Source: Methylococcaceae bacterium (GTDB lineage: Bacteria; Pseudomonadota; Gammaproteobacteria; Methylococcales; Methylomonadaceae). Taken from it: a DNA stretch of 53,081 nt. The stretch is taken from NCBI GenBank assembly GCA_029937975.1, contig JAPYOW010000010.1, positions 1-53,081 of the forward strand. Reading direction: 5' to 3'. How positions within the stretch are numbered: position 1 is the stretch's first letter; each line of letters opens with the position of its first letter. Shown piece by piece: positions 1-53,081 of this stretch. Position numbers and translations under genes: made by a program. Under the pieces are notes generated by a model, which saw only the letters and a list, made by a program, of their open reading frames with translations, searched no databases and was not told where the DNA came from.

Positions 1-18
1 GTTGGAATTATTGCTTTA

Positions 19-54
19 AGCTTGAGCTTGAGCTTGAGCTTGAGCTTGAGCTTG
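19..54. repeat. Six-copy AGCTTG hexanucleotide tandem repeat
   Basis: Six perfect tandem copies of AGCTTG occupy these 36 bases, inside otherwise unremarkable AT-rich sequence. The unit contains the palindrome AGCT, so either strand can fold back on itself. No reading frame across it is supported. It is most likely a slippage-prone microsatellite. Confidence 0.9.
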
Positions 55-356
55 AATAAAACATAGTACATAAAGCCATAACAAGAAAGCCTAATATGTA
101 AAATTTCTTTATTATTAATGTAACTCGAGCCTAGGCTAAAACCTCAGGCGCCGGATCACCGCAATCGATTCACGGTCGCCACAGCTTACTTTACGGATAG
201 TGGGGTAAAACATTTACCTCCCTCGCGCGCTTTCGCACACCCGGGATGTGCATATTTACCTGCGCCTTCTGGAAACTATCAATCTCTCTGTGACAAACAG
301 CAAATAAGGTATATACTGAAAACTCTCGTTATAATTTTTTTGAAAAGGAAACAAAG
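55..356. other. Intergenic stretch without a supported gene
   Basis: No convincing reading frame was found on either strand. The minus-strand frame at 279-461 lies over the better small frame at 357-533 and lacks protein-like composition. The stretch 120-270 is GC-richer than its flanks and may be decayed coding or mobile DNA. Confidence 0.4.
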
Positions 357-533
357 ATGAGATTGAATAAAGAAGAAATCGAAGCTTTCGTACAAGACCA
401 GACAGCTGATGATGCTATTGAAGTCCAAGAAATTAGTGATTTTCACGAGGAGCAAGATCACCTGAATTATCTTTCAGATGTGAACCTCTTTCCCCTAGCA
501 AACCCCATGAGCAAAAAAACATCAATCCAATAA
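357..533 (+). CDS. Small acidic hypothetical protein (58 aa)
   Basis: The frame begins MRLNKEEIEAFVQ and ends SKKTSIQ, 58 residues. An AAGGAA ribosome binding site lies about 6 bases before the ATG. The product is rich in Glu, Asp and Gln, with no membrane segment or signal peptide. I do not recognise the family. Bases 375-407 have a clear but degraded second copy at 2589-2621 (29 of 33 identical), where the frame is interrupted. The sequence has therefore been duplicated and may belong to a small mobile or toxin-antitoxin-like gene. It is equally possible that this is a fragment of a larger decayed gene. Confidence 0.45.
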   Translation: MRLNKEEIEAFVQDQTADDAIEVQEISDFHEEQDHLNYLSDVNLFPLANPMSKKTSIQ

Positions 534-738
534 TTACTGTTTATATCAACCGGTTATCAACTTAAACCAATTGTTTATGCAGTAGCTCTCTACAGCTTTG
601 TGGATAAGGTGGAAGGGTCAGTTGGCATACTCACCCTCCTCCTGCATACTAAATATGAGGAAGCCAGCCATTAAATTTTAGTACATCATTATTTTCACCC
701 AAAGGAAATCTAAGTCTTCCCTAGCAGCGACCCTACGG
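534..738. other. Intergenic stretch without a supported gene
   Basis: No open frame with a ribosome binding site was found. On the minus strand just beyond the stop of the small frame at 739-885, another frame stays open and ends near 685. This suggests that the small frame may be frameshifted. Confidence 0.35.
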
Positions 739-885
739 TCACCATCGCCTGAATCTGATGCTGTACCGGGATACTCCGCAGGTTTCCATTCCTGGGTTTC
801 TTAATAGACCAGTAGCCATTGCTAACATGTCGAAACCGAATAGCCCACAACGCTGACACCCAGCACCTCTAACAGTTATTGTCAT
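739..885 (-). CDS. Small hypothetical protein with a CxxC motif (48 aa)
   Basis: This frame begins MTITVRGAGCQRCGLFG and is preceded by a strong GGAGGAG ribosome binding site about 7 bases upstream. The two early cysteines, Cys10 and Cys13, form a CxxC motif that could bind metal or form a disulfide. After residue 40 the frame runs into a stop, while an adjacent frame stays open for about 25 more codons. A single frameshift could therefore have shortened a protein of about 65 residues. No family is recognised. The good ribosome binding site is the main support. Confidence 0.35.
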   Translation of the reverse strand: MTITVRGAGCQRCGLFGFDMLAMATGLLRNPGMETCGVSRYSIRFRRW

Positions 886-955
886 GGTATAGCTCCTCCC
901 GTTTATCTGGATAAACTACATTGGAAATAAATGTTCAAGAAAATTAAGTGGACGA

Positions 956-1146
956 GATGAACAGGAAGTTATGCCCGGTAAATTTGAAGCCATGCATGCA
1001 ATCAACCGACCTATAAGGAACTGTTGACCGAAGATCCAATACACATCGACTATGCTGCCAACGGAACGGTGGAGGTGTCGGACCTTGTACACCCCCTGAA
1101 CCAGATAGCTAAGCTGCAATATTTCCATGAAAACAGCAAAGCATGA
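956..1146 (+). pseudogene. Possible frameshifted protein remnant
   Basis: Two adjacent plus-strand frames join into one protein-like string: MPGKFEAMHAINRP, then after a one-base shift near 1005 YKELLTEDPIHIDYAANG, continuing to a TGA at 1144-1146. The composition is far more protein-like than the opposite-strand frame at 916-1161. The family is not recognised and no start with a ribosome binding site is visible. I read it as the tail of a decayed gene, with low certainty. Confidence 0.25.
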
Positions 1147-1275
1147 ACCATCATTCATCACAACAAATGAGAATGATTTTGATTTTCTAAGTGATATTAC
1201 CCACCCCTTTAAAAGATCTTCTGTCTAAGTAAGCTTTTAATTTATGATCTTTTTATTTTATCTAATGCCTAAATC

Positions 1276-2253
1276 TTATAATAAAGATTGAGCTTGATCT
1301 CTAGTCAGTCTTGGTCCAAATTTTGAAACCACTTGAGATGCAGCTTTTGATGCTAAGGCACCTGCTTGCGCGTAATCCATTCCATTTGTGATTCCATATA
1401 AGAAAGCACCTGCAAACATATCACCAGCACCATTTGTATCTTTTGCTTCAACTGTATTAGCTACGATATCATAGAATTTTTCTCCATCCCAAGCTACAGC
1501 GCCTTTATCACCAAGAGTGATAACAAAACCTTTTGCTACTGCTTTAAGAGCTTCTTTGGCAGCTGGAATATCTGCAGCACCCGTAAATTGCATAGCCTCA
1601 ACTTCATTACAAAATACTAAATCAAGTCCAGACTCAACAAGAGCTTTCATTTGGTCAGCAAAGAATTGAACCATTGCTGGGTCAGAGAAAGTCAGTGCTG
1701 TTTTTACGCCATTTGCTTCTGCAATTGCTTTTGCTTTAAGTGCAGCTGCGTGACCCGTAGGAGAAGTTACCAGGTATCCTTCCATGTATAACCATTTTGA
1801 ATCTTTAATGGCCGCTTCTGAAACTTGGGCATCACTAAGAGTTTCAGTAATTCCAAGGTATGTATTCATTGTTCTCTCTGCATCCGGAGTTACCATAACC
1901 ATACATTTTCCAGTGACACCTGCTGCTAAGTTAGACTCTTCATTTGAAGTTCCCACACCATTTTCTTTCATATCAGCAAGGTAGAACTTCCCACCTTCAT
2001 CATTAGCAACTTTGAATTGGTAAAAAGAATTTCCACCAAATTGTGAAACAGCGATAATTGTATTTGCAGCAGAACCACCACATTGTCTCTCAGGCATATT
2101 CCCGCCAAGAGCAGTCATCAGCTCAGTTTGTCTAGCTTCGTCAACTAACGTCATTCCCGCTTTTTCAATTCCATGACTTGTAATGAACTCATCACTTACA
2201 GAAAATTCCATATCAACAAGCGCGTTGCCGATTCCACATACATCGTATTTCAT
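1276..2253 (-). CDS. PfkB-family sugar kinase, adenosine kinase type
   Basis: The 325-residue protein has the ribokinase/PfkB fold. It starts MKYDVCGIGNALVD, has a substrate-binding GGSAANT stretch near residue 80, and carries the C-terminal signature KDTNGAGDMFAGAFLYG around residues 268-284. In that signature the Asp is the catalytic base and GAGD forms the anion hole. Length and N-terminus fit bacterial adenosine kinase-like members, which phosphorylate nucleosides with ATP in the cytosol; fructokinase-like specificity cannot be excluded. AGAAGGAT lies 6-7 bases before the ATG. The gene stands alone between non-coding stretches, and its third positions look more A/T-rich than those of the genes after 8.9 kb, so lateral origin is possible. 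Confidence 0.85.
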   Translation of the reverse strand: MKYDVCGIGNALVDMEFSVSDEFITSHGIEKAGMTLVDEARQTELMTALGGNMPERQCGGSAANTIIAVSQFGGNSFYQFKVANDEGGKFYLADMKENGVGTSNEESNLAAGVTGKCMVMVTPDAERTMNTYLGITETLSDAQVSEAAIKDSKWLYMEGYLVTSPTGHAAALKAKAIAEANGVKTALTFSDPAMVQFFADQMKALVESGLDLVFCNEVEAMQFTGAADIPAAKEALKAVAKGFVITLGDKGAVAWDGEKFYDIVANTVEAKDTNGAGDMFAGAFLYGITNGMDYAQAGALASKAASQVVSKFGPRLTRDQAQSLL

Positions 2254-2714
2254 TTTATAATCCTTCTATTATTTTTGAGGGGTAAATATAGCGCACTCAT
2301 CAGCTTTTTACTAACCGTAATCTGCTTATAAATTAGTAAGATACACATTATAGGCGGTGGATTTGCCGGTAATGGTATAACTTGGATTCCATCAGAGCTT
2401 TAGTCTTGGTAGAGCGCTTAATCACCAGTCTATCCGTGGCCCAAGTCTTGAGATAATTTGCCCTAGGGCATCCGTATCAGGGCCTATGAGCTCACGAAAG
2501 GGTTGAAGAATAGGAATTCCAGGCCACAAAGTCAAGGTATATTGAACAATTACAAAAGGAACAGCCCTATCAACTGTATCGAAAATAAGGAATCGAAGCT
2601 CTGGTACAAGAGCAGACAGCTCTGTAGGTACCCACGAAAGCCACTCTCAAGCCAAATCTGGTGGTGTAATCTGGGCAACATGCTGCTGACTATCCGCTAA
2701 ACAGTTGAGCGCAT
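2254..2714. other. Intergenic stretch with decayed duplicate sequence
   Basis: This gap contains the degraded copy (2589-2621) of the small frame at 357-533, interrupted by stops in the matching frame. The plus-strand frame at 2503-2700 is open but does not match the frame used in the other copy and lacks a convincing ribosome binding site. I see no intact gene. Confidence 0.45.
2589..2621 (+). repeat. Degraded copy of bases 375-407
   Basis: Aligned to 375-407, 29 of 33 bases are identical with no gaps. The similar stretch translates as IEALVQEQTA here and IEAFVQDQTA there. The frame at this copy is closed by stops on both sides, so this is a dead paralogue or fragment. Confidence 0.6.
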
Positions 2715-3743
2715 TTAATATTGCTTGGCAATTTCAACCATGGTGGATTTGAGTTTATGCATCATGGCCTCGCTAATATCCAGATGAAACACAAACCGGA
2801 TGGTTTGTGGGCCCAATGCCGATGCCAATATGCCATGGGTTTTGAGTCGCTCTATCATTTCATCAGCCATCAAGCCGCTTTGCAAATGGAAAATAATAAT
2901 ATTGGTTTGTACCGGATTAACACTTTCTACATATCGGCATTGCGATAATAACTGGCCAATTTGTTTAGCTCGATCATTATCTATTTTTAAACGCTCAACA
3001 TGATGATCCAGAGCATAAATTCCCGCTGCCGCCAAATATCCGGACTGGCGCATACCGCCTCCCATCACCTTTCGATAACGCCGGGCCTGTTTAATAAATT
3101 TTTCGTCACCCATGAGCAAAGAGCCGATAGGTGCGCCCAAGCCCTTGGATAAACAAAGACTGATAGAATCAAAATATTTACCCACAGCCAGGGGAGATTC
3201 ACCGGTCTCAACCAAAGCATTAAAAATGCGAGCACCATCCAGGTGTAATTTTAACTGCTTACTTAAACACAACTGTCTGATGGGCTCTATTTCATCCAGT
3301 GTATAAAAACTGCCACCGCCTTTATTACAGGTGTTTTCCAATACCACCAGTGTGGATTGAGGATGCCAGTCAAACTCCGGCCTGATTTTGTCAGCAATTT
3401 GCTCTGCTGTTATTTTGCCGTATTCTCCCTCAATTAAAGCGACTGAAATACCTGAATGAAATGCAAATCCGGCCGTTTCATATTGATAAACATGGGACGT
3501 ATGATCACAGATCATTTCATCGAGCGGTTGCGTATGGGTTTTAATGGCAATCTGGTTAGTCATGGTTCCCGATGGACAAAACAGGGCTGATTCCATACCA
3601 AACAAAGTAGCCACCTTGTCCTGTAGCAACGCTACCGTAGGGTCATCACCCAGCACATCATCCCCTACTTTGGCTTGCATCATGCAGGTTAACATGTCTG
3701 CAGTAGGCACTGTCACCGTATCGCTATTTAAGTTAATAATCAT
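2715..3743 (-). CDS. ltaE: Low-specificity L-threonine aldolase
   Basis: This is a PLP-dependent fold-type I enzyme of 342 residues, the usual length for the family. It cleaves L-threonine or L-allo-threonine to glycine and acetaldehyde in the cytosol. The N-terminus NLNSDTVTVPTADM matches the family. LHLDGARIFNA near residue 170 holds the Asp that contacts the PLP ring nitrogen, and SLCLSKGLGAP near residue 200 holds the Schiff-base Lys. The run MGGGMRQSGYLAAAGIYAL is also characteristic. It appears monocistronic, with a short gap to the next gene upstream. In an organism with C1 metabolism it could link glycine and serine pools, which is inference. Confidence 0.9.
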   Translation of the reverse strand: MIINLNSDTVTVPTADMLTCMMQAKVGDDVLGDDPTVALLQDKVATLFGMESALFCPSGTMTNQIAIKTHTQPLDEMICDHTSHVYQYETAGFAFHSGISVALIEGEYGKITAEQIADKIRPEFDWHPQSTLVVLENTCNKGGGSFYTLDEIEPIRQLCLSKQLKLHLDGARIFNALVETGESPLAVGKYFDSISLCLSKGLGAPIGSLLMGDEKFIKQARRYRKVMGGGMRQSGYLAAAGIYALDHHVERLKIDNDRAKQIGQLLSQCRYVESVNPVQTNIIIFHLQSGLMADEMIERLKTHGILASALGPQTIRFVFHLDISEAMMHKLKSTMVEIAKQY

Positions 3744-3921
3744 ATAATGCAGGTTTTTAACAGGGTGGCAGAATCATGGCTGTCCAGGGACATGCCTCAA
3801 GACATAAATGGGGGGCGAGAATAAAGCTATCATTTTTATGGCTGCACTGAATACCTGTTTAACGGCTAGCGCAAGCCTGAGCAGTAACTGCAGACGGGGC
3901 ACAATGCCAGTCCGGTGGCAA

Positions 3922-4293
3922 TTAGCCATGACGTTTAGAACGATTCCATTGGTACAAAACTTTAGCAAAAGCATTATAAATCATGTTCAGCACTGGCAGG
4001 ACAACTGGAAGACTGGATAATTTCGCTTTCCACCGCTCATTGGGAGAGTGATGCCATATAGCGATGAATGCATTGTATCCTATGTGTAACTGACCGGATT
4101 CATCAATGACATGCAAGCGTTCCCTGACAAACTCAAGGTCAGCATCAATGGTCTTGACTAGATCATTATGCAAATGCACATCTTTCCATTCAACCCTGCA
4201 CGCTTCCATTTTCTTTTTTTGAAAGGAAATGCCTGCATCACAAACCGGACATGCAGAATTAAAAAAAACTGTGATAGATGATTCCTTATGCAT
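3922..4293 (-). CDS. Thiol-disulfide oxidoreductase DCC family protein (DUF393)
   Basis: The 123-residue product from the internal ATG at 4291-4293 starts MHKESSITVFFNSACPVCD. In the DCC family a D-x-x-C-x-x-C motif follows the first beta strand; here the first position is Asn and CPVC is intact. The central WKDVHLHND and the later VIDESGQLHIGYNAF stretches also fit. The frame stays open upstream to 4365, but homologues begin at the chosen Met and the extra 24 residues look non-coding. These proteins are thought to be redox-active, with substrates mostly unknown. No operon partner is evident. Confidence 0.8.
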   Translation of the reverse strand: MHKESSITVFFNSACPVCDAGISFQKKKMEACRVEWKDVHLHNDLVKTIDADLEFVRERLHVIDESGQLHIGYNAFIAIWHHSPNERWKAKLSSLPVVLPVLNMIYNAFAKVLYQWNRSKRHG

Positions 4294-4716
4294 TTTTATT
4301 CGCTCTGTTTTATCATTGCCAGCCAAACCCCATGGACAAAATAGCTGATTAAGCGATGATATCAATTTCTAGCAAACAGTCAATAGACAAAGCCATCATT
4401 GATTTCAGTGCAAAGTTTAAGCAAATTAGCTTCATAATCCATTTCGAACGCTAAGGCATTAAGGGTGTTGTGTTTATTACTACGGCATTGGGAATACGCC
4501 TCAAACAAGTCGACAGACTGGCGTGGCCTCTGATACAAAATCAAATAAAGACAGTTGCTGCATTAACTTTAATCCGTACGAAAACACAGGCAACAAGGTC
4601 AGTTGCTGCCCGTGTGTCTAACGTTAGCTTTATTTAAAACCTCGAACAGCAGGCTACAAGGCTCCTTATCCCCACCAATATCTTTGGTTTGTCATTGAAA
4701 GACCTCACTAAAGAAA
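4294..4716. other. Intergenic stretch without a supported gene
   Basis: No frame with a ribosome binding site was found on either strand. Part of 4294-4365 is an in-frame upstream extension of the DCC gene that I do not believe is translated. Confidence 0.4.
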
Positions 4717-5634
4717 TTAAATATCAATCTCAAGACCTTTAAGCATTTCCTTCATATCTCCAAGATTTCCACCCATAATAACTTTGTTTCCATTAGACTT
4801 TAACTTAGTTAGAGATTTTATATATTTTTGTCCTAATTCTAAATTGACTGCGGCCCTACCGCCTGGCCCACTAATCGCATTCGCAACTTTTTTAATCGAT
4901 TCTGCAGTTGCCTCACCTAGTGCTAGGATTTCTGAAGCCTTTCCACTTGCTTCATTAATACGTTTTTGCATTTCACCTTCAGAGTTATTAATAAGCTCAT
5001 GCATCTTCCCTTCTGACGTATTAATCAAAGATTGTTTTTGACCTACACTTTTTTCTAAAATGGCACGTCTATTTCTTTCTGCGGTTACCTGTTTTTCCAT
5101 TGATTGACGAACTGACTCTGGTGGAACAAGATTCTTAATTTCAAATCTTAAAATTCTTACTCCCCATTTAATAGCAGCATTATCTAAAACAGCAACAACT
5201 TGTCCACTAATGGCCTCTCTCTCTTCAAAGGTACGATCGAGCTCCAATGTTCCAATGATTGCTCTCGTAGTTGTTTGCGCTAATTGAATTGCAGCATACT
5301 GATAATTAGTAATGCCATAACTTGCTTTTTGCGAATCAAATACTTGTAAATAAATAACGCCATCCACTTCAACTTGAATTTCATCCTTAGTGAAACAAGT
5401 CTGCGAAGGAATGTCCATGGTGTGTTCCTTTAGATCCTGCGTGAATGCAACTTTATCAACAAAAGGTATTAAGAAGTGAAAGCCAGCTTGTAATGTCACT
5501 TGATAGCGACCAAATCTTTCGACTATAAATTCGGTACGAGCTGGTACTAAGCGTAAAGACCTTATCAGTGCTTGTAGGACATAAATAAAAAGCACTCCAA
5601 CAATTACTAGAAATATTAAATTATCTATCGGCAT
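4717..5634 (-). CDS. SPFH/Band 7 (stomatin-like) membrane protein, second copy
   Basis: The 305-residue protein has one N-terminal membrane segment (about residues 5-27). A Band 7 domain follows, starting LVPARTEFIVERFGRYQ, then a charged coiled-coil region (about 185-250) with repeated SEG units (NTSEGKMHE, NNSEGEMQK). SPFH proteins oligomerise into ring or cage structures on the membrane and commonly work with NfeD partners or membrane proteases. It is the last gene of a minus-strand trio: its start overlaps the end of the upstream SPFH gene by 14 bases, which suggests translational coupling. Two paralogous SPFH subunits in tandem suggest a hetero-oligomeric complex like HflK/HflC in layout, but the sequences read as the stomatin/QmcA type. 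Confidence 0.85.
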   Translation of the reverse strand: MPIDNLIFLVIVGVLFIYVLQALIRSLRLVPARTEFIVERFGRYQVTLQAGFHFLIPFVDKVAFTQDLKEHTMDIPSQTCFTKDEIQVEVDGVIYLQVFDSQKASYGITNYQYAAIQLAQTTTRAIIGTLELDRTFEEREAISGQVVAVLDNAAIKWGVRILRFEIKNLVPPESVRQSMEKQVTAERNRRAILEKSVGQKQSLINTSEGKMHELINNSEGEMQKRINEASGKASEILALGEATAESIKKVANAISGPGGRAAVNLELGQKYIKSLTKLKSNGNKVIMGGNLGDMKEMLKGLEIDI

Positions 5635-6550
5635 GACTACTTCCTTTTAAAATAGAGTTTTTACCTTTAAGCTCGTCAAAAATTCCTTTTAGTGAAGCCA
5701 AATTCGCAGGAAAAATAGAAACATCTCCTCCCTCTAAGACTTCATCTATCTGGTCAATATATTGATCTACGAGACGCATTTTAAGTGCTTCGTCACCACA
5801 TTCAAGACTAATCGATTCACCAACTAGAGTTAAACTTTTTGCTGTTGCTTCTGCAATTAGCTTAATTCCTTCAGCTTTTCCTTTAGCTTCATTTATTCTT
5901 TTTTGTTTTTCACCTTCAGAGATATTAATGGCCTCCTGCCTTTGTCCCTCTGAAACATTGATCAGTTTTTCTTTCTCTGCGGTTGCTCTTGTTATCTCAG
6001 CTCTTTTTTCTCGCTCAGCTTCCATTTGTTTTTCTAAAGTATCAATAACATGCCTTGATGGTGAAATGTCCTTAATTTCATACCTTAGAACCTTAATTCC
6101 CCAAGGATCTGAGGCCTTATCAATTTCGCTAATAATGTTGGCATTAACTTGATCTCTCTCTGAAAAGATTGCTCCTAAAGTTATTTTACCAACTTCTGAC
6201 CTCATCGTTGTTTGTGCCAAATTATTTGTCGCAGCTAAATAATTACCTATTCCATAACTAGCCTTTTTAGGGTCCATCACCTTCAAATAAATCAGTCCAT
6301 CCACTTCAACTTGGATATTATCTTTCGTAATCACACTTTGGGAGGGCATATCGACAACTTGTTCTCTCATCTCCTGCTTGTAGGCAATAGAATCGAAAAA
6401 TGGAATTAAAAAATAAATCCCGGGAGTCAAAGTTCGCTGATACTTACCAAGCCTTTCAATGATGACATTTTCTCTTTCACTTACAATTATGATTGTTTTA
6501 AAAATCATAAAGAATATAAATATGATTATTCCTGAATAAATACTTAACAC
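5621..6550 (-). CDS. SPFH/Band 7 (stomatin-like) membrane protein, first copy
   Basis: The 309-residue paralogue of the downstream gene has an N-terminal membrane helix (about residues 3-24). Its Band 7 domain starts IVSERENVIIERLGKYQ and includes MPSQSVITKDNIQVEVDG. The coiled coil (about 170-235) carries the same SEG repeat pattern (NVSEGQRQE, NISEGEKQK). The C-terminal tail (SLKGIFDELKGKNSIL) is longer and more charged than that of its partner. It lies 16 bases after the NfeD-like gene and overlaps the second SPFH gene, so the three are almost certainly one operon. NfeD-stomatin pairing is a widely conserved membrane quality-control arrangement; the exact role here is unknown. Confidence 0.85.
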   Translation of the reverse strand: MLSIYSGIIIFIFFMIFKTIIIVSERENVIIERLGKYQRTLTPGIYFLIPFFDSIAYKQEMREQVVDMPSQSVITKDNIQVEVDGLIYLKVMDPKKASYGIGNYLAATNNLAQTTMRSEVGKITLGAIFSERDQVNANIISEIDKASDPWGIKVLRYEIKDISPSRHVIDTLEKQMEAEREKRAEITRATAEKEKLINVSEGQRQEAINISEGEKQKRINEAKGKAEGIKLIAEATAKSLTLVGESISLECGDEALKMRLVDQYIDQIDEVLEGGDVSIFPANLASLKGIFDELKGKNSILKGSSHADR

Positions 6551-6566
6551 CTTAACTCCTCATCTA

Positions 6567-7010
6567 TTATTTTTTAACAATCCAAGTAATATTATCTCGT
6601 CCTATGATGGTTGCTTTTTCACCTTTTAAAATTGCTCTGTCATCTTCAACTTTCGCTTGCCATGAACTTTCACTGTATTGAATTCGACCCTGTTGTCCAG
6701 GTGAAATATCTTCAATCACCTCAACCACTGTTCCAATTGCCTCTCGATCTTCATCTATATCGTCCTTGCGAGTCGCTGTTGGGACAAAATGAAGAACTAT
6801 AAAGCGAAGGGTAATTAAATAAATGATAGAACTGACAAAAAATATAATAAATTGAGAATAGATACTACTCAGATATCCAAGATGAATTCCCAGAGCAACT
6901 GTTAATGACCCAAGACCAATGAAGACCATCACTAGTCCAGGTAAGATGAACTCACTAACAATACAAAATAGGCCAAAACTGAGCCAAAGCTGAAAACTAA
7001 GATCATCCAT
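6567..7010 (-). CDS. NfeD-family membrane protein (short type)
   Basis: The 147-residue protein has three hydrophobic segments in its first 75 residues, followed by a soluble C-terminal OB-fold domain (about 85-147). That domain contains EAIGTVVEVIEDISPGQQGRIQY and ends KATIIGRDNITWIVKK. This is the short NfeD form without the N-terminal ClpP-like protease domain. It is the first gene of the NfeD-SPFH-SPFH operon. NfeD OB domains are believed to contact the stomatin partner. Third-position use is A/T-rich in all three genes compared with the nitrogen genes further on, consistent with a block acquired as a unit. Confidence 0.85.
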   Translation of the reverse strand: MDDLSFQLWLSFGLFCIVSEFILPGLVMVFIGLGSLTVALGIHLGYLSSIYSQFIIFFVSSIIYLITLRFIVLHFVPTATRKDDIDEDREAIGTVVEVIEDISPGQQGRIQYSESSWQAKVEDDRAILKGEKATIIGRDNITWIVKK

Positions 7011-7288
7011 AAGTAAGAAGTGTAGTTGAGTTAAGTTTCAATGAATAGAAAAAACATGTCTGAGAAAAAAATAATCACTATCTGTTATATCACCCTTATA
7101 AAGAGCTCTACCAGAAAAACTCATTTTAAATTATTAGCTCCAACCATTTCCCAGTCAGCCGATGTAAAGAGCAGACACCACGCCTCATATCTGAAGAAAA
7201 CATGCCCTGCTCTGACACTATTAAAAATTCTGCAGCAAATACTTAGCGGCAGGAGTGACACGAAAAACACTGCCCGCCCGCCACCTTT

Positions 7289-7885
7289 TCAAGATCCAAG
7301 CAATCGCGTTAATGCCTCACTGCCATACTTAAAAACGGGCCAGCCATCACCGGTTAAAACCGTTTCAATAGCCGGTAAATTGGCCAGTCGCCGGACAGAT
7401 TGCCGCGCCAGCGCCAGGTCAGCTATTTTAGCATCGGGTAGCATACATAACTCACCGGCTACATGAGAACGGATTAGGTCGCCGGTAATCAAGGTGTTTT
7501 GATCCAGTAGCAAAGCCAGTTCTCCCGGTGTTTTTGAGCCCTCAAGCTGATAGGCAATAAGCCCGGGAACAATTTCCTCTTCATCTGCAAGCCAACGGCT
7601 ACAGACGATTGGGAAGTTATCTTGTTCGGCAATGGGGCCAACAATTGTGGCTCCGGTTTCCAGTGCAATAGATTCTGCATCACGACAATGATCACTATTG
7701 GTAATAATGATCATACTGGCACCGCCTAACGCTTGTAAATGTTTGCTATCATGCTCTGACAAGGGCAAGGGGTCAATTAAAATATTACCTGACTCTCGAA
7801 GCCAAAGCACACTATGAAAATCTATATTCCGGTCTTGATTAAATTCTGACCAGCCAAACAAGTCGCTTCGATGTAATTGTTTCAT
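7289..7885 (-). CDS. Metallo-beta-lactamase-fold protein with altered metal site
   Basis: The 198-residue protein has the start of an MBL fold: VLWLRESGNILIDPLPLSEHD, then IIITNSDHCRDAESIA, then LITGDLIRSHVAGEL. In canonical members the second motif is HxHxDH; here it reads TNSDHCRD, so the first two histidines are missing and only the DH pair remains. The later GD is present, but the final His is not obvious. Divergent MBL-like proteins of this size are common and may be hydrolases with one metal or non-catalytic proteins. It is not in an operon. A plus-strand frame at 7041-7466 overlaps it and is a shadow. Confidence 0.7.
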   Translation of the reverse strand: MKQLHRSDLFGWSEFNQDRNIDFHSVLWLRESGNILIDPLPLSEHDSKHLQALGGASMIIITNSDHCRDAESIALETGATIVGPIAEQDNFPIVCSRWLADEEEIVPGLIAYQLEGSKTPGELALLLDQNTLITGDLIRSHVAGELCMLPDAKIADLALARQSVRRLANLPAIETVLTGDGWPVFKYGSEALTRLLGS

Positions 7886-8140
7886 TTTGGATAATTTTAT
7901 TAATGCCCAGTTTTTACTGTGCGTACTGTAAGAATACTATAAACAGGAAGTGCCCGGAAACTATTAGCATAACATGCTCCACCGGGGTAACAGACTATAA
8001 CTACAGTTATGGCGTGGCCTGCAGACTGCCGCTATTTCACATGCTATTTTTGTCTCTGCGGCTGCCTGATTATTTGCTTCAGGTTTAATATGCCTTCATC
8101 TGCATATTGCCTTGTTTGCTGATCTGTTATGTTTAACGGC

Positions 8141-8398
8141 TCAGTTTTTAAAAAAAACATAAATACCATAACCTAGCATCACGATAACAATATCTATGAC
8201 TAACCAGTAACCCGTTCCTGATAATTGAGTAGAATCTTGATTAGCTGCTAATTCAGGGTGCTGTGCGCTATACAGCTCAATAATTTCCTGGGCTTCTTGC
8301 AAACCCAGGTTTTGCTGCTCACATAACCGCTTTATGGCAGTCTGTTTTTGATTGGCATGTACTGCTTCTATTACATCCAATGGAAGCTCAGTATTCAT
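8141..8398 (-). CDS. Small membrane protein with ribosomal L7/L12 C-domain-like region
   Basis: The 85-residue product has a cytosolic domain, LPLDVIEAVHANQKQTAIKRL continuing to GLQEAQEIIELY. Its pattern (AIK.L.....L.L.EA...IE) resembles the C-terminal domain of ribosomal protein L7/L12. A single C-terminal membrane helix follows (YWLVIDIVIVMLGYGIYVF). The start at 8396-8398 is chosen because GGAG lies about 9 bases before it; another ATG at 8411-8413 is too close to its own AGG. Small tail-anchored proteins with this domain are widespread and uncharacterised. No neighbour suggests a role. Confidence 0.6.
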   Translation of the reverse strand: MNTELPLDVIEAVHANQKQTAIKRLCEQQNLGLQEAQEIIELYSAQHPELAANQDSTQLSGTGYWLVIDIVIVMLGYGIYVFFKN

Positions 8399-8974
8399 CT
8401 TAATGATCTCCATCCTGTCAAATCCACATTATAGTGTTTCGTACTGATATAAACTTCTGTTTTATTTCCAGCACGCAGGTCACCCAGAAATATCATGGCC
8501 ATGCTGGTCTGTATTACATAACTTGTTCGAATAGTTTGCTAGTGAATAGCAGGGAAATCATAAACAAGCCACCTTTGCTCTGGGTATTTATCAGCAAAGC
8601 GTTTTATCAGACGAACAGGCTCGTGCTATGTGGCTACCTGTTGGCTTATATCAGGCTGCGCAATATCAAAAGAACAGGCAGTGAACGCATACGCTCTTCG
8701 CTGATGATACCTGTGACCAGGCCCGACTTCTTTGTTAATACATCGGGTTGTAAGCCATTTGCAGTGGAAAATTTTCAACGCTGTTTTCCCCTGAGCCGGG
8801 GTAAGTTTGGCACGTTGATTAACCATGTTATGATTGACAACGCCATTCCTGGTTAACAGGGAGCCCCCCAATATTGATTTTTAATTTCTCTTTAACTGAG
8901 CGCATGACTTATCACTCTCATAAGTATCATATACAGCGGCCGCAAGATCTCCGCTATTTCCTACTGATAAATCG
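8399..8974. other. Intergenic stretch with opposing doubtful reading frames
   Basis: A 140-codon plus-strand frame (8434-8856) and an 81-codon minus-strand frame (8626-8871) overlap in opposite senses. Neither has a ribosome binding site or recognisable motifs. The composition is gene-like (about 45% GC), so this may be a decayed gene rather than a regulatory region. Confidence 0.35.
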
Positions 8975-9952
8975 ATGATTCACTATATTATCCGGCGTTT
9001 TTTATATGCATTACCATTATTAATGGGCGTCAACATACTGACCTTTATCTTGTTCTTCGTCGTTAATAGTCCCGATGATATGGCGCGTATGCAACTGGGG
9101 CAAAAACATGTCACTGAACAGGCCGTGCAGAACTGGAAGCATCAACATGGTTATGATTTGCCCTTATTATGGAATGCTGAGGCAGAATCTAATGCCAAAT
9201 GGACTGACACTATCTTTTATCAGAAATCCATGGGCCTGTTTTTATTTGATTTTGGACTTTCAGACAGTGGCAGAAATATTGGTGCGGATATTAAACAGCG
9301 AATGTGGCCCAGTCTGAGTATTGCCTTACCGTCGTTATTAGTCGGTTTATGCGTTAATATTTCAGTCGCATTGATGATGGTATTGTTCAGGAATTCTTAT
9401 CTGGAGTTAACCAGCATCGTGTTATGCGTGGTACTAATGTCCATTTCCTCGCTATTTTATATTATCGGCGGCCAGTTTTTTATCGGTAAATTACTCATGC
9501 TAGTCCCTATTTCGGGCTATGACACCGGACTATCCGCCATTAAGTTTCTTATTTTACCGGTTCTCATCTCTCTAGTATCAGGCCTAGGTTCGGGGGCACG
9601 ATGGTATCGAACATTATTTCTGGAAGAGGTAGAAAAAGATTATGTTAGAACAGCCAGAGCAAAGGGCTTAACAGAAACACAGGTTTTATTTAAGCATGTG
9701 CTTAAAAACACCATGATTCCAATTTTAACCGGTGTCGTCGCGGTCTTGCCGTTATTGTTTATGGGGAGTCTGATTATGGAATCATTCTTTAGTATTCCAG
9801 GCCTGGGTAGTTACACCATTGATGCAATCAACCGTCAAGACTTTGCCATTGTACGATCCATGGTCTTTTTAGGTTCAGTGCTTTATATTTTTGGCCTGCT
9901 GTTAACCGATATTTCCTATACCTTTGTTGACCCCAGAGTTCGCTTATCATAA
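8975..9952 (+). CDS. ABC transporter permease, peptide/nickel (DppB/OppB/YejB) type
   Basis: The 325-residue inner-membrane protein starts MIHYIIRRFLYALPLLMGVN, typical of DppB/OppB permeases. About six hydrophobic segments follow. The permease coupling loop is seen near residue 225: DYVRTARAKGLTETQVLFKHVLKN, the family version of EAA-x3-G contacting the ATPase. A periplasmic insertion (about 35-95) and the C-terminal SYTFVDPRVRLS also match. It would form half of a channel for peptides or similar solutes. The usual partners (second permease, ATPases, binding protein) are absent: the next gene is convergent and the upstream 560 bp has no gene. The partner genes must be elsewhere, or this is a leftover. 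Confidence 0.85.
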   Translation: MIHYIIRRFLYALPLLMGVNILTFILFFVVNSPDDMARMQLGQKHVTEQAVQNWKHQHGYDLPLLWNAEAESNAKWTDTIFYQKSMGLFLFDFGLSDSGRNIGADIKQRMWPSLSIALPSLLVGLCVNISVALMMVLFRNSYLELTSIVLCVVLMSISSLFYIIGGQFFIGKLLMLVPISGYDTGLSAIKFLILPVLISLVSGLGSGARWYRTLFLEEVEKDYVRTARAKGLTETQVLFKHVLKNTMIPILTGVVAVLPLLFMGSLIMESFFSIPGLGSYTIDAINRQDFAIVRSMVFLGSVLYIFGLLLTDISYTFVDPRVRLS

Positions 9953-9966
9953 TCCGCAATCACTAT

Positions 9967-10653
9967 TTAATGCTTCGATACTGACAACAGACCATGCAAT
10001 AAACGCAGCAACGCCTGTTGTGCCGGCAACGCCTGCCTGAGTTCAAGCAGACTCTGATACAGGGCCGAAAGATCGGCTAATTCATCCACATCCCGTAATG
10101 TAGCTAAGGTTTTGATATCCCCGACCGGCTTAAGCTGCCTAATGAATTGAGCCCCTGTATCCGCAACACTGTAGACAACATCCACCCAAATGTTTTTTGC
10201 TATGGCGCCATTACCGCCAAACAACCAAAACCCACCGTCATCACTCGGACCAAATGCTAATCGAGTCTGTGCGCTATGGGCTAACCAGGCTGAAGCATCC
10301 AGCAATTGAGTAGCCGTCATTTGTGGAATGTCCGCACCCACCAGAATAACAAAATCATGCTGAGCAAGCAGAGTCTGATAAATATGTCTCATACGCTCAC
10401 CCAAGCTGCCCTCGCCTTGCCAAAGCCTGGGTAAATCTTGCCAGTAATCATGTTGTAATGCGGCTTGTTCCGCAACCGCATAATACCCTTGCATATGATC
10501 TTGCTGGCATGCTAACTGAACACTTTCAGCAATGGACTGTGCTGAGGCCAGATGGAATGCTTCCGCAGCTTGCTGACCTAAGGTGGCGGCCAAGCGCGTT
10601 TTCACCGGTGAAAGCCCGGGAGTTTTAAGCAATATGGCTATCGCACCGCTCAC
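9967..10653 (-). CDS. Nucleotidyltransferase-like glycosyltransferase, TIGR04282/DUF2064 type
   Basis: The 228-residue cytosolic protein starts AIAILLKTPGLSPVKTRLA, a sugar-nucleotide-binding loop of the family once called rSAM/selenodomain-associated transferase 1. GADIPQMTATQLLDA (about 115-130) supplies the metal-binding Asp motif, and GPSDDGGFWLFGG (about 150-162) is the second signature. The start overlaps the previous gene by four bases (ATGA), so the two are translationally coupled. Family members cluster with TIGR04283 transferases and, in many bacteria, with ArsM in arsenosugar formation. That matches the arrangement here. Confidence 0.85.
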   Translation of the reverse strand: MSGAIAILLKTPGLSPVKTRLAATLGQQAAEAFHLASAQSIAESVQLACQQDHMQGYYAVAEQAALQHDYWQDLPRLWQGEGSLGERMRHIYQTLLAQHDFVILVGADIPQMTATQLLDASAWLAHSAQTRLAFGPSDDGGFWLFGGNGAIAKNIWVDVVYSVADTGAQFIRQLKPVGDIKTLATLRDVDELADLSALYQSLLELRQALPAQQALLRLLHGLLSVSKH

Positions 10654-11336
10654 CTGTCAAAGCTCAGGCGTTGTCTGGCTTGCCTCGTTAATTGCCAGGT
10701 CAGAAAAACATGGCGAATACTGGTCATCAGCCAACCGTATTGCTGATAGCGTCTCGCACTGGTAATCAATGCAGCCGGAAGTTCCTGCAAGTGAACATGG
10801 CTGGCTTGCAAACGTACGACAAAATCCAGATCTTCGCCAAGACTTATATTTTCATCAAAACCTTGGACCTGATCAAAAACCACATGGTGCATAATAAAAC
10901 CCTGATCACCAAAAGGCAGACCCAGTAGTCGCGAACGTACATTCGCGGCCCATGCATTCAGAGATACCGACTTAGGCCCATCGTTGGCAAACTTTAACTG
11001 AAAATAGCCTAGATCACGCCCGGCTTTGGCAATGAACTGCTGAACAGCGGGCAAAACCCCCGAAGTCAAACGGCTATCGGCATGCAGAAACCAAATAAAA
11101 TCACGCGTGGCTAATCGGGCACCGGCATTAAGCTGTTTTGCACGTCCCCGGGGGGATTGAATGCACGCAACATTCACCGGCAGTTCAATATCATCAGATA
11201 GCGGTTGACAGGCAACCAGAATAATTTCCAGTTGTCTGTCAAGCAAGCATAACGCACTTAATAACTGTGGCCAGGCTAGCTCATCCGGGCCTATTGGAAT
11301 AACAACACTCAGCTTTGTTAACCCGCTTGCAAGCAT
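10650..11336 (-). CDS. Family 2 glycosyltransferase, TIGR04283 type
   Basis: The protein from the ATG at 11334-11336 has 228 residues and starts MLASGLTKLSVVIPIGPDE, the first strand of a GT-A fold. IQSPRGRAKQLNAGARLA (about residues 65-82) and FIWFLHADSRL (about 88-98) carry the nucleotide-sugar and DxD-type metal sites. QGFDENISLGEDLDFVVRLQ is the acceptor-side acid motif. The ATG overlaps the arsM stop by one base (TAATG), which decides the start over an upstream GTG. Its product is unknown; with ArsM upstream and the TIGR04282 partner downstream, transfer of a sugar in arsenosugar-like chemistry is plausible inference. Confidence 0.85.
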   Translation of the reverse strand: MLASGLTKLSVVIPIGPDELAWPQLLSALCLLDRQLEIILVACQPLSDDIELPVNVACIQSPRGRAKQLNAGARLATRDFIWFLHADSRLTSGVLPAVQQFIAKAGRDLGYFQLKFANDGPKSVSLNAWAANVRSRLLGLPFGDQGFIMHHVVFDQVQGFDENISLGEDLDFVVRLQASHVHLQELPAALITSARRYQQYGWLMTSIRHVFLTWQLTRQARQRLSFDR

Positions 11337-12382
11337 TAACAACACGCCATATCTGACCCAGAAGCGGCATCGTTAGCCGGTGATGCACAATCAAACAAAC
11401 CAAAATGTTGTGCTTTGTCACCCACAATGTCAAAGTGTTTGGCATACCGGCCGGAGCCCAGCATATCAGCACTATTCCCACAGACACGCAACGGTCTGCC
11501 CGTTTCAAGATGGTGATGATCATCTAAATCAAAAGCATGGGGATGCTCTGATATTGTGCCTTTATAAATAGCAACCTGACCAAAATCCTCACAGCGGTCT
11601 TCTAATGGCATTTTAAACGCTCTAATCGTTATCGAGCTGAATTTCACCATCCCTATCATGGCTTCAACCTCAGGATCCTCCAGGACAATGGGGCTTTGCT
11701 TGATCACGCGCACATCGGGACAACCTAAATCCTGCATGATGCGCCGAAAATCTTCCCAATATAAAGCCCCACCCAAACATTCACCTAACAACACAGGTTC
11801 CATTTTAAGAGCTTGTGGAATGCGTCTATCCGCATAGACATCAGAGAAATATATCTCTCCACCCGGCTTCAGAACTCTAAGAATTTCTGCTAACACCCGG
11901 GCTTTATCTGGCGACAAATTAACGACACAATTAGATACCACCACATCAATGGAATTATCAGCAATACCGGCAGTAGTCAGGTCTTCAATATATCCCTGCT
12001 TAAACTCGACATTGGATTGTGCATAACCATAACGTTCAGCATGCCAGTCACGGTGTAAACGGGCGACTTCAAGTTGCTCATCGGTCATGTCGACACCAAT
12101 CACTTTGCCTGACTCACCCACTAAACGTGATAGCAAATAACAGTCCCGCCCCGAACCACAGCCTAAATCGAGTACTGTGCACCCGTCTAATGATGGCGGT
12201 AAAGGCGAGCCACAACCGTAATAACGTGAAACCACTTCGGGATGTAAATCCGCCAACAAGGGACGCAAATGCCATGGCATGGCATCTAAAGTACAACAAG
12301 CACTGGTTTTTAAATCTTTACTGGATTTAAGTACTTGTCCATAATAATTTTTTACTGACTCACTGATGGCTGTATCGCTCAT
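11336..12382 (-). CDS. arsM: Arsenite S-adenosylmethionine methyltransferase
   Basis: The 348-residue SAM-dependent enzyme has motif I VLDLGCGSGRDCYL (about 70-83) and VIGVDMTDEQLEVARLH. The As(III)-binding cysteines of the family can be matched to Cys29/Cys30 in SACCTLD, Cys152 in VSNCVVNLS and Cys202 in GECLGGALYW. It would methylate arsenite stepwise to methyl- and dimethylarsenicals in the cytosol. The C-terminal extension with a His/Asp run (about 285-300), GLFDCASPA and a terminal MACC is the form seen beside arsenosugar genes. GGAG lies about 7 bases before the ATG. It leads a tight minus-strand trio with two transferases. The radical SAM partner ArsS is not in the window. Confidence 0.87.
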   Translation of the reverse strand: MSDTAISESVKNYYGQVLKSSKDLKTSACCTLDAMPWHLRPLLADLHPEVVSRYYGCGSPLPPSLDGCTVLDLGCGSGRDCYLLSRLVGESGKVIGVDMTDEQLEVARLHRDWHAERYGYAQSNVEFKQGYIEDLTTAGIADNSIDVVVSNCVVNLSPDKARVLAEILRVLKPGGEIYFSDVYADRRIPQALKMEPVLLGECLGGALYWEDFRRIMQDLGCPDVRVIKQSPIVLEDPEVEAMIGMVKFSSITIRAFKMPLEDRCEDFGQVAIYKGTISEHPHAFDLDDHHHLETGRPLRVCGNSADMLGSGRYAKHFDIVGDKAQHFGLFDCASPANDAASGSDMACC

Positions 12383-12800
12383 AACAACTCCGCATAAATA
12401 ATGAAGGGAATAGCAAATCCACTATCCTCTCACTTAGTTAAATGTTTAACCTTGCTCAGGGCAAGGTCTGGCCAGTTTATTGCTCAGTCAGTATGGATTA
12501 ACGGGGCTGATGCACTTGTTGCATCACCTGAGTGATGTTTGCAGGTCAGTCCCTCTTTGGTAACGCCCCACATCATCCCCTTTAAAACCTGTCAGGCTTT
12601 TATCCTGCTTTTTGACTCTGGAGAGCAGACTATTCAGGCATCTTAACATTTCCCCTCTGCCCTGGGAAAGACCGATAAAAAAACCGTGGCGGTTCCGCCC
12701 TCCCTGGCCCCGGTTGCTTGTTCAGGATCATCTCATTAAAGGCTTTGCTATGGCATTGACTACAGCGCTAAACACAGCATTTCAATAAATACTGTCACGC
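12383..12800. other. Intergenic region between the reductase fusion and arsM
   Basis: No gene is seen. It holds a 6-bp perfect inverted repeat (CATCAC-CTGA-GTGATG) at about 12522-12537, which could be an operator or RNA hairpin upstream of arsM, and a terminator-like hairpin nearer the reductase end (separate entry). No ArsR-type operator was recognised. Confidence 0.4.
12677..12702 (-). terminator. Possible intrinsic terminator after the reductase fusion
   Basis: On the minus strand a short GC-rich hairpin (GGCGG...CCGCC) is followed a few bases later by a run of seven T. It lies about 100 bases past the stop of the TVP38-reductase gene. The loop is tight and the T-run is offset by four bases, so it is a weak candidate. 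Confidence 0.35.
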
Positions 12801-14948
12801 TTACCCCCGCCGCCAGGCATGATAACGTTGTACCCAGGCCAGGATACCTAGCGGTGCATGTTGTCGTTTCCAGACACCGGCCACCTGTTTATTCGCTTCA
12901 GCCATAGTGGGATAGATATGAATAGTGCCTAATATTTTATTCAGGCCCAAACCATGTTTCATTGCCAGCACGAATTCAGCAATCAGATCCCCCGCATGTG
13001 CACCGACGATAGTGACACCTAGAATCTTATCTTTACCAGGCAAGGTTAAGACCTTGACAAACCCCTCTGCTGTACCATCTGTTATCGCCCGATCTAAATC
13101 ATCAATGCCATAGCACACAAGCTCGTAAGCAATATTTTGTGCTTTGGCCTCCTGCTCATTTAAACCGACTCTGGCAACTTCCGGGTCTGTAAAAGTAGAC
13201 CATGGAATGACTGAATAATCCGTCCGAAAGCGCTTGAATTGTCCAAACAGGGCATTAACCGCGGCATACCAGGCTTGGTGCGCGGCAACATGAGTCAACT
13301 GATAAGGCCCGCATACATCACCACAAGCGTATATATTAGGGTAATTGGTCGCTTGAAAGGCATTGGTGTCAATTGTGTTGCTTGAGGATAGCTTAATCTC
13401 CAACTCTTCAGCACCATACCCATTAACATTCGCAACACGCCCCAGAGCCAATAATAACTGGTCGAATGGAATCCTGACAGATTGACCTTGATGCTCCGCA
13501 ATCAATATCTTTTCACCCTGCTCAATAATAAATGCTTTGGGCCTGTATTCCAGCCTTAAATCTACACCTTCTTGTTTAAACCTGGCCATCACCAGCGCTG
13601 AGACATCTGCGTCTTCCCGTGGCAGAATACGTTGCCCTCTTTCGACCAGTATCACCTGACTGCCTAAGCGGGCAAAACTTTGGGTTAATTCACAACCCAC
13701 GGGGCCACCGCCCAACACCAATAAGCGCTGGGGTAAGGCCCTGAGATGCCAGATAGTATCCGAAGTCATGGGATCCACTTGAGCTATTCCCGGTATATCG
13801 GCTACCACCGGACGCGCACCTGCGGCAATCACTATCGAGCGGGTCGTTAAAGTGTTAACCCCTGTTGCGGTTTTGACCTGAACTTCCCAGGGGGAAATAA
13901 TGGTCGCAGCTCCCTGTACAACATCAACACCCAATTCGGTATAGCGCGCAATAGAGTCATGCGGTGCAACAGTTTTAATCACCGCTTGCACACGCTCCAT
14001 GACATCTGCAAAGTCAAAGTCCGCATGGGCCTGTTTAATGCCAAATTCCTGACAGCGCTTTAAATCAGACAGCCATTGAGAGGAACGAATAAGGGCTTTA
14101 GAAGGCACACAACCGGTATTCAGGCAGTCGCCTCCCATATCCTGCTTTTCAATCAAGGTCACTTTAGCCTTGACCGCTGCCGCAATATAAGCCGTCACCA
14201 ATCCACCGGAACCCGCACCAATGACGATAAGATTATTATCAAAACTTTTCGGCTTATGCCATTTTTTATAGACTTTTCTGGCTTGTAGAGAAGTGAGCAT
14301 TGTTTTAGCCAGCAGAGGAAAGCAACCTAACAAGGCCAATGAGCCCATTAATGCAGGCGATAAAACGCCGGAAAGTGATTCTATTCTAGCTAACTGCGTG
14401 CCGGCATTTACATAAATCACAGTAGCCGCTAGCATGCCAAGTTGACTGACCCAATAAAAAGTACTGACTTTAAGCGACGTTAAGCCCATACAAAGATTAA
14501 TTATAAAAAAAGGGAAAACCGGAACCAGACGCAAGGTCAATAAATAAAACGCACCCTCACGCTCAATCCCTTCATCTATCGCCTGTAGTCGTGAGCCAAA
14601 ATGCGACTTAACACTCTCCCGGAATAAAAACCGGGCGGCTAAAAAAGCCAGTGTCGCGCCTATGGATGAAGCAAAAGACACAATCAACGTGCCCCACAGC
14701 AGTCCAAAAGTAGCCCCTCCCGCCAAGGTTAACAGGGTAGCGCCCGGCAATGATAAAGCGGTAACCGCAATATAAATCAGCAGATAAACCAACACGGCCA
14801 GAACAGGATGTTCACTGCGATATAATTCAATGCTGGCCTGCTGAGCCTTTAATGTCTCCAGGGAAAAATACTGTTGAAAATCAAAGATAAAAAAAGTAGC
14901 GATCAGAAAAATGATGCCGAAAAAGACGGATAACCTGGTTCTTGTCAT
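12801..14948 (-). CDS. TVP38/TMEM64 membrane domain fused to mercuric reductase-like flavoprotein
   Basis: The 715-residue protein is a fusion. Residues 1-225 form a DedA/TVP38-type membrane domain, with several helices and the motif LLTLAGGATFGLLWGTLIVS followed by RLVPVFPFFIINLCMGL. Residues 238-715 are a class I pyridine nucleotide-disulfide oxidoreductase: FAD motif IGAGSGGLVTAYIAA, redox pair GGDCLNTGCVPSK, NAD(P) motif VLGGGPVGCELTQSFARLG, ACGDVCG and a C-terminal dimerisation domain. The N-terminal HMA domain and C-terminal CC pair of true MerA are absent, so mercury reduction is unlikely. AGGGAG precedes the ATG. The gene lies upstream of arsM on the same strand. A membrane-tethered thiol or metalloid redox role is inference. 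Confidence 0.88.
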   Translation of the reverse strand: MTRTRLSVFFGIIFLIATFFIFDFQQYFSLETLKAQQASIELYRSEHPVLAVLVYLLIYIAVTALSLPGATLLTLAGGATFGLLWGTLIVSFASSIGATLAFLAARFLFRESVKSHFGSRLQAIDEGIEREGAFYLLTLRLVPVFPFFIINLCMGLTSLKVSTFYWVSQLGMLAATVIYVNAGTQLARIESLSGVLSPALMGSLALLGCFPLLAKTMLTSLQARKVYKKWHKPKSFDNNLIVIGAGSGGLVTAYIAAAVKAKVTLIEKQDMGGDCLNTGCVPSKALIRSSQWLSDLKRCQEFGIKQAHADFDFADVMERVQAVIKTVAPHDSIARYTELGVDVVQGAATIISPWEVQVKTATGVNTLTTRSIVIAAGARPVVADIPGIAQVDPMTSDTIWHLRALPQRLLVLGGGPVGCELTQSFARLGSQVILVERGQRILPREDADVSALVMARFKQEGVDLRLEYRPKAFIIEQGEKILIAEHQGQSVRIPFDQLLLALGRVANVNGYGAEELEIKLSSSNTIDTNAFQATNYPNIYACGDVCGPYQLTHVAAHQAWYAAVNALFGQFKRFRTDYSVIPWSTFTDPEVARVGLNEQEAKAQNIAYELVCYGIDDLDRAITDGTAEGFVKVLTLPGKDKILGVTIVGAHAGDLIAEFVLAMKHGLGLNKILGTIHIYPTMAEANKQVAGVWKRQHAPLGILAWVQRYHAWRRG

Positions 14949-15076
14949 AAAATACTCCCTGTTCGTTTACCGGATCGATTGGCTGGTCCTATCAGTTAAA
15001 ATCCCGCGGTATTAATTGACAGTGTTCACAAGCTCGCATGGAAAAGAAGTGGCTTATTTTAGGCTGTGAATCTGCA

Positions 15077-16726
15077 TTAATTTAACCAGTGATTCAATAC
15101 ACTGCGCACCCTTGTGGAGAAATCATTTTTCATGGGTAAAACGGCAGTCCCTCGGGCCAGCCCATTTTCAAGCTCGTAGGCAAGATCCATTGCATTCACA
15201 AATACTTTTTCTGGATTAACAGCTTTTGCCATCAAAATATCTAACCATGCCGGTAAATCAGGCCGATATTGACTTAAAGGCACAGGCTTGTCAAAACTGG
15301 GTCGGGTAAAAGGTTCTACTTCACCATAGGGATAATGACCTTTACTGAACATTCTATATAATGTTACCCCCAATGCATATAAATCAGATTGTTCATCACC
15401 AAAACCGCCTTTAAATAAGGTCGGGGACATATAACTGGGCGTTCCGGGGGCGGTACTTTCCATCTCATCATTTAAACCCGGCAGGCGTGCAACCCCCAGG
15501 TCGACCAGTTTAAGCCCTCCTTGCGCTAACAAAATGACATTGTCCGGCTTAATATCCCGATGAATCACCCTTTCTTTATGCAAGGCATAAACCGCTTTAA
15601 TTAACATTAAACTAATTTCTATGCCCTGTTCCAGCGATATTTTACTGCGTAATAAACGATTTTCCAGGGTCTCACCCGCATAATACGGCATGATGGTATA
15701 AAGCCACGACTGTCGATTCGTCTCTAACTCGACTTGCTCCGCGATCCAGACATTATGTACATGGGACGTTATCCAGTGTTCACGAATAAAAGCCTGCCGG
15801 TAAATGGCCTCAGTATTGGCGGCCAATATGGGAAACTTCATCACCACTTCACCGTGCATTCCTTGTTCATCCTGCGCTAAGAACAAACAGGTAAAGCGTC
15901 CTTCTGAAATGATTGCAGTCAACCGGAAACCATCAATTAACTCACCCACTTTGGGCATTGCCAGGATGGTTAACTCATCAACTGCTGACTCTAAAAATGA
16001 TTTATCGGGAGGAGGCAGTTTAAGAATATCAAGCACGATAGCACTGACGTTATCCTGACTCCCTGCAATCAAAGCCTGTTGAACCAATGCCTGAGCATGA
16101 TCATGCGTGGATTGGTTCTGCACCAGTAATTGCTGGATCTTATGATCGTTAAGAACCGTATGCACGCCATCACAGCATAATAAAAAACGATCATGAAGAT
16201 TTAAATTATGATGAGAATAGTCAATATGGACAGTATCATCAATGCCTAAGGCACGCGTCAATACATGTTGTAAATCAGGATGCTGATGCACATGATCAGT
16301 GGTTAAACATTGCAACCTGTTATTTCTTAAACGATAAATACGAGTATCACCCAAGTGTATGACATGCGCCTGACTGCCTATCAAAATCAAGGAACTAAAT
16401 GTAGTCCCCATACCTTTAAGAGCCGGGTCACGACTGGATTGAGAAAATATCCAGCGATTGATTGAGGTTAATGCATTTTCAGCCATCCTTTTTACCCCCA
16501 GAGTCTCCTTTTGCTCATAATAGGCATCGATAAACTCATGCACAGCCAATTCAGCCGCATAACGGCCGCCACCCGTCCCACCGATGCCATCGGCAATAAT
16601 GGCCATACTGCCATAGATAGCCTGCTGGTCTTCAGCGCCTGAATAAAAAGCCACGAAATCTTCGTTCTCTTCTCGTTTGCCTGTTTCGGTGGCAAAACCA
16701 CATTGTGTCTTTAATGGTTCTAACAT
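15077..16726 (-). CDS. PP2C phosphatase fused to Ser/Thr protein kinase
   Basis: The 549-residue protein starts at the ATG 16724-16726, preceded by AAGGGG; twelve in-frame residues further upstream are unlikely to be translated. Residues about 5-235 are a PP2C phosphatase (CGFATETGKREENEDF, AIIADGIGGTGGG, HLGDTRIYRL, GSQDNVSAIVLDI). Residues about 265-520 are a Hanks-type kinase: VMKFP carries the ATP-binding Lys and HRDIKPDN the catalytic Asp, and LVDLGVARL replaces DFG by DLG. No membrane helix is obvious. The same phosphatase-kinase fusion stands beside nitrate transporter and nirBD genes in other gammaproteobacteria, for example the Pseudomonas aeruginosa PA1779-PA1783 region. It may adjust nitrate uptake or assimilation by phosphorylation, which is inference from context. 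Confidence 0.88.
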   Translation of the reverse strand: MLEPLKTQCGFATETGKREENEDFVAFYSGAEDQQAIYGSMAIIADGIGGTGGGRYAAELAVHEFIDAYYEQKETLGVKRMAENALTSINRWIFSQSSRDPALKGMGTTFSSLILIGSQAHVIHLGDTRIYRLRNNRLQCLTTDHVHQHPDLQHVLTRALGIDDTVHIDYSHHNLNLHDRFLLCCDGVHTVLNDHKIQQLLVQNQSTHDHAQALVQQALIAGSQDNVSAIVLDILKLPPPDKSFLESAVDELTILAMPKVGELIDGFRLTAIISEGRFTCLFLAQDEQGMHGEVVMKFPILAANTEAIYRQAFIREHWITSHVHNVWIAEQVELETNRQSWLYTIMPYYAGETLENRLLRSKISLEQGIEISLMLIKAVYALHKERVIHRDIKPDNVILLAQGGLKLVDLGVARLPGLNDEMESTAPGTPSYMSPTLFKGGFGDEQSDLYALGVTLYRMFSKGHYPYGEVEPFTRPSFDKPVPLSQYRPDLPAWLDILMAKAVNPEKVFVNAMDLAYELENGLARGTAVLPMKNDFSTRVRSVLNHWLN

Positions 16727-16817
16727 AAAAAACCCCTTGTTTTGCCATAATACTAGCGCCAAACAAAACTCGATTCAACAGAAAGTAACAAGGCAACAAT
16801 CGTAATACAGTATCAAT

Positions 16818-16834
16818 CGCACCACAAGCAAGCA
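16818..16834. promoter_or_regulatory. Weak candidate NtrC site upstream of narK
   Basis: CGCACCACAAGCAAGCA keeps GCACC on the left and GCA on the right with the 5-base spacer of the NtrC consensus (TGCACY-N5-GGTGCA). A second half-site, TGCACT, starts at 16849. Both lie 120-170 bases upstream of the sigma-54 promoter, the usual enhancer distance. Each is imperfect, so the assignment depends on context. Confidence 0.3.
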
Positions 16835-16984
16835 ATCCACTGGAGGAATGCACTGTTTTGAAACGAATCTTACGTTGTCAGTCATCGCTGACATGAAAAA
16901 AAGGATCTATCCACTCTTTTTGATAAAAAGAAGTGATGTAAGTACAAGCATTTATTGCATCTATAGGTAACATTAATCAAAAAA

Positions 16985-16999
16985 GGTACGATTTTTGCT
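16985..16999 (+). promoter_or_regulatory. Sigma-54 (-24/-12) promoter of the narK-hao-FNT run
   Basis: GGTACGATTTTTGCT has GG at 16985-16986 and GC at 16997-16998, exactly 10 bases apart. It matches the consensus TGGCACG-N4-TTGCW except for T in place of C within the -24 element and A in place of T just before it. Transcription would start near 17010, leaving a leader of about 20 bases before the narK ATG at 17033. This places nitrate transport, and possibly the cytochromes behind it, under RpoN and an enhancer-binding protein such as NtrC. Confidence 0.7.
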
Positions 17000-17032
17000 T
17001 ATTCCACTATTAAAACTTTTATAGATTAAATA

Positions 17033-18244
17033 ATGACTATTTCTAATTTCCTAAAAAGCGGTCACAAAGGCACACTAATCAGTGCGTTTATTTATTCAGA
17101 CATGAGTTTCATGGTCTGGGTACTCATGGGACCTCTTGTTGTCTTTATAACACAAGACCTGAATTTAACAGAGTCCCAGCAATATACTCTGGTTTCTATC
17201 CCGCTGTTAGCCGGTGTTATATTCCGCATTCCAGTGGGTATTCTGGTAGACCGATATTCACCTAAAAAAGTGGGCCTGATTTCTCAGCTGATCGTAATAT
17301 TAATGCTGCTTTTCGCTTTTTTAAGCAATATCAGTTCTATTTCTGGCCTCTATACCCTCGCCATCGCTCTCGGCTTGGCGGGCACCAGCATGACAGTTGC
17401 ACTCCCTTTATCTAGCCGCTGGTATCCCGATGAATATCAGGGACTGGTGATGGGTATAGCGGGAGCTGCAAGCAGTGGAACTATTTTTGCCGCAGCCCTA
17501 GGCCCCATGCTTGCAGAGTCTTTTGGTTGGCGCGCTGTCTTTGGTTTTGCTTTACTACCGCTTATAGCGACTATCATTTATTTTTATCTCAATACTAAGG
17601 ACAGCGACCAGCCCTCAGAAAAAAAACCACTGTCTGATTATTTACAGGTTGTTAAAGAAGTGGATGTCTTATGGTTTATGCTGTTTTACAGCTTAAGCTT
17701 TGGCGGTGTAATTGCCTTGTCCAGTGTCATGGTGTTATATTTTTACAACCATTATCAAATAGATCCTGTGACTGCCGGCTATTATACTGCTGCTTGCATA
17801 TTAGCTGGAACATCATTACGCCCTGTCGGCGGCTGGATCGCAGATAAATTTGGCGGAATAAAATCCATGCAACGCTTTTTTGCTGTCACCGCCATCTCTA
17901 TGTTATTCGTGAGTTTTTCGCTACCCAGCTGGTTAGCACTCATATTATTAATTACCGGAACAGGTTCTTTAGGTATGGCGAGTGGTGCTGTATTTCAACT
18001 GGTTCCACTAAGATTTCGTAACAATGTAGGTTCAGTGACTGGACTTATAGGTGCTGCCGGCGGCCTTGGCGGTTTTTTTCTGGCCTGGGTAATAGGCCAG
18101 TCAAAACAAATGACTGACAGCTTTGCATTGGGTTTCCTTATTTTCACGTTACTTTCTATACTCAGTATTTACGGTATCCAAAAAGTTAAATCGCGCTGGC
18201 GAACTACTTGGGGTGCAGGGGAAGTCACAAGTGCACGCGTTTAA
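17033..18244 (+). CDS. narK: Nitrate/nitrite transporter, MFS NarK/NasA type
   Basis: The 403-residue inner-membrane protein has about twelve hydrophobic segments. Two NNP-family signatures are partly visible: LGLAGTSMTVALPLSSRWYP in the first half (about 113-132) and GSVTGLIGAAGGLGGFF in the second (about 335-351). The loop FRIPVGILVDRYSPKKVGL is the conserved MFS cytoplasmic motif, and Arg residues in the helices would bind the anion. It probably imports nitrate, or exchanges nitrate and nitrite. It follows a sigma-54 promoter, diverges from the PP2C/kinase gene and leads a plus-strand run into the multiheme cytochromes. The pairing with nirBD nearby favours an assimilatory (NasA-like) role. 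Confidence 0.88.
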   Translation: MTISNFLKSGHKGTLISAFIYSDMSFMVWVLMGPLVVFITQDLNLTESQQYTLVSIPLLAGVIFRIPVGILVDRYSPKKVGLISQLIVILMLLFAFLSNISSISGLYTLAIALGLAGTSMTVALPLSSRWYPDEYQGLVMGIAGAASSGTIFAAALGPMLAESFGWRAVFGFALLPLIATIIYFYLNTKDSDQPSEKKPLSDYLQVVKEVDVLWFMLFYSLSFGGVIALSSVMVLYFYNHYQIDPVTAGYYTAACILAGTSLRPVGGWIADKFGGIKSMQRFFAVTAISMLFVSFSLPSWLALILLITGTGSLGMASGAVFQLVPLRFRNNVGSVTGLIGAAGGLGGFFLAWVIGQSKQMTDSFALGFLIFTLLSILSIYGIQKVKSRWRTTWGAGEVTSARV

Positions 18245-18289
18245 TTAAAATTATAATAATAATCACCCTATGGGACAAGGATAAAAATA

Positions 18290-19924
18290 ATGAAAAACAA
18301 ACAACGCCCATTATGGGTAATCACACTACTGGCCGTAGTGTTGAGCTTAAGCTTTCAAGCTTATAGCCCTAATGCCTCAGCCGCACACTGGCGCACAGTC
18401 ACGGACCCGCAAACGGGTAAAAATGTCGTCTTAAGAAAAGGTGAAACACTAGAAGACTATCGTGCCAAAGAAGACCATGACATGGTTAGAATCGCACCGA
18501 CTGCTACCAAATCATCAACCATTAAAAGATGGGTTGATGTGACTGACAATGAAAAAGCAAAAATACTAAAACCCTTTAAAAGTCTTAGTAAAGAAAGCGC
18601 CACTTGCGCCTCTTGTCATAAACATGAACACCCTGGTCTTTACCAACAATGGGGACGTTCTAAACATTATGGTGCTAACGTCGGCTGTTACGAGTGTCAT
18701 AAAGCTGATAAAGAAGACAAAGACGCTATTCGTCACAAAGATTTCTTTATTTCAGTCATTGTATCGCCTAAAGACTGTGGAACTTGTCATAACCTGGAAG
18801 CCAAGCAATTCCAAAAAAGCCATCATGCTAAAGCTGCTGAAATTATCGGTTCTTTAGACAATACTTTAGCCGAAGTGGTTGAGGGTAAAATGAGTTTCAT
18901 GGGCAGATCGCCTGTCGCTGTTGCCGGTTGCTGGCAGTGTCATGGTACCGAAGTCTTGGTCTTACCTAACGGCGAATTAGATCCTGCAACTTGGCCTAAT
19001 ACAGGGATTGGCCGTATCAATCCTGATGGTTCAAAAGGTTCTTGTAGCGCTTGTCACCAACGTCATCAATTTTCTGCAGCACAAGCCAGACGCCCAGAAA
19101 ACTGTGGTAAATGTCATTTAGGTCCTGACCATCCACAAAAAGAAATTTACGAAGAGTCAAAACACGGCATTAATTTCTACGCTAACGTAGACAAAATGAA
19201 TTTGGATTCAGCAAAATGGATCGTCGGTGAAGATTATGATGCCGCACCCACATGTGCTACCTGCCACATGTCTGCAACACGTAACTTACCAATTACGCAT
19301 GACGTAGGTGATCGTATTTCCTGGACTCTACGCCCACCTATCTCAGAAAAAATTGATGCCAGAGATGCGAAAAAAGGTCTTAAAGTCAAACCTTGGGAAA
19401 ACCGTCGCGAAGACATGAAAGATGTTTGTAACAGCTGTCACGGTAGAAAAATGATTGAAAATTTTTACCTACAATTTGATGGTGTGGTTAACATGTACAA
19501 TGAAAAGTACGCTATACCAGCCACTAAAATGATGGATCTGTTACTAGAAACGGGTTTACGTACAGAAACACCGTTTGATGAAGAAGTTGAATGGAGTTAT
19601 TACTTCATGTGGCATCACGAAGGCAGACGTTCACGTCATGGCGCCGCTATGATGGCACCAGACTATGTCCAATGGCATGGTATGTATGAAGTAGCGCATC
19701 GCTTTTACATGGAATGGTATCCCAACATTCAAGAAATCATTGAAAAAGCGGAAAAAGCGGGTAAACATAAAGAAGCTAAAATTATCAAAGACTATCTTGA
19801 TAATGAAATTATGACGCTGGATGGACATGCCTGGTTTGTCGGTAAAATGCCTCCAGAGTTAGCTGCACAACGTAAAAAGGATCGCGAAGCCTTTAATAGT
19901 CGTTATTTACAAGAAACGAAATAA
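18290..19924 (+). CDS. Octaheme cytochrome c of the hydroxylamine oxidoreductase family
   Basis: The 544-residue protein has a signal peptide (cleavage likely after NASA at about residue 31) and eight CxxCH motifs at residues 106, 133, 163, 214, 252, 272, 322 and 380. GPDHPQKEIYEESKHGI (278-294) is a strong HAO-family signature holding an Asp-His pair, and MWHHEGRRSRHGAAMMAPDY (440-459) is the conserved C-terminal region. It would sit in the periplasm, probably as a trimer. The family includes hydroxylamine and hydrazine oxidising enzymes and HAO-like nitrite reductases. Tyr459 is a candidate for the heme cross-linking Tyr; only alignment or a structure can decide. There is no haoB. The partner is a membrane multiheme cytochrome 20 bases downstream, and narK is 45 bases upstream. 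AAGGAT precedes the ATG. Confidence 0.88.
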   Translation: MKNKQRPLWVITLLAVVLSLSFQAYSPNASAAHWRTVTDPQTGKNVVLRKGETLEDYRAKEDHDMVRIAPTATKSSTIKRWVDVTDNEKAKILKPFKSLSKESATCASCHKHEHPGLYQQWGRSKHYGANVGCYECHKADKEDKDAIRHKDFFISVIVSPKDCGTCHNLEAKQFQKSHHAKAAEIIGSLDNTLAEVVEGKMSFMGRSPVAVAGCWQCHGTEVLVLPNGELDPATWPNTGIGRINPDGSKGSCSACHQRHQFSAAQARRPENCGKCHLGPDHPQKEIYEESKHGINFYANVDKMNLDSAKWIVGEDYDAAPTCATCHMSATRNLPITHDVGDRISWTLRPPISEKIDARDAKKGLKVKPWENRREDMKDVCNSCHGRKMIENFYLQFDGVVNMYNEKYAIPATKMMDLLLETGLRTETPFDEEVEWSYYFMWHHEGRRSRHGAAMMAPDYVQWHGMYEVAHRFYMEWYPNIQEIIEKAEKAGKHKEAKIIKDYLDNEIMTLDGHAWFVGKMPPELAAQRKKDREAFNSRYLQETK

Positions 19925-19944
19925 TCAACTAGAGGTTAAATAAA

Positions 19945-22008
19945 ATGATCATGCGCCGCCTTTCTCTGGGCGGCGCAGTTGTGTTGGGCCTACTGTTAAT
20001 TCTGTTTTCAGTCGCCGTCCCAGCAGAAACTGCGCCTCCTCCGCACTCCTTAGTCGAAGCCATTGAGGTTACCGCCACAACAGATACTGATACCTGCCTT
20101 GAATGCCATGGCTATAAAGGTTTTTCTGTCCCCACGGGTAAAACGGGTGGATCACCCAAACGTGCCTTACATGTACAATCAAAAGCTTTCAAAAAAAGTG
20201 TTCATGCCAAAGTAAGTTGCGTGAGTTGTCATGTAGACATCAAACAGATGCCTCATGAGCAAGAAGTCAAACGCACGGTTGATTGTGTGGGCTGCCATAA
20301 AATCCTGAATGAAAAGGATCGTGAAGCAGCCAAAATAGACATGCATGTTGCAAAAAACCTGACCCACAGTATGGTCGGTTTACCTGCAACCGTGCCCACG
20401 ACTACAGGGCAAAAAAGCAAACTGGATACCAATGCGGCACATTATCTCGCTTCTATCCATGCCCAACCCAACAAGGATAACCCTGACAAGCTCAATGCAA
20501 CCTGCTGGGATTGCCACGGAGCCCATAAAATTCTGGAAATGACAGGCTCCAATAAGGATAGCTTTCGCATTAACAGTCCGGAAACCTGCGGGGGTTGTCA
20601 CGATGAACAATTAAAAGCTTATACCCAGTCGGTGCATGGTGCACCTGTCAAACGCTATGGCAAACTGGAACCTGCCGTTTGTAGTGATTGTCATACCGCG
20701 CACAAAATTTCCGTAGTCGAAGAAGACCCGGCTAAATTAACAATTACTGAAAATTGTGGCTCATGTCATGAAGACTACTATAAGTCATACAGTGAAACCT
20801 ATCATGGACAAATCGTCAATCTAGGTTACACCCACACAGCCAAATGTCATGACTGTCATGCCCCACATGCCACACGTAAAGCGGATGATCCGCTTTCAAT
20901 GATCCATGAAAGCAAAATTTTAAACACCTGCCAGGAATGTCATAAAGATGCCACCGAAGGCTATTTGACATTCTACCCTCACGGTACGACGCATGATTAC
21001 GAGCGTTTTCCTGAAATGTGGATTGTTTCCAAATTTATGATTGTCCTATTGTTTGTTGTCTTTCTGTTTTTCTGGGGGCATTCCTTATTATGGTATTTCC
21101 GCGAGAAAAAAGAATTCGATAATGGGCATCAACCCACTATTCGTCTGGAACAAAATGGCGAACCGATGTTACAAGGGCAATACGTGACCCGCTTTACCAA
21201 AGGCTGGATGATTGCTCACTTAGTCCTTGCCATTGCGGTAATGACCTTGGTAATAACAGGAACAACAGTGCTATTTGCTAATAGTTTCTGGGCGCCATTG
21301 GTTATGAAACTATTAGGCGGAGCCGAGGTTGCAGCCATTATTCACCGCATTGCTGCAGTGACATTTGCCAGTATTTTCTTCGGTCATTTATATGTGATCT
21401 TCCGTAAAATTTATACTGATAACAGAGATTACGGTATTAAGTTTGAATGGTTTGGCCCAAATTCCTTACTACCTCGCTTTCAAGATGGACGCGACATGGT
21501 TGCCATGTTTAACTGGTTCTTTGAAAAAGGTCCACGTCCGGTATTTGATCGCTGGACTTACTGGGAGAAATTTGATTATTGGGCACCATTCTGGGGTATG
21601 TTTATTATTGGCTGCTCCGGTTTGTTATTGTGGTTCCCAAGCTTCTTTGCTGGCTTTATGCCAGGCTGGGTATTCAATGTAGCCACCATTGTTCATGGCG
21701 AAGAAGCATTCTTAGCCGCTGTCTTCCTGTTTACTGTGCATTTTTTCAACTGTCATTTCAGACCTGAAAAATTCCCAGTCGATGTGGTCATGTTTACCGG
21801 CAGTATGCCTTTAGACGAGTTTAAACATGAACGTACAGTGGAATATGATCGCTTAGTAGAAACGGGTGAACTGGATAAATATCTCGTTGGTGCACCTTCA
21901 GCCAGACTCAATCAATACTCCAGAAATCTGGGTTTTGCCCTGATTGCGGTGGGTGTGATTGAACTCATTCTGGTTCTGCTAGGGTTTATTCAGGACATAT
22001 TGGCTTAA
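19945..22008 (+). CDS. Nine-heme cytochrome c fused to a membrane cytochrome b domain
   Basis: The 687-residue protein has a signal sequence (residues 1-28). A periplasmic region follows with nine CxxCH motifs at 51, 92, 114, 187, 215, 246, 271, 301 and 329. From about 358 a membrane domain of roughly four or five helices resembles di-heme cytochrome b of formate dehydrogenase gamma/b561 type, with His residues in WMIAHLVLAIAV, AAIIHRIAAVTFASIFFGHLYVIF and TIVHGEEAFLAAVFLFTVHFFNCHF. The sequence HCHF is also seen at the end. The layout suggests quinol oxidation or quinone reduction in the membrane and electron exchange with a periplasmic redox enzyme. It lies 20 bases after the octaheme HAO-like gene, so it is its likely partner, in place of CycB or NrfH. 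The first ATG after GAGG is used. Confidence 0.85.
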   Translation: MIMRRLSLGGAVVLGLLLILFSVAVPAETAPPPHSLVEAIEVTATTDTDTCLECHGYKGFSVPTGKTGGSPKRALHVQSKAFKKSVHAKVSCVSCHVDIKQMPHEQEVKRTVDCVGCHKILNEKDREAAKIDMHVAKNLTHSMVGLPATVPTTTGQKSKLDTNAAHYLASIHAQPNKDNPDKLNATCWDCHGAHKILEMTGSNKDSFRINSPETCGGCHDEQLKAYTQSVHGAPVKRYGKLEPAVCSDCHTAHKISVVEEDPAKLTITENCGSCHEDYYKSYSETYHGQIVNLGYTHTAKCHDCHAPHATRKADDPLSMIHESKILNTCQECHKDATEGYLTFYPHGTTHDYERFPEMWIVSKFMIVLLFVVFLFFWGHSLLWYFREKKEFDNGHQPTIRLEQNGEPMLQGQYVTRFTKGWMIAHLVLAIAVMTLVITGTTVLFANSFWAPLVMKLLGGAEVAAIIHRIAAVTFASIFFGHLYVIFRKIYTDNRDYGIKFEWFGPNSLLPRFQDGRDMVAMFNWFFEKGPRPVFDRWTYWEKFDYWAPFWGMFIIGCSGLLLWFPSFFAGFMPGWVFNVATIVHGEEAFLAAVFLFTVHFFNCHFRPEKFPVDVVMFTGSMPLDEFKHERTVEYDRLVETGELDKYLVGAPSARLNQYSRNLGFALIAVGVIELILVLLGFIQDILA

Positions 22009-22079
22009 ATAAAAAAACACGCCAGATACAGGGACGTATCCGCTTAACATTACAGTTATTTAATTTAAAGGTTATTTTT

Positions 22080-22997
22080 ATGTATTCAGATACTATTGAT
22101 CACTTTGCTAAACTCGCTAAAGTAAAAGCTGCATTATTAAAAAACAATCCAATGTCTTTTTTTATTGGTGCGTTAATGGCCGGTGCCTACTTAGGCATGG
22201 GGATTGTGCTGGTTTTTACCGTTGCCGGCCAACTTGATCCGTCTATACGCCCTATGGTCATGGGGATGTCCTTTGGTATTGCTTTGACGCTGGTGATCTT
22301 TGCAGGCTCAGAACTTTTTACCGGCCATACCATGTATATGACAATTGGCTGGTTAAAAGAAACCGTAACAGGCAGTGAGGTATTTAAAGCCTGGGGAGCC
22401 TCATGGAGTGGAAACCTAATGGGTGCCTTACTATTTGGCGTCATGGTAGCTCTTGGACATGGCGCACTGTACAACGAAAGCTCAGATTTATTAAATGCCG
22501 TTGCCAGTGCCAAAATGAATAAAGGCCCGGTGCAATTGTTCTTTTTGGCTATTTTATGTAACTGGTTAGTGTGTCTGGCTATCTGGACTGCAGCACGGAC
22601 AGAAAATGATGCCGCCAAATGTATTCTGATCTTTTGGTGCTTATATGGCTTTTTTGCCAGTGGTTTTGAACACAGTGTTGCCAATATGGCCGTTTTCTCT
22701 ATGGCTTTACTGGGTGAGCATCCCGAATCAGTCTCACTGACTGGCATGTTTTATAACCTGTTCTTTGTGACCTTAGGCAACCTGGTATCTGGCAGTGTGT
22801 TTATGGCGGTTGGCTATTGGGCTGCATCCCCTAAAGCCATGGATCAATCCTCTAAACCGGCCAAAAAGATCAAAGCCATGTTAGACGGATCATTTGATTT
22901 GCTGCTAAAACTCTATGGCTTGACCAAAACATATTCTAAGCAGGGCTGGCAGTTTGCTAAAGAAAAACGCCAAGAAAAACTGAAGAAAGCCGCGTAA
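22080..22997 (+). CDS. Formate/nitrite transporter (FNT) channel, first copy
   Basis: The 305-residue inner-membrane protein belongs to the FocA/NirC/HSC family, which forms pentameric anion channels. Six helices are expected. The helix 2 break reads SELFTGHTMYM (77-87), and the central pore His is His198 in ASGFEHSVANMAVFSMALLG. A positively charged C-terminal tail (about 258-305) extends beyond typical NirC. AAAGG lies about 8 bases before the ATG. It follows the multiheme cytochrome genes with a gap of 71 bases and is followed 20 bases later by a close paralogue. In this setting nitrite is the likely solute, but formate or hydrosulfide cannot be ruled out. Confidence 0.88.
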   Translation: MYSDTIDHFAKLAKVKAALLKNNPMSFFIGALMAGAYLGMGIVLVFTVAGQLDPSIRPMVMGMSFGIALTLVIFAGSELFTGHTMYMTIGWLKETVTGSEVFKAWGASWSGNLMGALLFGVMVALGHGALYNESSDLLNAVASAKMNKGPVQLFFLAILCNWLVCLAIWTAARTENDAAKCILIFWCLYGFFASGFEHSVANMAVFSMALLGEHPESVSLTGMFYNLFFVTLGNLVSGSVFMAVGYWAASPKAMDQSSKPAKKIKAMLDGSFDLLLKLYGLTKTYSKQGWQFAKEKRQEKLKKAA

Positions 22998-23017
22998 ACT
23001 TTGACACCTGAATCATC

Positions 23018-23923
23018 ATGTATTCAAGTACTATTGATTACTTTGCCAAACTCGCTAAGGCAAAAACTGCATTTTTAAAAAGCAATCCACTTGCTTTTTT
23101 TATCGGTGCGTTAATGGCCGGTGCCTACTTAAGCATTGGGATTGCGCTGGTTTTTACCATTGCCGGCCAACTTGACCCTTCTATACGCCCCCTGGTCATG
23201 GGCATATCCTTTGGTATCGCTTTGACGCTGGTAGTCTTTGCAGGCTCAGAACTTTTTACCGGTCTTACCATGTATATGACGATTGGCTGGTTAAAAGAAA
23301 CTGTAACAGGCAGTGAGGTATTTAAAACCTGGGGAGTTTCATGGTCTGGAAACCTGCTGGGGGCGTTGCTGTTTAGCATCATGATGGCCATTGGACATGG
23401 TGCACTGTATAACGAAAGCTCAGATTTATTAAATGCTATTGCCAGTAGCAAGATAAATAAAGGCCCAGTGCAATTATTTTTTTTAGCGGTTTTATGTAAC
23501 TGGTTTGGGTGTCTGGCTATCTGGACTGCAGCACGCACAGAAAATGACGTTGCCAAATGTATTCTGATCTTTTGGTGCTTATATGGCTTTTTTGCCAGTG
23601 GTTTTGAACATAGCATTGCCAATATGGCCATTTTCTCTATGGCTTTATTAGGTGATCATCCCGAATCAGTCTCGCTGGCTGGCATGTTTTATAATCTGTT
23701 CTTTGTGACCTTAGGGAATCTGGTATCAGGCAGTGTGTTCATGGCGGTTGGCTATTGGGCTGCCTCCCCTAAAGCCATGTACCCATCCTCTAAACCGGCC
23801 AAAAAAATCAAAGCCATGTTAGACGGGTTATTTGATTTGCTGTTAAAACTCTATGGCTTGATCAAAAAATATGCTACGCAAGGCTGGCAGTTAGCTAAAG
23901 AAAACCTGAATAAAGCCGCCTAG
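23018..23923 (+). CDS. Formate/nitrite transporter (FNT) channel, second copy
   Basis: This 301-residue protein is a close tandem duplicate of the preceding channel; most residues and long runs of DNA are identical. It keeps the central His198 but has Leu83 where the first copy has His83 in the helix 2 break (SELFTGLTMYM), next to the pore constriction. The C-terminal tail is shorter by four residues. No good ribosome binding site is visible, so translation may depend on coupling to the first copy 20 bases upstream. The two could form mixed pentamers or differ in selectivity, which is inference. Confidence 0.87.
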   Translation: MYSSTIDYFAKLAKAKTAFLKSNPLAFFIGALMAGAYLSIGIALVFTIAGQLDPSIRPLVMGISFGIALTLVVFAGSELFTGLTMYMTIGWLKETVTGSEVFKTWGVSWSGNLLGALLFSIMMAIGHGALYNESSDLLNAIASSKINKGPVQLFFLAVLCNWFGCLAIWTAARTENDVAKCILIFWCLYGFFASGFEHSIANMAIFSMALLGDHPESVSLAGMFYNLFFVTLGNLVSGSVFMAVGYWAASPKAMYPSSKPAKKIKAMLDGLFDLLLKLYGLIKKYATQGWQLAKENLNKAA

Positions 23924-24021
23924 GGCGTCGACAGCTGGGTGAACAGGAGCCTATCCGGCCTTACACCGGGTAAAGAAGCTACACAGGCAGAGAAACTGCT
24001 TTCTTCGCCTGCCACCTTGCA

Positions 24022-24939
24022 TCACTCAGGAACAAACATATTTCCATCTGCAACCATAACTGCTTCACCCGCCACACGAATGGTTAAGGTATCTTCCCCT
24101 TTATGATCCAGCTCTAGATTAAGCACACTGCGACGTACATTTTCATCACCTCTTTCTATCGCATAGCTATGGGTTGCGTGCCGCATAAAATCAAATGAAC
24201 ATAGGTAGGAAGCAAAAGATGCCATCGTCGAACCGACGGGCGGATCCTGATGAATTCCAATATTGGGGCCTAACAAGCGCACTGCAAAATCCGAATCTGC
24301 ATAGGGTGTTTCCGGTGAAACCAATAAAATCTCCTGTGCAGCTGTTTGCGGTGCACTGGATTGACTCCATAACGGAAAATTGAACCTGGCTTTTCTCACG
24401 CTTTCATACTTGAGCACAGGAACCACAAGATAAGGAAAACCACAGGACACAAGACGTACATTGAATTTTTCATTGTCAATTTCATCTTCCGATAAAGATA
24501 AAATATTTGCCGTTTCCTGATCAGTCGGGGCATAGAGATCGATGATTGGGCTGACTTGCCTGGTATACTGGATTAAATGGGGTTTGCCATTAACACTCCC
24601 CACTTTGACTTTCACAGTACTGGTGTTCTGTTCAAATACTAAAGCGGCATTTTCCGATGATAAGTCTAATGTTCCATTAGAGCCTAAAACATATGCGGCA
24701 GCAATCACAGGATGCCCTGTATGATCTATTTCTGCATAGGGTGAAAAAGCCCGCATTCGCCAGGTATTTTCCAACGCATCCTGTTTAAATAAAAAAACGG
24801 TTTCGGACAAGCTCATTTCTCTGGCAACTTGTGCCATAGCCGGCTCACTTAAACCATTGGCATCTGGAAATACAGCAACTTGAGCGCCATTGAAAACCTG
24901 ATTGGTAAATACATCAGCAATATAATATTGATAACTCAT
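24022..24939 (-). CDS. PhzF-family isomerase-like protein
   Basis: The 305-residue protein has the two-lobed diaminopimelate-epimerase-like fold of the PhzF family. Signatures are VFTNQVFNGAQVAVFPDA at the N-terminus, MSLSETVFLFKQ with the catalytic Glu (about residue 46), SPYAEIDHTGHPVIAAAYVL (about 66-85) and the second-lobe HQDPPVGSTMASFASYL. In many members the GNP motif follows the first strand; here it reads GAQVAVF. The substrate is unknown. The gene starts 7 bases after the nirD stop and is probably cotranscribed with nirBD, an unusual partner. It could act in metabolite repair, which is inference. Confidence 0.82.
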   Translation of the reverse strand: MSYQYYIADVFTNQVFNGAQVAVFPDANGLSEPAMAQVAREMSLSETVFLFKQDALENTWRMRAFSPYAEIDHTGHPVIAAAYVLGSNGTLDLSSENAALVFEQNTSTVKVKVGSVNGKPHLIQYTRQVSPIIDLYAPTDQETANILSLSEDEIDNEKFNVRLVSCGFPYLVVPVLKYESVRKARFNFPLWSQSSAPQTAAQEILLVSPETPYADSDFAVRLLGPNIGIHQDPPVGSTMASFASYLCSFDFMRHATHSYAIERGDENVRRSVLNLELDHKGEDTLTIRVAGEAVMVADGNMFVPE

Positions 24940-24946
24940 GATTTTC

Positions 24947-25282
24947 TCAAAGCCTCACTTCGACACGACCCTTTTCTATACGAATAGAATAGGCTTCAAC
25001 ACTCATTTCTTCATCCTCAAAACATTGCCCAGTTTTTAAATTAAAATGCTGTTTATGCAACGGTGATGACACCATAGGAACCCCTTTAATATCTCCAATC
25101 AAGCCACGCGATAGCACATTGGCTTTGCCAAAAGGATCGTAATTATTAATGGCATAAACCGTATGTTCACGGGGCATATGAAAAATAGCGATTTGCTTAT
25201 TTTCAACTAAGGCACAGATGCCCGAATCCGGTTGCAAATCCGTTTCACTACAAACATCTATCCAGTCTTTATCAGCAGACAC
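24947..25282 (-). CDS. nirD: Nitrite reductase (NADH) small subunit
   Basis: The 111-residue protein is a Rieske-fold subunit: DSGICALVENKQIAIFHM, then IKGVPMVSSPLHKQHFNLKTGQCF. The Cys-His pairs that hold the Rieske cluster are absent, as in E. coli NirD. The start is a GTG at 25280-25282 preceded by GGAGGAGGT, and it overlaps the nirB stop TAG by one base, so the two are translationally coupled. It completes the cytoplasmic NADH-dependent enzyme that takes nitrite to ammonium. Confidence 0.92.
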   Translation of the reverse strand: MSADKDWIDVCSETDLQPDSGICALVENKQIAIFHMPREHTVYAINNYDPFGKANVLSRGLIGDIKGVPMVSSPLHKQHFNLKTGQCFEDEEMSVEAYSIRIEKGRVEVRL

Positions 25283-27819
25283 TATACCTCCTCCCCTATT
25301 TTTAAATATTTATGCTCATCCTCATTGGCAGGACGAATTTGCCCACGATCCTCGACAAACAGTACATTTTCATCGGTCTTGTCACTGTTCACAAAATGAC
25401 GGAAGCGTTTTAGTTTGGACTCATCAGCAATCGTGGTTTTCCATTCACATTGATAGCTATCAATCACATGCTGCATTTGTTCTTCTAATTTGTCGCAAAT
25501 ATTCAATTTATCGTCTATCACCACCGCTTTAAGGTAATCCAGACCCCCTTCCATATTTTCCATCCATACGGAGGTTCTTTGCATACGATCAGCTGAGCGC
25601 ACATAAAAGATGAGCACTCTATCAATATACTTAATCAAGGTTTCCTTATCCAGATTAGTAGCAAATAAATCACCGTGTCTTGGTTTCATCCCGCCATTAC
25701 CACAGACATATAAATTCCAGCCACTCTCTGTGGCAATCACACCAATATCTTTACTTTGTGCTTCGGCACATTCGCGGGTACAACCAGACACTGCAAATTT
25801 TATCTTATGCGGTGATCTTAAGCCTTTATATCTGTTTTCTAACTCAACTGCCAGACCAATACTATCATCAACACCATATCGACACCAAGTACTCCCCACG
25901 CAAGATTTGACTGTTCTTAATGATTTACCATAAGCATGTCCCGATTCAAAACCCGCATTAATCAATTCGTCCCAAATCAGGGGTAACTGGTCAACCCGGG
26001 CACCAAACATCACAATGCGCTGTCCGCCTGTCACTTTAGTATATAAATTATACTTTTTAGCCACTTCCCCTAAAGCGATCAGCATATCAGGCGTCACCTC
26101 TCCGCCTGTCATTCTGGGCACTACTGAATAAGTCCCGTCTTTTTGCATATTGGCTAAAAAGGTATCATTGGTATCTTGTAGACTGAGATGATTGTTATTC
26201 AGAATATATTCATTCCAGTATGAAGCCAGAATAGAGCCCACCGCTTGCCGGCAAATTTCACAACCGCGGCCCTGGCCATGTTGCCCAATTAAATCATCGA
26301 ACGTTTTAATTTCTTCGACCATCACGATGTTATATAAATCATGTCGTGTATGAGGAAAATGCTCACACAGGTCGGTATTAACCTCGATACCCGCACTTTC
26401 CAATTCACTGTCTAGCACCGATTTTAATAATGCCGAACAACCGCCACAGCCTGTTGCTGCTTTGGTTTCAGTTTTGAGCTCATCCATGTTCATACAGCCG
26501 GATTCAACTGCCTCACAAATCTGCCCTTTACTGACATCAAAACAAGAACATATTTGCGCTGAAGCAGGTAAGGCATCAGGTCCTAAGCCCACTGATTCAT
26601 CAGAGTAATGGGGTAAAATCAGTGATTCAGGGTTTTCGGGTAAATCGATCTCGTTCAAACAGTACTGCAGCAGCGTTCCGTAACCCGAGGCTTCGCCCAC
26701 TAACACCGCACCTAATAGTTTTTTTCCGTCCTCACTCACTACCAGACGCTTGTAGACACCTTCGCAACCGTCCTGGTAAGAATAAACCCGCGAACCTTGG
26801 GTCATTGCATGTGCATCGCCTATGCTAGCAACGTCTACGCCATTGAGTTTGAGCTTGGTACTCATGTCTGCGCCGGTAAAGCTGGCAGACACACCAGACA
26901 AATCGGCAATGACAGTTCTGCCCATGGCATAGCCGGGAGCGACTAAACCAAATATCTGTTCATTCCACACCGCACATTCACCGATAGCATAAACATCTGG
27001 GTCTGACGTTTGACACTGATCATTAATGGCTATACCCCCTCGGGCACCCAGTTTTAAACCTGAGTCTCTGGCTATTTCATCACGAGGACGAATCCCTGTA
27101 GAAAAAACAACCAGATCAGTTTCCAGCTCACCCCCATCAGCAAAAATCATTTTATTTTTGCATTGCTCACCGTCAACAATTTCAAGGGTATTTTTATTGG
27201 TTAAAACGGAAAGTCCGAGTGCCTCAATTTTATCCGCTAACATTTTAGCGCCGCCATCATCCAGTTGAGCAGACATTAACCGGGGAGAAAATTGAATGAT
27301 ATTGGTTTTAAGCCCTAAGTCCTGTAATGCTTTTGCAGCTTCCAGACCTAACAGCCCACCCCCGACTACCGATCCTACTTTCGCTGTTTTTGCCGCTGCT
27401 GTAATGGCTTCTAAATCTTCAATGGTTCTATAAACCATACAGTTTTCACGGTCATGGCCTGGAATAGGCGGGACAAAGGGATAAGAACCCGTAGCCAATA
27501 CTAGCTTGTCATACTGGATAGAAATGCCTTGCTCAGAAAAAACCGTTTTATTTTCCAGGTCAATTGAAACCGCTTTATCACCGAGATGAAGGGTAATCTG
27601 GTTTTTCTCAAAAAAACCATCTTCCACCATGGACAGGTCTTCAGCACTTTTACCTGAGAAATATTCAGTTAAATGCACTCTGTCATAAGCAACTCTAGGT
27701 TCTTCACAAAAAGTAACTACTTCATATTGATCCTTAATCTCACTTGCCGTTAAGTCAGCCAAAAAGGTATGCCCTACCATTCCATTGCCAATAACTACTA
27801 GCGTTTGTTTTTTACTCAT
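25282..27819 (-). CDS. nirB: Nitrite reductase (NADH) large subunit
   Basis: The 845-residue cytoplasmic siroheme enzyme reduces nitrite to ammonium with NADH. In order: an FAD/NAD domain (VVIGNGMVGHTFLADL, VVGGGLLGLEAAKAL, AIGECAVWN); a BFD-type [2Fe-2S] domain with CSCF and TGCGGC cysteines (about 425-465); and the siroheme/[4Fe-4S] half with CVGSTWC (C-x5-C) and SGCTREC (C-x3-C). An ATG at 27817-27819 is preferred; the frame also has a TTG two codons upstream. It heads nirB-nirD-phzF behind a sigma-54 promoter at 27869-27884, and with GltBD makes up the assimilation route. Length and domain order are standard. Confidence 0.94.
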   Translation of the reverse strand: MSKKQTLVVIGNGMVGHTFLADLTASEIKDQYEVVTFCEEPRVAYDRVHLTEYFSGKSAEDLSMVEDGFFEKNQITLHLGDKAVSIDLENKTVFSEQGISIQYDKLVLATGSYPFVPPIPGHDRENCMVYRTIEDLEAITAAAKTAKVGSVVGGGLLGLEAAKALQDLGLKTNIIQFSPRLMSAQLDDGGAKMLADKIEALGLSVLTNKNTLEIVDGEQCKNKMIFADGGELETDLVVFSTGIRPRDEIARDSGLKLGARGGIAINDQCQTSDPDVYAIGECAVWNEQIFGLVAPGYAMGRTVIADLSGVSASFTGADMSTKLKLNGVDVASIGDAHAMTQGSRVYSYQDGCEGVYKRLVVSEDGKKLLGAVLVGEASGYGTLLQYCLNEIDLPENPESLILPHYSDESVGLGPDALPASAQICSCFDVSKGQICEAVESGCMNMDELKTETKAATGCGGCSALLKSVLDSELESAGIEVNTDLCEHFPHTRHDLYNIVMVEEIKTFDDLIGQHGQGRGCEICRQAVGSILASYWNEYILNNNHLSLQDTNDTFLANMQKDGTYSVVPRMTGGEVTPDMLIALGEVAKKYNLYTKVTGGQRIVMFGARVDQLPLIWDELINAGFESGHAYGKSLRTVKSCVGSTWCRYGVDDSIGLAVELENRYKGLRSPHKIKFAVSGCTRECAEAQSKDIGVIATESGWNLYVCGNGGMKPRHGDLFATNLDKETLIKYIDRVLIFYVRSADRMQRTSVWMENMEGGLDYLKAVVIDDKLNICDKLEEQMQHVIDSYQCEWKTTIADESKLKRFRHFVNSDKTDENVLFVEDRGQIRPANEDEHKYLKIGEEV

Positions 27820-27868
27820 TTCCAATCGACAGCCCTATAAATTACAAATTCTTAAAAACAATAATTAA

Positions 27869-27884
27869 GCACGAAACATGCCAT
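27869..27884 (-). promoter_or_regulatory. Sigma-54 (-24/-12) promoter of nirBD
   Basis: Read on the minus strand, TGGCATGTTTCGTGCT has GG and GC exactly 10 bases apart. It matches the consensus TGGCACG-N4-TTGCW except at two positions (T for C in the -24 element, G for T in the -12 element). Transcription would begin near 27857, giving a leader of about 38 bases before the nirB ATG. Confidence 0.7.
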
Positions 27885-28280
27885 ATTCTACTGTAACAAC
27901 ACAGCTATCATACAAAACCAAATTCAGAAAACCGGCTCAGGCTATCCCGAACATAAACCTCATGAACAAGACCTCGACTATCAATTCAAGTTCATTACCC
28001 GCCTAAAAGGGATGAAGCGGCGTTTACTGACAAAAAAAGGGTTCATTCTGTAGCAAAGCACCAACGCAGCCTGATAACGCTGATTGAAAAGATGCAATCA
28101 TGAAAAAACCAATTACTTAAAAACAAGCCCGTCGTCCTTGTTAGCCGCGCCATCCCTACCCCCTGAAATAAACCCGGAAGGTTAAGAACCGAAAGCATGC
28201 TCTTAACCCACAGCCAAGGGGCTTTTATAGAATCAATAACTTTGTGGTATCCGGTAAAGCCTGGCGGGTTGTGAACACAT

Positions 28281-28297
28281 TGCACCACAATAGTGCA
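28281..28297. promoter_or_regulatory. NtrC binding site (perfect consensus) upstream of nirB
   Basis: TGCACCACAATAGTGCA reads on the minus strand as TGCACT-ATTGT-GGTGCA, a full match to the NtrC consensus TGCACY-N5-GGTGCA. It lies about 400 bases upstream of the nirB sigma-54 promoter, further than the common 100-200 bases but workable for a looping enhancer. The sigma-54 element downstream and the nitrite reductase gene make chance occurrence unlikely. Confidence 0.65.
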
Positions 28298-28495
28298 ACC
28301 ACCCTGAGATTGGTGTCAAACAGAATTTTCTGCCTGCTGACAGATATTGCCTTGCCTTTTTGCTGCTACACAGAAAATCCACCAAAAGGACGAAATGGCA
28401 GCGCAAATACCACTGAAAAGCGCAGTGGTTTAAGACCCTGTCGCGACCCGGTCAATCAGCTATATACTGGATTCCCATCCGCTGCATAAAACACT

Positions 28496-29713
28496 TTATA
28501 ATAAGGGCTCGCCACGGGCCAGTTTAGGCAATTTACCATCAATCCCGATGGCCATACGCATAATTTTTTGTTTTGCAGGAGCAACCCTTTCAGCGAATCC
28601 CAGCCCTAGATTTCTGATGAATTTTAGCGGCAAAACATCATTACTGAACACACGGTAAAAAGCATCCATGACCGCCATCATTTTTAAATTCTCATTTCTT
28701 CGCATCTTTTCATAGCGCTTCAGCACCGCCAGATCAGCAATATCTTCGCCTTCATCATGCGCCTCAATCAACACTTCGGCCAACGCTGCAGCATCCAGTA
28801 AACCAATATTAACACCCTGTCCAGCCAAAGGATTAATCATATGTGCAGCATCACCAACCAGTACTACCCCTGGTTTTACATAGTGTTGAGCATGTTGGCG
28901 TTTTAAAGGAAAACTGGCCACCCCTAGCACTTGCTTGATCTTACCCAGACATTCAGGAAAAGTAGTGGTAAGCGCCTGCATCAACTCTTCATTCGATAAA
29001 CTCTTCAAGCGTCTAATTTCATCTGCTGCGTTATACCAGACTAGAGAAGCAAAATTCCCTGTTAACGGCAAAAAAGCCTGTGGGCCACTAGATACAAAAC
29101 GTTGCCAGGTAATATCCTGCTGGGCATAATCTGTTTCAATATAAACAACCATGGCATGCTGATTATAATCCTTGCTACTGACCCCGAGGTTAACCGCCTG
29201 CCTGACCCTTGAGCCGCCACCATCTGCAGCCACCAGAACCTTTGCTGTGATTTCACGACCATCAGCTAACGTCAGAACGGTAGGCTGCGAGGGATGATAA
29301 TGAATGGCATTAATGCTTGCCGGTGCCATTATCTCAACATTATCAAATGTGGCTAGTTGATCTAGCAAAGCCAATTGAATAATTCTGTTTTCAACAATAA
29401 AACCCAATTCGTCACGCTTAATATCCTCACAGTTAAACTCTGTGTCGCCTGCTGTTTCCCAGACACGCATTCGCCGAAAGGGACAAAATCGACGATTTAA
29501 TACGCCCTTCCATGCTCCTATAAGCTCCAGAATCGTTTTGGAAGCAATACTCAACGCGGAAACACGAAGATCGTGCGGCTGATCCGCTATAAAGGCCTCT
29601 GGCAGCATTTTCTCAATGACAGCCACCTTCAAATCACTGCCGCCTAGACAACAGCCCACAGTTGCCCCCACCATACCCCCACCAACAATAACAACATCAA
29701 ATTCTTTGTTCAT
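28496..29713 (-). CDS. UbiH/UbiF/COQ6-family FAD-dependent ring hydroxylase
   Basis: The 405-residue flavoprotein monooxygenase starts MNKEFDVVIVGGGMVGATVG (FAD-binding GxGxxG). It has VLVAADGGGSRVRQAVN (the DG motif, about 160-176) and VLVGDAAHMINPLAGQGVNIG (about 285-305), all typical of ubiquinone-ring hydroxylases. It would hydroxylate a polyprenyl-phenol intermediate in ubiquinone synthesis at the inner membrane. The in-frame extension up to 29758 is not favoured because homologues begin at the chosen Met. Which ring position it acts on (UbiH, UbiF or VisC type) cannot be read from sequence alone. It has no operon partner and diverges from gltB. Confidence 0.87.
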   Translation of the reverse strand: MNKEFDVVIVGGGMVGATVGCCLGGSDLKVAVIEKMLPEAFIADQPHDLRVSALSIASKTILELIGAWKGVLNRRFCPFRRMRVWETAGDTEFNCEDIKRDELGFIVENRIIQLALLDQLATFDNVEIMAPASINAIHYHPSQPTVLTLADGREITAKVLVAADGGGSRVRQAVNLGVSSKDYNQHAMVVYIETDYAQQDITWQRFVSSGPQAFLPLTGNFASLVWYNAADEIRRLKSLSNEELMQALTTTFPECLGKIKQVLGVASFPLKRQHAQHYVKPGVVLVGDAAHMINPLAGQGVNIGLLDAAALAEVLIEAHDEGEDIADLAVLKRYEKMRRNENLKMMAVMDAFYRVFSNDVLPLKFIRNLGLGFAERVAPAKQKIMRMAIGIDGKLPKLARGEPLL

Positions 29714-30096
29714 AAACCATAGATAATTAAACGATCGAGTGGCTGACAATAACAACACCCTTATTTTTTTGCAACAATCTTGCTTTGCAAAATCGATTTT
29801 TGTATAATTCGTTGGCTAATTATCAATGTAAAGCATGAAAAAATGGCTATTTTTCTAGCAGACATTGAATCAAAAAAATAAAATAGGGGTGGCCTGCGAA
29901 GTTCACAAGCAGGAAATCAATACACCTGCTGTATAAATTAGCAACTACTGCGGAAATCATTTTTATAAAATATTCCCCACCACTGAGCTAACAGTAACTG
30001 CATTTTTGTGGCTTACCATTCCACACGACTAACCTGTTTAATAGATTTGCAACCCACTGCATATCACTAAACCTTGCTTAACATGAGGAGTATAAG
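29714..30096. other. Long leader/promoter region of gltB
   Basis: No gene is present. A good -10 element lies early in the region (separate entry), which would give a leader of about 280 bases. Within it, CCTGC, GCAGG and CCTGC alternate at 29893-29938, so two mutually exclusive hairpins are possible. A GAGGAG ribosome binding site stands 8 bases before the gltB ATG. No known riboswitch fold was recognised. Confidence 0.45.
29780..29808 (+). promoter_or_regulatory. Candidate sigma-70 promoter for gltBD
   Basis: TTGCTT and TATAAT are separated by 17 bases. The -10 hexamer is perfect; the -35 keeps TTG only. It would produce a long leader before gltB. A promoter closer to the gene is not excluded. 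Confidence 0.4.
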
Positions 30097-33000
30097 ATGT
30101 CCAAACAGACGCATGAAATGCCTCCTAAACAGGGGCTTTATGATCCGGCTAACGAAAAAGATAGTTGTGGCGTTGGATTTATTGCACATATCAAAGGCCA
30201 GCGTTCACATAAGATCATCCAGGATGCCGCTACAGCATTAGAAGCGATGACGCATCGTGGTGCCTGTGGTTGTGAAGAAAACACAGGGGATGGTGCAGGC
30301 ATCATGACCGCACTGCCACTGGAATTTTTGAACAAGGTTGCAAAAGCTGAGTTTGGTACTGATCTACCCGAATCAGGTAAATTTTCAGCAGGTTTGGTAT
30401 TTTTACCTCAAATAGAAGCAGAACGCGCCAAATGTAAACAAACCGTTGCAGAGTTCATTACTGCGCAAGGCCAAAAATTAATTGGCTGGCGTCGCGTACC
30501 GGTTGATGCCGATGCCGCCGATATTGGCCCTGCTGCCCGTGCTTCTGAGCCTGTAATAGAACAACTTTTTATTGCCGCCGCTGACTCGATTGATAGCGAA
30601 GCCTTTGAAAGACAACTTTACTTAATCCGCAAGCAAGCATCACATACGCTGCGTGGTGACGACACCTTGCAGCAGTGCAAAATGTTCTATGTCTGCAGCC
30701 TGTCGACCAAAGTTATCATCTATAAAGGGCAGTTAATGCCCGAGCAAGTAATCCCCTACTTCCCGGACTTAACTGACCCGGATTTTACCTCGCATCTGGC
30801 GATGGTACATTCACGCTTTAGCACCAACACCTTCCCCTCCTGGGATCGCGCACAACCGAATCGGTTTATGAGCCATAATGGTGAAATTAACACCTTGCGT
30901 GGTAACAAAAACTGGATGAAAGCACGTGAAGGCGTGGCTAAAAGTGAGCTATTTGGTGAAGATTTAAGCAAAATATTTCCCGTGATCGAACCTGAATGCT
31001 CTGATTCAGGCACTTTTGATAATGTCCTGGAATTCCTGTTAATGTCCGGGCGTACATTACAAGAAGCAGTGATGATGATGGTGCCCGAAGCCTGGCAGAA
31101 CCATGAAACCATGTCTGCAGACAAACGGGCTTTCTATGAATTTAATTCAGCCATGATGGAACCCTGGGACGGCCCTGCATCCATTGTTTTTACCGACGGT
31201 AAATATATCGGTGCCGTACTTGATCGTAATGGCCTGCGTCCTAGTCGTTATTACCTGACCCACGATGATCATGTCATTATGGCTTCAGAAGTGGGTGTCG
31301 TACCTATCGCCCCCGAAAATGTAAAATTTAAAGGACGCCTGAAACCCGGCAGAATGTTTCTGGTGGACTTTGAAAAAGGTGTTTTAATTCCTGATGAAGA
31401 ATTGAAAAGTGATTTTTCCAGCCAGCGTCCTTATTCCGACTGGCTAAAAGACCAGCGTATACACTTAAGCGAATTACAACCCAAAAAAGAACCGCACGGC
31501 TTTGACCCTGACACTTTATTAGCGCGCATGCAATCCTTTGGTTTTACCACTGAAACCATGCAATTCATGTTATTACCCATGATTCGCGAAAAGCGTGACC
31601 CCTTGGGCTCCATGGGCAATGATTCTGCATTGGCCTGTCTTTCAGACCAGCCTCGCATGCTTTATGATTACTTCAAACAATTATTTGCGCAGGTCACCAA
31701 CCCTTCAATAGACTCGATCCGTGAAGAGATCATTATGTCGCTGGAGTGCTACATTGGCCCGGAAACCAACTTATTAACAACCAGCCCCCAACATTGTCAT
31801 CGTTTATTAGTTGAGCATCCTATCCTGTCTAACGAGCAATTAGCGGCGATCAAACACATGGATCATCGTGGCTGGAAAACCCGGACACTGGATATCACCT
31901 GGCCTAAATCAGCAGGAAAAGCCGGGTTATTGACGGCATTAGACCGAATTTGCCATGAAGCAGAGCAAGCCATAGCCCTGGGTTATCAACTGATTGTGCT
32001 GTCTGACCGAGAAATCAGCAGTGAACGTATTGCCCTGCCTGCCCTGTTAGCTACAGGTGCCGTTCATCACCACTTAGTCAGCCAGTTCAAACGCACCCAG
32101 ATTGGTATTGTGGTGGAATCGGGTGAAGCGCGTGAAGTACATCATCATTGTCTGCTCATAGGCTATGGTGCTGATGCCATCAATCCTTATTTAGCCTTTG
32201 AATCCTTATGGCAAGCACGTCGCGATGGTTTGATGGAAGCGGATATGGTCGATGACAGCACTATTGTTGCAGCTTATCGTAAAGCCGTTGCCAAAGGCAT
32301 GTTGAAAGTCATGGCAAAAATGGGGATTTCTACCCTGCAAAGTTACAAGGGCGCACAAATCTTTGAAGCCGTGGGCATAAAAGATGAAGTGATCGACCGG
32401 TGTTTCGCAGGCACGGCCAGTCGTATTCAAGGGGTAAACTTTGACGTACTGGCAACTGAAAGTATGCGCAGACACGACATTGGCTTTCCTGAAGACCCCA
32501 ATATTATAAATGAGTTATTGCAAAACCATGGTGAATACCATTGGCGTGCAGGTGGCGAACGTCACATGTGGGATCCTCAGGCCATCGCCGACATTCAGTT
32601 AGCGACCCGAACCAATAGCCAGGAGACTTATCAGCAATTTGCTGATCATATGAATAACGATGCCAAGACACGTTGTTCAATTAAAGGCTTATTATCCTTC
32701 AATGAAAACCTGACTAGCGTACCGCTAGCAGAAGTTGAACCGGCTGCTAACATCGTTAAACGTTTTTGTACGGGGGCGATGAGTTTTGGCTCTATTTCTG
32801 CAGAAGCACATGAATCTTTAGCCATTGCCATGAACCGTCTGGGCGGCAAAAGCAATACCGGTGAAGGTGGTGAAGATTCGGCTCGATTCACTACGATGGC
32901 AAATGGCGATAGTAAACGTTCTGCGATCAAACAAATTGCATCCGGTCGTTTTGGTGTCACCATCTGGTATCTGGCCAATGCTGATGAATTGCAAATCAAG

Positions 33001-34680
33001 ATATCACAAGGCGCCAAGCCTGGAGAAGGCGGAGAATTACCCGGCACCAAAGTCGACAGTTATATTGCTAGCTTGCGGCATTCAACACCGGGTGTAGGTC
33101 TTATTAGCCCTCCACCTCATCATGATATTTATTCGATCGAGGATTTAGCACAATTAATATCCGATCTTAAGAATTCAAATCCCTCTGCGCGTATCAGTGT
33201 CAAACTGGTCTCAGAAGTCGGTGTAGGCACCATTGCCTCGGGTGTTGCTAAAGCCCATGCCGATCATATTCTGATTTCAGGGGATGGCGGTGGTACCGGT
33301 GCATCTCCGCTGACCAGTATTAAACATGCCGGACTGCCTTGGGAACTGGGTATTGCAGAAACACATCAAACTCTGGTGATGAATGATCTGCGCTCACGCG
33401 TCACCCTACAAACCGACGGCGGTTTAAAAACCGGGCGAGATGTGGTCATTGCCGCATTACTCGGTGCTGAAGAATTTGGTTTTAGTACTGCGCCATTAAT
33501 TTCTCTGGGTTGTATCATGATGCGTAAATGCCATCTGAATACCTGCCCTGTTGGCATCGCTACGCAAGATAAGGAATTGCGCAAAAAATTTAGTGGTGAC
33601 CCCGAATATGTCGTTAACTACCTGATTATGGTAGCCGAAGAAGCCCGTGGCATTATGGCTAAACTGGGGTTCCGTACCATCAATGAAATGATTGGTCGCA
33701 CCGATGCCCTGGAAACCAATAAAGCCATTTCACATTGGAAATCAGACGGTCTGGATTTAACATCGTTACTGGCTGCAGCGCCAAAACCTCATGATGCGGT
33801 AGCCGTTTACAAAACCATTCCGCAAAATCACGGCCTGGATAAGGTTATTGACAACCAGCTGATTGAATTATCCAGAGACGCACTGGAAAATGGTCACAAA
33901 GTCAGCTTTGACCTCCCCATTATTAACACCGACCGGACGGTAGGCACCATTCTCAGCCATACCCTGGTGAAAAAATGGGGAGGGTCGATGTTACCTGAAA
34001 ACACCATTAATATTAAATTCAAGGGTTCTGCAGGACAAAGCTTTGGTGCCTTTCTGGCTCGCGGAATTTCCATGGAAATTGAGGGTGATGCTAATGACTA
34101 CGTCGGTAAAGGACTTTCAGGCGGCAACATCGCAGTCTACCCGCCCAAAGTCAGTAGCTTTGTAGCGGCTGACAATATTATCGTCGGCAACGTCGTGCTC
34201 TATGGCGCCACATCAGGACAGGCTTTCTTCCGGGGGCAGGCTGCCGAACGCTTTTGTGTGAGAAACTCAGGTGCTAATACGGTGGTTGAAGGTGTGGGCG
34301 ACCATGCCTGTGAATACATGACCGGTGGACGCGTGGTCGTCCTCGGCCCAACCGGACGTAACTTTGCCGCAGGCATGAGTGGTGGTATTGCCTATATATG
34401 GGATAAAGACAATGTTTTCCGCCCCAACTGTAATATGGGGATGGTGGAACTGGAAAAAGTAGTCCATAAACATGATATTGATGAACTCTATGGCTTAATC
34501 CAGTTACACGCTAATCACACCGATTCAACTATTGCCAGAAAGCTGCTGGGAAACTGGCCATCGGCCTTAACACAATTCGTTAAAGTCATGCCCGTTGACT
34601 ATAAACGCGTGCTTATCGAACGTGAAAAACACGATGAAGAACAAGAAACTATAGTCCACGGGGTTATGATAGATGGGTAA
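30097..34680 (+). CDS. gltB: Glutamate synthase (NADPH) large subunit
   Basis: The 1527-residue protein is canonical GltB. A 23-residue propeptide precedes the nucleophile Cys24 ([11 protein letters not shown]) of the class II glutamine amidotransferase domain (about 24-420, with [12 protein letters not shown] and SHNGEINT). The central domain, the FMN domain ([43 protein letters not shown]) and the GXGXG beta-helix follow. The [3Fe-4S] ligands are C-x5-C-x4-C at 33511-33546. It makes glutamate from glutamine and 2-oxoglutarate, with electrons from GltD, whose gene overlaps it by 8 bases. Ammonium from NirBD would enter through glutamine synthetase and this enzyme. Confidence 0.97.
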
Positions 34681-36190
34681 GTCGACAGGTTTTAAAGAAT
34701 ACAAACGCGAAACGATCCCTTATCGGGACCCGATGCTACGTTTGAACGATTATGCAGAAATATATACTGATCCCTTAGAAAATCATTTACAAACTCAAGG
34801 TGCTCGCTGCATGGATTGTGGCGTGCCTTTCTGTCAGTCAAATAACGGTTGCCCCGTAGATAACCTGATTCCCGAATGGAATGATCTGGTTTATCGTAAC
34901 CGCTGGCGTGATGCTTTAGATCGTTTACATCTAACCAACAATTTCCCTGAATTTACCGGACGCGTCTGTCCGGCTCCTTGCGAAGGTGCTTGTGTTTTAG
35001 GGATTACCGAACCCCCTGTCACCATCAAAAATATTGAGAATTCAATTATTGACCGTGGCTTTGAGGAAAACTGGGTCCAACCCCAACCACCGCTCAATGA
35101 GTCCGGTCAATCCGTTGCCATTATTGGTTCTGGCCCTGCAGGCCTTGCAGCTGCCCAGCAATTACGCCGTGCCGGTCATAAAGTAAGCGTCTACGAACGC
35201 GCTGACCGTATCGGTGGACTGCTGATGTACGGCATCCCCAATATGAAACTGGAAAAACGCGTGATTGACCGTCGAGTTCAGCAGTTGCGTGACGAAGGGG
35301 TGGAATTTTATACCCAGACGCACATTGGCAAAGCCGAAGAATTTCCTGCCGGTCATATTAACCAGATCATGCAAGAGGCTAATAACCCAATCACCTATAT
35401 TGCCCCGAATGATCTGCTCAATCAGTTCAATGCGGTACTTTGGGCTACCGGCGCCACACAAGCCCGTGATTTACCGATTCCGGGGCGTGAGCTGAACGGC
35501 ATCCATTTTGCTATGGAATTCCTGACTAAAAACACCAAAAGTCTACTGGATAGCCAACTTACCAACGACCTCTACATCAGCGCTAAAGATAAAGATGTAA
35601 TAGTTATTGGCGGCGGGGATACCGGCACAGATTGTATTGGTACATCGCTACGACAGGGTTGTAAATCATTAGTTAATTTTGAATTATTACCTGAACCGCC
35701 TGTTGAACGTGCAGCGGATAACCCTTGGCCACAATGGCCTAAAGTGTTTCGTGTCGATTACGGTCACGAAGAAGCCACCCAGCGTGATGGTAAAGACCCT
35801 CGCGAATACTGCATCCTCAGTAAAGAATTTATCAGCGATGGCCTTGGTAATCTAGCTGGCATTAAAACAGTGAATGTAGCATGGGAAAAAGACTCCAGCG
35901 GCCGTTTTCAGATGACCGAAATTGCCGGTAGCGAGAAAGTATGGAAAGCAGACTTGATCACACTTTCTATGGGTTTTCTTGGCCCTGAACAAACAGCCAT
36001 TGAAATGATGGATTTAGAAAAAGATGAGCGCAGTAATATCAGGGCTACTTATGGCGAATTCTCAACCAGTGTTAAAGGTGTGTTTGCTGCTGGTGACTGT
36101 CGTCGCGGACAATCATTAGTTGTTTGGGCAATCAACGAAGGACGTGGTGCGGCCAAAGTTATTGACCAATACCTTAAAAACCTGGAATGA
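34673..36190 (+). CDS. gltD: Glutamate synthase small subunit
   Basis: The 505-residue protein starts [20 protein letters not shown]. It has an N-terminal ferredoxin-like domain with [4Fe-4S] cysteines ([19 protein letters not shown] and [12 protein letters not shown]). FAD ([19 protein letters not shown], about 148-166) and NADPH ([19 protein letters not shown], about 306-324) domains follow, then [17 protein letters not shown]. It passes electrons from NADPH to GltB. The 8-base overlap with gltB indicates coupled translation and equal dosage. Length and motifs are standard. Confidence 0.96.
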
Positions 36191-36699
36191 CACTATTTTT
36201 AAACATGACATCAGCTTATTAAATTGAATAAAATGAATATTAACCCTGTTTTTTTCTTCAGAGCAAGGACTTAGAAGACAGTTTTACGACTCATCTTATG
36301 CATTTTCCAAGCTTTTAATTTTTCTTTGCCTTTGAATTTATGATACTGAAACCTGCTCTAATAAATTTACTCACGATGTATTTCACTTTTAATCGCATTA
36401 AATGACCATTTATCCCTAAAACACAATGACTTAGCAATAAATGGCACAAAGATAACAAATTATAAATATTCACCGTGAATTTGCAAACGGTGTGCATTGT
36501 TAATTTATCAGACCTCAGAAACAAGCTATAAACAGTAGAAGTTACCCGGCTCGAGGCAATGCAAGTACAGCCCGAAACAGGTGCTGTTGATAGCTACGGA
36601 CAGAAATAGATGTCCTGATAAATACACGACTGGCACCCAATAACTTCAATACGTTGAATATAGACGAAACAACAATTTAACAAAAGGACTAGGTTGAGT
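36191..36699. other. AT-rich intergenic region upstream of the second gltB-like gene
   Basis: No gene is supported; a 69-codon minus-strand frame (36315-36524) lacks a ribosome binding site. ATGGCACAAAGATAACA near 36440 has a good -24 element of a sigma-54 promoter but AC rather than GC at -12, so I do not call it. TGCAAACGGTGTGCA near 36482 is a loose palindrome of unknown role. The long gap implies that the gltB-like gene has its own promoter. Confidence 0.4.
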
Positions 36700-39600
36700 A
36701 TGATTAAAAACTCCCTAAAAAACCATACAGCTCAAATGCTATATGATGCAGATTTATCACAAGACAGCTGTGGCGTGGGTTTTATTACCCGTAAAGATAG
36801 CCAGCAAACACACGACGTATTGATAAAAGCACACCAAGCACTTTGTACCATTCCACACCGCGGGGGTATGAATGCAGAAGGCATTGGTGATGGTGCCGGT
36901 GTTAATATTGACTTGTCTGTTAAATTTTTCCGTAAAGTCACTGGCCTTAATACCCTTGAAAAAGGACAGTTTGCCGTCGCCAACTTCTTTTTTCCAGAAG
37001 ATCATTCCCATTACGACTCTCATGCCACAAAACTGGTTGAATCACATTTAAAAACATTTGATTTGCCCATTATCAACTGGCGAGATGTGCCCGTTGATAA
37101 TAGTATTATCAACTCGGCATCTTGCAAAGCACAACTGCCTATCAAACAAGTTATTTTTGGCAGACCTGAGGCTTTACATGCGGCGACACAGGATGAATTT
37201 GAAAAACACATTCAAGCGGCTTTATTAAGCATTGAAGCGGAAGCTTATACGCACGATGAACTGGAGGGTTTTTATCCCTTATCCATGAGCTCTCAGACGC
37301 AAGTCTACAAAGGACGCTTAAACTCTTTTGAGGTCATCCCCTATTTCATTGACTTGTATGATGTAGATCACGAAATCTGTAGCCTGTTTTTTCACACCCG
37401 TTTTTCCACCAACACGGCTCCGGCCACCATGATGGCACAGCCTTTTCGCTATATGGCGCATAATGGTGAACTGAATACCGATAAGAAAAACAGACTTAGC
37501 GAGAATGCCATTGCCCGGCAAAATAACAGTGAAGTTATTTTTCCTAATGGTCAATCTGATTCAGGTCGTCTGGATCAGACCTTAACGCGCCGTATTAATG
37601 AAGATAATCTGGATATCGTCACTGCTATCTTAGCGATGATGCCTCCTGCCTGGGAAAACGACAGCACTTTATCGCCTGAAGTCCGTGCCATGCTGGAATA
37701 CTTTAGTCTTTATGAAGAAAAAAATGATGGCCCTGCCGCTATTATTTTCAATGATGGTGTACGCATTGGTGCCCGCCTTGATCGCCTGGGTCTTAGACCC
37801 TTACGCTCGGTTGAAACTAAAGAATACCTCAGCGTTATGTCCGAAGCTGGACAAATTGATTTCCCAGCACATGAGGTGTTGAAACGTGGCCGTATTGAAG
37901 CAGGCGGCATGCTCTATTTCGATCACCATAAAGGACAGGCCTACAACAACCATCAAGTCATGGACCGCTTGGCTAAAGAACAGGATTATATTAGCCTGTT
38001 AAAAGAAAATGCCATCCATATAGCAGACCTGGAAAAAGTTGGGATTTCAGAGCTTAACAATGACTTGTCATTGAATATAGATCAACGTCATACCGCATAT
38101 TCCCTCAATCAGGAAAGCTTTAAATTCTTGTTAGACCCTATTTTAAACAATGGTTTAGAAAAAGTATCTGCGATGGGTTATGGCATTACTCCTAACGCCC
38201 TTTCCAGTGCTGAAGGCGGCATGTCTCGCTATTTTAGTCAACGTTTTGCCCAAGTGACCAACCCACCACTGGACTCCTTGCGTGAAAGTGATGGCATGAC
38301 GCTTCGTGTTGCCTTGGGTGCAAAACCCACTTTTTCAGCACATGAAAGCAAACAACTGATTATTGATTCGCCGGTATTACAACGCACTCAGCTGGAACAA
38401 ATTCGTCGACAAAATACCGTCAGCCATATTACCCTGGACGCGCTTTACACACCTGATATCAACAATGCTGATAATAATGAGCAGCAATTAGAATCTGCCG
38501 TGCAAGATGTTTGTCTGGCCGTTGAAAAAGCAGCCAAAACCAATACCGGCATTATTATTTTAACAGATGTCAATATCAGCCAGGATAAAGCCCCTATTCC
38601 TGCATTATTGATGATAGCTGCAGCAAACCAACACCTGGTCACTTTAGGTTTACGTTTTAATTCTTCAATTATTGCCGAAACCGGACAGGCTGCCAGCCCT
38701 CATGATATCGCCACTCTGTTAGGCTTTGGCGCATCTGCCATCTGCCCTGTTAGCATACATAATCGCGTCATCACCCATTACGACAGTGAGCAAGCACAAC
38801 AAAACGCCCTTAATAACTTTCAAAAAGGGGTTGCCAAATCACTGATGAAAACCATGGGGAAATTTGGACTATGTACTGCTGAGAGTTATATTGGCGGCGA
38901 GTTTTTTGAATCTAATTATCTTGATACTGAGGAACCTAGACTCCAACCTTATTTCCCCAATATTCATTCTTCTGTTGGCGGTGTGCGTTATGCTGATATT
39001 GCCGCCAGTGCGACAGAATGGCATCACAAAGCCTTAACTGTTGAACAAGAAGCTGACATCCCCTTTTTAGGTTTATTTAAAGAACGCCAAGATGGTGCTG
39101 GTCACACCTTTGGCAATACCGCGGTGAGAGAATATATCAAAATGACCGATGAGGCTATTTTATATATCCCTCAACAACAATCACAGTCAGCCAGTGACAT
39201 TGCTTATCTTGATTTTGGTTATGAAAAAAGATCACCCGAGCAAATTGATAATTTTGGAGTCACGCCGGCTTATCGCAGCTTTGTAAAAGGACTTTATCAG
39301 GAAAGAGACAGTAGACCCGCCGCATTAAGAGACGTGACGGCATTGCCTGTCGATATTCGTGCCGCTGATCACTGCGAAGCCTTTGATAAACTGCTCGGCA
39401 GTCAAAACCTGCAAGGCAATAATAATTTCCTCATCCTGGGCTTACAAGTTGAGGTCAGTCATGCTACCGGTGAGTTTGTGTTGTCTTTCACTGAAAACTC
39501 ATCAACACAACGTATCGAAGCACTGGCCGAACATCTTAACAAACGCTTTGCCGATGAAGACTTTGAGCTTGCCATCACTGCAGACAATATCTGCATAAAA

Positions 39601-42192
39601 ATCAGTGATACAGACAGTCTTTTTAATAACTATCTGAACACCATAAAAATCGCACGTGCCCCTATTGATCTGAATGAGGTACAAGCAGCCCATGAGATTA
39701 CCGCCGCATTAGCCTCTGGCGCGATGAGTCATGGTGCATTATTGGCAGAAGCGCACGAAGCCGTTGCTCAAGGTACCAATATTGCCGGCGCCTTAAGTAA
39801 TTCAGGTGAAGGCGGCGAGCATTCCAGCCGTTTTAACACTATCAGATCCAGCAAAATCAAACAATTTGCTTCCGGTCGTTTTGGTGTGTGGGCCGGTTAT
39901 CTGGCTGACCCCAATATTGAAGAAATCGAAATTAAAATTGCCCAGGGTGCTAAACCGGGTGAAGGCGGACAATTACCTGCCGCTAAAGTCTCGGTTGAAA
40001 TTGCTTCCCTACGTGGCGGTACGCCTAGAGTAGAACTGGTTAGCCCTCCGCCTCATCACGATACCTACTCTATTGAGGATTTAGGCCAGTTAATTCATGA
40101 TGCCAAAGCAGCACGCGTCAAAGTCGTGGTTAAACTGGTTTCATCGGAAGGTATTGGTACTATTGCAGTCGGTGTCGCTAAAGCCGGTGCCGATGTCATT
40201 AATGTGGCGGGCAATACCGGTGGTACAGGCGCTGCGGCAGTCACCAGTTTAAAAAATACCGGGCGTTCGCCAGAAATCGGCATTGCCGAGGTACATCAGG
40301 CACTCGCAGTCAATGGTTTACGCGATAAAGTGGTTTTACGTTGTAGTGCCGCACACCAAAGTGGTCTTGATGTAGTGAAATCAGCCATCTTAGGCGGAGA
40401 CTCCTTTGAATTTGGCACCACTGCATTAATGATGTTGCGTTGCGTCATGGCTAAGAACTGTAATATCAAATGTCCCGCCGGTTTAACAACAGCACATGAT
40501 GAGTTCAAAGGGGATCCTCGGGTCCTTGCTCAATACTTTATGAATCTAGCCCATGAGGTGAGAGAAATACTCGCTGACTTGGGATATAGCAGCCTCAAAG
40601 AAATTCGTGGTCAAGCTGACTTATTACACTTGATCAACCACTCCACCATGATAGGGCAACTGGATTTTACTAAATTATTAGCTCAAGTCGATGAGCTTAA
40701 AATCACAGAACCTGTGTATTTAGAAGCTGATTTCAGTATTGACGATCAAGTTATCGACTCAATTAAAAATAGCATTATCAGAGGACACAGTATTATTTGT
40801 GAAGGTGCTGAGTTTAAGCTCAATAACCGTCATAAAACAGTGGGGGGACAAACAGCAATTGATATTGAACGCCTGCTGGCCTATCAAATCACCGCTGAAC
40901 AGGCTAATGATTCTGCACTTATCTACACTAACCAGCATGGCCGCCGTTATCTGGCAGCGGATAGTGTGACCATTCGAACCACCGGTTCAGCGGGACAAAG
41001 TTATGCTGCATTTAATAATGACGGTATTCGCATGGAGCATACTGGTACCTGTAATGACGGTGTCGGTAAAACAGCCAATGGCGGTACCATTATTGTGAAA
41101 AGCCCCGGCGGCGGTTCTACTGTTTCCGGTGAAAACGTATTAATTGGTAATTTCGCCTTATTTGGTGCGACCGGCGGCAAAGCCTTTATTAATGGTGAAG
41201 CTGGCGACCGCTTTGCGGTACGTAATTCTGGCGCTATGGCAGTCGTTGAAGGCGTGGGTGATTTTGCCTGTGAATACATGATTAATGGTGCGGTATTAAA
41301 CCTCGGCAGTTTCGGCAAAGGTTTCTGTACCGGTATGTCGGGGGGTAATGCTTATCAATATGATCCCGAAAATCGCCTGGAAACTTTATATGACACAAGC
41401 TCGGTAGATATTCACAGTCTCAGCGAAGAAACAGAGGTCTCGGCCAGCCATGAACAATTTATTTTGTACATGCTGGAACAACACATTGAATATACCCAGT
41501 CCACTAAAGCGCAAGCAATCCTGGATAACTGGGATGCTGAACGCCAGCATTTTAAATTCGCCATCCCCCTTTGGTTATATAAAACCCAGACCGCGGAATA
41601 TCTTGGCAAATCCATGGATCGTAAAGCCATGGTAGAAGAATTATCGATTGCCTACGCTCAGGGTCAAATTAAACAGGTACAAGAGGCGTATAACAATGAT
41701 CAGCATTTATTTGATGGAAAAACACCCACTTATGGTGAGGTAGATAGCCGTTTAACCTATAACCTTGTCAATAGTTATGCGGTGATTGATAAAGCCTATC
41801 GCATAGCGAAAGATCAGCTAAGTAAAGTACCTGGGGCAGTGTTACCTATTACCGATAAACAAATTGAACAACAGGCAAGAATCTTGTTTTTACAGCGCCC
41901 GCGTAAAATCCAGGATGCCTTGGTTAAGACCAATAGAGAAGCTTATAGCAATTATTCAGATGAACAACTTGCTGCCTTGCTGGCTGAAAAACGCCTGACT
42001 GATTATAAATCAGCATTAATGCTACGTGATGTCCAAAGCATCTACTCTATCGGTTCAACGGCCTGGATCATTGAGCAACATAAAACCAATCAACTGGCAC
42101 TGGCAGAGGTCACTGGTATTGAAGAATACATTGCAGCACTCAGCAGTCTTGAAATTGTACAAACCATGCTAAATGACATTCAGGCAGCATAA
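36700..42192 (+). CDS. Divergent, oversized glutamate synthase large-subunit-like protein (GltB2)
   Basis: The 1830-residue protein, read from the ATG at 36700 (a TTG two codons earlier is possible), has the full GltB order. It has Cys24 in [22 protein letters not shown] and AHNGELNT of the amidotransferase. The FMN domain follows ([46 protein letters not shown]), then a GXGXG domain. Three departures stand out. The iron-sulfur ligands are C-x5-C-x3-C (40441-40473), one residue short of canonical. There is an insertion of about 190 residues before the FMN domain (about 787-980). A helical C-terminal extension of about 195 residues (1636-1830) has no counterpart in GltB. No gltD follows; a diflavin reductase gene starts 9 bases after the stop. 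It is probably a glutamine-dependent FMN enzyme, either a variant glutamate synthase or one making a different product. Confidence 0.85.
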   Translation: MIKNSLKNHTAQMLYDADLSQDSCGVGFITRKDSQQTHDVLIKAHQALCTIPHRGGMNAEGIGDGAGVNIDLSVKFFRKVTGLNTLEKGQFAVANFFFPEDHSHYDSHATKLVESHLKTFDLPIINWRDVPVDNSIINSASCKAQLPIKQVIFGRPEALHAATQDEFEKHIQAALLSIEAEAYTHDELEGFYPLSMSSQTQVYKGRLNSFEVIPYFIDLYDVDHEICSLFFHTRFSTNTAPATMMAQPFRYMAHNGELNTDKKNRLSENAIARQNNSEVIFPNGQSDSGRLDQTLTRRINEDNLDIVTAILAMMPPAWENDSTLSPEVRAMLEYFSLYEEKNDGPAAIIFNDGVRIGARLDRLGLRPLRSVETKEYLSVMSEAGQIDFPAHEVLKRGRIEAGGMLYFDHHKGQAYNNHQVMDRLAKEQDYISLLKENAIHIADLEKVGISELNNDLSLNIDQRHTAYSLNQESFKFLLDPILNNGLEKVSAMGYGITPNALSSAEGGMSRYFSQRFAQVTNPPLDSLRESDGMTLRVALGAKPTFSAHESKQLIIDSPVLQRTQLEQIRRQNTVSHITLDALYTPDINNADNNEQQLESAVQDVCLAVEKAAKTNTGIIILTDVNISQDKAPIPALLMIAAANQHLVTLGLRFNSSIIAETGQAASPHDIATLLGFGASAICPVSIHNRVITHYDSEQAQQNALNNFQKGVAKSLMKTMGKFGLCTAESYIGGEFFESNYLDTEEPRLQPYFPNIHSSVGGVRYADIAASATEWHHKALTVEQEADIPFLGLFKERQDGAGHTFGNTAVREYIKMTDEAILYIPQQQSQSASDIAYLDFGYEKRSPEQIDNFGVTPAYRSFVKGLYQERDSRPAALRDVTALPVDIRAADHCEAFDKLLGSQNLQGNNNFLILGLQVEVSHATGEFVLSFTENSSTQRIEALAEHLNKRFADEDFELAITADNICIKISDTDSLFNNYLNTIKIARAPIDLNEVQAAHEITAALASGAMSHGALLAEAHEAVAQGTNIAGALSNSGEGGEHSSRFNTIRSSKIKQFASGRFGVWAGYLADPNIEEIEIKIAQGAKPGEGGQLPAAKVSVEIASLRGGTPRVELVSPPPHHDTYSIEDLGQLIHDAKAARVKVVVKLVSSEGIGTIAVGVAKAGADVINVAGNTGGTGAAAVTSLKNTGRSPEIGIAEVHQALAVNGLRDKVVLRCSAAHQSGLDVVKSAILGGDSFEFGTTALMMLRCVMAKNCNIKCPAGLTTAHDEFKGDPRVLAQYFMNLAHEVREILADLGYSSLKEIRGQADLLHLINHSTMIGQLDFTKLLAQVDELKITEPVYLEADFSIDDQVIDSIKNSIIRGHSIICEGAEFKLNNRHKTVGGQTAIDIERLLAYQITAEQANDSALIYTNQHGRRYLAADSVTIRTTGSAGQSYAAFNNDGIRMEHTGTCNDGVGKTANGGTIIVKSPGGGSTVSGENVLIGNFALFGATGGKAFINGEAGDRFAVRNSGAMAVVEGVGDFACEYMINGAVLNLGSFGKGFCTGMSGGNAYQYDPENRLETLYDTSSVDIHSLSEETEVSASHEQFILYMLEQHIEYTQSTKAQAILDNWDAERQHFKFAIPLWLYKTQTAEYLGKSMDRKAMVEELSIAYAQGQIKQVQEAYNNDQHLFDGKTPTYGEVDSRLTYNLVNSYAVIDKAYRIAKDQLSKVPGAVLPITDKQIEQQARILFLQRPRKIQDALVKTNREAYSNYSDEQLAALLAEKRLTDYKSALMLRDVQSIYSIGSTAWIIEQHKTNQLALAEVTGIEEYIAALSSLEIVQTMLNDIQAA

Positions 42193-42201
42193 TCAGAAAA
42201 T

Positions 42202-43944
42202 ATGAAAACACCTAAAATCCCAGATAACACACCTTACAGTGATACCCAGCGTGCATGGCTTGGCGGCTTTTTTGCTGGCATGCACAGCCATATGTTACAA
42301 AGTGCTCAGGTTGCTAACGATCAAAAAGACGGTCGCATTATCAATATCCTTTACGGTACACAAACAGGCAATGCAGAATCAGTCGCCGACGATACCGCAG
42401 CCACGGCCAGAAATCACGGCCTGACACCTATTGTTAAAAGCATGGATGAGATTGAAATTGATCAATTGGCAGCCATGGAATACCTGCTCATCATTACCAG
42501 TACTTATGGTGAAGGTGAAATGCCCGATAATGCGCAGTTACTTTGGGATCAGGTTTCGGCAGATTCTGCGCCCAAAATGGACAGCCTCCGATTTTCAATC
42601 CTGGCTCTCGGTGATACCAGTTATGATGAATACTGCAAAGCAGGTATCGACTGGGATAATCGTCTGGTAGGATTAGGTGCCGAACGTATTTATGACCGTA
42701 TGGATTGTGATGTCGATTTTGAAGATGCCGCCGAGAAATGGATAACGAGTGTTATTCCTATGATGGCAGAAGGTGCCACTGTTGCTATTGAATCGCCAAG
42801 TGCCGATAAAAAAGACAAAGCCAAATTTAGCCGTAAAAACCCCTATGTGTCCAAATTATTGGTTAATCGATTACTGACCGCTGAACACTCAACAAAAGAA
42901 ACCCGGCATTATGAGTTTTGTCTGGCAGACTCCGGATTAAGCTACGAAGCCGGGGATGCCTTAAATATCATTCCACAGAATTGCCCTGAGCTGGTGGCCG
43001 ATATTATTAAAGCCATCAATTGCACAGGCGATGAAGACGAACCTGTTAATGGCGAACTCATGTCATTCACAGAGTCTTTATTATCCCATTATGAAATAAA
43101 GCTCCCCAGTAAAGAATTAATTCAGGAAATTGCCCAACGTTCGGGTGACCAGACCTTAAATAATCTCCTGGAAGCCAACGATAAAGCCAAATTATCAGAC
43201 TATCTATGGGGTCGGGATACGCTGGATTTATTATTGCTATTTCCTGAAATGGAATTTTCCGCTGCTGAATTTCTGGCACTGTTAAAACCCTTGCAACATC
43301 GCGCTTATTCCATATCATCCAGTGGCAAAGCCCATCCCGAGAGTGTCCACCTGACTGTCGCCAGTGTGCGTTATCAAAGTCATGAGCGTGAACATAAAGG
43401 CGTCTGCTCGACTTATATTGCAGATTTAATTGATGACCAGACCGATGTTAAAATTTTCTTTTCGCCGAACAAAAGCTTTAGAGTTCCTGCAGATGATGAC
43501 TTGCCCATCATTATGGTCGGCCCGGGAACAGGCATCGCTCCCTTCAGAGCCTTCTTACAGGAACGTGAGTTTAGAAAAGCCAAAGGGAAAAACTGGTTAT
43601 TATTTGGTGATCGCAATGAGGCCACAGACTATATCTACCGAGATGAAATCGAAGCCATGCAGCAAACAGGCGTTCTTAGCCGGCTGGATTTAGCTTTCTC
43701 CAGAGATCAGCAAGAAAAAATTTATGTACAAGATCGCATGCGTGAAAATGCTCAGGAAATGTTTTCCTGGTTAGAACTAGGCGGTTATTTTTATGTTTGC
43801 GGCGATGCCAATTACATGGCTAAAGATGTCGATAAAGCCTTACATAAAATTATTGAAACACAGGGTAACAAAACCGCTGATCAAGCAATAGAATACGTTA
43901 ATCATTTGAAAAAAGAAAAACGTTATGTCAGGGATGTTTATTAA
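42202..43944 (+). CDS. NADPH diflavin reductase (CysJ-like flavoprotein)
   Basis: The 580-residue protein has the CysJ/P450-reductase layout. A flavodoxin FMN domain (about 46-185) holds LYGTQTGNAES and STYGEGEMPDN. The FAD domain includes RAYSISSS (about 366) and KGVCSTYIADL. The NADPH domain holds GPGTGIAPFRAFLQERE (about 439) and YFYVCGDA (about 528), ending RYVRDVY with the usual C-terminal aromatic residue. Such proteins pass electrons from NADPH to a metal or heme partner one at a time. No sulfite reductase CysI is in the window. The gene sits 9 bases after gltB2, so GltB2 is the first candidate partner; an assimilatory nitrate reductase or CysI encoded elsewhere is the alternative. The ribosome binding site is weak, consistent with coupling. 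Confidence 0.88.
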   Translation: MKTPKIPDNTPYSDTQRAWLGGFFAGMHSHMLQSAQVANDQKDGRIINILYGTQTGNAESVADDTAATARNHGLTPIVKSMDEIEIDQLAAMEYLLIITSTYGEGEMPDNAQLLWDQVSADSAPKMDSLRFSILALGDTSYDEYCKAGIDWDNRLVGLGAERIYDRMDCDVDFEDAAEKWITSVIPMMAEGATVAIESPSADKKDKAKFSRKNPYVSKLLVNRLLTAEHSTKETRHYEFCLADSGLSYEAGDALNIIPQNCPELVADIIKAINCTGDEDEPVNGELMSFTESLLSHYEIKLPSKELIQEIAQRSGDQTLNNLLEANDKAKLSDYLWGRDTLDLLLLFPEMEFSAAEFLALLKPLQHRAYSISSSGKAHPESVHLTVASVRYQSHEREHKGVCSTYIADLIDDQTDVKIFFSPNKSFRVPADDDLPIIMVGPGTGIAPFRAFLQEREFRKAKGKNWLLFGDRNEATDYIYRDEIEAMQQTGVLSRLDLAFSRDQQEKIYVQDRMRENAQEMFSWLELGGYFYVCGDANYMAKDVDKALHKIIETQGNKTADQAIEYVNHLKKEKRYVRDVY

Positions 43945-43966
43945 AACAGACACACTATAGAGTAAA

Positions 43967-43998
43967 CTTCAGTCTGCTGTATCTATAGCGGACTGAAG
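43967..43998. terminator. Bidirectional terminator-like hairpin between convergent genes
   Basis: CTTCAGTC pairs with GACTGAAG, and after a T-G pair GCT pairs with AGC, giving a stem of about 12 bp with an 8-base loop. It stands 23 bases after the diflavin reductase stop and 30 bases before the end of the convergent pterin dehydratase gene. No strong T-run follows on either strand. Confidence 0.6.
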
Positions 43999-44027
43999 CC
44001 CCTTACAAACCCACGGTAAAACCGATA

Positions 44028-44411
44028 TTAATCATATTTAATATATTTAAATCTCGGATCATTTGGCGTACCCTCCAATGCCCCACCTTCATCAGCGGGC
44101 TGCCACATAACGACTTCCTCTATTTTTTTAGCCAATTCAAAATCCTTATTGGTAATGCCCTTAGCCGCATGGTTCTTTAATTTAACGATGACAAACGCAT
44201 ATGAGACGGTTAAATCCGGATGGTGAAAAGCCGCTTCAGCTAGATGTCCCACAGTATTAACCACCATTAATGTTCCCTTCCAGCCACTGGTTTTATATTT
44301 ACGCCTTATCCAGCCATTTTCCAGAAACCAAGCCGGTAGTTCATTTAGTAAACGCTGTTCAACTTCTACCTTATTATACGTATCGTCTTGTGCACGCTCT
44401 CTCCATTCCAT
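44028..44411 (-). CDS. Pterin-4a-carbinolamine dehydratase family protein
   Basis: The 127-residue protein starts at the ATG 44409-44411, fixed by an almost perfect AAGGAGGT ribosome binding site; the frame extending to 44492 is not used. AEAAFHHPDLTVSYAFVIVKL (about 70-90) has the family HHP motif, followed by KGITNKDFELAKKIEEVV. The enzyme dehydrates 4a-hydroxytetrahydropterin to recycle pterin cofactor. It is a little longer than typical at both ends. No aromatic amino acid hydroxylase is nearby, and relatives of this fold also act as assembly factors, so the substrate is open. Confidence 0.85.
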   Translation of the reverse strand: MEWRERAQDDTYNKVEVEQRLLNELPAWFLENGWIRRKYKTSGWKGTLMVVNTVGHLAEAAFHHPDLTVSYAFVIVKLKNHAAKGITNKDFELAKKIEEVVMWQPADEGGALEGTPNDPRFKYIKYD

Positions 44412-44604
44412 GATACACCTCCTTTTTGCTGAAACTTCCAATATAACGCATATAGAACATAAAAACCCTTTTTTATTTCTCCGCCAAATCACTGCATGAA
44501 CCAGTGGAAAGACAGCCTAACTGATGCCATTACTGATTTGAATATGCGGTACTCGAACATCTTAAGAAACATTAGCTGATAGACTGTACTGGTCTAATAG
44601 CCGG

Positions 44605-44782
44605 GACACTTTAATAAGAGATAATAATTATCAACTATTAAGGTGTCATTCTGGGACAGAAACGTACATACAAACAATATCCTAAAGAGTTTAAAGAAGA
44701 ACCAGTATTTCCCCTGTTGGACATTGATGGTTTAATAAAACAATGCTATATAAATTTAATATGTCAGTTTTTGCCCTGTTAA
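44605..44782 (+). mobile_element. Remnant of an IS3-family insertion sequence (start of orfA)
   Basis: The frame at 44651-44782 begins GQKRTYKQYPKEFKEE, the characteristic N-terminus of IS3-family OrfA. It then loses similarity (PVFPLLDIDG) and stops after about 43 codons. Just upstream, GACACTTTAATA (44605-44616) and TATTAAGGTGTC (44636-44647) form an inverted repeat with one mismatch, probably part of the element's end. The rest of orfA and all of orfB are absent, so the element is dead. Confidence 0.55.
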
Positions 44783-44880
44783 ACAGGTAAAAATACAACG
44801 TCAAATTACAGCCTATGAGGCTAACGCCAAATATGAGTCGCAAATAGATTTAACCCCTCAATTATTCTCAGCCTCAACAA

Positions 44881-45050
44881 ATATTCGGGGTCAGGGTCAG
44901 AGTAATATTTATATCTCATCACGAATAGTTCTAAAGGTATTGCCCTGCAAAACTTGCTCTAGTCACTGCTTGATAATTAATCTAATGTGCCAGAAATTAT
45001 GGAACTAATAAGAAAAAATATATGTTACTCTGCCCCTAAATATTTAGGGG
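44881..45050. mobile_element. Short non-coding inverted-repeat element (MITE or REP-like)
   Basis: The left end reads GGGGTCAGGGTCAGAGTAAT and the right end, reversed, TTTAGGGGCAGAGTAACATA. The two share GGGG...CAGAGTAA as terminal inverted repeats around 130 bases of non-coding DNA. Ends of the type GGGGTCAGAGTAA are common next to REP-associated (RAYT) transposases. No transposase is present here, so this would be mobilised in trans or is inactive. Confidence 0.5.
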
Positions 45051-45054
45051 TTTT
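45033..45054 (+). terminator. Palindrome with T-run, terminator-like
   Basis: CCCCTAAATATTTAGGGG is a perfect 18-base palindrome followed by TTTT. It could work as a terminator, but it is also the right end of the inverted-repeat element, so the palindrome may simply be part of that. Confidence 0.4.
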
Positions 45055-45108
45055 GATTGACAATACGGCATATCTAGTCGTGACTAATACCGATTAAGGA
45101 CGAGTTTT

Positions 45109-45267
45109 ATGAAGATTTTAATAGTTATCACAGCAAGCTTTTTGTTGAATGCTTGCTCTATTATTTCACTGGCAGATACCGCGGTCGATTTGGTATTACT
45201 ACCTGTTAAAGTAGCGGTGGCGGTGGTTGAGACTGTGATACCTGATGATGAAGACGAAGACGACTAA
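45109..45267 (+). CDS. Small lipoprotein with acidic tail (52 aa)
   Basis: The frame reads MKILIVITASFLLNACSII, a lipoprotein signal with lipobox LNAC (Cys16), then LADTAVDLVLLPVKVAVAVVET, and ends in an acidic run PDDEDEDD. AAGGA lies 8-9 bases before the ATG. The mature product is only 37 residues and would be anchored to the outer membrane or periplasmic face. Its function is unknown; small lipoproteins with the ADTAVDLVLLPVK pattern occur in several gammaproteobacteria, to my recollection. Confidence 0.7.
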   Translation: MKILIVITASFLLNACSIISLADTAVDLVLLPVKVAVAVVETVIPDDEDEDD

Positions 45268-45472
45268 GTCATGATAACCATGCTTTCTTTGCCCACTTAT
45301 TGACCCTATAAATAATTCTATGTAACTGCCGGGATTTTATATGTAGTTTACCTTCCAACCGGAATATTATGGCTTAACACTTAGTGCAATTGTCGATTCA
45401 GACAGCAACAACAACATCTCCATCCCCCTTAAAGCCCTAAAATCACTGTTGAAAATAGGGTGCGCTCCAAAT

Positions 45473-45985
45473 TCACCTCAATATTGTTGACCAGATACCC
45501 CATTTTGATCCCATGGCAGCGGCCGAAATGGATGTCTGTTGAACTTGTTGTTTTAATGCATCAAACCGGTTTGTATAGTCGAACGGAATGTTTGCGGCGT
45601 TAGCTTTGCCACTGGCTATGCGCAGGAATTCTCGCCCATCAGCCAAAATAGTTTCTGTAGCATCCACATCAAGTGCGTATGCATAAACTGCCGCGCGACA
45701 AATATTTGCAGCCCCGACAATGTTAACAACTTTTTCAAATGACTTTGGGTCTTTGTACATATCCCAGATCATGAAGTCAGAATAGAGACCGGCTCCTGTG
45801 GCAATATAATCGCAGATTTCTGCGGCCGCTAATGCCTTTGCTTTATTTCCCGCCCCCTCTATTCGATGTTTTTTCTTGTATTCAAAGTATTGGTCACCAA
45901 AAAGTGACCCAATTAACTCGGACTCTCGCTCTGGTGCCCCAGCTTTAATATAAAAGTTAGAAAGCATAATCACGTAATTTCTCAT
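45473..45985 (-). CDS. Hypothetical protein (170 aa)
   Basis: The frame begins MRNYVIMLSNFYIKAGAPE after a GAGGG ribosome binding site with good spacing. It is Ala-rich and mostly alpha-helical in look (NKAKALAAAEICDYIATG, VGAANICRAAVYAYAL), with no signal peptide and no clear membrane segment. I do not recognise the family. Codon use and the ribosome binding site support a real gene. It stands alone between non-coding stretches near transposon debris, so it could be a horizontally acquired cargo gene. Confidence 0.6.
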   Translation of the reverse strand: MRNYVIMLSNFYIKAGAPERESELIGSLFGDQYFEYKKKHRIEGAGNKAKALAAAEICDYIATGAGLYSDFMIWDMYKDPKSFEKVVNIVGAANICRAAVYAYALDVDATETILADGREFLRIASGKANAANIPFDYTNRFDALKQQVQQTSISAAAMGSKWGIWSTILR

Positions 45986-46641
45986 GTTATCCCTCTTGCA
46001 ATCGTTAACTTCTTATTCTTCATCTCTATTGCTTTTTTCTTGCAGTAAATACCATGATATACCCCTGTAGACCTGTCTGCATATCCCCTGATTAGGTGGT
46101 TTTTTAAGTCAAAGTTAATGAATAATAAGGAGTTACAGGCAATCTGGGCATTTAAGACCAGACTAATCCCCTTGTTTTAATGATTCTAAGTCTTACTGTG
46201 ACAAAACTTGACTCTATCGGTTTACTGATCCAAATATATTGCCAATGCTGGAAAATCAGAGAAATGGAGCGCTAGCGGAATGATGATTTCTAGTCCGCGG
46301 TAGGCCTCAGGGAAATTTGCCAACCCAATCTGTGAATCAATTTCATTATTTAGCCAAAGAACTAATCCCTTTTAACATTCTCAAAGTAAGTAAAAGCAAT
46401 AAAGTGCCTGACTTAATTATAGGTAGGCAGAGACAAGAGCATGGTCAACAGCCCCACACATGGCTCCTATAGGTATCTACAGGTACCGATTAACTTTAGA
46501 GTCTCGCTTTGTCCAGAAAATATGGCGCTGTGTGAGTGCGGCACTTGTTAAACATAAAAAACTGGCTTATTTTTTTACAGACGTAGCGTGGTTAATTTAT
46601 TATGATAACAACAAGCCAATAATTTATAGATGTGTTTAAAA
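45986..46641. other. Intergenic stretch, possibly with decayed coding sequence
   Basis: No gene with a ribosome binding site was found. A plus-strand frame at about 46320-46450 reads protein-like (HYLAKELIPFNILKVSKSN) but has no start and ends abruptly, so it may be a fragment of a lost gene. Confidence 0.35.
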
Positions 46642-47067
46642 ATGATAAAAAACCTGAAATTAATACTCTTCATATTATCGCTTTTTATCTTGCCAGCCTG
46701 CGCGACTCTTGAGGAAATGGATGAAGGATTAAACGCATTAATTGGCCAGGATTACCATACCGCTTTTAATATTTTAGGCTACCCATCCGATGTGAAAAAG
46801 TTTGATGATACTACCCTTTACATTTGGACCAACAATAGCGCTGACCTAGTCTCTGTGCCACAAAAATCGTTTAACAGAGGTGATGCAAATGATAAATTTT
46901 ATAAGGGCAACTCAACTTCTAATAAACATAACCTGCCCTACCAATGTATCGTTCAGTTAGCCGTTGCTCCGGATGGTAAAATTATCCGCTATCATACCCG
47001 GGGCGTCCTAACTGCATGCCGGATTTATCTTGCTCAGTTGAATGCTTATCTGGCTAGACCGATCTAA
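46642..47067 (+). CDS. Putative lipoprotein (141 aa)
   Basis: The product begins MIKNLKLILFILSLFILPAC, a lipoprotein signal with lipobox LPAC. A mature domain of about 120 residues follows, starting ATLEEMDEGLNALIGQDYHTAF. The stretch LGYPSDVKKFDDTTLYIWTNN resembles the start of small periplasmic SmpA/OmlA-like domains in which a short sequence precedes a beta sheet; two Cys in the second half (YQCIVQLAV, LTACRIY) may form a disulfide. An ATG four codons earlier (46630) is possible; neither start has a clear ribosome binding site. Function unknown. Confidence 0.65.
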   Translation: MIKNLKLILFILSLFILPACATLEEMDEGLNALIGQDYHTAFNILGYPSDVKKFDDTTLYIWTNNSADLVSVPQKSFNRGDANDKFYKGNSTSNKHNLPYQCIVQLAVAPDGKIIRYHTRGVLTACRIYLAQLNAYLARPI

Positions 47068-47370
47068 ATGCATCGTCCCGGTTATGAAGATGAGATATTA
47101 ACATCTGCCCCGCATAATGATAAAAGTGGTGTGTTTATCATTTAAATGGCTTTTCCCCTTGAGAATATTGCATCGAAGCTTCACCCCGTCCCTGCGGTTT
47201 TTGCTTTCACTGTAATTTTTAACCTGTTCGCTTGTCGGCAAGGGTACAGCGGTTTTATCTACTGCACTGGTATAGGCAAGATCTGAAACTGACGACGCTC
47301 TTGAACGCTATTGCTTGCTTTGTGTCTGGCTAATGACAGTGTGCAGGGTAAATCATTGAATGGGGTATTT
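47068..47370. other. Intergenic stretch without a supported gene
   Basis: No frame with motifs or a ribosome binding site was seen on either strand. Confidence 0.4.
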
Positions 47371-48192
47371 TCATAACTCCGTAAAGTCACGCAGATGATT
47401 TAATTCATCAGGTAAAGATTGCATAGCATTACCCGTTAAATTAAGGTTCCTTAAAGCCGTTAGTTTAGTAAACGATAGGGGTAATTTTACCAATTGATTA
47501 TCAACCACACTTAAACTCATTAACTGATTTAAATTACCTATAGATTCCGGAAGTTCGGTGAGTTGATTGCACCACAGAGATAACTCAGTTAACTGCGTCA
47601 AATCACCTATAAAGGCTGGAAGTTCGGTGAGTTGATTACTGCCTAGCGATAATTCAATTAACTGCGTTAAATTTCCTATAAATTCTGGAAGCTCGGTCAG
47701 CTGATTCCAGCCTAAAAACAGCTCGGTTAAATGACTTAATTGGCCGATACACGCGGGGATTTCCTTAAACTGGTTTTTCCACAAGGATAACACCGATAAC
47801 TGTTGTAAATTAACCATCGACTCGGGAAGTGTGGTCAGCTTATTCCGTCCTAAGGACAGATCCGTCAACTGCTCGAGATTACCGATAGACTCAGGCAGTG
47901 CTATCAGTTGATTATCCATTAAATATAGCGTGGTCAAGCGACTTAACTGCCCCATAGACTCTGGTAGCTCTGTCAGCTGGTTTTTATCAAGATCCAGTAA
48001 CGTCAATTGCCTCAAGTACCCTATAGATTCAGGAATTTCTGTGAGCTTACATCGCCGCAGGGATAAGTGAGTCAAGGCCAGAAGTTCAACCTTGTTACGC
48101 GGAAACAGTGCATGACTAATCTCATTTTTATCGGCCCAGACAATCAACGCATCTAACGCTGCATCTTCTTTAAGCGGTGAATCAGACATCAT
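47371..48192 (-). CDS. Leucine-rich repeat protein
   Basis: From the ATG at 48190-48192 the product is 273 residues. A short helical N-terminus (SDSPLKEDAALDALIVWADKN) precedes ten leucine-rich repeats of exactly 23 residues with the pattern LTxLxLxxNQLTxLPESIGNLxQ, then a short cap. This is the bacterial LRR form often described in intracellular or effector-like proteins, and it serves protein binding. No signal peptide, kinase or GTPase (Roc) domain is attached. An ATG 30 codons upstream extends the frame, but that segment looks non-coding. The near-identical repeats suggest recent expansion and allow repeat-number change. Confidence 0.82.
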   Translation of the reverse strand: MMSDSPLKEDAALDALIVWADKNEISHALFPRNKVELLALTHLSLRRCKLTEIPESIGYLRQLTLLDLDKNQLTELPESMGQLSRLTTLYLMDNQLIALPESIGNLEQLTDLSLGRNKLTTLPESMVNLQQLSVLSLWKNQFKEIPACIGQLSHLTELFLGWNQLTELPEFIGNLTQLIELSLGSNQLTELPAFIGDLTQLTELSLWCNQLTELPESIGNLNQLMSLSVVDNQLVKLPLSFTKLTALRNLNLTGNAMQSLPDELNHLRDFTEL

Positions 48193-48372
48193 AAATTTCT
48201 TTCTTTTTGCAGGTATCGAATGAAGGGGCCGGCTTAAGATCCGGATAAAAAACGGCTCAGCAGAGGTGCTGGATTCTAACATAAATAGACCCGCATCGGC
48301 CTATCTCCTGATTTCTTGCTATGGATGTCGGGCTTGAACATAAGCGATAATCATCTCGGCAAAAGCCCCATG

Positions 48373-48708
48373 CTATGGAACGGCATTCTTCATATGCAAG
48401 GCCAGCCAAATTGCATCAGCAGAACATTGCTCGACACGATGTTTATGATGCGCGGCAATTGTTAAAAAATCACCTGCATTCAAAGTGAGCAATCCCCCCG
48501 GATCCATGCGTAAAACAGCGGTTCCTTTTACCAGCATCACCCATTCATCATGCGTCTGGTCATACCACTGACCTGTCGCTGTCGCCTGCCCATAAGAAAC
48601 AATTTTTTCCAACTCCAGAGCTTTCGATGACACCAGGCAATAAGACTTTTCAAGCCCCTCATTATCGGGCATTGGTTGACACATATTCGATACACTAGGC
48701 AAGTTCAT
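48373..48708 (-). CDS. Cupin-domain protein
   Basis: The 111-residue protein starts at the ATG 48706-48708, fixed by GGGGAGGGG just upstream; the frame to 48768 is not favoured. Cupin motif 1 is THDEWVMLVKGTAVLRMD (about 52-69) and motif 2 is LNAGDFLTIAAHHKHRVEQC (about 75-94), with His residues that can bind one metal. The first motif has only one His followed by Glu. Proteins of this kind are small single-domain cupins of unknown substrate, some acting as isomerases or dioxygenases. Confidence 0.8.
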   Translation of the reverse strand: MNLPSVSNMCQPMPDNEGLEKSYCLVSSKALELEKIVSYGQATATGQWYDQTHDEWVMLVKGTAVLRMDPGGLLTLNAGDFLTIAAHHKHRVEQCSADAIWLALHMKNAVP

Positions 48709-49185
48709 CTTCCCCTCCCCTTCTTTAAACATAAATAATCCAACAGTCAGAAATACGCGGTTTGTCATACCTGTATATTATAAGGTGTTAGTCCATGCTC
48801 ATGCGTTATAGCACCTGGATATCCGGCAGTATTAGCTCTGGCCTGAATATCAACGGCTTATCCTGCCTCATGCCACATTGCTGACACCTTATCTTGATCA
48901 CTCATGCATTCTTCGCCGGGTTTTACCATCATTGCGAATCGGGCGTGCAGAGCCCCCGACTGTTTAACCTCAGCATTATTAACTACTCCGGTGAAGCTAT
49001 CGTTATATAACTGTGTTGCTTGCAAGGCTTTTTTTAATTTTGCTGTGAGTATCGAGTAAACCATACCGGGGTTGTTGCAGGCTATAATTACCCGATGGAG
49101 GCGATGTCATAGATTTACTTTTCAGTATGAATGCCAGATAACTGAGGTTTATCGTCTGACACGCTGCTGAATCGATAGCCATAGG
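48709..49185. other. Intergenic stretch with one doubtful frame
   Basis: A 68-codon minus-strand frame (48858-49064) has acceptable composition (GALHARFAMMVKPGEECMSD) but no ribosome binding site and no known motif, so I do not call it a gene. Nothing else was found. Confidence 0.35.
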
Positions 49186-52100
49186 CTATTCATGCATCGG
49201 CTTGCGGGGTGCATTGAGCGGGTCGGCACCTATCATACCGGTGATCTGTTCTACATAGTCTGAACGCGACACTCTTTCCAACTCTTGTTTAGCAAGTATT
49301 AAACGTTCATCAATTTTTAACCGGAGCACTTCATCTGCATAATGCTCTAACTGACAAAAGTGTTGCAGACTGTTCACGTGTTTCTGCCACAAGGCAATAT
49401 CCCGCGTTTGCTGAATCTGTAAACGCTCAAGATACCAGTCAGAGGCTAATAAGCTCTCTTTACTAAACAGTGTCCTAATAGTGGGATCTTGTATGCCTTT
49501 ACCTTGGTAACTGCCTGTTGCCATGATATGCAATAGAGCCTGTAGTGGAGGACAAGCAACGTTGACACTGCCATCATCCAGGTATTGCTGTGCGACTCTT
49601 TGTTGTGTTTCAACAATATTATGAATACCATCCACATAATCTGTTAAATTCTGTGTCTCGGGTTTTAAAATCTCTTCTGTGAAAACTGCACTGGGGTTAT
49701 CAAAAATTTTACCCATGAATTCATGCACAAAGCGTTCGTTAATTCTAAAGCCTAAACGGCTGGCCAGAACTTTTTTGCCTGCATGTTCAAAATCTTCCAA
49801 TGCTTCCATATAACCATTTTCAATCAGAAAACCGGCATCTCTTTGTTGGGCCGTTAATCGTGTCCAGATTTCTGGAATTAATAAACTAATGTCATGATCA
49901 ACACGAACATTGGAACCTATATGCCCTGCAGAACTGGAAAAACCGGAATAGCCTGTCAAAATATAAGAAACCAGGGCATTATTTAAATCCGATGTGGCTG
50001 TCAAGGCATTGAAAGGGCCTTTTGTTAACGCACCTTCACTGCCAGCACCGGTGGTTGATGGGGATTTCCCAGTCAGCGAGCTGATAAAATCCATAAATAA
50101 TTCGGGCAGATGCTGGTAATGAATGGGATTATAAACAGCCAAGGCACGAATGCCTGCTTCCGGAGGATTGTTTCTACGCCCGGCTAATACCGCATCAACC
50201 GGATGAGATACCAATCCATCTAACGGTATTTTACGATGAAAACGCACCCCTATATCGGCAATATATTTTCGAACAGGCTTCACCAAATCAGCACGTGTTT
50301 CTAGATAACGTGGATTTTTAGTCGGTTTTCCATCAACAATACGCGGGTGCGCTGAAGATACCACGAAGCCAGTCTTATCTTCATAAGCGTTATTTAATAA
50401 TTTACGCATAGGCGCGGTAAATTTAGACATGGTTAACATGTCTTCCACAATTATCGCTAATTTTTCTTTATTTAAAGGTTCGTAATTCGCTATAAAGTTT
50501 CCAGGTGCAGACATATGCATTTCGGCCTGATGGTCATAACCTGGAAAAATGGCATCATCCGGTCGTTGAAACAGTCTATATTCACAATTACTCACTAACT
50601 TAACACTTTCAAATTTTTCATCCCTCATGTGATAACCATTCACTAACGATGAAGGAACAACCACGGAAGCCGTTATATCATCTTCCATCTGTATCTTTTC
50701 TGCGGCATGAAAGTCCTGCCTGACTTTAAATGTACGCCAGCCCCCCTGCTCATTAAAACCAACCCGCAAGAAGGTGGCAATAATCTCTCTGTCTTCAAAT
50801 TTTAAATTATGGCCAGACGAACCATCAACTATATCGACAGAAAAATTATCACGCCAATGATCACCCCATTGTGGCTGATAAAATCGCTTAATCAGTAACA
50901 CCAATGCTCTGATATAGGGAGGTATATCCTTCAGCCATTGATTAAATTCCTTTTTATAGTTATCTGTGGGGGTTAATAATTTAATAACAGAGCCTAAACT
51001 TCTCTCCGCACTTAATATTTTACGACTTGGCAGTCTGTCTTCAGTATTTAATCCGGTAATAAAACGCTCAGTATAATCTTTATCAAAAATAGCTTGAACT
51101 CGGTCCAGATCTTCCTTCAGATCATTGATAAACAAGGTTTTATAGATCACTGCATCATTAATGGGTTTTGATATTTCCGATTTCCCACCGCCCGATACTG
51201 TGCTGGGTTTATGACAAAAAGTCCCTTCTGCCCAGGTACCGATTATGCGCCATGAAGGGGCAATAGGATGCTTCACAAACTCCAGTTTATATCCATTCGG
51301 TTTAATATAGGTTTTTCCGGGCTGCAAACGTAATGTGCTGTATTTTTTATCATGACCCCAGCTCATTTTCTCTGTTTCCCAGGAGATAGTTTGGGTATTA
51401 ACCGCCATTGTAATATTTTGTGGCAGGTAGATTATCTCAGGATATTTTTTATCAATCCCATAGCCTTCAGGCATGATATGCATAATCTCGCCATATGCCT
51501 GAACTAATTCATGAAAACTATAAGCACTATCTCGGCTGGCACTATCGGCACCATACTCATTACCATGAATAACACTTCTAAAGGCCAAGGCACCTCCGGC
51601 GTGTTCTTCTTCAGCAAAACCATATAGATTAGCCGCATAACCAATCTGGGTTTTGACTTCTTTCTTACAATAACCAAAATAATTATCAGCCAGCAAGGTA
51701 ATGATAACGCCTGATCCATCTCTGGCAGTTAATTTAAATGCCTGGCCATTATTGTATAATTCGTCTGATTCCTGCCAGCACATACCTTCTGCACGTTGCC
51801 GTTCACTGGCATCATCCCAGTGCGGTAAGCCCACTTGTTTTTTTGTGAGTTTAACCAGGTGGGGGGCTAGAATCACACAGCCACTGTGTCCGGTCCAATG
51901 TTCTACATCTAACGCAGCATCAAATTCGGGTAAAGCCGGATTGCCACCATTGCCAAAAATACTTTCGACAAAATCCAGATTGCTGACTAAGGTACCGGGG
52001 GCAAAAAACCGGATCTCCATACTCTTTTGTTTGGTAATTCCGGGTATTTCAGGACAGACCGTGGGTCTTAACAGTAAAGATGTAAACATGTATGCAGCTA

Positions 52101-52686
52101 ATTCCTGGTTTTGTGTATACGGAATCAGCATCATGTCTTGAGGTGGGTTGAACGCTTGTTCTAACATGAAAGCGAATGCTTTCTTAGGTACTTCTTTTTT
52201 ATCACCGGGTACAGGCAGCCCCCCTGCCACAATATGAAAGGAACCTTCTGTGGTTCTACGATCAGTCGCAGGATTATGAAGCACGCCTTGTTTAATTCGA
52301 AAACTGGATACACAGTCTGAATAAAATTCATCCTTGCCCATAGGCAGGGATAATTCTCTGGCAATACCATGTCTGTCCAGTTCAAACGTTTGAGTGGGTA
52401 ATGACGGAATCGTATCGAGATTCAGGTCTGCTAAATAACGCTGAATAAAATCCTGAATTCTTTGGTCGGCGGGATAATGATGAGAAACCAGTTGTCTGCT
52501 TTTTTCTACAAAACTACGCAACATATCCTCTGCTGTCGACATAGATTGAACGGACTCACCTTGTAGATGAATGGGTTGCCCAGAAGATGCCAATTTAAGC
52601 GCAATGTATAAATTTAAATTCCGTTGCAGTAAAGCTGAATCCTGTTCTGAACTAAACAACCCTAGGGTTTTAGATACATCCACCAT
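49186..52686 (-). CDS. Very large protein resembling PPi-type phosphoenolpyruvate carboxykinase
   Basis: The 1166-residue cytosolic protein has no signal peptide, membrane segment or repeat. Its length fits the PPi-dependent PEP carboxykinases (about 1100-1190 residues), which are unlike the ATP and GTP enzymes in most of their sequence. Stretches I associate with that family are YFGYCKKEVKTQIGYAANL (about 342-360), EEHAGGALAF just after it, TGKSPSTTGAGSEGALTKG (about 868-886) and SNVRVDHDISLLIPEIW (about 925-941). The PPi enzyme interconverts PEP, CO2 and phosphate with oxaloacetate and PPi. It stands alone, with a palindrome and repeats upstream. The identification is from memory of family motifs; a conserved protein of unknown function is the alternative. 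Confidence 0.6.
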   Translation of the reverse strand: MVDVSKTLGLFSSEQDSALLQRNLNLYIALKLASSGQPIHLQGESVQSMSTAEDMLRSFVEKSRQLVSHHYPADQRIQDFIQRYLADLNLDTIPSLPTQTFELDRHGIARELSLPMGKDEFYSDCVSSFRIKQGVLHNPATDRRTTEGSFHIVAGGLPVPGDKKEVPKKAFAFMLEQAFNPPQDMMLIPYTQNQELAAYMFTSLLLRPTVCPEIPGITKQKSMEIRFFAPGTLVSNLDFVESIFGNGGNPALPEFDAALDVEHWTGHSGCVILAPHLVKLTKKQVGLPHWDDASERQRAEGMCWQESDELYNNGQAFKLTARDGSGVIITLLADNYFGYCKKEVKTQIGYAANLYGFAEEEHAGGALAFRSVIHGNEYGADSASRDSAYSFHELVQAYGEIMHIMPEGYGIDKKYPEIIYLPQNITMAVNTQTISWETEKMSWGHDKKYSTLRLQPGKTYIKPNGYKLEFVKHPIAPSWRIIGTWAEGTFCHKPSTVSGGGKSEISKPINDAVIYKTLFINDLKEDLDRVQAIFDKDYTERFITGLNTEDRLPSRKILSAERSLGSVIKLLTPTDNYKKEFNQWLKDIPPYIRALVLLIKRFYQPQWGDHWRDNFSVDIVDGSSGHNLKFEDREIIATFLRVGFNEQGGWRTFKVRQDFHAAEKIQMEDDITASVVVPSSLVNGYHMRDEKFESVKLVSNCEYRLFQRPDDAIFPGYDHQAEMHMSAPGNFIANYEPLNKEKLAIIVEDMLTMSKFTAPMRKLLNNAYEDKTGFVVSSAHPRIVDGKPTKNPRYLETRADLVKPVRKYIADIGVRFHRKIPLDGLVSHPVDAVLAGRRNNPPEAGIRALAVYNPIHYQHLPELFMDFISSLTGKSPSTTGAGSEGALTKGPFNALTATSDLNNALVSYILTGYSGFSSSAGHIGSNVRVDHDISLLIPEIWTRLTAQQRDAGFLIENGYMEALEDFEHAGKKVLASRLGFRINERFVHEFMGKIFDNPSAVFTEEILKPETQNLTDYVDGIHNIVETQQRVAQQYLDDGSVNVACPPLQALLHIMATGSYQGKGIQDPTIRTLFSKESLLASDWYLERLQIQQTRDIALWQKHVNSLQHFCQLEHYADEVLRLKIDERLILAKQELERVSRSDYVEQITGMIGADPLNAPRKPMHE

Positions 52687-52939
52687 TAATCACCAGTTTA
52701 AACATGGAAAAACAATTCAAGGAACACTTAAGATTCTAGCACATGCACTTAATATACATTAACAACAGGAGTATTATCCCTTGCCCCATCAAACTGTATT
52801 CCTTATATTCTGTGAGCCTGAACCCGGTTTTAAAAGCTCGTTAAACCACAACAATTACAGATTCAATATACTGTTTTATATGGTATTTTAACGATTTTGT
52901 AAAATCTTAGTAACTTTAACATCCAATTAATGTTCACCG

Positions 52940-52956
52940 ATACAATATCATTGTAT
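52940..52956. promoter_or_regulatory. Perfect 7-bp inverted repeat, possible operator
   Basis: ATACAATATCATTGTAT consists of ATACAAT and its complement ATTGTAT around a 3-base centre. The size and symmetry fit a binding site for a dimeric helix-turn-helix regulator. It lies about 255 bases upstream of the large gene. Confidence 0.45.
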
Positions 52957-52962
52957 ACAGAG

Positions 52963-53071
52963 TTTGTAACTTGTAACCACACAAACACATTAAAAAAAAC
53001 AATATGTTATGTTAAAAAATGTTTGTAGTTTGTAACTACTCTCACAACACCCTCACACCTTACTTTGTAAC
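52963..53071 (+). repeat. Direct repeats of TTTGTAAC
   Basis: TTTGTAAC occurs at 52963-52970, 53029-53036 and 53064-53071. Partial copies TTGTAAC (52971-52977) and TTTGTAG (53022-53028) directly follow or precede a full copy. Such closely spaced direct repeats can be regulator sites or iteron-like binding sites. Confidence 0.55.
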
Positions 53072-53081
53072 ATAAAAAATC

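Follow-up and report, generated by a model that had tools for sequence, protein, structure and literature searches.

A phosphatase-kinase fusion co-encoded with nitrogen-source transporters in Proteobacteria and its possible role in their local control

Gene content of the locus

The window, i.e., the whole stretch of 53,081 nucleotides analyzed here from a Methylococcaceae bacterium (GenBank assembly GCA_029937975.1, contig JAPYOW010000010.1), encodes a protein in which a PP2C phosphatase is fused to a Hanks-type kinase (Table 1). The closest relatives of the window organism in the named collection are Methylococcaceae, Crenotrichaceae, and Methylomonas MAGs (75–77% identity), and it is therefore presumably a methanotroph; narK and the fusion both occur in Methylomonas MAGs. 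The gene for an MFS nitrate/nitrite transporter is divergent from the fusion gene and starts 306 bp away on the opposite strand. The transporter is named NarK-like because its score against TIGR00886 (230.6 bits) misses the curated cut-off of 311.7. Behind narK lie genes for two multihaem cytochromes and two NirC-like FNT channels, and a PhzF gene on the strand of nirB (−) is located between the channels and NirB.

Table 1. Features of the PP2C-kinase fusion gene and its neighborhood in the window.
Feature	Coordinates	Strand	Remarks
PP2C-kinase fusion gene, 549 aa	15077..16726	−	ATG at 16726, coding 15080-16726, stop 15077-15079
C-terminal tail, aa 525-549	15080..15154	−	Not hydrophobic; anchor position in other members
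Hanks-type kinase domain, ~aa 263-524	15155..15940	−	Pfam; nearest solved relatives PknB, StkP
DLG motif, aa 409-411	15494..15502	−	Natural variant
PP2C phosphatase domain, ~aa 1-236	16019..16726	−	Pfam; metal-site residues present
Sigma-54-type −24/−12 element of narK, GG-N10-GC	16985..16998	+	48 bp before narK
NarK-like MFS nitrate/nitrite transporter	17033..18244	+	TIGR00886; proposed partner and target
Codons of NarK tail motif RWRTTWG, aa 388-394	18194..18214	+	T391, T392
Octahaem HAO-like cytochrome c	18290..19924	+	8 CxxCH; same direction as narK
Multihaem cytochrome with b561-type membrane domain	19945..22008	+	9 CxxCH
NirC-like FNT channel 1	22080..22997	+	
NirC-like FNT channel 2	23018..23923	+	
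NirB, NADH-nitrite reductase large subunit	25282..27825	−	

An earlier note on this DNA had described the fusion gene as diverging from narK across a sigma-54 control region, and the comparison with related loci agrees: a GG-N10-GC element is found at the aligned place in six of seven loci, counting the window, with L002 as the locus lacking it. Across the window, the sigma-54 pattern shows no enrichment (261 matches when up to 3 mismatches are allowed, against 280 expected), so that the evidence for the element is its conserved footprint and not the pattern match. A scan of positions 16600–17200 for sigma-70-type promoters and terminators found neither. The region between the fusion gene and narK also contains a perfect inverted repeat (TGTCAG-N6-CTGACA, positions 16876–16893), for which no conservation was seen in the aligned relatives.

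Relatives of the two cytochromes recur in 9 and 8 of the compared loci, mostly behind narK, and the pair looks like an unnamed periplasmic nitrogen-oxide redox module. Elsewhere in the genome of the window organism, a second fusion (29% identical) is encoded on contig C17 directly behind a long NasA-type NarK, and no reductase gene was recognized near it on the 14.7 kb of this contig that were covered. Contigs C107, C39, and C8 of this genome carry NasC-like profile matches, none of which reaches the curated cut-off.

Domains and catalytic residues of the fusion protein

The two halves of the protein share one unbroken frame in the translated ORF, with the phosphatase at the N-terminus. PP2C_2 (PF13672) matches aa 19–195 with 46.8 bits (cut-off 24), and Pkinase (PF00069) matches aa 272–463 with 93.1 bits (gathering cut-off 31.7). 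The kinase residues K297, E316 of helix alphaC, D391 of the HRD motif, N396, and the DLG aspartate D409 are in place, as are the PP2C motif residues N21/D23, D46, D127, D186, and D225/N226, which bears out the earlier description of opposing phosphatase and kinase domains in a single protein. In an alignment of 166 fusion homologues, these positions are nearly invariant in both the kinase (K297 in 166, E316 and D391 in 164 each, N396 and D409 in 165 each) and the phosphatase (D46 and D127 in 165 each, D186 in 163, D225 in 164). The fusion protein can probably both attach and strip phosphate.

The DLG motif in place of DFG, to which the earlier note had drawn attention, is indeed present, but it does not set this protein apart, since DLG occurs in 43 of the 166 homologues (DFG in 120 and DYG in 3). 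DLG as the mark of a special or dead kinase was accordingly ruled out, as it is a natural variant and the other catalytic residues are kept. Other parts of the kinase are less regular. The glycine-rich loop GxGxxG retains a single Gly in the window (SEGRFT) and is degenerate in most homologues, position 276 of the loop being Ser in 124/166, and the HRD arginine is replaced by Gln (HQD) in 103/166. Such HQD kinases with a replaced glycine loop may not require activation-loop phosphorylation. An AlphaFold model of the fusion, built on 7 sequences, is weak (mean pLDDT 66.3) and was used solely to confirm the two folds.

Pairing with nitrogen-source transporters

Across 370 genomes of the class, in which the fusion was called at E ≤ 1e-30, the fusion was found in 130 genomes, a NarK-family match in 158, and an FNT match in 63. 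NarK is present in 117 of the 130 genomes with a fusion versus 41 of the 240 without, although the genomes are related and Fisher values for this comparison overstate independence. NarK or FNT is present in 127 of the 130; among the three exceptions, G143 and G308 have partial fusion hits only, and in G399 the contig carrying the fusion starts inside a NarK gene. NarK exceeds the TIGR00886 cut-off in 77 of the 370 genomes, and many of these proteins are fusion partners. The co-occurrence with narK that the earlier note had proposed as a check is thus pronounced, and a family with no genomic link to nitrate genes is clearly not what these genomes contain.

The gene neighborhoods were compared at 142 fusion loci, leaving out five partial hits (G212, G346:C153, G308, G143, and G278). 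Neighbor calls based on ORFs were rejected, as they undercount transporters masked by over-long ORF starts (L081, L120, and L211), and tblastn distances were used. A transporter lies within 2.6 kb of the fusion at 124 of the 142 loci (NarK at 94, FNT at 26, and an APC permease at 4), and at 107 the transporter gene is immediately upstream, in the same orientation and no more than 400 bp away. The remaining 18 loci comprise three with NarK 4–7 kb upstream, five with less than 450 bp of upstream sequence, and ten without a known transporter. None of these ten is at a contig edge, although L076 has just 2.1 kb upstream; another of them, L156, adjoins NrtABC-type genes.

At the 100 loci with full flanks (at least 3.8 kb on either side), a transporter was found at 89 and a reductase, defined as NirB or NasC within 4 kb, at 51. 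Forty-one of the 89 transporter-bearing loci have no NirB or NasC within this distance, while a reductase without a transporter was found at three loci and neither at eight. NirB or NasC is located within 400 bp of the fusion at only 13 of all 142 loci. The transporter is therefore the more constant neighbor of the fusion. The link to nitrate genes in other gammaproteobacteria that the earlier note had pointed out is real, and it is wider than was proposed there. Cyanase is encoded within 4 kb at 10 of the 18 full-flank FNT loci, and neither 14 of these 18 loci nor the four permease loci have NirB or NasC within 4 kb. The APC permeases (L082–L085) are encoded near genes for EutB (ethanolamine ammonia-lyase), aldehyde dehydrogenase, copper amine oxidase, or isochorismatase-type proteins, suggesting control of amine or ethanolamine uptake.

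The pairing extends beyond the class. In a phylum-wide sample, the fusion was found in 75 of 234 genomes, and a search of 28 further loci across the phylum identified NarK within a flank of ~1.5 kb at 24. Among 44 plasmid records with a match to the fusion, some of which are other kinases, 12 were inspected, including records from Alpha- and Betaproteobacteria; NarK/MFS or FNT is adjacent in 11, and the exception is flanked by insertion sequences. Three plasmids of Acinetobacter and Psychrobacter typed as mobilizable (L279, L280, and L285) carry an FNT channel, the fusion, and cyanase together, and the channel may be a cyanate or nitrite importer. Two loci (L102 and L066) have an FNT-fusion module and a NarK-fusion module adjoining, as if duplicated and refitted. 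Two distant fusions (L115 and L117; ~26–27% identity) have no NarK, FNT, or APC match on ~20 kb and are convergent with one particular neighbor gene, the start of which presumably resembles a phosphofructokinase; these fusions are perhaps of an ancestral unpaired type.

Phylogeny and the C-terminal anchor

In a FastTree phylogeny of the 166 fusions, several backbone supports are low, while the clades that correspond to the partner families are well supported. In one clade (local support 0.999), 31 of 32 members are paired with FNT, and no partner was detected for the remaining one; in another (0.992), all four members are paired with APC permeases. The other fusions on the tree are paired with NarK or have no detected partner. 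The partner family has thus switched rarely, and each switch founded a clade. This pattern is expected of a direct partnership and would be difficult to explain if the only target were a reductase or a global regulator.

A C-terminal membrane anchor is predicted in 157 of the 166 fusions from hydropathy alone (Kyte-Doolittle mean over 19 residues of at least 1.6 within the last 45 residues). Between the first 60 and the last 60 residues, stretches of the same hydropathy occur in 5/166 fusions. The nine proteins below the criterion comprise seven of the clade to which the window belongs, one borderline case (1.55), and one with masked letters. This clade probably lost the anchor, because its nearest sisters (L069 and L006) carry a predicted one. 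Since the anchor is absent and narK is divergent, the pairing in the window is looser than in most of the family.

Conservation of the transporter tail

The short-type NarK partners end in a tail that is predicted to be cytosolic and that contains the motif RWRTTWG in 20 of 21 proteins, with T392 in all 21 and T391 in 20. DNA able to encode this motif occurs in 21 of the 370 genomes, in 17 of them in the frame of NarK, compared to 4 of 370 genomes for the reversed control pattern. Sixteen of the 17 carry the fusion, and the exception (G193) is in the same family group (f32) as the fusion-bearing G064. In ten plasmid NarK homologues without an adjacent fusion (41–47% identical to the NarK of the window), W389 is retained in all ten and W393 in seven, while the TT pair is lost in all ten (T391 gone in ten and T392 in five). 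For these plasmids, the lack of a fusion refers to the stretch read and to the matches listed, and the chromosome may carry a copy.

Among all 63 tail sequences, which combine the paired NarK proteins, these plasmid homologues, and those of the phylum-wide sample, duplicates kept, TT is present in 39 of 43 from fusion-bearing genomes or records versus 3 of 20 from fusion-less ones. The four fusion-bearing genomes without TT differ in arrangement: the fusion is adjacent to that NarK in G131, some 3.7 kb away in G564, and on another contig in G531 and G607. Conversely, the fusion-less G193 and G408/G453 retain the TT tail. An ingroup set was prepared by removing the duplicates G000 and L090 and eight distant outgroup sequences, which include the fusion-bearing G131, G564, G531, and G607, all lacking the TT tail. 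Of the 80 NarK columns that are at least 97% conserved in the 37 fusion-bearing ingroup sequences, the one for T391 shows the poorest conservation among the 16 fusion-less ones (37/37 versus 3/16; the column median is 1.0). When the fusion-less sequences are treated as five lineages, T391 and G394 were lost in three, whereas 67 of the 80 columns were lost in none. By parsimony, T391 was lost twice on branches without the fusion and gained once on a branch with it.

Random controls gave mixed results. Among 2000 random lineage sets, 96 contain some column that three or more lineages have lost, and 50 of 1000 sets taken solely from fusion-bearing tips show such a single-column loss; a window of four residues as degraded as 391–394 was obtained in 6 of 2000 random lineage sets. 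The tie between T391 and the presence of the fusion is therefore suggestive but not conclusive. In the long NasA partners, Ser/Thr residues of the tail and of a loop are conserved, and no clean loss of Ser/Thr was found in the only clearly fusion-less lineage of this class (G227, G313, and G381), in a comparison made without G380, G146, and G204, in which NarK lies near a contig end. For the FNT partners, a search for phosphosites found no residue that cleanly splits paired from unpaired channels, and most channels of the same subfamily that lack a neighboring fusion retain the candidate Ser/Thr residues as well.

Possible function of the fusion

Because related genes usually adjoin a transporter for a nitrogen nutrient, the fusion probably opens or shuts that transporter. 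The reading that we favor, and hold to be somewhat better than an even guess from the sequence comparisons, is that the fusion is a local on/off switch of the adjacent nitrogen-source transporter by reversible phosphorylation. The kinase half would phosphorylate a cytosolic part of the partner, and the PP2C half would remove the phosphate from the same part. The modified part would most likely be the C-terminal tail of the transporter, and in the window the candidate residues are threonines 391/392 in RWRTTWG of NarK. Such a switch could rapidly close or open nitrate import in response to a change in ammonium or in the energy state, in addition to the slower transcriptional control by sigma-54. 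Two opposed activities in one chain would need a signal that tips the balance between them. In most relatives, the predicted C-terminal transmembrane helix may tether the enzyme to the membrane next to the transporter, whereas the anchor-less clade of the window would find NarK through another contact.

The earlier note had offered nitrate uptake, NirBD, or the cytochrome route as what the fusion might switch, and among these uptake has become the more likely target and the two reductive routes less so. Control of nitrate/nitrite reduction, through NirBD, NasC, or the multihaem cytochromes of the window, would suit the presence of NirB and two such cytochromes near the fusion and the reductase genes at 51 of the 100 full-flank loci. 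However, reductases are seldom close to the fusion and rarely occur there without a transporter (3/100), 41 of 89 transporter-bearing loci have none, and the permease loci and most FNT loci likewise lack NirB and NasC. NirBD makes little sense as the target of fusions paired with FNT near cyanase or with APC permeases near amine-degradation genes. Moreover, the cytochromes of the window are probably exported, because they contain c-type haem motifs, and would then be beyond the reach of a cytosolic kinase. We regard reduction as a very improbable target. Action on a global regulator of nitrogen metabolism, such as PII/GlnK or the NtrC pathway, with adjacency to the transporter reflecting co-regulation only, is less improbable, yet still unlikely. 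It would agree with the usual setting of the fusion among nitrogen-source genes and with the best PDB sequence match of its PP2C half, the cyanobacterial tPphA, which we take to be a relative of the PII phosphatase PphA. However, tPphA is merely among the nearest solved PP2Cs, and the match spans only aa 26–146. In addition, a global target would need neither a membrane anchor nor pairing with each transporter and a partner-specific tree, and two fusion copies in one genome are located beside different transporters.

A different relation between the same two partners has a similarly small chance of being correct, namely that the fusion works downstream of the transporter instead of controlling it: the transporter would act as a transceptor that senses its substrate, and the docked fusion would signal onward to regulators or enzymes by phosphorylation. 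The pairing, the partner-specific clades, and the anchor fit this direction of signaling equally well, and genes for ANTAR-type regulators are present in some of the fusion clusters. Yet the loci showed no constant second gene as a possible receiver, nearly half of the full-flank transporter-fusion pairs (41/89) have neither NirB nor NasC within 4 kb, and several fusion-less lineages have lost a tail residue that could be phosphorylated, a hint that the tail is the substrate.

The fusion and the importer gene that it usually adjoins provide a named enzyme, a candidate substrate, and a candidate residue. If the transporter is the target of the fusion, this would amount to direct covalent control of nutrient import in bacteria, widespread in the phylum of the window organism, and would give meaning to a large protein family so far annotated yet unexplained. 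To our knowledge, the rapid stop of bacterial nitrate uptake upon addition of ammonium is poorly understood, apart from control based on PII. A more far-reaching proposal, which we put forward tentatively and consider rather less likely to hold in full than the local switch as such, is that Proteobacteria possess a whole class of two-headed kinase-phosphatases, mostly tethered to the membrane. Each would be encoded together, and have diversified together, with a single nitrogen-source importer, which it would gate by reversibly phosphorylating the cytosolic tail. The class would have been refitted to importers of three unrelated folds (NarK-type MFS; FNT, often near cyanase; and APC near amine genes) and would be a bacterial counterpart of the Npr1-Mep2 and CIPK/PP2C-NRT1.1 systems, with the methanotroph clade of the window unanchored and targeting the RWRTTWG tail of NarK.

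Comparison with known systems

In plants, the nitrate transceptor NRT1.1 is controlled by CIPK23 and a PP2C, an opposed Ser/Thr kinase and phosphatase. These differ from the fusion in being separate proteins that are driven by calcium and act on an NPF-type transporter. In bacteria, GlnK is a dedicated cytosolic regulator encoded beside the nitrogen transporter AmtB, which it shuts when nitrogen is plentiful; in contrast to the mechanism proposed here, this PII protein plugs the channel and is itself uridylylated, and the transporter is not phosphorylated. Of the systems that have been worked out, Npr1-Mep2 of yeast comes closest: there, a nitrogen transporter has its activity set through phosphorylation in its cytosolic C-terminal region (PMC4852598), as is proposed for the tail of the fusion partners. 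However, Npr1-Mep2 is eukaryotic, its kinase is a separate protein that does not include the phosphatase, its transporter has another fold, and the resemblance is in working only.

The NCBIfam profiles nearest to the two halves of the fusion are those of the Stk1/PknB PASTA kinase, which carries a central transmembrane helix, and the phosphatase Stp1/IreP. The fusion is a single chain with the phosphatase first, and it scores below both curated cut-offs (106.8 bits versus 450 for the Stk1-type profile NF033483, and 165.1 bits versus 230 for the Stp1/IreP profile NF033484). It has no PASTA match, and its anchor is predicted at the C-terminus instead of the center. Among solved structures, the phosphatase half comes closest to tPphA, Stp1, and PstP, and the kinase half to PknB/StkP. 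Three plasmid matches (H22, H25, and H27) have kinase and phosphatase genes side by side, as in the Stk1/Stp1 type.

The NCBI name “bifunctional protein-serine/threonine kinase/phosphatase” is given to 20 of the 30 plasmid matches listed; proteins of this name have the same two domains, and the name conveys no more than these. PA1782 of Pseudomonas aeruginosa is presumably one of them. It is described as a putative third Ser/Thr kinase (PMC8560001) and appears in lists (PMC4412052; PMC4918941), and the available parts of these three sources contain no link of PA1782 to a transporter. A K-to-E change at position 297 of PA1782 is listed between isolates of a chronic infection (PMC4918941). Position 297 in the protein of the window, by its own numbering, which may differ from that of PA1782, is the ATP lysine K297. 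In another source, nasA (PA1783), PA1781, PA1780, and PA1779 are listed as strongly lowered in ntrB and ntrC mutants (PMC7214821), and PA1782 is not named in the main text of that source. Among the matches listed from an open-access collection with few subscription journals, taking the best 10–20 where there were more, no title or start of an abstract links such a fusion to a transporter.

In a methanotroph, the transcripts of nitrate transporters were lower on ammonium (PMC10623323), and the word kinase is absent from the main text of that source. Uptake of cyanate via nitrate/nitrite transporters has been suggested (PMC6627978), which fits the clusters of FNT channels and cyanase found here.
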